This document shows, in pieces, positions 1 through 29,094 of a stretch of DNA of 29,094 bases; the first letter of the stretch is position 1; every line of letters begins with the position of its first letter. Made by a program: the position numbers and the translations under genes. The stretch is from a virus. The notes beneath the pieces were generated by a model. It did not search any database and had not been told where the DNA came from. It saw only the letters and a list, made by a program, of their open reading frames with translations. The DNA lies in IMG/VR virus record IMGVR_UViG_3300021373_001135, positions 1 through 29,094 of that record; one strand, 5' to 3'.

Positions 1-34
1 CAACAACACCTACTTCTTTTACTTTAATTTCCAT
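1..34 (-). CDS. Unidentified gene, cut by the left edge of the window
   Basis: An ATG at 32-34 opens a frame that runs off the window after 11 codons, beginning MEIKVKEVGVV. It follows the portal gene in the same direction, with a -7 box 16 nt upstream at 51-58. In tailed phages the gene after the portal is often a protease, scaffold or head protein, but eleven residues cannot decide this and no function is assigned. Confidence 0.55.
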   Translation of the reverse strand, partial: MEIKVKEVGVV

Positions 35-50
35 TTGATTTGATTTTATG

Positions 51-58
51 CAAAATTA
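51..58 (-). promoter_or_regulatory. Candidate Bacteroidota -7 promoter box for the leftmost gene
   Basis: The minus strand reads TAATTTTG, a fit to TAnnTTTG, and ends 16 nt before the ATG of the truncated gene. No clear -33 TTTG partner was found at 19-21 nt upstream. The site lies in the short gap after the portal stop codon, so it could restart transcription towards the next head genes. Confidence 0.45.
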
Positions 59-79
59 AACAAAAAATAATTATGTTTT

Positions 80-2515
80 TTACCTAGGTTCAAACTCAGC
101 TAGGTCAAACCCATCTAGACTATCCTCATTAGATTCAAAGCTCATAGGTGGTAAATTATTCTTTCTTTGATTTATTAGTTTTGATTGTTCAGAGTTTTGT
201 TGGCTAATCCTGTCTGACTTAGCTTTTTCTCTTTGGTCTTCCCTGCTTTGAAGCTGCTGTGATTCCATACCTCTAAGCTGCATATTAAGACTAAACTCTT
301 TATCCATTAGCCTTTCTTTTAGCATTGCTTCATTCTTTAACTTTTCTATTTCAAAAGCTACCTCTGCTTGCTTAAGTTGCATTTTAGCTTGAGCTTCTGC
401 TTGCATTTTTTGCATAGATGTTTGAGCAGCTAACTGCTGAGACTGCATTTGTTGCTGTGCCTGCATAGCTTGCTGCTGCATAGCCATCTTTTCTTCTTTC
501 TCCTGCTTAGCTTTACGTTTTACTTTCAGTAACTGATTAGCTAACTTAATATTTCTAATCTCACGAATATCAATTGCATCTTCAAGATTTATATCTCCTT
601 TAGATAATGCCATTTGAATATTCTGCTCAAGCATTGATTTCTGCTCTTCATCAGGAGATACTTCAATAAAGATTCCAAAGTCATATAAGTATAACTCATT
701 TATGTCATCCAATATAGATACATTATACTTACCTATCTTGTTAATAAACTCATCTTTAAAATCAGCATACTCTAATACATCACTTACTCTGTAAGATAAA
801 CTTTCAGCTAATGACCTATATACATATAAACTTCCATCTAGTATGTGCCTAGTTGCTGTGTTTGAATTAGCTGCTGCTAGTTTCTGTAGACCAACTAAAG
901 CATTCGGGTCAGGCGTGCTACCATCTCTAGCCTCATTTAGTCCCGTTACATTTCTAATTTGGTTTAGATAATGATTATAGTTACCTATCAGCATTTGTGC
1001 TTTAGATGCACCTGAGTTTGATGTTAGTTGTTGTATTGGTACTCTTGCGTTGTTAAATTCACCATCGCCTGTATAACTTCTACCAATAACACTACCTGTT
1101 TGGAAATATAGCCTCAATGCATCTTCAGGATTATATGCCGCTCCTGTACCTAAATCTACTTCATTCAAACCATCAGCATCAATAAATACACCGTCAGGTA
1201 CAACCTTAGCAATAACTTGCTGTAGTTTTAAATGAGTAATCTGAATCAAGTCAGCAAATGGTATCATACGTCTAACTAAAGACTCTATAACACCTTTATA
1301 CATTCTTGGTGCTACAGCAACATAGTTAGGGAGTGCGTGCTGTGTAGCAGACTTCGGTCTTACCATATTCTCAGCCATCTCCCATTTAAGTATTATGTTA
1401 GTTCCCATAACCATAACACCATTATACCACACATCAATAGTTTTTTCTACTTTTTCAAATGACCCTTCCTCCATCATCTCTTCAGGTGGATTAAATTGGT
1501 CATCTTTTTCTACCATTGATATAGCTCCACTATCTTTAATCTTTTTCTTATATACAACCTTTTTAGTTGTCTTATAATTAAAGTACATTAGAGTGGTAGT
1601 ATCTCTGTAAAATATATCGTTATCGTAATATTGAGCTACATTATAGTAATCATACCAAGATTGCCCATATTTAGATATTTCTTCTAAATCAGAATTTGTT
1701 AATGTAGGGTCTATTTTCTTTAGCTCAATAATAGGTACTGTTTTAATCTCACCCCAATAGAAACAATCTTTGAAGTTAGGGTCTTCGGTGTAACTATAAA
1801 CAATGTTAGCAGGGTCTACATATTCAACCTTTACGCCTGCACCCGGCAAAAATTCAGTCTTAGCTACACCCATACCTAATACAGTAAGGTCATAATCAAT
1901 TCTCTTACGAATATCATCGTAATGGTTTTCGTCAAACATTGTATCAATAGCAGTCTCTTCTGCTATCTCTATTGCAGGCTTGTAATTAAGTTGCATATAC
2001 AATGCTAATTCTTCATCTGTAGATGGGAGTTCTTGTGGGTCTACTGAGAATGGATTTATTCCCATTTGCTCTTGTATATTTTCCAATATAGGCTTAGCAA
2101 GCATTTCACCTTGAATTAATTGTTGAAATCTACTTCTTTTAGATTGAGATAAAGCATCTTGAGAATATGCCTTAACCTTAAACAACCTGTCAGACATTCC
2201 GTTGACAACAATGTCAACGAACTTTGGCAATATAGGAACTGGTGTCCAATCTAGGTTTAAGTATGATAAGTCACCATCTACGGCTAACTCGTTTTTATAT
2301 TTTCCTACAGATTGTTCTCCTCTTGCATATAGTCTTAATCTGTGAAATTCTCCCCATTGGCTGTAAAATCTACATTGTCTCCCGTCCTTCTTGAACCATT
2401 CATATTGAATTGCTTGTCCAATCTGTAAACCAAATTCATCAGTAGCTTTCTCAGCATCTGATACAAATTGACTAGGGAATCCTGTAGATGATATGTTTAT
2501 TTTAACATCGTTCAT
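80..2515 (-). CDS. Portal protein
   Basis: An 811-residue protein identified as the portal, the dodecameric ring at the capsid vertex through which DNA is packaged and to which the tail attaches. The identification rests on size, position (its start overlaps the terminase stop as ATGA) and general resemblance to long portals of Bacteroidota phages; there is no single catalytic motif to cite. The C-terminal part, about residues 670-765, is rich in Gln, Met, Ala and Lys and should form a long coiled coil, followed by a Ser/Asp/Glu-rich tail. Portals of other phages often end in helical barrel or crown extensions, so this could be an elongated barrel. The family call is likely; the role of the coiled coil is inferred. 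Confidence 0.82.
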   Translation of the reverse strand: MNDVKINISSTGFPSQFVSDAEKATDEFGLQIGQAIQYEWFKKDGRQCRFYSQWGEFHRLRLYARGEQSVGKYKNELAVDGDLSYLNLDWTPVPILPKFVDIVVNGMSDRLFKVKAYSQDALSQSKRSRFQQLIQGEMLAKPILENIQEQMGINPFSVDPQELPSTDEELALYMQLNYKPAIEIAEETAIDTMFDENHYDDIRKRIDYDLTVLGMGVAKTEFLPGAGVKVEYVDPANIVYSYTEDPNFKDCFYWGEIKTVPIIELKKIDPTLTNSDLEEISKYGQSWYDYYNVAQYYDNDIFYRDTTTLMYFNYKTTKKVVYKKKIKDSGAISMVEKDDQFNPPEEMMEEGSFEKVEKTIDVWYNGVMVMGTNIILKWEMAENMVRPKSATQHALPNYVAVAPRMYKGVIESLVRRMIPFADLIQITHLKLQQVIAKVVPDGVFIDADGLNEVDLGTGAAYNPEDALRLYFQTGSVIGRSYTGDGEFNNARVPIQQLTSNSGASKAQMLIGNYNHYLNQIRNVTGLNEARDGSTPDPNALVGLQKLAAANSNTATRHILDGSLYVYRSLAESLSYRVSDVLEYADFKDEFINKIGKYNVSILDDINELYLYDFGIFIEVSPDEEQKSMLEQNIQMALSKGDINLEDAIDIREIRNIKLANQLLKVKRKAKQEKEEKMAMQQQAMQAQQQMQSQQLAAQTSMQKMQAEAQAKMQLKQAEVAFEIEKLKNEAMLKERLMDKEFSLNMQLRGMESQQLQSREDQREKAKSDRISQQNSEQSKLINQRKNNLPPMSFESNEDSLDGFDLAEFEPR

Positions 2516-4758
2516 CTAATAATTTCGCTAATATTTCCTTTATTGCTATACTTTGCAAAGTTAATCTTTATTTTTGATTGTTTTTTCTCTGCTACATATA
2601 GATGCTTCTGTGTAGCCATTATAGCTAGCCCTGAACTTATCGAAGCATCAAACTTAGTTCTATTTGTTATATCAAACTTAGCCCAATCCTCAAGTGTTCT
2701 AGTAAACGGCATAGAGCCTATATCTTCTGAATCTCTATATGTACCTTCTACATCAAACCCTACATACTTCTCTATATATGACTCAATAGCTGCTGCGTGT
2801 GCTTGCTTAACATCCTCGCTACTATTAGGTATTCCTCCAAGTTCACGTTCTGTTTTTGATAACTTATTGTATGACTTATCAGGTCTATTCATACAGAATC
2901 CTCTATATCCTCTATTTTTAAAATGATATAGGAGTCGTGGTTTGTTGTTCTCTATAAGTATTGGCATACCATAAAAAACGCAAGCCATCAACACCTCTTC
3001 AAAGAATATCTCTGCTGTTTGTGGTCTAGCTATATATTCTAAGAAAAACTCATTACTTGGTGCTTCATCCATATTGAACATTGTTACTCCGTGTAATGCA
3101 CCATTAGAGCCTCCTCCACCTACAGTACCTGATATATCATACGAGTCACAACCAAATGCACCTATGTGGTCATTGCCGGGATACTTAATTCCATTCCTGT
3201 CAATCACCCTATTCTGCAAGTTCTTATTAGGTGTCCAACTTACATTAAACCTACCACGTTTATCAGGACTAAATACAACCTCACTATCCTTAACACCATT
3301 CTTCCAATGGAAGCTGCCTCTTGTTATATGATGCTCTTTTATTAATGCATCGTTATAATCTATCTGCTGATATATCTTAGTTAGATTAAATATAGACTGC
3401 TTGCTTTCATCCCTAAATGCGTGTGACTCTGTTCGTGGGAACTGACGATAAAATTCATTGAGTGCATCTGCATCGTTCTTTAATGACGATACTTCATTCT
3501 CCCAATAGTCTACAGCACCCTGAGATATCATTTCATTATCTACTCCCAACACAGGTTTAATAGGCTTTCTAAAAACAGGCATTCCAAATCTATCTATAAA
3601 TCCTTCCATATTCCATTCCATTGGAATGAAAAGTGAATACATACCGCTTTTAGTTTGACCATTTGAGTTTCGGTTTAGTACATTAGAATCATTGTATAGC
3701 TTTTTAAAATTATCACCACCCTTGTTAAGTGCGTTAGATGTAGAACCCATCATACACTTACCTATAATCTTACTACCCAGTCGTAAACACGTTTTAGTTA
3801 CTCGCCAATTATTTAGAATATTATTTGGCTTTATCCACTTACCACTTTCATCGTGAACTAGTAATAATAACTTCTCACCATCATAGCTGTTATCATCTGT
3901 GTTCTTCCAATCTATTGTGGTATCCAACCCAAACAACTCATCGTCATTTGTGTCGTACATATTTTTCTTTGTAATCTTGGCAGCAGGTATACGAAACGCA
4001 AGCTCCGTTTTCGGTTTATCCATACCATCCATAATAGGTTTGAAAAAAAATGGCAGTCTACTATTTATAGGTACAACCTTATCAGTAAACATCTTCTTGG
4101 CATCAGAACCTGTTTTAGATAATATGCCAACCCTAGCATCTTTTGCAAGTGTTCCCGTATTCACACATTCAGATGATGACATAAATGAAAAACCTGAACG
4201 TCTAATCTTAAGGTATGTCATACCAAAACTTCTTTTGTCAGCCTTGCAAGCCTCCCAAAATATATACAATATACGATTTGCTTCACGATAGTCAGGATAC
4301 CCGACATCAATAGATGTCCATTGCAGATACATATAATGTGCACCTGTTATATATGTAGGTACACCATTGTTCATAAACCAATGCCCGTACTCTCTTGAAT
4401 CAAACTCAGATTCAATATAATCTACCCACCTGTCTTTAAACTCAGACGGCTTATCGTTCCATTGGAATATAGATTGAATCTTTTGTAAGTCTTTTGGTAT
4501 CTCTTCTCTCTCCCAATACTGCTCCTCTTTCTTACCACTTCTTTTGTATACTTTTTTTGGTGCTAGTGGTAATGCTATAGGCAATCCCTGTATAGAAACT
4601 ATCTCACCTATCTCACCGGTCTTAGATATGATAACCATATCATACTTTTCGTCATACCCATACTTCCACGTTTTTGCCTTGTTCTTATTTTTTAAGACAT
4701 TACTTGGAACGTAATCTTCCAATATGACGTATAAGTTATTTTGACCTTCGTTCTGCAA
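2512..4758 (-). CDS. terL: Terminase large subunit (packaging ATPase/nuclease)
   Basis: A 748-residue protein that should drive ATP-dependent packaging of DNA into the prohead and cut the concatemer. The ATPase part shows a deviant Walker A at residues 184-191 (KIRRSGFS), where the Lys sits at the start of the loop instead of in GK(S/T). A Walker B follows at 297-304 (LLLLVHDE) and a likely coupling motif at 331-342 (GST within it). The C-terminal nuclease fold has an acidic position at D538 (GCDSYD). A comparable early-Lys P-loop is known in lambda gpA. The gene overlaps the preceding small gene by 23 nt and the portal by 4 nt, which suggests translational coupling. The family assignment is secure; the catalytic residues are read by eye. 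Confidence 0.9.
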   Translation of the reverse strand: MQNEGQNNLYVILEDYVPSNVLKNKNKAKTWKYGYDEKYDMVIISKTGEIGEIVSIQGLPIALPLAPKKVYKRSGKKEEQYWEREEIPKDLQKIQSIFQWNDKPSEFKDRWVDYIESEFDSREYGHWFMNNGVPTYITGAHYMYLQWTSIDVGYPDYREANRILYIFWEACKADKRSFGMTYLKIRRSGFSFMSSSECVNTGTLAKDARVGILSKTGSDAKKMFTDKVVPINSRLPFFFKPIMDGMDKPKTELAFRIPAAKITKKNMYDTNDDELFGLDTTIDWKNTDDNSYDGEKLLLLVHDESGKWIKPNNILNNWRVTKTCLRLGSKIIGKCMMGSTSNALNKGGDNFKKLYNDSNVLNRNSNGQTKSGMYSLFIPMEWNMEGFIDRFGMPVFRKPIKPVLGVDNEMISQGAVDYWENEVSSLKNDADALNEFYRQFPRTESHAFRDESKQSIFNLTKIYQQIDYNDALIKEHHITRGSFHWKNGVKDSEVVFSPDKRGRFNVSWTPNKNLQNRVIDRNGIKYPGNDHIGAFGCDSYDISGTVGGGGSNGALHGVTMFNMDEAPSNEFFLEYIARPQTAEIFFEEVLMACVFYGMPILIENNKPRLLYHFKNRGYRGFCMNRPDKSYNKLSKTERELGGIPNSSEDVKQAHAAAIESYIEKYVGFDVEGTYRDSEDIGSMPFTRTLEDWAKFDITNRTKFDASISSGLAIMATQKHLYVAEKKQSKIKINFAKYSNKGNISEIIR

Positions 4759-5017
4759 ATCCTTGTTTTGTATCTATTTTGCTTTTTCCTTTTTCGGCAG
4801 ACTCTAAAGCCTCTCTTTCTAGCTCTATTCTATTTAATATCTCAAATGCATCAAATATTGCTAGTTTCTTTGTAGCTGCTGCGTTTTTTAGTTTATCAGC
4901 AGCTAAGTCATCTTCCGGGTCGTGCTTTATTATATCTTCTTTAGCAACCTTTATTAGTTGCTCAACAGCCCTGTGACCTGCCTGAATAATTTTCTTTTTT
5001 GTTTCCTTTACGTTCAT
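4736..5017 (-). CDS. Putative terminase small subunit
   Basis: A 93-residue, charged, predicted mostly helical protein directly upstream of the large terminase and overlapping it by 23 nt. That is the usual place of the small terminase, which binds the packaging site and hands DNA to the motor. Residues about 20-75 look like two helices (segments VEQLIKVAKEDI and KLAIFDAFEILNRIELE). No canonical helix-turn-helix is obvious, so the call is mainly positional. The start overlaps the preceding stop as ATGA. Alternatively it is another small packaging accessory protein. Confidence 0.5.
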   Translation of the reverse strand: MNVKETKKKIIQAGHRAVEQLIKVAKEDIIKHDPEDDLAADKLKNAAATKKLAIFDAFEILNRIELEREALESAEKGKSKIDTKQGFAERRSK

Positions 5018-5577
5018 AAGCTCATTGTTATTTGATGGTCATACACCCTGTAAAGTTTCTCATCATCAACCGTAAACTCATACTCACTCTCAGGAGTAAA
5101 ACTAACCCTATCCCCAGGCTTTAATCCCATAGATGTAAGATACTCGTTAGGATATCTCATTATACCTATAAGTGGCTCTTCAATACTGTTTTTATATATA
5201 ACAGAATCTTCTTTTTTAATAGGTTCTACAAAACAATATCTATCGTATGCGTTCCAACCATTTTCGTTCTTATACATAAAGAACTGTTCGCTGTCTACAA
5301 AGAATAGGTCATCCTTAAAAAAGCTCCTACCACTTTTTTGCCTACCTTTCATATCATTATAAAACTTAAATACGTTGTGATGTACAAGTAAGGTGTCTCC
5401 TACCTTGACTTCTCCTGTGTAGCCGATTGGAAGCTCGACAACCTCAGCATATCTATTTGAAAACATATGGTCTTCTTCAGATGTGCTAACGACAAGCTCT
5501 AGTCCTGCTATCTCTTTTGTGTTGTCGTATCGTCTTCCTTTTAATGGCTTTACTATAAAGTAAAACGGTGATTTCAT
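5014..5577 (-). CDS. Two-domain GroES-like phage protein
   Basis: A 187-residue protein that seems to contain two copies of a chaperonin-10-like barrel. The first half (about 5-105) has an opening strand FIVKPLKG, a loop-like GLELVVSTSEED that resembles the mobile loop of GroES, and EVKVGDTLLV. The second half (about 113-187) repeats the pattern with CFVEPIKK, GLKPGDRVSF and a closing strand LYRVYDHQITMSL. Ordinary GroES is about 95 residues, so this is double length. It lies directly upstream of the terminase genes with ATGA coupling, which points to a head-assembly role. T4 gp31 is a precedent for a phage co-chaperonin needed for capsid folding. The GroES likeness is my reading of the pattern, not a search result. 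Confidence 0.5.
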   Translation of the reverse strand: MKSPFYFIVKPLKGRRYDNTKEIAGLELVVSTSEEDHMFSNRYAEVVELPIGYTGEVKVGDTLLVHHNVFKFYNDMKGRQKSGRSFFKDDLFFVDSEQFFMYKNENGWNAYDRYCFVEPIKKEDSVIYKNSIEEPLIGIMRYPNEYLTSMGLKPGDRVSFTPESEYEFTVDDEKLYRVYDHQITMSL

Positions 5578-5804
5578 TAAAAGTTTATATTGTATTCAAT
5601 AGATATAGGAATGGTTTCATTAAACTCTTTCCAAACAAATATCTCTTGCCCGGACTGTATCCATATCTCTATTGATTTTTTTTCTTTATTAAATTTAATT
5701 AAATGTATAGTGTGTGTATTATTTAAAACAGATTGACCTGTTATATAATGCATAGCTCCGGATTTATAATCAGGACCAATAGATATTTTCCTGATAATAC
5801 TCAT
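5577..5804 (-). CDS. Small conserved phage protein of unknown function
   Basis: A 75-residue protein with alternating hydrophobic and charged residues that suggest a small beta-rich fold, opening MSIIRKISIGPDYKSGAMHY and ending in SIEYNINF. It has no signal peptide or membrane segment. Both ends use one-base-overlap TAATG junctions with its neighbours, so it is translated as part of the packaging operon. I recall similar proteins next to terminase genes in Bacteroidota phages, but I know of no assigned function. Confidence 0.75.
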   Translation of the reverse strand: MSIIRKISIGPDYKSGAMHYITGQSVLNNTHTIHLIKFNKEKKSIEIWIQSGQEIFVWKEFNETIPISIEYNINF

Positions 5805-6403
5805 TAACCTAGCTTATATATTCTAATATCGGAAGATGGCACGTTAGACCAAGGTCCACTATTTGTGTGAATATATAACCCTCCTGCATCTACGCCTGAG
5901 CTATCTCTCATAATCTCCCAAGTAAGAACATCCCCTGCACTTACCTGTATAGGTAAAGTTAATTCATAAGGAAACATAATACCTGTATTTGAAAGCTCAA
6001 CACCCTTAGTAGGTCCTGTTTGAACACCATTAAGTAATGCTCTAAATAAAGTTACAGTAACTCCACCTGAAGAGCCTTGTCTTTCAAAATTTCCATACCC
6101 ATTAAACAAGTAAAGTCCTGCTTGGTTAAATGTAATGTTACCAAGTGCATCTAACATAACAGGGTCAGAAGCTGCTCCTTGAGCAGCTCCAAATGTTACC
6201 TGTAATGGGGAATCTAAGCCGCTTGGCTCTTGATTTGTGTTATCTATTGAAGATAATACCGAAGTAGAACTAATAGCTTTTAAAGATAAAATACTTGATA
6301 TGGTGAAATTTTTAGTTAAATTTTCATTTTCAATATCAGTTCCAATTAACTTATCGTCTAATGTTGGAGTCTGTATTGATGCGTAAGTACTTATCTGTGC
6401 CAT
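5804..6403 (-). CDS. Tail-fibre-like or receptor-binding protein with a C1q-like domain
   Basis: A 199-residue protein with a short N-terminal module (about 1-40, MAQISTYASI...IGTDIENENLTKNFT) resembling the start of the fibre protein at 17055-17777, which suggests a common virion-docking segment. From about 65 on, the sequence resembles C1q/TNF-type trimeric jelly rolls: ITFNQAGLYLFNGYGNFERQ, a central VTLFRALLNG, LTLPIQVSAGDVLTWEI, then a closing strand IRIYKLG. Such domains occur at tips of phage fibres and can bind carbohydrate or protein receptors. The fold is inferred from the pattern, and the binding target is unknown. Confidence 0.65.
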   Translation of the reverse strand: MAQISTYASIQTPTLDDKLIGTDIENENLTKNFTISSILSLKAISSTSVLSSIDNTNQEPSGLDSPLQVTFGAAQGAASDPVMLDALGNITFNQAGLYLFNGYGNFERQGSSGGVTVTLFRALLNGVQTGPTKGVELSNTGIMFPYELTLPIQVSAGDVLTWEIMRDSSGVDAGGLYIHTNSGPWSNVPSSDIRIYKLG

Positions 6404-6406
6404 AGT

Positions 6407-6646
6407 CTATTCTTCTTTTTTTTCTTCTTTAGATATTTCTCCTGTTTCGATGTTAATCAAAGCATCTGTTCCGTAAGCTTCCATTAAACTTTTCTCTATG
6501 TCAGAGTAAGCTAGTTTAATTTGTTTTACACTTTCTAAAAGATTTTCCTGTGCAATCACAGTTTCTCCTAGTTGCATTTTTGCTTGATTAAATTCTTGAA
6601 CTACTTTTTGTAAATTAGATAATTCTTCTTGCGTTAATTTTTCCAT
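6407..6646 (-). CDS. Small coiled-coil protein
   Basis: A 79-residue protein that is almost entirely predicted helix: regular heptad-like hydrophobics over about residues 3-60 (LTQEELSNLQKVVQEFNQAK and onwards) and an acidic Lys/Glu tail (EISKEEKKEE). There is no signal peptide or membrane span. A -7 promoter box lies 18 nt upstream of the ATG, so this may be the first gene of the transcript carrying the C1q-like fibre, the GroES-like protein, the terminase and the portal. Comparable small coiled coils are common in phage structural operons as fibre or assembly accessories; no function can be assigned here. Confidence 0.75.
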   Translation of the reverse strand: MEKLTQEELSNLQKVVQEFNQAKMQLGETVIAQENLLESVKQIKLAYSDIEKSLMEAYGTDALINIETGEISKEEKKEE

Positions 6647-6664
6647 TTGATTATAATTTTAGTA

Positions 6665-6672
6665 CAAATATA
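6665..6672 (-). promoter_or_regulatory. Candidate -7 promoter box for the packaging operon
   Basis: The minus strand reads TATATTTG, a full fit to TAnnTTTG, in the 32-nt gap before the ATG at 6646 and 18 nt upstream of it. This is one of the few non-coding gaps in the left half, which supports a real promoter. No TTTG was found at the expected -33 spacing. Confidence 0.55.
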
Positions 6673-6678
6673 ATAAAA

Positions 6679-7017
6679 TTACTCAGACTCTCCTATGGTC
6701 AAAGTAACACTTGTTGGATTAATTAGATTATCTATTTCAGACTGAATGCCATCTTCAATACTATCTACCTGCTCCTCACCCATTGCTGACTTAGTCCAAC
6801 TTACTGCCTGTTCGTTAGTTAGTTCATCAAAAGGAATAAAATCCGTTATCTCACTAGTATCCAATACTTGCGTACCAATACTAGTAGCTGAATAAGTAAC
6901 ACCTTCAGAGTCTGAAGTTCCTGTTACAATCCAATGTACATTGTACACTACATCTGTGTAATCTCCATCTTGTGGATAAGCGTCTACTGTTTTACAGTTC
7001 CAATCATAATTTGTCAT
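6679..7017 (-). CDS. Small conserved phage protein near the tail fibres
   Basis: A 112-residue acidic protein. The first half (residues about 2-60) contains beta-type segments such as DVVYNVHWIVTGT and VTYSATSIGTQVL. The second half has FIPFDELTNEQAVSWTKSAM followed by an acidic stretch and a closing NPTSVTLTIGE. I recall the layout (a strand-rich start with VxWxVT, then PFxxLTxEQxxxW, then NPxxVTLxI) from an unnamed family found beside tail genes of many marine phages. The role is unknown; a tail-assembly accessory is possible from context alone. The gene overlaps a 41-codon frame by 14 nt. Confidence 0.75.
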   Translation of the reverse strand: MTNYDWNCKTVDAYPQDGDYTDVVYNVHWIVTGTSDSEGVTYSATSIGTQVLDTSEITDFIPFDELTNEQAVSWTKSAMGEEQVDSIEDGIQSEIDNLINPTSVTLTIGESE

Positions 7018-7129
7018 AATTTTTCTTTTTTATTTTTTTAGCTTTACTAAGTTCTTGCAAAGATATGGGAATTATTTTCTTCCCTTTTGCTTCTATTTTT
7101 TTTCTTAATTCAGGTGTTAGTTTTATCAT
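7004..7129 (-). CDS. Small basic protein of 41 residues
   Basis: A short frame whose ATG overlaps the TGA of the large fibre gene as ATGA, the junction type used throughout this operon. The product begins MIKLTPELRKKIEAKGKKII and is rich in Lys, with no Cys and no membrane span. It ends 14 nt inside the next gene. It could be a real coupled gene, or a spacer that holds the -7 box at 7058-7065. Coupling at the start favours a gene. No function is recognised. Confidence 0.5.
   Translation of the reverse strand: MIKLTPELRKKIEAKGKKIIPISLQELSKAKKIKKKNYDKL
7058..7065 (-). promoter_or_regulatory. Possible internal -7 promoter box
   Basis: The minus strand reads TATCTTTG, a fit to TAnnTTTG, 40 nt upstream of the ATG at 7017. 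It lies inside the short 41-residue frame, so it could be a chance match in AT-rich sequence. If real, it would start a transcript at the small conserved gene after the fibres. Confidence 0.3.
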
Positions 7130-10100
7130 ACTTCGTATGCTGGTAGTACGTAGTCTGTTCCATCTATATTGACTGTCAACCACGTGTCGGGTTCTGATAG
7201 GTAGTAAGTTTCATCACCACCACTTTTTACTTGAGCCTGCGTTGGTGTACCTGTCGTTGGTGCAGTTGAAGGACCAGCGCTTGCTGTATCTATTCTAATT
7301 GAATCGGTAACGTGTAGTTTAGCATCAGGATTAGTTGTCCCAATACCTACGTTACCGCTAGATGCGATACGCATTCTTTCTACATTATTAGTACCAAACA
7401 AGGTTGGTGTATTGTCGTAATTCCACATTGCTACAGAACTACCTGTGTTCCAAAATCTTAAACCATCAGTAGCTCCTGAACCTGTAGAACTTGATAATAT
7501 CTGCATTGAATTAATAGAACCACCACCAACAGTAAGTTCATAGTTAGGAGAAATAGTTCCTATACCGACGTTGCCGCTTGAATCAATATATAATCCATCT
7601 GAAGTTGTAGAGTTTGTTCTGAGATGTAGTTCGTTATAAGTAGAAGCACTATTTGAATATCCTATAATCTGAGAAGCTGTAGTATTATTTCCATTTATGA
7701 CTACACCTACGTTATTTGAAGTATCAAAAGACGCAGCGTATACGTTACTACTGTCTACACTTAGTTTCCAAGTTGCAGGATTAGTCGTTCCAATCCCGAC
7801 GTTACCTGAACCATTTATTCTTACTGCTTCTATTTCACTTCCGCCACCACTGGGAGCAACATTAAATGCTAAACCGTTATTAAATCCTTTTATAGCACCA
7901 CCAGAATTTATAATATTATCACCAGTAACTCTTATTAAACCATCACCACTTGTAGCGTGAACGTGCAACTTAGCACTAGGACTAGTAGTTCCTATACCGA
8001 CGTTGCCGCCAGTTTTTAGGTACAAAGTAGAACTGTTGTTAGGTACGTCTATAAAATTAAAAGTCCCTGAATCTCCAAAATCAATTCTACCTTGAATAAC
8101 ATCTAATTCATCTTTATATCTTAATTGAGCAGAATGCGCTCCTTTCAAATCTAGTAAAGGTATTCCGATTGAATGAGTGGTTTCTAATATAAAATTAGCG
8201 CCTGTTCCGCTTGTGGACTCTACGTGAAGTTTACTATCTGGACTAGTCGTACCAATACCAACGTTGCCGGCGGAGTCGATGCGCATAAGTTCAACAAGAC
8301 TTTGGTCTGCTAAATTTGCGTTTGGAACTGAACTAAATATTAAATCGCCGCTTATGTTAGTGTCTTGCGAAATAACAAAACCTTTTGCTCCTCTAGTTGT
8401 AAATGTATTAGAGTTTGTATTATCAGCACTAAATGCTATAAACGGCGAACCTGATGAAGACATTGCCCCTAAAGTTCCGTAGTATTGTCCACTTTGATTT
8501 AAGTGTCCAAACTCAATTGAACTTCCATTTTGTCTTGAAGTTAATTTAGACTGAGTTTGATTGGACGTAACGCCAATTAAAACTTTACCTCCAGAGGCGA
8601 TACGCATTCTTTCAGATGCATTTGTACCATTTCCTGTAGCTGCTGTTCCAAAAGTTAAATCTCCATATCCGTTTATTTTATTTTTAGAACTATCTGCAAC
8701 AATGTTTATTCCTACTCCTGTAATATTGTTACTTCTTGTTAACCTAAAACCTGTCGCTCCGGAAGGTTGGTAGATATGTAATCTACTAGCAGGACTATCC
8801 GTACCAATACCAACGTTGCCATCAGGTAATATACTCAGCTTAGTGGAATCATCCATTGAAAAGTGCATACCATACCCGCTGTTTGCACCTGTAACATCTA
8901 TTCTTGCACCTGCTGTACCTACAGTAAGTTTTCCAAACACTGTTGAACTATTAGACCACCTTAACGCTTCTCCATTTACACCGTCAATATGAAGCTTAGT
9001 AGTAGGACTAGTAGTTCCTATACCTACGTTGCCGCTTGAGTTGATATACAGTCTATCTGTGCTATTTGTTTTGAGTGATAACGTATTACTTGAGCTGTTA
9101 CCTGCTATTTTAGTTGTATCAGCACCCCAGCTTAGAGTATAGCCGTCATCAATGCGGACATTACCAACTACGTGTAACTTCTGAGAAGGACTAGTAGTTC
9201 CAATACCTACGTTACCTGGGAAGGTTGAGTTTGTAGAAGTAAATGTTCCAATAAGTGAATCTCCACTACTCAACATTTTTAGCTGACCATTCCCGTCGTT
9301 TTGTATTCTTGCAATACCACCGATATTACCAAGTGCAATATCGCCACCAGCAGTTGCTTTATAGTATGTTGCATTTACATCACCTGCAAAAGTTGCGTTA
9401 CCAGTATTAGTGTCAAAAGTATGCTTTACTGTTGTTGTATGATTTCTAAAGTAAATTTTAGAATCATTGTTATTAAAGGTTGAACCAGGTGTTTGTATTA
9501 GTGTACCAGCAGTTACATTTGAGTAAAGTGTATCTGTACCATCAGCACCCTGAAACCAACTTCTTGACCTTATCCTACCGTCTACATCAAGCTTTTGACT
9601 AGGACTAGTAACACCAATACCAACGTTGCCGTTTCCAGCAATGCGCATACGCTCAACATTATTCGTTCCTAAAATAAGCGGTCCATTATAATAATTTATA
9701 ATATTTGCCTCGTCTGTAGTAGAATTGTTAAAAATTTGCAATCCACTAATAGCAGAGCCGCTTTGAACCGTAATTGCAGAAGTTGTAGTTCCAACAACTG
9801 TTAATTTACTTACAGGACTAGTCGTACCAATACCAACGTTTCCTGTAAAAATTGCAGACATATCGTGATTTAAAGTCAATGATGTTCCCCCACCAGTAAC
9901 AAACACTATATTAGAAGTGCTTAATGTAGCAGTATTTTTTATTATACTCCAATTGTTGCTACTACCTGCTGTGTCATTTTTAATTGCTAAACCTGTTCCA
10001 TCTATATTTAAAGATGCAGTATTTGTATATAATCCTGTACCACCTAGACCTACATCACCTGCAAAAGTTGACATTCCTGTTGCAATAGTTAATTCTGTGA

Positions 10101-10698
10101 CAGCAGATGGTTGTAAATAAATAGGTTTATTTTCCCCAGTATTATAATCTGACTGAATTAATAAAGCATCTGCTGCTCTTATATATGCACTGGCAGCATC
10201 ATTTGTAAATGTTAATTCATTACCATTTATATTGAGGTCATCTGTAATAGTTACATCACCTGTTACACTAATTCCTGTGCTTGTGGTTTCAAACTTTTTA
10301 GAGTTGTCAAAAAATAATTCTACAGATGAATCTTGGTTTGCTCTAAGTGAAATTTCAGAAGTACCATATTTAGCAACTACAAAATCATCGCTATAGTATA
10401 ATAATAAATCTCCTACTCCTTTATCTATTATATATGAGTTAGAGCCATCGTGTCCTATTTGTAAATCATCTCCTGTCCCCCAGTAAGAATATACACTGTC
10501 TCCATTTTTAATAGAACCAGTCATTGTACCACCAGCAAGCGGTAAGTAAGGACCACCTGGTAAACCGCTTCCACTTACCCAGTTGATACCAGTACCAGTA
10601 GAAGTTAAAACCTGCCCTGATGTTCCTGCATCTCCGCTTGTATCTAAAAACTTATCTAGTAATTGTAACTCTGTGCTTATTTTTTTAATTTCTGCCAT
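7126..10698 (-). CDS. Giant repeat-containing tail fibre protein
   Basis: A 1190-residue protein made largely of repeats. The N-terminal region (MAEIKKISTELQLLDKFLDT, then GGPYLPLAGGTMTGSI) resembles fibre segments that join to the virion. A LQIGHDGSNSYI segment at about 79-90 is a motif recalled from marine phage fibres. After about residue 280 there are ten copies of GNVGIGT(T/x)(S/N)P followed by a KLHV-type strand, plus one degenerate copy (GKVLIGVTSN), spaced mostly 60-110 residues apart. The protein ends in an extended strand, DGTDYVLPAYEV. Repeats of this kind probably build a trimeric beta-rich shaft. There is no catalytic motif. It lies 3 nt after the second giant fibre gene. Confidence 0.85.
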   Translation of the reverse strand: MAEIKKISTELQLLDKFLDTSGDAGTSGQVLTSTGTGINWVSGSGLPGGPYLPLAGGTMTGSIKNGDSVYSYWGTGDDLQIGHDGSNSYIIDKGVGDLLLYYSDDFVVAKYGTSEISLRANQDSSVELFFDNSKKFETTSTGISVTGDVTITDDLNINGNELTFTNDAASAYIRAADALLIQSDYNTGENKPIYLQPSAVTELTIATGMSTFAGDVGLGGTGLYTNTASLNIDGTGLAIKNDTAGSSNNWSIIKNTATLSTSNIVFVTGGGTSLTLNHDMSAIFTGNVGIGTTSPVSKLTVVGTTTSAITVQSGSAISGLQIFNNSTTDEANIINYYNGPLILGTNNVERMRIAGNGNVGIGVTSPSQKLDVDGRIRSRSWFQGADGTDTLYSNVTAGTLIQTPGSTFNNNDSKIYFRNHTTTVKHTFDTNTGNATFAGDVNATYYKATAGGDIALGNIGGIARIQNDGNGQLKMLSSGDSLIGTFTSTNSTFPGNVGIGTTSPSQKLHVVGNVRIDDGYTLSWGADTTKIAGNSSSNTLSLKTNSTDRLYINSSGNVGIGTTSPTTKLHIDGVNGEALRWSNSSTVFGKLTVGTAGARIDVTGANSGYGMHFSMDDSTKLSILPDGNVGIGTDSPASRLHIYQPSGATGFRLTRSNNITGVGINIVADSSKNKINGYGDLTFGTAATGNGTNASERMRIASGGKVLIGVTSNQTQSKLTSRQNGSSIEFGHLNQSGQYYGTLGAMSSSGSPFIAFSADNTNSNTFTTRGAKGFVISQDTNISGDLIFSSVPNANLADQSLVELMRIDSAGNVGIGTTSPDSKLHVESTSGTGANFILETTHSIGIPLLDLKGAHSAQLRYKDELDVIQGRIDFGDSGTFNFIDVPNNSSTLYLKTGGNVGIGTTSPSAKLHVHATSGDGLIRVTGDNIINSGGAIKGFNNGLAFNVAPSGGGSEIEAVRINGSGNVGIGTTNPATWKLSVDSSNVYAASFDTSNNVGVVINGNNTTASQIIGYSNSASTYNELHLRTNSTTSDGLYIDSSGNVGIGTISPNYELTVGGGSINSMQILSSSTGSGATDGLRFWNTGSSVAMWNYDNTPTLFGTNNVERMRIASSGNVGIGTTNPDAKLHVTDSIRIDTASAGPSTAPTTGTPTQAQVKSGGDETYYLSEPDTWLTVNIDGTDYVLPAYEV

Positions 10699-13600
10699 AT
10701 CTTATGCGTAAGTTGAATTGATTGCTGTTCCTGTTGCTTCTACTGTTACCCTGGGTGTGTAGGATTTTGTTCCGCTTGTTGATTTAAAAGTAAATGTAAT
10801 AGTTGTAGCGTTGGCTGAAGCTTCAACATCAAAATCATTAGTTCCTTCATCTATAACTTTTTTAGTAACCCAAGTACCACTACCGTTGTAACAGCTGTAT
10901 ACTATCTTTTGATAACCTCCAGAATGCCCAAAGCATATAAAAGTAAATCCTGCAGAAGCACCGTTATATCCAGTTGTTAACCCTGCTACAGCGTTACCAG
11001 TCGTGTCTAACGAGCTATAGTTTTTTGAATAAGTAACTACGCCACCTGCATTTATACCGTCTGATACAGTTAACTTATACGAAGGACTAGTCGTACCGAT
11101 ACCTACGTTGCCGGAAGAATCAATGCGCATTCTTTCTGCAGATTGAGCGTCATCAACTATTAAAAATGAATTAGATGCTGCGCCTAAATAGTACCTACCT
11201 GTACCACTTCCGGTTCTTTCTAAATATAATTGGTCGGTACTAGATGCTACTGCAATGTGTAATCCCGAAACATCATTAGCAGGCGAAGTAGTACCAATAC
11301 CAACTTTGCCGTTTAAATCAACTGTAACTCTATCGGTATCTGATGTTCTTAATGCTACACCTGTTCCATCTGACCTTACAAGACCTGAAGTAACTCCTGT
11401 TGTGCCTGTAATTGCAAAGCCTTTTCCGTTAGATACGTTAGTTCTAATATTTCCTACAACTTCAAGTTTCATACCTGAGTTAGGACTAGTAGTTCCTATA
11501 CCTACGTTGCCATCGTTAGTAATACGCATTCTTTCTGCTGCGTTTACAATAGTTTGAAGACTATTATTAGAGTGGTCATATTTAATAATTCCAATATCGT
11601 TATTACCACTATCGCCAAATACAAGTCTTCCTGATTGAGTTGCTCCTGAAAGTATTTGAATACCTGATATTGCTGAACCATCGGCAACTATTTGATAAGC
11701 TGTATCTACCGTTGCTCCTGAGCCAGTTCCAACGTGTAATTTAGTAGCAGGACTAGTAGTACCAATACCTACGTTACCGTTTTCTTGAATACGCATTAAT
11801 TCAGTGCCGTCATCGGCGGTACCATTTGTTCTAAATCTATAACTAGAAGTACCGCTATTATTATCTGAGTCAATTTGAAAAATCATTGAATCAGCAGAAA
11901 TTAATCTACCTCCTGCTACTCCAGATTCACCTATTTTTATAGTGCTATGAACTTCAAGTGGTTGTGAAGGACTAGTAGTACCAATCCCTACGTTTCCTGC
12001 TCTAGTCATTGACACAACATCAGTAGCAGTTGTTAAAGCATCATTAAATGCTCTAAACTTTAAAATTGATGTTTCGGATTGAATACCCCATCTTTTTGCA
12101 TCAGCAATTTGGTCAACTTCTTCTAATAGTAGAATAGGATTAGCGTGAGTTAAATGCAATAGTGTTTGTGGTGCTGTCGTACCAATCCCGACGTTGCCTG
12201 CTGAGGTAACACGCATTCTTTCGGTCTCGTTATTTGCATCTCCGGTTATGAAACTAATAATACCGTATTCTGAGGCTAGTTTTAGATTGTTTTCACTATC
12301 GTGGAGTTGAATGTAACTTCTACGGGTTCCGCTTTGTACAAAGCTAATATATGGACTTCCGGCTGCGTTGCCGCTTTCTAGTCTTGCAAGTTCATCTCCA
12401 GTACTAACTACGTGAAGCTTTGCTCCAGGGCTAGTAGTCCCGATACCAACGTTACCTGTGAAATAAGAGTCACCTGTGCCTTGGACAGCTAATGTACCTG
12501 CAAAAGTTGCGTTTTGTGATGAATTTATTGTAAGAGCTGTAGTACTTCCACCAGTTCTAACTACAAATTGATTATCACTTTGCAACTCAAAACTATCACC
12601 ACTATCTACATATTGAATATATGCTTTTTGAGCTCCTCCTTGTGTAAATTGTAAAAATGGACTACCTGTTGCCGCCCCTGCTACCGTTAGTATATTTGTT
12701 GCATTTACATTACCTGCAAAAGTTGCGTTGTTACCACTAACTGTTATTGGTGCATCTGTTAAAGTATTAGATGTACCTGAACCTGACCAAAGAGCGACTT
12801 TTTGACCTGTACCAGACCCGTCTAATACAGAAGAGTTATCTACTTTTTCCCAAGCGTCTGTAGCTCCTTGCTCTACAAATACAGCCCAGTCACCAACTTT
12901 CCAATCAGTTATACCATCTAAGTTAGTAGAACCATCCGTTGATACTATATAAAAATGACCTGTTGTACCTGACCCACTTGCAAGTGTTGGTGTATTTGTA
13001 GCCGCATCCCACGTTCCTTGAAATACTAAACCTGCAGGTATTGTACCTATTAAATTTTGTACAAATGCTGTAGTAGCTACCGTAGTGTCGTTTGTTGCGT
13101 TTGCTTTTGTTACAGCTGTAGTTGCTGTGTTTATTGTGCCGTTTAAATCACCTGAAAAAGTGGTTGCAGTTGCAGTTCCTGTTACACTAACGCCTGCACT
13201 TGTGGTTTGAAGTTTAACACTATTATTGTATCTTATTTTTACATCTGCGTTTTCATTTATCTGTATTCCATTCTCACCGTTACTTGCATTTAGGTTTATT
13301 TGGTTCGAAGAAATATTTAAAGTACCTGTACCTGTATCAGCAATATAACTATTAGAACCGTCGTGGTATATTTGAAGGTCAGCTGCTGCTCCTAATCTTA
13401 TTCTACTATTGTCTACAAGGTTTATATTACCTCCTGATATCTCTAATCCACTTGACGCTCTTATTTGACCAGTGACATCTAATTTAACTCCAGGACTAGT
13501 AGTACCAATACCTACGTTGCCGTTATTAAACCAAGAAGTTCCATTACCTCTAACACTAAATAATTCCGTTCCATCTTGCTTTCTTATAAGTAAAGGAGCA

Positions 13601-15606
13601 TCTCCTGAATCACTACCTGCTGTTACAACAACTCCATTAGAGTTATTTGTATTTTCAAACCAACCTGCCCAACCATTAACATTAGTAATTGAACGAATAC
13701 CACCTATTCCGGCAGCATTAACATCTACTTTGTAACCAGGACTAGTCGTTCCAATACCGACGTTGCCGCCGTTGAAATGTGAATCACCATAAGTTCTTAT
13801 GTTTACAGTTTCTACACCACCGCTTTTTCCTACTACAAAACCACCTGCGCTACTTGCTCCTATCTCATAGTAATTAGAAGTATTATAACTAGCTCTAATT
13901 CTACCAATGACATCAAGTTTTTGTTGCGGACTACTCGTCCCAATACCTACATTACCGTCTTGTTGAGCTGTTATGATAGGAGTTGAATTATCAGCTGTTC
14001 TAGATATAATAAATTTTTCCGTACTAGCTATACCTGTATACCAACCAGCTGTATCATCTGTATTTGTAAATTTAATAAAACCACCATTAGCATCTCCTTG
14101 GTGGAGGTACAACATTTCATAATTAGTGGATTCTATTCTTACCTGACCGTTTACTTCTAGTTTTTTAGTAGGACTAGTCGTTCCTATTCCTACGTTACCG
14201 TTATTAAGTATATTGAATCTGTAGTTGCTGGCAGTTTCGTCCCATATAGCTAAACTAGAATTTAAAGCAGATATAACAAATGTATCTCCTCCTCCATCTA
14301 AACGAACTGATGGATTTGTACCTGCTAAATTTAAACCTCTAAATCCATTTCCTAATGATTCTGAATAGTATAAATTTTCTGAACCGTCTACAACGTGAAG
14401 TTTAGCTACTGGTGATGTAGTACCAATGCCTACGTTTCCTTCTTGAGTAAGTCTCATAACTTCTCCAACTGTCCCTGCGTTAGCAGTGTGAAATGACAAG
14501 TCGCCTCCTTGTGCTGAATCAGTATTTACTTCTACATCACTTCTTATTCTTGCGTACACAGCCTCTGTAGCATTAGCTGTGTTAAAACTAAAATCTAAAA
14601 ATGATGCAGCTGCTGTTGATGAATTGGGTCTGTGTAAATTTAATATGCTTCCCCCATCCTTACTAATATCTAAGGCATAGTTAGGACTCGTAGTCCCGAT
14701 ACCTACGTTGCCACTAGAGGTGATACGAACACGTTCTGTATTTCCTGTTGAAAAAGAGTGGCTACCCGAACTATTTCCTGAAGACTTGTAATCTACATTC
14801 GCTCCGTCTACTGTTAAATAAAGGCTTTGAGTAGAGTGTCCTATTCTTGTTTGATAAGTGCCGTCAGCTCCAACAACGTGTAACTTGCTTGCAGGACTAG
14901 TTGTACCAATACCGACGTTACCGGATGCATTAATACGCATAGCTTCAGAAGGCGCTCCTGAGACATCTCCTTTTGTAGAAAAAGCTAAACCAGTAGTGCT
15001 TCCGTAAACACTAGTTTCATTGACTAAATTTATACTAGCTCTTACGGAATTAGCAGCAGAGCCAGAAGAATCTTTGCTAAAATATTCTAAAGAAGCAATC
15101 GTTTGTCCAATAGTCCAACTTGCATCTCTTGTCCCCGTTATTCTAAGAGTTGGTATTGAGTCTGAGATATCTAACTTAGCCCCTGGACTAGAAGTACCAA
15201 TCCCAACGTTATTTGTGTCTTTTTGAATAAACAGTCCGTCTGTTCCATCAGCTCTCAAGTGCAAAGAGTTCCACCCAGCACCCGATGTGTCAATTCCGTT
15301 TATCCTATACTCGTCAGTACTTTGTATTGTTAAACTTATTCCTGTAGAACTATCTCCAGCTTTAACTGTGCCTTCAATATGTAACTTAGCTACAGGACTA
15401 GTCGTCCCTATCCCTACGTTACCTGTACTGGTAACTGAGACCCTATCATTAGACCCGTCTCTAATAAGAAGAGTAGACCCATTAAGTCTAAAATCATATT
15501 TATTAGAGTCATTCTCTAATGAAAATATATTAGAACCTCCTGAACCTGAAACCTTTATATGCAAAGGTGATGTAGGGCTATTTACACCTATTCCTACTTT
15601 GCCGCT
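7312..15606 (-). repeat. About 28 coding repeats of GNVGIGTTSP across two fibre genes
   Basis: Counting by eye gives 17 copies in the longer fibre gene and 10 clear plus one degenerate copy in the shorter. At DNA level the + strand core stays recognisable, roughly GGACTAGTNGTNCC followed by AATACCNACGTTNCC, with synonymous changes mostly at third positions. The intervals between copies differ in length and sequence. The DNA likeness would allow recombination between copies. Confidence 0.85.
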
Positions 15607-15639
15607 ATAAACGGCATTGTCTATTATTCTAATTGGCAT
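10702..15639 (-). CDS. Giant repeat-containing tail fibre protein, longer paralogue
   Basis: A 1645-residue protein, the longest in the window, with 17 copies of the (G/N)(N/K)VGIGxxxP motif, each followed by a KLHV or KLDV type strand. The first copy begins only about 12 residues from the N terminus. Near the middle it carries a LQIYHDGSNSYI motif and then a repeat-poor region (TAFVQNLIGTIPAGLVFQGT and beyond) like the distal parts of cyanophage-type fibres. The C-terminal end (about 1600-1645) is a Thr/Ser-rich beta segment ending TAINSTYA. It shares its repeat with the adjacent 1190-residue protein, so the two probably arose by duplication. A structural tail fibre used for adsorption is the likely role. 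Confidence 0.85.
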   Translation of the reverse strand: MPIRIIDNAVYSGKVGIGVNSPTSPLHIKVSGSGGSNIFSLENDSNKYDFRLNGSTLLIRDGSNDRVSVTSTGNVGIGTTSPVAKLHIEGTVKAGDSSTGISLTIQSTDEYRINGIDTSGAGWNSLHLRADGTDGLFIQKDTNNVGIGTSSPGAKLDISDSIPTLRITGTRDASWTIGQTIASLEYFSKDSSGSAANSVRASINLVNETSVYGSTTGLAFSTKGDVSGAPSEAMRINASGNVGIGTTSPASKLHVVGADGTYQTRIGHSTQSLYLTVDGANVDYKSSGNSSGSHSFSTGNTERVRITSSGNVGIGTTSPNYALDISKDGGSILNLHRPNSSTAAASFLDFSFNTANATEAVYARIRSDVEVNTDSAQGGDLSFHTANAGTVGEVMRLTQEGNVGIGTTSPVAKLHVVDGSENLYYSESLGNGFRGLNLAGTNPSVRLDGGGDTFVISALNSSLAIWDETASNYRFNILNNGNVGIGTTSPTKKLEVNGQVRIESTNYEMLYLHQGDANGGFIKFTNTDDTAGWYTGIASTEKFIISRTADNSTPIITAQQDGNVGIGTSSPQQKLDVIGRIRASYNTSNYYEIGASSAGGFVVGKSGGVETVNIRTYGDSHFNGGNVGIGTTSPGYKVDVNAAGIGGIRSITNVNGWAGWFENTNNSNGVVVTAGSDSGDAPLLIRKQDGTELFSVRGNGTSWFNNGNVGIGTTSPGVKLDVTGQIRASSGLEISGGNINLVDNSRIRLGAAADLQIYHDGSNSYIADTGTGTLNISSNQINLNASNGENGIQINENADVKIRYNNSVKLQTTSAGVSVTGTATATTFSGDLNGTINTATTAVTKANATNDTTVATTAFVQNLIGTIPAGLVFQGTWDAATNTPTLASGSGTTGHFYIVSTDGSTNLDGITDWKVGDWAVFVEQGATDAWEKVDNSSVLDGSGTGQKVALWSGSGTSNTLTDAPITVSGNNATFAGNVNATNILTVAGAATGSPFLQFTQGGAQKAYIQYVDSGDSFELQSDNQFVVRTGGSTTALTINSSQNATFAGTLAVQGTGDSYFTGNVGIGTTSPGAKLHVVSTGDELARLESGNAAGSPYISFVQSGTRRSYIQLHDSENNLKLASEYGIISFITGDANNETERMRVTSAGNVGIGTTAPQTLLHLTHANPILLLEEVDQIADAKRWGIQSETSILKFRAFNDALTTATDVVSMTRAGNVGIGTTSPSQPLEVHSTIKIGESGVAGGRLISADSMIFQIDSDNNSGTSSYRFRTNGTADDGTELMRIQENGNVGIGTTSPATKLHVGTGSGATVDTAYQIVADGSAISGIQILSGATQSGRLVFGDSGNNDIGIIKYDHSNNSLQTIVNAAERMRITNDGNVGIGTTSPNSGMKLEVVGNIRTNVSNGKGFAITGTTGVTSGLVRSDGTGVALRTSDTDRVTVDLNGKVGIGTTSPANDVSGLHIAVASSTDQLYLERTGSGTGRYYLGAASNSFLIVDDAQSAERMRIDSSGNVGIGTTSPSYKLTVSDGINAGGVVTYSKNYSSLDTTGNAVAGLTTGYNGASAGFTFICFGHSGGYQKIVYSCYNGSGTWVTKKVIDEGTNDFDVEASANATTITFTFKSTSGTKSYTPRVTVEATGTAINSTYA

Positions 15640-15645
15640 ATATTT

Positions 15646-17046
15646 TTATATGGACTGCACTAACACTCTAAATTCATTTGTTGCAGGTGGCTGAGCTACA
15701 TCTATTGTTAATGTATCTACAGTTGTTCTTTCAACAGTACATTGAACCGTATCGTACGGTGAAATGTTAGAATATATTTGCGTTATTACGTCTCTTGTAT
15801 TTAAGCTATGTGTTATTGTAAATGAAGTAGCAACCCCATTTCCAAATGATGTTTTGTAATTAGTAGCTCCTATACAAGTATCTACTGCCGTACAGAAATC
15901 AGTTACCTGAGTAGATGTAATAGCTATATCAACATCAGAAGCTGATGTGACTATACCTTTGTTGTCTACAGTAACCTGAGATACTGAGTTAGCATCTCCA
16001 TATGTCCCTGCCGTTACCCCTGATGTAGCTAACGAAACAGCTCCAGCAGATACACTAAGTCCACCTGCTGTTGGGAATTTTGCAAGACCTAAAGTAGTTG
16101 CAGTTGCAACATCAACATTGTTCTGTATGTCTGTCCAATCTGCTTCACTAGCAGGATTATCTTGCTCAGCAATAATTAAATCACCAACTTCTAAAGGAGT
16201 CGACCAAAATCCACCACCATCACCAGCAACAGTTACTGCATATGTCCATCCTTTTAATGCAGAACTATTAGGTCCTGAACTAGAAGCATCATATCCTCCT
16301 TGGAATATAAGAGCACCTGAACCAGCAAATGTTGTATCTACATAGTTCTTTGTTGCCGCATCTTGATTAGACGTAGGGTCTGTAAGAGATACAATCTTAT
16401 TAGAACCCATATCTATATCAGCAATAGCTGCACCCCAAGCACTTACAGGTATATCATCTACTACCTTAGTTCCTTGAGTTGTTTTAGAATCCCATATACC
16501 TACAATAACATCTGTACTTGGTACAAGCGTAGCTGTATTTGCAGGCAGCTCCCCAAGGGAAAGACTAATTGTTATTTGGTCTGTATTTGCTCCTGCTGTA
16601 GCTATACCTACATTACCAACAATAGTTAATGTGTTTCCATCAGATATCGTTTGGTTTGTTCCTGAATCTCCTGCAACAATAAATGAGTTCATTGTACCCG
16701 GAGCAGGTCCTGCTGTAATCGAGGTAACGTGACCCTGTGCATTTGTAGTTACAGATGTAGGATATCCATACGTTCCTGCCGTACCATAATCATCGTGGTT
16801 TATAGTAACCGCTCCTGACGTTCCTCCTCCATTTAATGCAGTACCTGCAATTACTTCAGATATGTCTCCCACATCATTTAATGCAATCCAAGAAGTACCA
16901 TCATAATAGTTTATACTATTTGTGGTGGAGTTATAAATAATTTGACCTTCACCTAGTGGTGTAGGATTTGATGCAAGAACTTGTAGTAACGAGTTCTGTA
17001 ATTGATTACCCTCTAAGGATATGTTGTCTAAGAATCTAAGTGCCAT
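15646..17046 (-). CDS. Tail fibre protein with a phage-type distal region
   Basis: A 466-residue protein with a predicted beta-rich fibre composition (Gly, Thr, Ser, Asn, Val). Residues 1-60 contain IIYNSTTNSINYYDGTSW, a motif common near the start of marine phage fibres. About 65-125 carries TALNGGGTSGAVTINHDDYG and TNAQGHVTSI. Residues about 225-250 hold DAATKNYVDTTF and LIFQGGYDAS. The last 75 residues contain SFTITHSLNTRDVI and TLTIDVAQP, a small beta domain resembling the end of the next upstream fibre protein. It lacks the GNVGIGTTSP repeats of its two downstream neighbours. It is a structural protein, and its target is unknown. Confidence 0.82.
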   Translation of the reverse strand: MALRFLDNISLEGNQLQNSLLQVLASNPTPLGEGQIIYNSTTNSINYYDGTSWIALNDVGDISEVIAGTALNGGGTSGAVTINHDDYGTAGTYGYPTSVTTNAQGHVTSITAGPAPGTMNSFIVAGDSGTNQTISDGNTLTIVGNVGIATAGANTDQITISLSLGELPANTATLVPSTDVIVGIWDSKTTQGTKVVDDIPVSAWGAAIADIDMGSNKIVSLTDPTSNQDAATKNYVDTTFAGSGALIFQGGYDASSSGPNSSALKGWTYAVTVAGDGGGFWSTPLEVGDLIIAEQDNPASEADWTDIQNNVDVATATTLGLAKFPTAGGLSVSAGAVSLATSGVTAGTYGDANSVSQVTVDNKGIVTSASDVDIAITSTQVTDFCTAVDTCIGATNYKTSFGNGVATSFTITHSLNTRDVITQIYSNISPYDTVQCTVERTTVDTLTIDVAQPPATNEFRVLVQSI

Positions 17047-17054
17047 AGTTTTTT

Positions 17055-17777
17055 TTAATTCATATAAGCGTACCCCGAAAATGGAGCACTAAATGTTATT
17101 GTTAATTCGTTTTCGTTAATATATTCTACTGACCCCACAACAGCAGTATTTCCTGAATCTACTACAGAAACAGATGGGAACTTGTCTAAATTATGAGTAA
17201 CACTCCAAGTTGAAGATGCTACACTTTGAGTAAAAGTAAATGTTTTGTCAGTATTACTTTCTATGTCATAAAGCAATAAAGATATAAGATAATACTCTTC
17301 ATCTTCTAAACTTCCATTACCAGACACATACTCAAGTACTATGTCGTAAAAATTATCTTCATCTACATCTTGAGTAGAACTCACCCATTTATATACTGCC
17401 CATTTTGAAATGTCATTTGCATTCGTAACAAGTACAGTAGAGCCAATTAATGGATTAGTGTAAAAAGTATACACGTCCTTTGCAGGAATTGAATACCTAC
17501 TCAACAACCAAGTAGTTATACTTGAAAATGGTATCTCATCTCCTATATTGCTTTGAAAAGATACAGTCCCACTCCTTCTTGGATTAAATGCATCTACAGT
17601 AGCTTGATACTGATATCTCAAAGTTTGAGATTGTATAGAGGCTGAATTATTTAAATACTCAGCAACCTTATCTACTGTAAAGTTTTTTGTAGCATTTTTA
17701 AAATTAGCATCCGAACCAATCCATTTATCTGAACCTACAATATTTTCATCTATTGGATATGTGCTTATTAATGCCAT
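17055..17777 (-). CDS. Short tail fibre or adaptor protein, first gene of the fibre operon
   Basis: A 240-residue protein. Its first 40 residues (MALISTYPIDEN...WIGSDANFKNATKNFT) match in pattern the start of the C1q-like protein at 5804-6403, suggesting a shared docking module. The C-terminal 60 residues contain WSVTHNLDKFPSVSVVDSGN and LTITFSAPFSGYAYMN, a small beta domain seen at the ends of many phage fibre proteins. The gene starts a leftward block of four fibre genes, with a -7 box 20 nt before the ATG in a divergent gap of 53 bp. A short fibre or an adaptor that carries the longer fibres is plausible from size and order. Confidence 0.75.
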   Translation of the reverse strand: MALISTYPIDENIVGSDKWIGSDANFKNATKNFTVDKVAEYLNNSASIQSQTLRYQYQATVDAFNPRRSGTVSFQSNIGDEIPFSSITTWLLSRYSIPAKDVYTFYTNPLIGSTVLVTNANDISKWAVYKWVSSTQDVDEDNFYDIVLEYVSGNGSLEDEEYYLISLLLYDIESNTDKTFTFTQSVASSTWSVTHNLDKFPSVSVVDSGNTAVVGSVEYINENELTITFSAPFSGYAYMN

Positions 17778-17797
17778 TAGTATAATTTACTTACTTG

Positions 17798-17805
17798 CAA
17801 ATATA
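17798..17805 (-). promoter_or_regulatory. Candidate -7 promoter box for the tail-fibre operon
   Basis: The minus strand reads TATATTTG, a full fit to TAnnTTTG, 20 nt before the ATG at 17777. It sits back to back with the + strand promoter at 17819-17826 inside a 53-bp divergent gap, so the two RNA polymerase sites must overlap. No -33 TTTG is visible on this strand. Confidence 0.6.
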
Positions 17806-17818
17806 AAACTTTTATATT

Positions 17819-17826
17819 TATCTTTG
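17819..17826 (+). promoter_or_regulatory. Candidate promoter of the spanin-like island
   Basis: TATCTTTG fits the -7 box TAnnTTTG, and a TTG at 17795-17797 lies 21 nt upstream, matching Bacteroidota -33 spacing. Only 4 nt separate the box from the ATG at 17831, so the transcript would begin at or next to the start codon and the mRNA may be leaderless. Confidence 0.6.
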
Positions 17827-17830
17827 CGAT

Positions 17831-18103
17831 ATGAAGAACCCACAGCTAATCATTTTTATAGCACTATACTCAATTGTTGCTACAGTTATTATAACTAATT
17901 TAATATTTGCTGAAAAAGCACAGCAAAAAGTTATATTGCCACAACCTAAAAAAATATCCTCAGATACAGTTTATATAACTATAGATAGCTTGGATTCTAA
18001 AAGAGATACAATTAAATTTTACTATGAGACAAAAGTTAGCAACTACCATATTCTACCTTCTTCTGAACGTATCAGCTTATTCGCAAAGCGTATTAATCGA
18101 TAA
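17831..18103 (+). CDS. Putative inner-membrane spanin-like protein
   Basis: A 90-residue protein with one N-terminal membrane anchor (about residues 5-27, LIIFIALYSIVATVIITNLI) and a charged periplasmic part (DTVYITIDSLDSKRDTIKFY and onwards). This is the layout of Rz-type inner-membrane spanins, which help disrupt the outer membrane of Gram-negative hosts at the end of lysis. It lies beside the amidase and holin but on the opposite strand, and its last 80 nt overlap the next gene in another frame, reminiscent of nested Rz/Rz1 pairs. Sequence similarity to Rz is not evident, so the call rests on topology and context. Confidence 0.55.
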   Translation: MKNPQLIIFIALYSIVATVIITNLIFAEKAQQKVILPQPKKISSDTVYITIDSLDSKRDTIKFYYETKVSNYHILPSSERISLFAKRINR

Positions 18104-18407
18104 TCAAACAGGAGATACTTTAGTTACCATCACTCTTGAGCAGATGGATAACATATACGTTGAGCTAATCCAAAAGGATAGCTTAATGGAACAGGCTATT
18201 ATAAGCTCTTCTAAGGAACTTAAACTATATGAGCTAGTAACTATTGCAGAGAATAACCTAAAGTCCTGCGAGAAGGTCTTAAAAGACGTAGGAGACAGCA
18301 ATATCTATTTGTTGTCCGAGAACAAAAAAAAAGATAGTAAACTTAAGAGGACTAGAAAGGTTGCCATATACACTACTATTTTTGCTATACTTAGTATCCT
18401 TCTTTAG
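18024..18407 (+). CDS. Exported coiled-coil protein, possible spanin partner
   Basis: A 127-residue protein with a signal-peptide-like N terminus (about 1-21, ending SAYSQ, as in many Bacteroidota exported proteins), a helical, probably coiled-coil middle (about 38-100, one Cys in KSCEKV), a Lys/Arg-rich stretch and a C-terminal hydrophobic segment (about 112-127, VAIYTTIFAILSILL). The two ends could place it across the periplasm, similar in layout to single-protein spanins, although no lipobox Cys is present. It overlaps the preceding gene by 80 nt in a different frame and the convergent amidase gene by 17 nt. A lysis role is inferred from position and topology. Confidence 0.55.
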   Translation: MRQKLATTIFYLLLNVSAYSQSVLIDNQTGDTLVTITLEQMDNIYVELIQKDSLMEQAIISSSKELKLYELVTIAENNLKSCEKVLKDVGDSNIYLLSENKKKDSKLKRTRKVAIYTTIFAILSILL

Positions 18408-18798
18408 ATACATCAAAACTTGGGCAAGCCTTGTAAGACGTAAATTCATTGTGACCGTGAACGGTGCTACCCGGATATCTTCTTTTTAATTCATCTATAA
18501 GCCATATTAATGCTTCTTTTTGCTCAGGAGTTCTTGTGTCTTTAGGATTCTTAAATGATTTATCCATTCCTCCCGCGTATGCGATTCCAATGCTATGCTT
18601 ATTCTCACCCCTAACGTGAGCACCCACCTTTGATTCGGGTCTGCCTACTTCAACCGTTCCGTTTAATGTTATGAGATAATGGTATCCTACATCTGAGAAG
18701 TTTCTAGCTAGATGCCAAGTTCTTACCTCTCCTACTGTCACGTCTCTACCTTCAGGGGTAGCTGTGCAATGCACAATAATTTTTTCTATTTTTCTCAT
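18391..18798 (-). CDS. Endolysin: N-acetylmuramoyl-L-alanine amidase
   Basis: A 135-residue zinc amidase of the T7 lysozyme type (Amidase_2 fold) that should cut the bond between N-acetylmuramic acid and L-alanine in peptidoglycan at lysis. Likely zinc ligands are H10 (IVHCTAT), H116 (VHGHNEF) and C125 (YKACPSFDV). Y39 (VGYHYLI) and K123 correspond to the catalytic Tyr and Lys of T7 lysozyme. The protein is a bare catalytic domain without a cell-wall binding module or signal peptide, so it depends on the holin for access. Its start overlaps the holin stop as ATGA. Its 3' end overlaps the convergent spanin-like gene by 17 nt. Confidence 0.93.
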   Translation of the reverse strand: MRKIEKIIVHCTATPEGRDVTVGEVRTWHLARNFSDVGYHYLITLNGTVEVGRPESKVGAHVRGENKHSIGIAYAGGMDKSFKNPKDTRTPEQKEALIWLIDELKRRYPGSTVHGHNEFTSYKACPSFDVSKEGY

Positions 18799-19217
18799 TT
18801 GATTTCCTTCTTAATATCTTTGATTTGTGTAATGGATTCTTTAAACTTATCTATAAACGAGTACCCTTTTAGAACTACCCAAGATTCATCCATTGATTTT
18901 ACCTCATTTAAAATGAGGACCAAAGATACTATTTTAGTTGAAAAAAAATCAAAATCTAAAATACTTTTTATTAATTCGTTTAATATTAACGTATCTAAAA
19001 GGAATACTAAGATAACAACACCTAAATAACCTATTGTTTTAGGAACATATCCCTTTCTAAAATCTCTACTAGTTACAGGCTTGTTTTCCTTATTAGCTCT
19101 AGCTATTCCAAATATTGTATCTAAAATTGTAGATAGACCTACTACAAGTAGCAATCCACCAACCGGTGCAAAAAATAAATATAAACTTTTCAATATGCTA
19201 CTTATAGTTATCTTCAT
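18795..19217 (-). CDS. Holin (phage holin 4 / Cph1-like family)
   Basis: A 140-residue membrane protein that should form lesions in the inner membrane and release the endolysin. Hydrophobic segments lie at about 11-33 (LYLFFAPVGGLLLVVGL), 61-80 (TIGYLGVVILVFLLDTLIL) and about 93-107. Between the first two is the DTIFGIARANKENKPVTS-type loop followed by Lys/Gly residues, which resembles the conserved DxxxGxxxA region of phage holin family 4. The C terminus is charged (KDIKKEIK). It lies directly upstream of the amidase with ATGA coupling, the standard holin-endolysin order. Confidence 0.82.
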   Translation of the reverse strand: MKITISSILKSLYLFFAPVGGLLLVVGLSTILDTIFGIARANKENKPVTSRDFRKGYVPKTIGYLGVVILVFLLDTLILNELIKSILDFDFFSTKIVSLVLILNEVKSMDESWVVLKGYSFIDKFKESITQIKDIKKEIK

Positions 19218-19612
19218 TATACTTTTACTGATACATTATCTAGCGTTACAGCACCTGATAAATTTATAAACTGAATCCCCATATTTCCACTACCTGTATT
19301 TACTGTAGCGGTGTAAGGTAAAGTAACAGCAGTTGTTGGTGCACTACCGGCAACATCAAATCTGTAGTCAACAACTCCACTCCCTTCAAATTTCACTTCA
19401 ACTTGAGTGTTAGCAGTAATATTACCACTAATCTGATAAGCACTTCCTCCTAGTGCTAGCGTTAGCTGTCCGCCCGATATACTTCCACCTGCTCCCCCAA
19501 TAGTCCAATCGCTATTTGTAGCGAAATTTCCATTAATTATGAGTTCAGTACCGCTGTCTGCTACACCTTGTCCGGTTAATGCATTTGATATGCCTATTAG
19601 AAGTCCTTGCAT
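19217..19612 (-). CDS. Small jelly-roll (carbohydrate-binding-module-like) structural protein
   Basis: A 131-residue protein with the hallmark start of a carbohydrate-binding-like beta sandwich, ELIINGNFATNSDWTI at about residues 23-38, followed by alternating strands (QLTLALGGSAYQISG, QVEVKFEG) and a typical ending AVTLDNVSVKV. Such domains appear on phage fibres and spikes, and on secreted enzymes of Bacteroidota. The first 20 residues (MQGLLIGISNALTGQGV) are moderately hydrophobic and may attach to another virion protein. It starts just after the spike-base gene, so a decoration or receptor-binding part of a baseplate spike is a reasonable inference. The sugar specificity is unknown. Confidence 0.65.
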   Translation of the reverse strand: MQGLLIGISNALTGQGVADSGTELIINGNFATNSDWTIGGAGGSISGGQLTLALGGSAYQISGNITANTQVEVKFEGSGVVDYRFDVAGSAPTTAVTLPYTATVNTGSGNMGIQFINLSGAVTLDNVSVKV

Positions 19613-19873
19613 TTACCAAAGAGCAATAATCTCAGATGCTGCTGTTCCTGTTGCGAAAACTTTTACAACCTGTACAGGAATAAATCCTACAGGTGTATTT
19701 TTAAATGTAACGTCATCTCCACCTGCTGTTGTAACTTTTAAGTCTCCTGCAACGCCAATGTATAAAACACAACCATTATTTTCCCCATCTCCTCCTCCAG
19801 GACTTGGTATGTTAGCTGTGTCTGATGGCGTTACTGAAGCTGCTCTTATTCCTTGTAATTTTTGATATGCCAT
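19613..19873 (-). CDS. Spike base protein, RCAP_Rcc01079-like
   Basis: An 86-residue protein with the pattern of the small spike-base family known from the Rhodobacter capsulatus gene transfer agent: ASVTPSDTANIPSP near the start, GCVLYIGVAGDLKVTTAGGD in the middle, VTFKNTPVGFIPVQVVKVFA, and a terminal TGTAASEIIALW. In the gene transfer agent this family forms the base on which head spikes sit. Here the gene is followed at once by the jelly-roll protein, which could be the spike itself. Family likeness is strong by eye; the position on this virion is inferred. Confidence 0.75.
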   Translation of the reverse strand: MAYQKLQGIRAASVTPSDTANIPSPGGGDGENNGCVLYIGVAGDLKVTTAGGDDVTFKNTPVGFIPVQVVKVFATGTAASEIIALW

Positions 19874-19881
19874 AATTTTTT

Positions 19882-20022
19882 TTATTTACAATATTTTTTT
19901 CCTAAACAAGAGATTTTTCTTACTTTTCTTCCTCTTCTTTTAGCTTGTCTTTTAGCTTTCTTAACAGGGTCTCCAAAAAAATTAGATTCTGCTAGTGGTG
20001 TTGATTCTCTGTATGTCATCAT
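19882..20022 (-). CDS. Small basic protein of 46 residues
   Basis: A 46-residue frame starting MMTYRESTPLAESNFFGDP and then turning strongly basic (KKAKRQAKRRGRKVRKI), with two Cys near the end (SCLGKKYC). It lies 4 nt after the preceding small gene and 8 nt before the spike-base gene, in the same direction. The first ATG at 20022 is followed directly by a second ATG, and either could be used. A nucleic-acid-binding or virion-packaged role fits the charge, but no family is recognised. Confidence 0.65.
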   Translation of the reverse strand: MMTYRESTPLAESNFFGDPVKKAKRQAKRRGRKVRKISCLGKKYCK

Positions 20023-20026
20023 AATC

Positions 20027-20182
20027 TTATTTATTATAAGGGAATATTCTATTTAGTGTATCTTTTCTTTCAGCACATCCACAAGACTTACCTGTGGCTT
20101 TAGCTACCTTGTCTACAACTTTTTTTATTCCGGTTGCTTTTGTTATTTTTTCTACTGTATCTCCTAATCCTTTTGATTTCAT
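20027..20182 (-). CDS. Small Cys-containing protein of 51 residues
   Basis: A 51-residue protein beginning MKSKGLGDTVEKITKATGIK and containing a CGC motif at about residues 34-36 (KSCGCAERKD), then LNRIFPYN. I have seen this combination (GLGDT, then ITKATGIKK, then CGC and a closing LFPY-type end) in small phage proteins of Bacteroidota, without a known function. The start chosen at 20182 overlaps the previous stop as ATGA; an ATG two codons upstream is also possible. The Cys pair might bind a metal. Confidence 0.7.
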   Translation of the reverse strand: MKSKGLGDTVEKITKATGIKKVVDKVAKATGKSCGCAERKDTLNRIFPYNK

Positions 20183-20316
20183 TTGCATTTACATTCTTTA
20201 TTTGGACACTTGGTCACGTCAAACATAAGACTCAACATAGTAGCATTCCACTTACATTGGAACTTGCACCACTCGTGTTGAATCCACATACCTGCTTTTA
20301 TTAATAGTTTTCCCAT
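20179..20316 (-). CDS. Small Cys-rich protein of 45 residues
   Basis: A 45-residue protein starting MGKLLIKAGMWIQHEWCKFQ with five Cys residues (17, 21, 37, 42 and 44) and a Cys-rich C terminus (TKCPNKECKCK). The Cys spacing suggests metal binding. A longer reading from 20418 exists, but a -7 box (20322-20329) lies 5 nt before the ATG at 20316, so the short form is preferred; its transcript may be nearly leaderless. The function is not recognised. Confidence 0.65.
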   Translation of the reverse strand: MGKLLIKAGMWIQHEWCKFQCKWNATMLSLMFDVTKCPNKECKCK

Positions 20317-20321
20317 TGTTG

Positions 20322-20329
20322 CAAATATA
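20322..20329 (-). promoter_or_regulatory. Candidate -7 promoter box inside the small-gene array
   Basis: The minus strand reads TATATTTG, a fit to TAnnTTTG, 5 nt before the ATG at 20316. It lies in the 13-nt gap between the 96-residue and 45-residue genes, one of the few gaps in the array. It could start a second transcript covering the downstream small genes, the spike proteins and the lysis genes. No -33 partner was found. Confidence 0.45.
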
Positions 20330-20620
20330 CTAATATTTTCCTTGTCTACTTTTTGGTGAGCTCTTAGTTGAACCACCTTTTCCTGCCCATAATTTCTTAC
20401 AAGACCAATAACGTGCACTTAACTTATTTGTTGCTGTCCCGCACTTATGTCTAGCCTTAAATGACTTGCGTGCAGCAGCAGAATAGTTATGACCATATCC
20501 CTTAGCACCAAAGTGAATTAACTTTTCCTTACCACCGGCACAAGCCTTAACCATTTTTTTCTTACCTGCTCTATCGGACCTCATTACCCGATTGCATTTC
20601 ATCTTACTTTTAGTTGCCAT
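20330..20620 (-). CDS. Basic Cys-containing phage protein of 96 residues
   Basis: A 96-residue, strongly basic protein. The N-terminal part is MATKSKMKCNRVMRSDRAGK. The core (about 32-80) reads EKLIHFGAKGYGHNYSAA, then RKSFKARHKCG and SARYWSCKKLWAG. I recall the pattern of a GxKLIxFG opening, an arginine-rich KSFxARHxC centre and an aromatic SARYWSCxxLW end from small proteins of marine phages and, in similar form, of some large eukaryotic viruses; the biochemical role is not known to me. Four Cys residues and the high charge suggest metal-stabilised nucleic-acid contact. It overlaps the upstream gene by one base. Confidence 0.75.
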   Translation of the reverse strand: MATKSKMKCNRVMRSDRAGKKKMVKACAGGKEKLIHFGAKGYGHNYSAAARKSFKARHKCGTATNKLSARYWSCKKLWAGKGGSTKSSPKSRQGKY

Positions 20621-20874
20621 TATCGCTTTGTAAATCTCTTAGTTACTCTTCCTGCCTTAGTGTTAGCCACAACAGTCTTACCTTTTCTTCCTTCACTTTT
20701 CTTCTTACGAGCCGTGGTTGCTCTCTCAGACTTAGTCATAGACTTAGCCTTAGCTAATGGCAGACAACGGTCAGGGTTCTTCTTATCCTTGCTTGTCCCA
20801 CAAGCACCCTTTATCGACCCATCTGTTCCGATGCGTACCCACTTCTCATCTCGCCATTTTTTTAACTCGCCCAT
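20620..20874 (-). CDS. Basic phage protein of 84 residues
   Basis: An 84-residue protein with an N-terminal part containing KWVRIGTDGSIKGACGTS and DRCLPLAKAKSMTKSERA, and a very basic C-terminal tail (TARKKKSEGRKGKTV, ending KRFTKR). The order of a GxIxGxCG motif, an RCLPxAKAxxMT motif and KxERAxTARKKK is one I recall from small phage and giant-virus proteins, without a known function. It may be a DNA-binding or virion-internal protein. Both ends use overlapping TAATG junctions. Confidence 0.75.
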   Translation of the reverse strand: MGELKKWRDEKWVRIGTDGSIKGACGTSKDKKNPDRCLPLAKAKSMTKSERATTARKKKSEGRKGKTVVANTKAGRVTKRFTKR

Positions 20875-21035
20875 TAGTAAGACTTCTTCTCACTTCCGTA
20901 GTATGGGTTATTCTTTAAGCTCCCTCCTGTCATTTTTGCGAAAGCTGATGCTTTTGCTTTACCTGTTGCGTTATAAGGAAACTTTCTTGTTTTCATCTTG
21001 CCCGATGTAGAGCATTTATATTTTACTGTTGGCAT
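20874..21035 (-). CDS. Small basic protein of 53 residues
   Basis: A 53-residue protein starting MPTVKYKCSTSGKMKTRKFP and containing TGKAKASAFAKMTGGSLKNN, with an end rich in Tyr, Gly and Lys. A longer reading starting further upstream would cover most of the preceding 51-residue gene in another frame, so the ATG at 21035 is preferred; it lies 4 nt after the previous stop. The protein is basic and has a single Cys. It looks like other members of this array: short, charged, probably nucleic-acid or capsid associated. Confidence 0.65.
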   Translation of the reverse strand: MPTVKYKCSTSGKMKTRKFPYNATGKAKASAFAKMTGGSLKNNPYYGSEKKSY

Positions 21036-21039
21036 AATA

Positions 21040-21195
21040 TTACTTCTTACTTTTCTTTGCGTAGTTAGGGTCTTTACAATATTTACTTGCAGCCATATTC
21101 GCATATGCTGATGGATAGGTATCAAAGGTTCGCTTTGCCCAAGCTATACCTGCTGAACATATTTTATTACTTTTCTTTTTAGTTCTTCCTGCCAT
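21040..21195 (-). CDS. Small basic protein of 51 residues with a YPSAYAN motif
   Basis: A 51-residue frame starting MAGRTKKKSNKICSAGIAWA and continuing KRTFDTYPSAYANMAASKYC, then a basic end (DPNYAKKSKK). A very similar (F/V)xxYPSAYANxxA motif recurs in small basic proteins of marine phages, as I recall, but their function is not established to my knowledge. Its ATG overlaps the previous stop as TAATG, supporting translation. The two Cys residues (13 and 40) might form a metal site. Confidence 0.7.
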   Translation of the reverse strand: MAGRTKKKSNKICSAGIAWAKRTFDTYPSAYANMAASKYCKDPNYAKKSKK

Positions 21196-21329
21196 TACTT
21201 ACCTTGTCCTTTATATATTTTTTTATAGTTCTTAGAACCCTTGTTCTTTGAAGTTTTAGATTTAGCGTGGACTCCTTTACGCTTAACCTTTTGTTTTTTA
21301 TTATAAGAAGCTAATACTAACTTAGGCAT
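21195..21329 (-). CDS. Very basic small protein of 44 residues
   Basis: A 44-residue frame starting MPKLVLASYNKKQKVKRKGV and ending in a Lys/Ser/Asn/Tyr-rich tail (SKNKGSKNYKKIYKGQGK). It overlaps the upstream 89-residue gene by 8 nt and the downstream gene by one base. There is no membrane span. The composition suggests binding to nucleic acid, and it resembles short KxKRKGVHAK-type proteins I associate with Bacteroidota phages; no function is known. Confidence 0.7.
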   Translation of the reverse strand: MPKLVLASYNKKQKVKRKGVHAKSKTSKNKGSKNYKKIYKGQGK

Positions 21330-21591
21330 TTTTTCTTCTTGGTCTTTGCGGTCTTGCTCCTAGTTTAGGTCCACTACCAAATCCTGCTAGTCCTCTAATA
21401 TTTCCAAATGGATTAGGTGCTTGTCTTCTTTTCTTTCTAGTTGGTGCGGTTGTTTTATTCCAACGAGCAATAGCACGGTCCTTAAAATTTACTTTACCGT
21501 ACTCATCTTTAAGGCTATCTCCATAAGCCTTTAGTGCCCCTGATACATACTCTTTATTCTTTCGAGTGTCTCTTTTAGCCTTTTTACTCAT
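21322..21591 (-). CDS. Basic protein of 89 residues, first gene of the small-gene array
   Basis: An 89-residue protein starting MSKKAKRDTRKNKEYVSGAL, with a helical first half (AYGDSLKDEYGKVNFKDRAI) and a low-complexity, Arg/Pro/Gly-rich second half (TRKKRRQAPNPFGN, then GSGPKLGARPQRPRRKNA). It heads the leftward array and has a -7 box (21612-21619) 20 nt upstream. The disordered basic tail would suit DNA or RNA binding. It is not recognised as a member of a named family. Confidence 0.7.
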   Translation of the reverse strand: MSKKAKRDTRKNKEYVSGALKAYGDSLKDEYGKVNFKDRAIARWNKTTAPTRKKRRQAPNPFGNIRGLAGFGSGPKLGARPQRPRRKNA

Positions 21592-21598
21592 TTTTAAT

Positions 21599-21606
21599 TA
21601 TCTTTG
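21599..21606 (+). promoter_or_regulatory. Candidate -7 promoter box for the winged-helix gene
   Basis: TATCTTTG fits TAnnTTTG and lies 27 nt before the ATG at 21634. It is back to back with a leftward box at 21612-21619 in a 42-bp divergent gap, the same arrangement as at 17798-17826. No -33 TTTG is visible at 19-21 nt. Confidence 0.5.
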
Positions 21607-21611
21607 TCTTG

Positions 21612-21619
21612 CAAATTTA
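21612..21619 (-). promoter_or_regulatory. Candidate -7 promoter box for the small-gene array
   Basis: The minus strand reads TAAATTTG, a fit to TAnnTTTG, 20 nt before the ATG at 21591. The 20-nt distance is the same as for the fibre operon and close to that for groEL (21 nt) and the packaging operon (18 nt), which supports a real promoter. It overlaps the leader of the divergent regulator gene. Confidence 0.55.
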
Positions 21620-21633
21620 ATGAAATTTATTTT

Positions 21634-22077
21634 ATGTCTAAAAATCAAGATTACCTAAAATATTGGAAAGTAATAAGGTATTATGTGCAGGCTAAGTACG
21701 GTATAAGGTCAGCAGACCTAGATATGCTACTGTTCCTATATTCTGAAAAATACTTTGGCAAACAACAGTTTAATGACTTCGATAAACTACTATCTTGGGA
21801 TATAAACCGATTTAATAGATTACTTAGTGATGGATGGATATCAGTCTTTAGAAAACGTCAAGGCAACAAAAAGACATTGTACGAATTATCGTACAAAGGA
21901 AAGCGAATGATTTCTTCTGTATATAAGAAACTTAATGGTGAGGAGATACCGATGAGTGAATCAGCCAACCCTATGTTCGCTAAGAACGTGTCATTTTCCG
22001 ATAAGGTCTATCGTAATATGATTGTCCGTATGAACAAGTACATTAGAGAACAACGACAACATCATTTTCAGAAATGA
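21634..22077 (+). CDS. Putative MarR-like winged-helix regulator
   Basis: A 147-residue protein that looks like a winged-helix DNA-binding protein. About residues 23-95 contain DLDMLLFLYSEKYF, then a helix-turn-helix-like stretch INRFNRLLSDGWISVFR, a hairpin or wing KRQGNKKTLYELSYKGK and a following helix. The start at 21634 is preferred over an in-frame TTG 30 nt upstream, because that TTG sits on the -7 box. It runs against the surrounding leftward genes, lies between divergent promoters, and its 3' end overlaps the groES 3' end by 35 nt. A role in timing leftward transcription is plausible from position; DNA targets are unknown. Confidence 0.6.
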   Translation: MSKNQDYLKYWKVIRYYVQAKYGIRSADLDMLLFLYSEKYFGKQQFNDFDKLLSWDINRFNRLLSDGWISVFRKRQGNKKTLYELSYKGKRMISSVYKKLNGEEIPMSESANPMFAKNVSFSDKVYRNMIVRMNKYIREQRQHHFQK

Positions 22078-22300
22078 TGGTATACGGCTCGTTCTCAATC
22101 AACATTGTAAACCCTGCTCGCTTGTCGTAGTATATCTCATCATTCTCCTTAATGACCTCTACTGTACTTCCCGGCTTAATTACTAAACCCTTCTTATATC
22201 GCATCTGATTTGCATCCTCTGCTGATAACAACAACCCCGAGGAGGTTTTTATTTCCTCCTCGATTGTTTTAATTACTATGTATTTCCCTATTGGTTTCAT
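22043..22300 (-). CDS. groES: Co-chaperonin GroES
   Basis: An 85-residue chaperonin-10. It opens with IGKYIVIKTIEE; a mobile loop follows at about residues 15-32, containing SSGLLLSAED, where the hydrophobic LLL corresponds to the IVL tripeptide with which GroES grips GroEL. Then come KKGLVIKPG and a closing PYTIISENDVVVVL. It is about ten residues shorter than bacterial GroES. Its start overlaps the groEL stop as ATGA, giving the order groEL-groES, the reverse of the usual bacterial operon. Its 3' end overlaps the convergent regulator gene by 35 nt. It should cap the phage GroEL, or host GroEL, during folding of virion proteins. Confidence 0.85.
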   Translation of the reverse strand: MKPIGKYIVIKTIEEEIKTSSGLLLSAEDANQMRYKKGLVIKPGSTVEVIKENDEIYYDKRAGFTMLIENEPYTIISENDVVVVL

Positions 22301-23910
22301 TTCTCTTCGTAGCTTCGTGCCATTGTAATAATGGCGTTAGTGGATAGAATAGTTACCGCAACTGATACAGCATTCTGTAGTGCGTTCTTAGTTACCTTCA
22401 ATGGGTCAATAACACCCATCTTGTACATATCACCAAACTCACCTGTCTTAGCATTGTATCCGTAGCTTACACCATTGTCTTCAACTATTGTCTCTACAAC
22501 CTTGTCTATATCGCCACCTGCATTTCTTATAATCTGATTGAACGGCTCTCTTAATGCGTTCTCCATTATGTTAGCAGCATCCAAATTGTATGGTCTAGTA
22601 TCATCATCGAAATTCCAAATCATCTTACCTATCCCCCATAACGCTATTCCACCTCCGGGTAATATACCTTCCTCAAGTGCTGAACGTACTGCACAGACAG
22701 CATCATCAATCCTGTCATACAGCTCCTTCTGCTCAAGGTCTGTCTTGCCACCTGCATATATCACACCTATACCACCTGTAAGTGATGCGATACGGGATAG
22801 TATAAACTCCTTGTCCTCTTTTTTATTTGTGTTCTTGTGCTGCTCCCATAGCTGCTCAACCCTCTCATCAATCACCTCACTATGCGTGTCCTCATCCTTG
22901 ATAATAATAGTTGACTTATCTGCTGCAATAATCTTAGCTGCGTGACCTAGGTCCGCCATCGTCATAATGCTCAAGTCATCACCTGTCTTCTCAGAGAAGT
23001 ATGTCGCACCTACCGAGATAGCTATGTCCTGCATCAGCTCGTGTTGCTTGTAACCAAAGTTAGGTGGCTGCACCACACATACCTTCAAGTTACTCTTCAT
23101 AACATTCGCTGCGAGTGTGTTAAGCACGTTACTAGAGCAAGGTGCTATAATCAATAACTTCTTGTTCTCCTGTATGATTGGTTTAAGTATACTCTCTATG
23201 TTTAGTATGTTCGCTATCTCAGCATCACTAACCAATACATATGTATCTTCCAATATACATTCATCCTTCTTTTGGTCGTTAATGAATAACGGACTAGAGT
23301 ACCCTCTATCGACTTTTATACCTCTAGTGGACTCATAGTATGTCTCAGATGTCTGCGACCTATCTACGGTCACTATACCATTCTCTCCAACCTCTTTATA
23401 TACCTCCGCTATTATCTTACCTAACTCCGGGTCGTTGTTTGCAGAAATAGTTGCCACATCTTTGAGGTTTTTCTTTGTAACCTTTTTAGACTTACTCTTC
23501 AACTCCTTTACAACATCCTCTGTTATCCTTACCATATCACGAAGTACTTCAGTCTTGTTTGTGTCATCAATAACATCCATACCTGTCAATACCATCTCCT
23601 CAGTAAGCACAATAGCTGTTGTCGTTCCATCACCTGCTGATGATGCCGTACGTTCAGAAGCCTCCTTCATCATACGTACAGCTAAGTTCTCTACAGGGTC
23701 AATTAAGCTAACTGCCTTAGCTACTGTGACACCATCCTTAGTTACCGTAATGCCGTGTGTGTGATTTGGTGATTCGATTAGTACAGTCTGACCTGACGGT
23801 CCTAATGTTGACTTGACTGCACCTGAAATGGTTTTGATACCATTAATAAGTTTGTCTCTTCCCTCCTTGCCGAACTTTAAGTTCTTCGGAGTGTATCCGG
23901 ATTCATTCAT
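22297..23910 (-). CDS. groEL: Phage-encoded chaperonin GroEL
   Basis: A 537-residue group I chaperonin, close to the 548 of E. coli GroEL. ATP-site motifs are kept: LGPSG at 36-40, GDGTTTA at 93-99 with D94, D403 (RIDDAV, equivalent to catalytic D398), PGGG at 418-421 and IDPLKVTKNALQNA near 501. The apical domain keeps RGYSSPLFIN at 202-211, but the position of E. coli Y203 is Leu here. The Gly/Met-rich tail is absent and the protein ends SYEEK. It probably folds capsid or fibre proteins together with the adjacent GroES. A promoter box lies 21 nt upstream. Phage GroEL proteins are known (for example in phage EL) but rare. Confidence 0.92.
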   Translation of the reverse strand: MNESGYTPKNLKFGKEGRDKLINGIKTISGAVKSTLGPSGQTVLIESPNHTHGITVTKDGVTVAKAVSLIDPVENLAVRMMKEASERTASSAGDGTTTAIVLTEEMVLTGMDVIDDTNKTEVLRDMVRITEDVVKELKSKSKKVTKKNLKDVATISANNDPELGKIIAEVYKEVGENGIVTVDRSQTSETYYESTRGIKVDRGYSSPLFINDQKKDECILEDTYVLVSDAEIANILNIESILKPIIQENKKLLIIAPCSSNVLNTLAANVMKSNLKVCVVQPPNFGYKQHELMQDIAISVGATYFSEKTGDDLSIMTMADLGHAAKIIAADKSTIIIKDEDTHSEVIDERVEQLWEQHKNTNKKEDKEFILSRIASLTGGIGVIYAGGKTDLEQKELYDRIDDAVCAVRSALEEGILPGGGIALWGIGKMIWNFDDDTRPYNLDAANIMENALREPFNQIIRNAGGDIDKVVETIVEDNGVSYGYNAKTGEFGDMYKMGVIDPLKVTKNALQNAVSVAVTILSTNAIITMARSYEEK

Positions 23911-23931
23911 ATTAGATTAAATTATTTGCAG

Positions 23932-23939
23932 CAAATATA
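23932..23939 (-). promoter_or_regulatory. Candidate -7 promoter box for groEL-groES
   Basis: The minus strand reads TATATTTG, a fit to TAnnTTTG, 21 nt before the groEL ATG at 23910. Directly upstream is the cluster of CGTCA motifs (from 23965), so the promoter may be controlled by a protein binding there. No clear -33 element was found. Confidence 0.55.
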
Positions 23940-23964
23940 ATAAAAAACCATTACAATATACAGT

Positions 23965-24131
23965 TGACGTGCTGACGACTTTTTTTCCCTATATATATAT
24001 ATATTATATACTACTACTACTACTTTCTTAGAATCTCTACAATAAGAGGTAAAGTCGTCAAGTCGTCAGGATGTACAGTATCACTCATTCTTCTCGTCAG
24101 AAAGTCGTCATTATTTCGTCAGCTTTCGTCA
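23965..24131. repeat. Cluster of eight CGTCA-core motifs upstream of groEL
   Basis: Cores lie at about 23965 and 23973 (as TGACG, TGACGAC) and, in the other orientation, at 24054, 24062, 24094, 24104, 24116 and 24126 (several as AGTCGTCA). Eight copies in 167 bp exceed what this AT-rich sequence would give by chance. Between the two orientations lie a (TA)n run at about 23990-24010 and a CTA-triplet run at about 24010-24023. The region carries no gene I can support. It may be an operator array or an iteron-like origin element. Confidence 0.6.
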
Positions 24132-24132
24132 T

Positions 24133-24161
24133 AAAAAAAGGGATAATCCGAAAATTACCCC
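24133..24161 (-). terminator. Rho-independent terminator of the small leftward operon
   Basis: On the minus strand GGGGTAAT pairs with ATTATCCC (8 bp with one G-U pair) around the 6-nt loop TTTCGG, followed by seven T residues. It lies about 36 nt past the stop of the 57-residue gene and should stop leftward transcripts before the groEL control region. Confidence 0.8.
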
Positions 24162-24197
24162 TTCTAAACAATTAAAACACAATATAAACAAACTATT

Positions 24198-24371
24198 TTA
24201 TAGTCCGAATATTTTTGATTTCATTTCTCCCAATGCAACTCCCTCAGAAAGCATTGCGATTTTTTCCATCCTCTTGATGGCTTTTTTATTTTCAACAGCT
24301 TGTTGGATTCCTGTTACTCCATCTTTGTTTTTGTGAAGGTGTCCCTTCAATCTGTTTTTTGAATTAATCAT
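24198..24371 (-). CDS. Small basic protein of 57 residues
   Basis: A 57-residue frame starting MINSKNRLKGHLHKNKDGVT, followed by helical segments (IQQAVENKKAIKRMEKIAML, then EGVALGEMKSKIFGL). The start overlaps the preceding stop as ATGA, and a strong terminator follows 36 nt downstream, so it is the last gene of a two-gene operon. It is basic, has no Cys and no membrane span. The function is not recognised. Confidence 0.7.
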   Translation of the reverse strand: MINSKNRLKGHLHKNKDGVTGIQQAVENKKAIKRMEKIAMLSEGVALGEMKSKIFGL

Positions 24372-24517
24372 ATCTTTTGGTATTTAATGTGTAAACTTAA
24401 TAAACCTAAGTACAAGATAAACTCTCCGTAGTCAAACTCTTCATCTGCTCCGTAGTAAGAAAAGCCTAACGCAAAACCTATGTGAAGTCTGTTCTGTAAA
24501 CTTATCTCGTACTGCAT
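24368..24517 (-). CDS. Small protein of 49 residues, first gene of a two-gene operon
   Basis: A 49-residue frame starting MQYEISLQNRLHIGFALGFS and continuing YYGADEEFDYGEFILYLGLL, ending SLHIKYQKI. It has a moderately hydrophobic C-terminal half (FILYLGLLSLHI) that might touch a membrane. I associate this layout (LxIGFAxGxxYY, FDYxEFxLYLGL, HxKY) with small proteins of Bacteroidota phages; no function is known. A -7 box lies only 3 nt before the ATG, so the mRNA may be leaderless. Confidence 0.7.
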   Translation of the reverse strand: MQYEISLQNRLHIGFALGFSYYGADEEFDYGEFILYLGLLSLHIKYQKI

Positions 24518-24520
24518 ATG

Positions 24521-24528
24521 CAAATATA
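24521..24528 (-). promoter_or_regulatory. Candidate -7 promoter box of a leaderless operon
   Basis: The minus strand reads TATATTTG, a full fit to TAnnTTTG, 3 nt before the ATG at 24517. Transcription from it should begin at or near the start codon. A perfect inverted repeat (24545-24564) covers the expected -33 region, so the promoter is probably controlled by a dimeric protein. Confidence 0.55.
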
Positions 24529-24544
24529 ACATTTTATTAGGTAT

Positions 24545-24564
24545 ATAGAACCAACGGGTTCTAT
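24545..24564. repeat. Inverted repeat over a promoter, operator candidate
   Basis: ATAGAACC and GGTTCTAT form a perfect 8-bp inverted repeat around a 4-nt centre (AACG). Its distance from the -7 box at 24521-24528 places it over the -33 region of the leftward operon, which suits a repressor or activator site. It could also act as a small hairpin in a transcript from either strand. Confidence 0.5.
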
Positions 24565-24604
24565 GGGGCTCTGACGTTGGCGTGCCTAATAGAAAACTAA
24601 AAAA

Positions 24605-24781
24605 TAAAAAAGGGGTGGGGGTAGTGTTTCAGTCGTTGCAGTCGGATTTTTTGGCGATTTAGTCGTGGGCGTGTGCGTGTGTGGGCGTGTATGTGTGTGT
24701 ACGCATGTTACCTATGGGGGAATGGTGGTACTGCCTATGGTGGTGTGGTGTGGCTTGGTGCTAGTGGTGGGTGGTGGCACT
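24605..24781 (+). other. GT-rich, C-poor low-complexity tract
   Basis: The + strand is dominated by G and T: GGGGTGGGGGTAG near 24612, repeated GTGTGCGTGTGTGGGCGTGT at about 24668-24690, and GGTGGTGTGGTGTGG near 24738. Several runs of G could form quadruplex structures. The tract differs sharply from the AT-rich sequence around it and has no credible reading frame. Possible uses are strand separation at an origin or a transcription barrier. Confidence 0.5.
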
Positions 24782-24790
24782 AGCAATAGT

Positions 24791-24806
24791 GTACTATGAT
24801 ACACAA
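24791..24806. repeat. GTGTAC palindrome, copy 1
   Basis: GTGTACTATGATACAC is a near-palindrome with one mismatch between arms. Two better copies occur at 26359-26374 and 28332-28347 in the right arm. This copy is the only one not directly after a coding gene; it sits at the edge of the GT-rich tract. Confidence 0.6.
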
Positions 24807-24815
24807 CTTAAGTGC

Positions 24816-24850
24816 TTGTAAGCGTTTACAATCGCTTGTAAGCGTTTAAT
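24816..24850. repeat. Direct repeat of GCTTGTAAGCGTTTA, spaced one per two helical turns
   Basis: The 15-mer occurs at 24816-24830 and 24836-24850, a period of 20 bp, so both lie on the same face of the helix. Each unit contains the small inverted repeat GCTT-GT-AAGC, and the first also forms TGTAA-GCGT-TTACA. This is the geometry of tandem binding sites for a dimeric or cooperative protein. Confidence 0.65.
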
Positions 24851-25048
24851 ATATTTAACAGATAACAAGAGGTGAGGCATAACCCCTTAGACCAATTTCA
24901 TATGACCTAACAAATCATAGTGAACTTTGACATAAAATCTTGAGATGATATTCTTATCAATTCGATTTAAGGCTATTTAGAGCCGTTTTAAGAGACTTTA
25001 GTACCTTTTTGGGGTACTGATACCTAAAAGAAAAGATAATCTAATCGC

Positions 25049-25395
25049 CTGATAATCAGTCAGTTACAGAGGTGATTTTGTTCAATACTCGTTCAACCCC
25101 AATGAAATCAAGGGATGAGGTTATATTAATACATCTAGACCTAATGATATCAATGGATTAGACTACAATTAGACTAACAACAAATGCTCAAATAAATTTT
25201 TTCTCGCTGATTATCAGTGAGTTACAAATTATTTTCGTTTAATATTAGTTTATTCCAATTTTAATTTATAATCTTTGTAAACCAAATCGCAAGGAGGTAT
25301 GTCTCCAAAATTGACAGATTAGGTGCTAACAGACTGATAATCAAGCAGTTACAGAGTTTAACTCAACGTAACTAACTGATAATCAGCCACTTACA
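25049..25395 (+). repeat. Four copies of a 20-bp iteron-like element
   Basis: The copies are at 25049-25068, 25207-25226, 25334-25353 and 25376-25395, and fit CTGATWATCARNSASTTACA with few deviations. The first 11 bases form a palindrome in most copies (CTGATAATCAG) and the last five are always TTACA, so the element is a palindrome with a fixed, oriented tail. All copies share the same orientation. Spacings are 158, 127 and 42 bp. Origin iterons, an activator site or attachment-type arm sites are the main options. Confidence 0.65.
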
Positions 25396-25440
25396 AGGTA
25401 TGATGTTGGAATACATCGAGGCGTACACAATCGCAGTAAC

Positions 25441-25654
25441 TTGTAAGGGATAGTTCTTTGACATATTGATACAAAGCTAGTGAGAAACCTACCCTAAACG
25501 TACATAGTACGATGCAGTAAGGATGGACAGAAGAGTTAGGATGGAATCTTGGGTTGGATATACGAACACGAACGTATAACGATATGCACCGCAGTCGAGT
25601 ATCAATAATGAAGGGATTTGCACCGAATTGCAAACTAAAAACACCAAAGAAATT
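25441..25654 (+). other. Probable structured leader or non-coding RNA upstream of the right arm
   Basis: No gene is supported here. The sequence can fold: AGGG-A-TAG (25446-25453) pairs with CTACCCT (25489-25495), enclosing CTTTG/CAAAG (25456-25460 and 25472-25476). Next are CGTAC-ATA-GTACG (25499-25511) and TTTGCA/TGCAAA (about 25616-25633). The start, TAGTTCTTTGACATATTG, has a TTTG that could serve as a -33 element, though no proper -7 box follows. It leads directly into the first hairpin leader at 25655, so it may be the 5' part of the main rightward transcript. The structure is read by eye. Confidence 0.4.
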
Positions 25655-25707
25655 AAGCCCATTCTGCTAGACGGAATGGGCTTTTGGTGGTATAAAACAA
25701 TAACACA
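25655..25707 (+). promoter_or_regulatory. Hairpin leader element, copy A (before the 215-residue gene)
   Basis: AAGCCCATTC pairs perfectly with GAATGGGCTT (10 bp) around the loop TGCTAGACG. It is followed by GGTGGTATAAAACAATAACA and then the ATG at 25708. Compared with copies B-D the stem sequence differs but the pairing is kept. The four T residues after the stem might give weak termination, but the placement before a start codon suggests a 5' leader. Confidence 0.6.
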
Positions 25708-26355
25708 ATGAATAATTTAACACAACAAGAAGTAAACTTCTTAAACAAAAAAGTAGTAAAGTCTAACCTAAAATTAGCAGAGTTTAGCAAGAAATCAAAG
25801 TCAGCATCTGACTACAAAATAGAGGCGATGAAACGCACTATTGCGGAGTATAGATTGGTTGCACAAGGTTGCGATTGGTTGCAGTCAAAGGAAGGTAAAG
25901 CATTGCGTAAGGAGTGTGGAGTATTTGAGACTAAGGTTGAGTATGGTCAAAAGCTATACAATATCGGTCAATCAATGATTAGCCGAGTACACAAGTTTGG
26001 TAATATTGAGCAGTCATTCTTCGATGCATACCTTGAGTTTGGTAAGACCTGTCCAAGAAGATTCACACTAGATATCAAGCAAATACTGAAAGTGTATGTA
26101 GTCCTTGAGAACGATGGCGATAACTATAGTGCAGAGTTGATATGCGATGTCTTCAAAGCGTGGGAGACCAAAGATGAGGAAGAGCCAACACAAGAGCCAA
26201 GCGAAGAGCCAAGCGAAGAGCCAAGCGAAGAAGGTGAAGATTTAGCTACCTTGTTTAGTCTGAAGGCTAATGGTCAATGGTTCATCCACGATTCAGTAGA
26301 CAACAAAGAGATGGCTGAAAGATTAATAAAAATAGCCAATCAGATACAATCATAA
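25708..26355 (+). CDS. Protein of unknown function with an acidic repeat
   Basis: A 215-residue protein. The N-terminal two thirds (about 1-155) are charged and probably helical (MNNLTQQEVNFLNKKVVKSN, MKRTIAEYRLVAQGCDW, ending near ICDVFKAW). Residues about 157-175 are a low-complexity acidic linker made of tandem EPSE units (QEPSEEPSEEPSEE), encoded by nearly identical 12-nt DNA repeats. A short C-terminal domain follows (FSLKANGQWFIHDSVDNKEM and onwards). I do not recognise the family. It is the first gene of the right arm, behind hairpin leader A, with a GTGTAC palindrome after its stop. As an early gene, a regulatory or host-takeover role is possible but unproven. Confidence 0.75.
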   Translation: MNNLTQQEVNFLNKKVVKSNLKLAEFSKKSKSASDYKIEAMKRTIAEYRLVAQGCDWLQSKEGKALRKECGVFETKVEYGQKLYNIGQSMISRVHKFGNIEQSFFDAYLEFGKTCPRRFTLDIKQILKVYVVLENDGDNYSAELICDVFKAWETKDEEEPTQEPSEEPSEEPSEEGEDLATLFSLKANGQWFIHDSVDNKEMAERLIKIANQIQS

Positions 26356-26358
26356 AAA

Positions 26359-26374
26359 GTGTACCATAGTACAC
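26359..26374. repeat. GTGTAC palindrome, copy 2
   Basis: GTGTACCATAGTACAC has perfect 6-bp arms. It starts 3 nt after the stop of the 215-residue gene and is followed 12 nt later by the hairpin leader of the next gene. The same order recurs at 28332. Confidence 0.65.
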
Positions 26375-26375
26375 A

Positions 26376-26438
26376 CTATCATCTTGCCCCATATCGTAAC
26401 TGATATGGGGTTAAGGTGGTAAAAAAAACAATAACATT
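26376..26438 (+). promoter_or_regulatory. Hairpin leader element, copy B
   Basis: After the box ACTATCATCTTG, CCCCATATC (26387-26395) pairs perfectly with GATATGGGG (26402-26410) around GTAACT. Then come TTAAGGTGGT (26411-26420), an A-rich stretch and the ATG at 26439. It heads the cluster of five genes ending with the ArdC-like gene. Confidence 0.65.
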
Positions 26439-26825
26439 ATGAAGTTAGTTAAAAAATTAGATTACGAGACATTTGAAAACATCATTGTAACTGCTCTTGA
26501 GGGTGGTAGTAACTATTGGTATATGCTAGGTGACATAAAAGGTTGCCCATTGCCCAATGAGATGCCCGAAAAATATTATGCACCATCAGAACGTATAGCA
26601 TACGGATTATGGCACAACAAAAATGCAAGGGTAAAGATATATGATTCAGAGAATCAAGAAGAGTTGTTAGGTATGCTAACATACGATAGTGTGAGAGAGA
26701 GAATGCAATTAGCTACTGAAGATTATTTGAGTGAGTTAGAGGCAATGATTAGTGGAGATTTTGATGCGTGGACAGCAGACACATTGTTTCAAGTATTAGT
26801 AATGGGAGAAGTAGTATTTGGATAA
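26439..26825 (+). CDS. Conserved Bacteroidota phage protein of unknown function
   Basis: A 128-residue acidic protein with ETFENIIVTALEGGSNYWYM near the start (about 11-30), then PSERIAYGLWHNKNARVKIY and EELLGMLTYDSVRERMQLAT, and a C-terminal FDAWTADTLFQVLVMGEVVF. I recall the same sequence of motifs (TALEGGxxYWY, then LxxxxIxxxxxL, then DAxTADxxFQxxVMGExVFG) from many phages and mobile elements of Bacteroidota, where it has no assigned function. It is the first gene after hairpin leader B and is followed by two tightly packed small genes. There are no membrane spans and no Cys motif. Confidence 0.8.
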   Translation: MKLVKKLDYETFENIIVTALEGGSNYWYMLGDIKGCPLPNEMPEKYYAPSERIAYGLWHNKNARVKIYDSENQEELLGMLTYDSVRERMQLATEDYLSELEAMISGDFDAWTADTLFQVLVMGEVVFG

Positions 26826-26829
26826 AATT

Positions 26830-26982
26830 ATGAGAGAAACAATTTTAAAAGTCGTAGCAGTAAGCTATGCAATTATGACAATGATGCTAGTATGCATCTC
26901 ACGAATAGATTTAGCTTGTATCTTCGGTCTAGTATCAATGATATCAGCATTAGAGTTAACACACATAAAGATTAAAAAATGA
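26830..26982 (+). CDS. Small membrane protein of 50 residues
   Basis: A 50-residue frame starting 4 nt after the previous stop. It is mostly hydrophobic: segments at about 7-23 (KVVAVSYAIMTMMLVCI) and 27-42 (DLACIFGLVSMISALE), with a basic end (HIKIKK). Two membrane spans with the C terminus in the cytoplasm are likely. The stop overlaps the next ATG as ATGA. Small membrane proteins of this kind in early phage arms are often host-interaction factors, but no function can be assigned. Confidence 0.65.
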   Translation: MRETILKVVAVSYAIMTMMLVCISRIDLACIFGLVSMISALELTHIKIKK

Positions 26983-27131
26983 ATAGAAGAATTGAAGAAT
27001 GGGATAGAATAAGCTATCCCTACAAGCTAATGTACAAACGCAATGAGATAACTAACAAGTTGGACATTGTGAAGGTGTACTACAACGAACAAGGAGAATT
27101 TACCCACTATGATATAGTTGGGAGAGGTTAA
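26979..27131 (+). CDS. Small protein of 50 residues
   Basis: A 50-residue frame starting MNRRIEEWDRISYPYKLMYK, continuing RNEITNKLDIVKVYYNEQGE and ending FTHYDIVGRG. Its ATG overlaps the stop of the membrane protein gene. It is charged and aromatic-rich, without Cys or membrane spans. No family is recognised. Confidence 0.65.
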   Translation: MNRRIEEWDRISYPYKLMYKRNEITNKLDIVKVYYNEQGEFTHYDIVGRG

Positions 27132-27156
27132 CAATTAAAACAATATAATTAGAAAA

Positions 27157-27378
27157 ATGAATAGAGATAAACACATATGGGAAGGTTGGACAGTCGGAGA
27201 TTTTATTGATGACATCGAACCAAGTTTTAGAATGATACAAAACAATCATATACCAACAATATTTGAAGGTTTTAAATCTAAGCAAGAATTAAAGCAATGG
27301 GTTAAAAATATGCAACCCTACTATAAAAAGCATATACCCGAAGTATACAAATACTTTTTAAGCAAAACAAATCTTTAA
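27157..27378 (+). CDS. Small conserved phage protein of 73 residues
   Basis: A 73-residue protein with WEGWTVGDFIDDIEPSFRMI near the start and KQWVKNMQPYYKKHIPEVYK near the end. I recall this layout (WTVGDFIxDxEPxF, then a KxxxxxWxxxxQPYYKKxIPEVxxYF end) from small proteins of Bacteroidota phages; the function is unknown. It lies 25 nt after the preceding gene and 23 nt before the ArdC-like gene, so it belongs to the same unit. Confidence 0.72.
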   Translation: MNRDKHIWEGWTVGDFIDDIEPSFRMIQNNHIPTIFEGFKSKQELKQWVKNMQPYYKKHIPEVYKYFLSKTNL

Positions 27379-27401
27379 CAAATACAATAAACAATAACAC
27401 A

Positions 27402-28328
27402 ATGAGTAAAACAGATTTTATTTACGACAAGATTAATGATGCAGTCATTGAAGGATTAAAGAAGGATGGTTTGAGTTGGTTCAAGCCATTCGGAGAGGGT
27501 GAGCAGATGTTCCCAATAAACTATGTCAGCAAACGCAGGTACAATGGGTTTAACATCTTCCTACTCAACGCAAAGATGAGAGAGAAGGGTTACGAGTATA
27601 ACCAATGGTTGAGTTTCAAAGCAATAGCCAACAATGGCGGTAAGGTTAAGAAGGGTGAGAAGTCAACTGAAGTGTACCTATGGAGTATGAGTTGGTTGGA
27701 CAATAAGACCAAGAATTTCATCAAGGATAGCAAAGAGGTAAACATCAACGAGAAGTTTGAAGGTATATTTAGATACAAGAAAATATTCTCAATCAAATAC
27801 TATAGGGTATTCAATGTCGAGCAATGCGAGGGTATTGTACCGATTGGTGCAGATGAGCCGAAGGTAGAGAAGACCGAGAACAATCCAATAGAGGTAGCAG
27901 AGAGTGTGGTCAAGCGATACCTTGAGAATGAGCCGAAGTTTAAAATAGTACACGCAGAGAGTGGTAGAGCATACTACAATGTGATAAGAGACTTTGTCAA
28001 CGTACCAAAGATTGAAGGCTTTACTGATTCAGATTCATACTACAAGGTATTGTTTCACGAGTTGGCACATAGCACAGGTCACGAGGATAGACTTAACCGA
28101 AAGTCATTGACAAAGGTTATGAATTGGGGCGATGAGACATACGCAAAGGAAGAGTTGGTTGCAGAGATAAGTAGTATGTATATGGTTGGGTTGCTTGGAC
28201 TCGAGCCACATATAACCAATAGCCAAGCATATATACAAGGGTGGTGTAAGCATCTAAAAGACAAACCAAAGGAGTGTGTGTTTGCGATGCAACAAGCTAC
28301 CAAAGTAGTGGACTATCTACAACGATAA
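27402..28328 (+). CDS. ArdC-type antirestriction protein with zincin-like domain
   Basis: A 308-residue protein with two domains. The N-terminal part (about 1-140) has the ArdC-type single-stranded-DNA-binding pattern: WFKPFGEGE, RRYNGFNIFLLNAKM at about 45-59, QWLSFKAIANNGGKVKKGE at 68-86, and YYRVFNVEQCEG at 133-144. The C-terminal part carries a zinc peptidase-like signature HELAHSTGH at 219-227, with E251 or E255 (KEELVAE) as possible third ligand. ArdC proteins protect incoming DNA from restriction in plasmids and phages. Being in the early arm fits a role in the first minutes of infection. The full motif suggests an active site, but whether it cleaves anything is unknown. Confidence 0.9.
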   Translation: MSKTDFIYDKINDAVIEGLKKDGLSWFKPFGEGEQMFPINYVSKRRYNGFNIFLLNAKMREKGYEYNQWLSFKAIANNGGKVKKGEKSTEVYLWSMSWLDNKTKNFIKDSKEVNINEKFEGIFRYKKIFSIKYYRVFNVEQCEGIVPIGADEPKVEKTENNPIEVAESVVKRYLENEPKFKIVHAESGRAYYNVIRDFVNVPKIEGFTDSDSYYKVLFHELAHSTGHEDRLNRKSLTKVMNWGDETYAKEELVAEISSMYMVGLLGLEPHITNSQAYIQGWCKHLKDKPKECVFAMQQATKVVDYLQR

Positions 28329-28331
28329 AAA

Positions 28332-28347
28332 GTGTACTATAGTACAC
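28332..28347. repeat. GTGTAC palindrome, copy 3 (perfect)
   Basis: GTGTACTATAGTACAC is a perfect 16-bp palindrome, starting 3 nt after the stop of the ArdC-like gene. Hairpin leader C follows 17 nt later. The same gene end, palindrome, leader order is seen at 26359. Confidence 0.7.
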
Positions 28348-28349
28348 AC

Positions 28350-28423
28350 AAACTATCATCTTGCCCCATACTGCTAGTCGGTGTGGGGTTGAGGTGGTAA
28401 AAAACAATTAAACAATTATAATT
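28350..28423 (+). promoter_or_regulatory. Hairpin leader element, copy C
   Basis: The box ACTATCATCTTG is followed by CCCCATAC (28364-28371), loop TGCTAGTCG, and GTGTGGGG (28381-28388), an 8-bp stem with one G-U pair. Then TTGAGGTGGT (28389-28398), an A-rich stretch and the ATG at 28424. The 9-nt loop is almost the same as in copy A (TGCTAGACG). Confidence 0.65.
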
Positions 28424-28642
28424 ATGAAACAAGAAAAAATGAACAAAACCGAAAGGGCTAAAAAAATCTTAAAAGAGATTAGGAGACGAATGTGGGCAAT
28501 GGAAACATTAAGTGATGGTTCTATAATGTCAAACAAAACTTTTGTAGCTATGATGAAATCAATGCCTCATATAGCAGAGAAGTGGCACATTCTTGAGGAT
28601 AGAGAACATATGATTGAAAGATTTATTGTACGCAATAACTAG
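28424..28642 (+). CDS. Small protein of 72 residues
   Basis: A 72-residue, basic and Met-rich protein, probably helical: MKQEKMNKTERAKKILKEIR, then RRMWAMETLSDGSIM and a C-terminal AEKWHILEDREHMIERFIVR. It stands alone between hairpin leaders C and D, so it is its own small transcription unit. An internal ATG at codon 6 is an alternative start. No family is recognised. Confidence 0.68.
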   Translation: MKQEKMNKTERAKKILKEIRRRMWAMETLSDGSIMSNKTFVAMMKSMPHIAEKWHILEDREHMIERFIVRNN

Positions 28643-28711
28643 CCCATCATCTTGCCCCATAGCAGAGACGCTATGGGGTTGAGGTGGTAGAACAATTTAA
28701 TAAAAACAATT
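28643..28711 (+). promoter_or_regulatory. Hairpin leader element, copy D
   Basis: The box ATCATCTTG is followed by CCCCATAGC (28655-28663), loop AGAGAC, and GCTATGGGG (28670-28678), a perfect 9-bp stem. Then TTGAGGTGGT (28679-28688), an A-rich stretch and the ATG at 28712. Here the GTGTAC palindrome is missing between the gene end and the leader. Confidence 0.65.
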
Positions 28712-29094
28712 ATGAAATTTAACGATTTAAAATTTAAACAATTAGAAAATGGTGTGGGTGCTACCCATACATTTGACAATGGAACTACGATTAGCGTTCA
28801 AGCATCAGAGAATCACTACTGCTATCCAAAAGAAAATCTAAATTCAAAAAATGATTATTCATCTTTTGAGGTAGCCGTATTTGATATCGATAATGAGTTT
28901 GTAACAAAAGACTACATCAAAGATGCAGATGACGATGTATTCGGATGGGCAAAGCGATACGACATTGAAAACCTAATGGATTTGATATTAACTAAAATAC
29001 GAGAGGGTAATCAGTTAGAAAAAGGTTTGACGTATGCAGTAGATAATAAATTCATTACGATGAGTCAAGCATTTGAAATTATAAGAAACATTAA
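28712..29094 (+). CDS. Protein of unknown function, cut by the right edge
   Basis: An open frame of 127 codons without a stop, running off the window. It begins MKFNDLKFKQLENGVGATHT and contains TISVQASENHYCYPKEN, FEVAVFDIDNEFVTKDYIKD and FGWAKRYDIENLMDLILTKI. The first half is likely beta-rich and the second helical. It is acidic, with no signal peptide. It starts 23 nt after the GGTGGT of leader D. No family is recognised with confidence. Confidence 0.72.
   Translation, partial: MKFNDLKFKQLENGVGATHTFDNGTTISVQASENHYCYPKENLNSKNDYSSFEVAVFDIDNEFVTKDYIKDADDDVFGWAKRYDIENLMDLILTKIREGNQLEKGLTYAVDNKFITMSQAFEIIRNI

Follow-up and report, generated by a model that had tools for sequence, protein, structure and literature searches.

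Hairpins in front of right-arm genes

The window, by which we mean the whole stretch of DNA analysed here, is a virus record of 29,094 bases from an uncultured phage. Its left arm, on the minus strand, carries terminase, portal-like, fibre-like and chaperonin genes, and its right arm, on the plus strand from 25,708, consists of small genes and an ardC-like anti-restriction gene (27,402 to 28,328; ArdcN and zincin-like peptidase domains). The terminase is 78% identical to its counterpart in MW202828.1, a 60.8-kb podovirus assembly from Manatee Spring, and 32-46% identical to those of the Flavobacterium elemo phages, the Cellulophaga phages phi13:2, phi19:3 and phi40:1, and Tenacibaculum phage Gundel_1; a Bacteroidota host is likely. 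A blastn comparison of the right arm with named phages returned no match, and relatives were gathered from IMG/VR with the ardC, first-gene, terminase and GroEL proteins.

Hairpins had been predicted in front of the start codons at 25,708, 26,439, 28,424 and 28,712, and folding locates one at each of them, with minimum free energies of -25.0, -26.4, -26.4 and -26.3 kcal/mol; for none of the four did more than 2 of 1000 Markov shuffles fold as stably (z -3.7 to -5.0). Hairpin A (25,642 to 25,692, on the plus strand like the other three) precedes the first right-arm gene, has no gene upstream of it and is followed by an A-rich leader that runs to the ATG of a plus-strand ORF of unknown function (25,708 to 26,355; 215 aa), which also follows hairpin A in the relative L004. 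Hairpin B (26,377 to 26,421) heads a plus-strand ORF assigned to phrog_2355, likewise of unknown function (26,439 to 26,825; 128 aa). Hairpin C (28,354 to 28,399) lies between ardC and a plus-strand ORF of 72 aa (28,424 to 28,642), which lacks a homologue at the corresponding junction of L004. Hairpin D (28,645 to 28,689) separates the 72-aa ORF from a plus-strand ORF that is still open at the window end (28,712 to 29,094) and whose homologues in L229 and L242 are hairpin-headed.

Each copy is a single two-part hairpin of about 45 nt, with 9 + 9 bp in B and C. Hairpin A combines a basal stem, CACCAAA/TTTGGTG, with a 7-nt internal loop, an apical stem, AAGCCCATTC/GAATGGGCTT, and the loop TGCTAGAC. 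In B, C and D the basal stem runs on into the apical stem save for a bulge or internal loop of 1-3 nt: B pairs TATCATCTT with AAGGTGGTA (9 bp, two of them G.U) below an apical CCCCATATC/GATATGGGG and the loop GTAACT, C pairs TATCATCTT with GAGGTGGTA below CCCCATAC/GTGTGGGG, and D pairs CATCATCTT with GAGGTGGTA below CCCCATAGC/GCTATGGGG and the loop AGAGAC. The ATCATCTTG box and the GGTGGTA motif of the original prediction are therefore real sequences but not separate boxes, since they form the two strands of one basal stem, ATCATCTTG being the 5' strand in B, C and D and AAGGTGGTA or GAGGTGGTA the 3' strand. The loop TGCTAGWCG said to be common to A and C is indeed there, and the corresponding leaders of L004 and L210, with stems that differ in a compensatory way, retain the A-type loop. 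The description of four transcription units is not supported, as B, C and D sit 2-25 nt past the stop codon of a codirectional gene.

Directly upstream of hairpins B and C lie companion palindromes, GTGTACCATAGTACAC (26,359 to 26,374) and GTGTACTATAGTACAC (28,332 to 28,347), which the original prediction had overlooked. Both have the form GTGTAC(C/T)ATAGTACAC and are related to a shorter hairpin, with the core GTGTC-YTYRAR-GACAC, that is often found in phages lacking the long type; relatives also carry GTGT-N8-ACAC elements in front of right-arm genes.

Copies and covariation in related phages

A pattern search recovered the same hairpin in several IMG/VR relatives, and a first covariance model built from 18 copies picked up others at these loci, nearly always on the right-arm coding strand. 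Of 50 records, 18 were matched at E <= 0.1, all clear matches being right-arm copies, and six additional IMG/VR contigs and phage contigs of one MAG have the hairpin too. Altogether about 50 more copies were found in about 20 related phage contigs, every one on the right arm's coding strand, with up to about 12 per genome (about 12 are genuine in the genome to which L258 belongs). Within the genome collection the motif occurred only in phage contigs of MAG bins, so that a host could not be assigned from it, and a loose DNA pattern run across IMG/VR returned mostly chance matches. Among cultured relatives, Gundel_1 and phi13:2 gave marginal partial matches and an elemo phage, Calle_2 and phi40:1 gave none; the examined gaps of phi13:2, elemo and Calle_2 hold no equivalent repeated hairpins. 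Comparison of the window with Rfam 15 returned no match above the gathering cut-off, the best sub-threshold matches being implausible, in line with the earlier remark that no described family fits.

The copies share a GC-rich apical stem of 7-11 bp, a loop that is usually A-rich or of the UAR type, and a conserved DGGTRGTA on the 3' strand of the basal stem. As had been claimed, stem letters change while pairing is kept, both in the four window copies and in the roughly 50 others. When 37 copies are aligned, pairing in the apical helix amounts to 95.2% and 8 of its 9 pairs show two-sided changes; its covariation score was reached by none of 500 shuffles, slid controls likewise falling far below; among 39 non-window copies the corresponding figures are 96.8% and 7 of 9 pairs. 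Pairing of the basal helix is 42-53%, and DGGTRGTA is retained even in copies whose basal pairing is lost. Compensation in the basal stem is seen in L338, where GGTGG has become CGTGG and CCACC has become CCACG, turning a C-G pair into G-C.

Because the 37-copy alignment had been fitted to the structure, two further checks were made. A DNA pattern fixing only the outer letters CCAACCTC and GGGGATTTGGTGGTA retrieved eight distinct inner stems, all of which pair (shuffle p 0.0007-0.026 each). A covariance model, R3, was built from 39 copies, none of them from the window, L004 or L210, and ranked the four window hairpins at the top of the 29 kb (E 4.6e-8 for D, 6.4e-8 for B, 1e-5 for C and 1.1e-5 for A; fifth match E 0.2), the window copies being held out in sequence and not in structure, as the R3 alignment was made with a model that included them. 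R3 also recovered the L004 and L210 copies. Covariation thus exceeds that of shuffled and slid controls, in held-out copies as well, and the further copies with compensatory changes that were sought to challenge the proposal of a shared RNA-level element exist. By this comparative evidence the hairpin is shown to be a repeated cis RNA element with a conserved predicted structure; it may, as had been suggested, control the expression of genes that would be early ones.

The sense strand is predicted to be more stable than the antisense strand in 37 of 40 copies (mean -23.9 versus -17.6) because of G.U pairs, 80 in all, a preference that is partly built in, as copies were sought by folding that strand. 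This bias suggests that the element probably acts as mRNA and, as far as the folding model goes, favours RNA over a DNA cruciform; together with the covariation and the held-out detection, it backs the RNA-level reading. Most copies lie directly between codirectional genes, and a strong hairpin precedes 37% of right-arm genes as compared with 5% of left-arm genes (gaps of 35-250 nt, 32 phages). The upstream stop codon is mostly 10-23 nt from the hairpin and, among the 46 copies that have an upstream gene near enough, lies at least 10 nt from the first paired base in 42; outside L258 and L239 the hairpin ends at least 16 nt before the start codon in 30 of 31 copies. Many hairpins of L258 and L239 finish 0-6 nt before the ATG, a spacing that should hinder initiation.

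Gene exchange and the possible role of the hairpin

The hairpin copy behind ardC is retained in the window, L004, L229, L242 and L252, and the gene that follows is mostly different; L242 has the order ardC-hairpin-F3, and the window, L229 and L252 have one gene more. Homology between the window and L004 spans ardC and the hairpin and stops at the leader, a 99-aa gene lies directly behind a hairpin in L345 and is missing behind the same hairpin in L346, and the gene behind leader A in the window and L004 is not the one found there in L210. Hairpin leaders contain 3.8 homology 3' ends per kb, compared with 1.9 for the remaining gene starts and an overall density of 1.4, an enrichment of about 2-fold over other gene starts that is moderate and rests on ends that are not independent of one another. 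The earlier suggestion that the repeat moves with gene cassettes is supported by the exchange behind ardC, the L345/L346 pair and the homology ends at leaders. In these comparisons the hairpin, together with the A-rich start region, behaves like a constant header under which gene cassettes are exchanged.

The reading that we put forward, tentatively, is that the hairpin is an mRNA boundary element which may set the 5' end or the stability of each cistron. Right-arm mRNAs would be polycistronic with the hairpin between cistrons (we infer both operons and 5' ends), and the hairpin would stay folded during translation of both neighbours, given that it mostly lies at least 10 nt from the stop and, outside L258 and L239, at least 16 nt from the start. 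It might then act by blocking exonucleases or through cleavage by an enzyme specific for double-stranded RNA, for instance RNase III, and the repeated copies could serve as homologous sites for the gain or loss of neighbouring cassettes, as in the T4 elements discussed below. Initiation in F. johnsoniae disfavours structure from -20 to +20 (PMC6847099). The simplest version of a translation insulator fails, as deleting or shuffling the hairpin leaves the start region just as accessible by computation (0.64, 0.63 and 0.64). The letters of GGTRGTA are more tightly conserved than the pairing they take part in, which points to specific recognition and away from a simple barrier. It is conceivable, if somewhat doubtful, that the hairpins form an undescribed RNA family underlying the organisation of genes in Bacteroidota phages, in which the right-arm operons are strings of single-gene cassettes that each carry an RNA header and that a dedicated phage or host factor processes or regulates together; such headers may be either the long GGTGGTA hairpin or the short GTGT..ACAC hairpin.

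Recognition is also central to the possibility that an RNA-binding protein, encoded by the phage or by its host, binds the hairpin and co-regulates all right-arm genes, in the manner of the T4 RegA and gp43 operators. The persistence of DGGTRGTA where basal pairing is lost, the many copies per genome heading unrelated genes, and the covering of the start region in L258 and L239, which fits repression, all speak for such a site; the highly variable stem and loop sequences, the several right-arm genes of the same genome that have no hairpin and the absence of an identified candidate protein make it rather unlikely as the explanation. The boundary role and a protein site are compatible, and both can be true. 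We consider it less likely again that each hairpin opens a transcript of its own behind a phage-specific promoter, as a T4-like combination of promoter and stem-loop would. The conserved GTGT..ACAC palindrome before B and C could be an operator, and TTG-N17-23-TAnnTTTG occurs upstream of three copies against 0.2 expected, so that in those three, with a good host-type promoter upstream, the hairpin would lie inside a 5' leader. However, 36 of 40 copies lack the Bacteroidota -7 element TAnnTTTG in the upstream 120 nt (this being the known Bacteroidota consensus, from which a phage-specific promoter could differ), most stop-to-hairpin gaps are only 10-23 nt long, no conserved column is found upstream of the hairpin and sigma-70-like matches occur at the level expected from shuffles; separate promoters for most copies are unlikely.

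An element acting as DNA, be it an N4-like promoter that a virion RNA polymerase uses as a cruciform or hairpin, an operator or a recombination site, would account for the perfect dyad symmetry of the companion palindromes and for the breaks in homology near the elements. It appears improbable in view of the G.U pairs and the better folding of the sense strand, and the giant protein of MW202828 (3858 aa) has no N4-type polymerase motif or informative family match, its sole DxDxD match being an aspartate run. Most improbable of all is that the hairpins are intrinsic terminators for the genes before them, or GC-rich palindromes that arose by chance. Terminators would suit the frequent position 10-23 nt past stop codons, but T-runs are absent behind the four window copies, none of which is in the list of terminator-like hairpins, and copy A has no upstream gene to terminate; chance is excluded by the covariation and the held-out detection.

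Relation to known phage hairpins and significance

Intercistronic hairpins with a lower stem, an internal loop and an upper stem precede early genes of T7 and are RNase III sites in its early mRNA. The two-stem architecture found here is alike, at 15-20 bp in all, and cleavage is conjectural in our case; the window-type hairpins differ in their conserved DGGTRGTA strand and in standing in many copies before small unrelated genes. T4 has recurrent, stable CUUCGG hairpins between genes that share a common loop, whereas the hairpins described here have variable loops and a common 3' basal strand. Hairpins at T4 translation starts and the gp43 RNA operator, which are single-gene controls (PMC3014915), are likewise mRNA hairpins near starts and include start-sequestering ones comparable to those of L258 and L239; the present element is instead a repeated header.

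By analogy, the hairpin is nearest to the promoter early stem loops (PeSLs) of T4-type phages (Arbiol 2010 and Comeau 2014, per PMC4503421), in that both are repeated stem-loop headers of phage gene cassettes. PeSLs are described as repeated stem-loops at the gene borders of variable regions, tied to the exchange of small genes between related phages, and as composite promoter-terminator motifs. The window hairpins have no T-run, most copies have no recognisable promoter, and the hairpins are accordingly not classed as PeSLs; relative to that description they also differ in the phages concerned and in sequence, and they constitute a conserved RNA motif in which stem changes are compensatory. 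The hairpin is probably best read as an undescribed phage RNA motif at cistron boundaries, analogous to the T4 PeSLs.

The covariance model makes it possible to search for an RNA motif that is not in Rfam 15. The motif occurs in a large group of phages known only from uncultured material, and the cultured phages closest to them infect Flavobacteriia. To our knowledge, these hosts do not use Shine-Dalgarno pairing, and little is therefore known of how the many small phage genes are ordered and controlled there. Should the hairpin prove to be a cassette header, it would mark gene borders and aid the finding of small genes, including anti-defence genes, and modular headers like those of T4 would have arisen in another phage lineage.

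Hairpins preceding right-arm genes in related phages

Two contigs of related phages, L258 and L239, carry as many as a dozen small genes in a row, and the hairpin in front of many of these ends 0-6 nt from the ATG (GGTAGTATG); the start region would therefore be sequestered. A short palindromic hairpin, GTGTC-YTYRAR-GACAC, precedes right-arm genes in L128, L215, L216, L219-L221, L227, L245, L266-L268 and L287, with extended stems and, in many cases, 15-16 nt from hairpin end to ATG. It is a second element found family-wide; being dyad-symmetric, it would be compatible with a DNA operator as well.

Divergent noncoding region of the window

Within the 1.8-kb divergent noncoding region lie four iteron-like repeats, CTGATAATCAG-NN-AGTTACA (25041-25398), and two copies of GCTTGTAAGCGTTTA (24814 and 24834), an arrangement conserved in part in the relatives L004 and L210. 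These repeats may represent a replication origin or a regulator array. Contigs of this phage group occur inside MAGs labelled Aenigmatarchaeota, Woesearchaeota and Aliivibrio (L334 [CP070801.1], L332, L326, L327), a placement probably due to mis-binning.

Companion palindromes and a candidate binder

The palindromes directly upstream of hairpins B and C (26359-26374 and 28332-28347) are followed by TTTTT when read on the minus strand, giving them a terminator-like appearance; no minus-strand gene is evident at either. The left-arm genes include those for two very large fibre-like proteins of 1190 and 1645 aa, rich in GNVGIGTTSP repeats (7126-10698 and 10702-15639, minus strand). Amid left-arm genes lies a lone plus-strand ORF (21604-22077) matching phrog_17028 and a transcriptional-regulator PHROG. 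MW202828, a related podovirus assembly, has an annotated repressor gene next to groES, on the opposite strand. The product of the lone ORF is a candidate binder of the palindromes.
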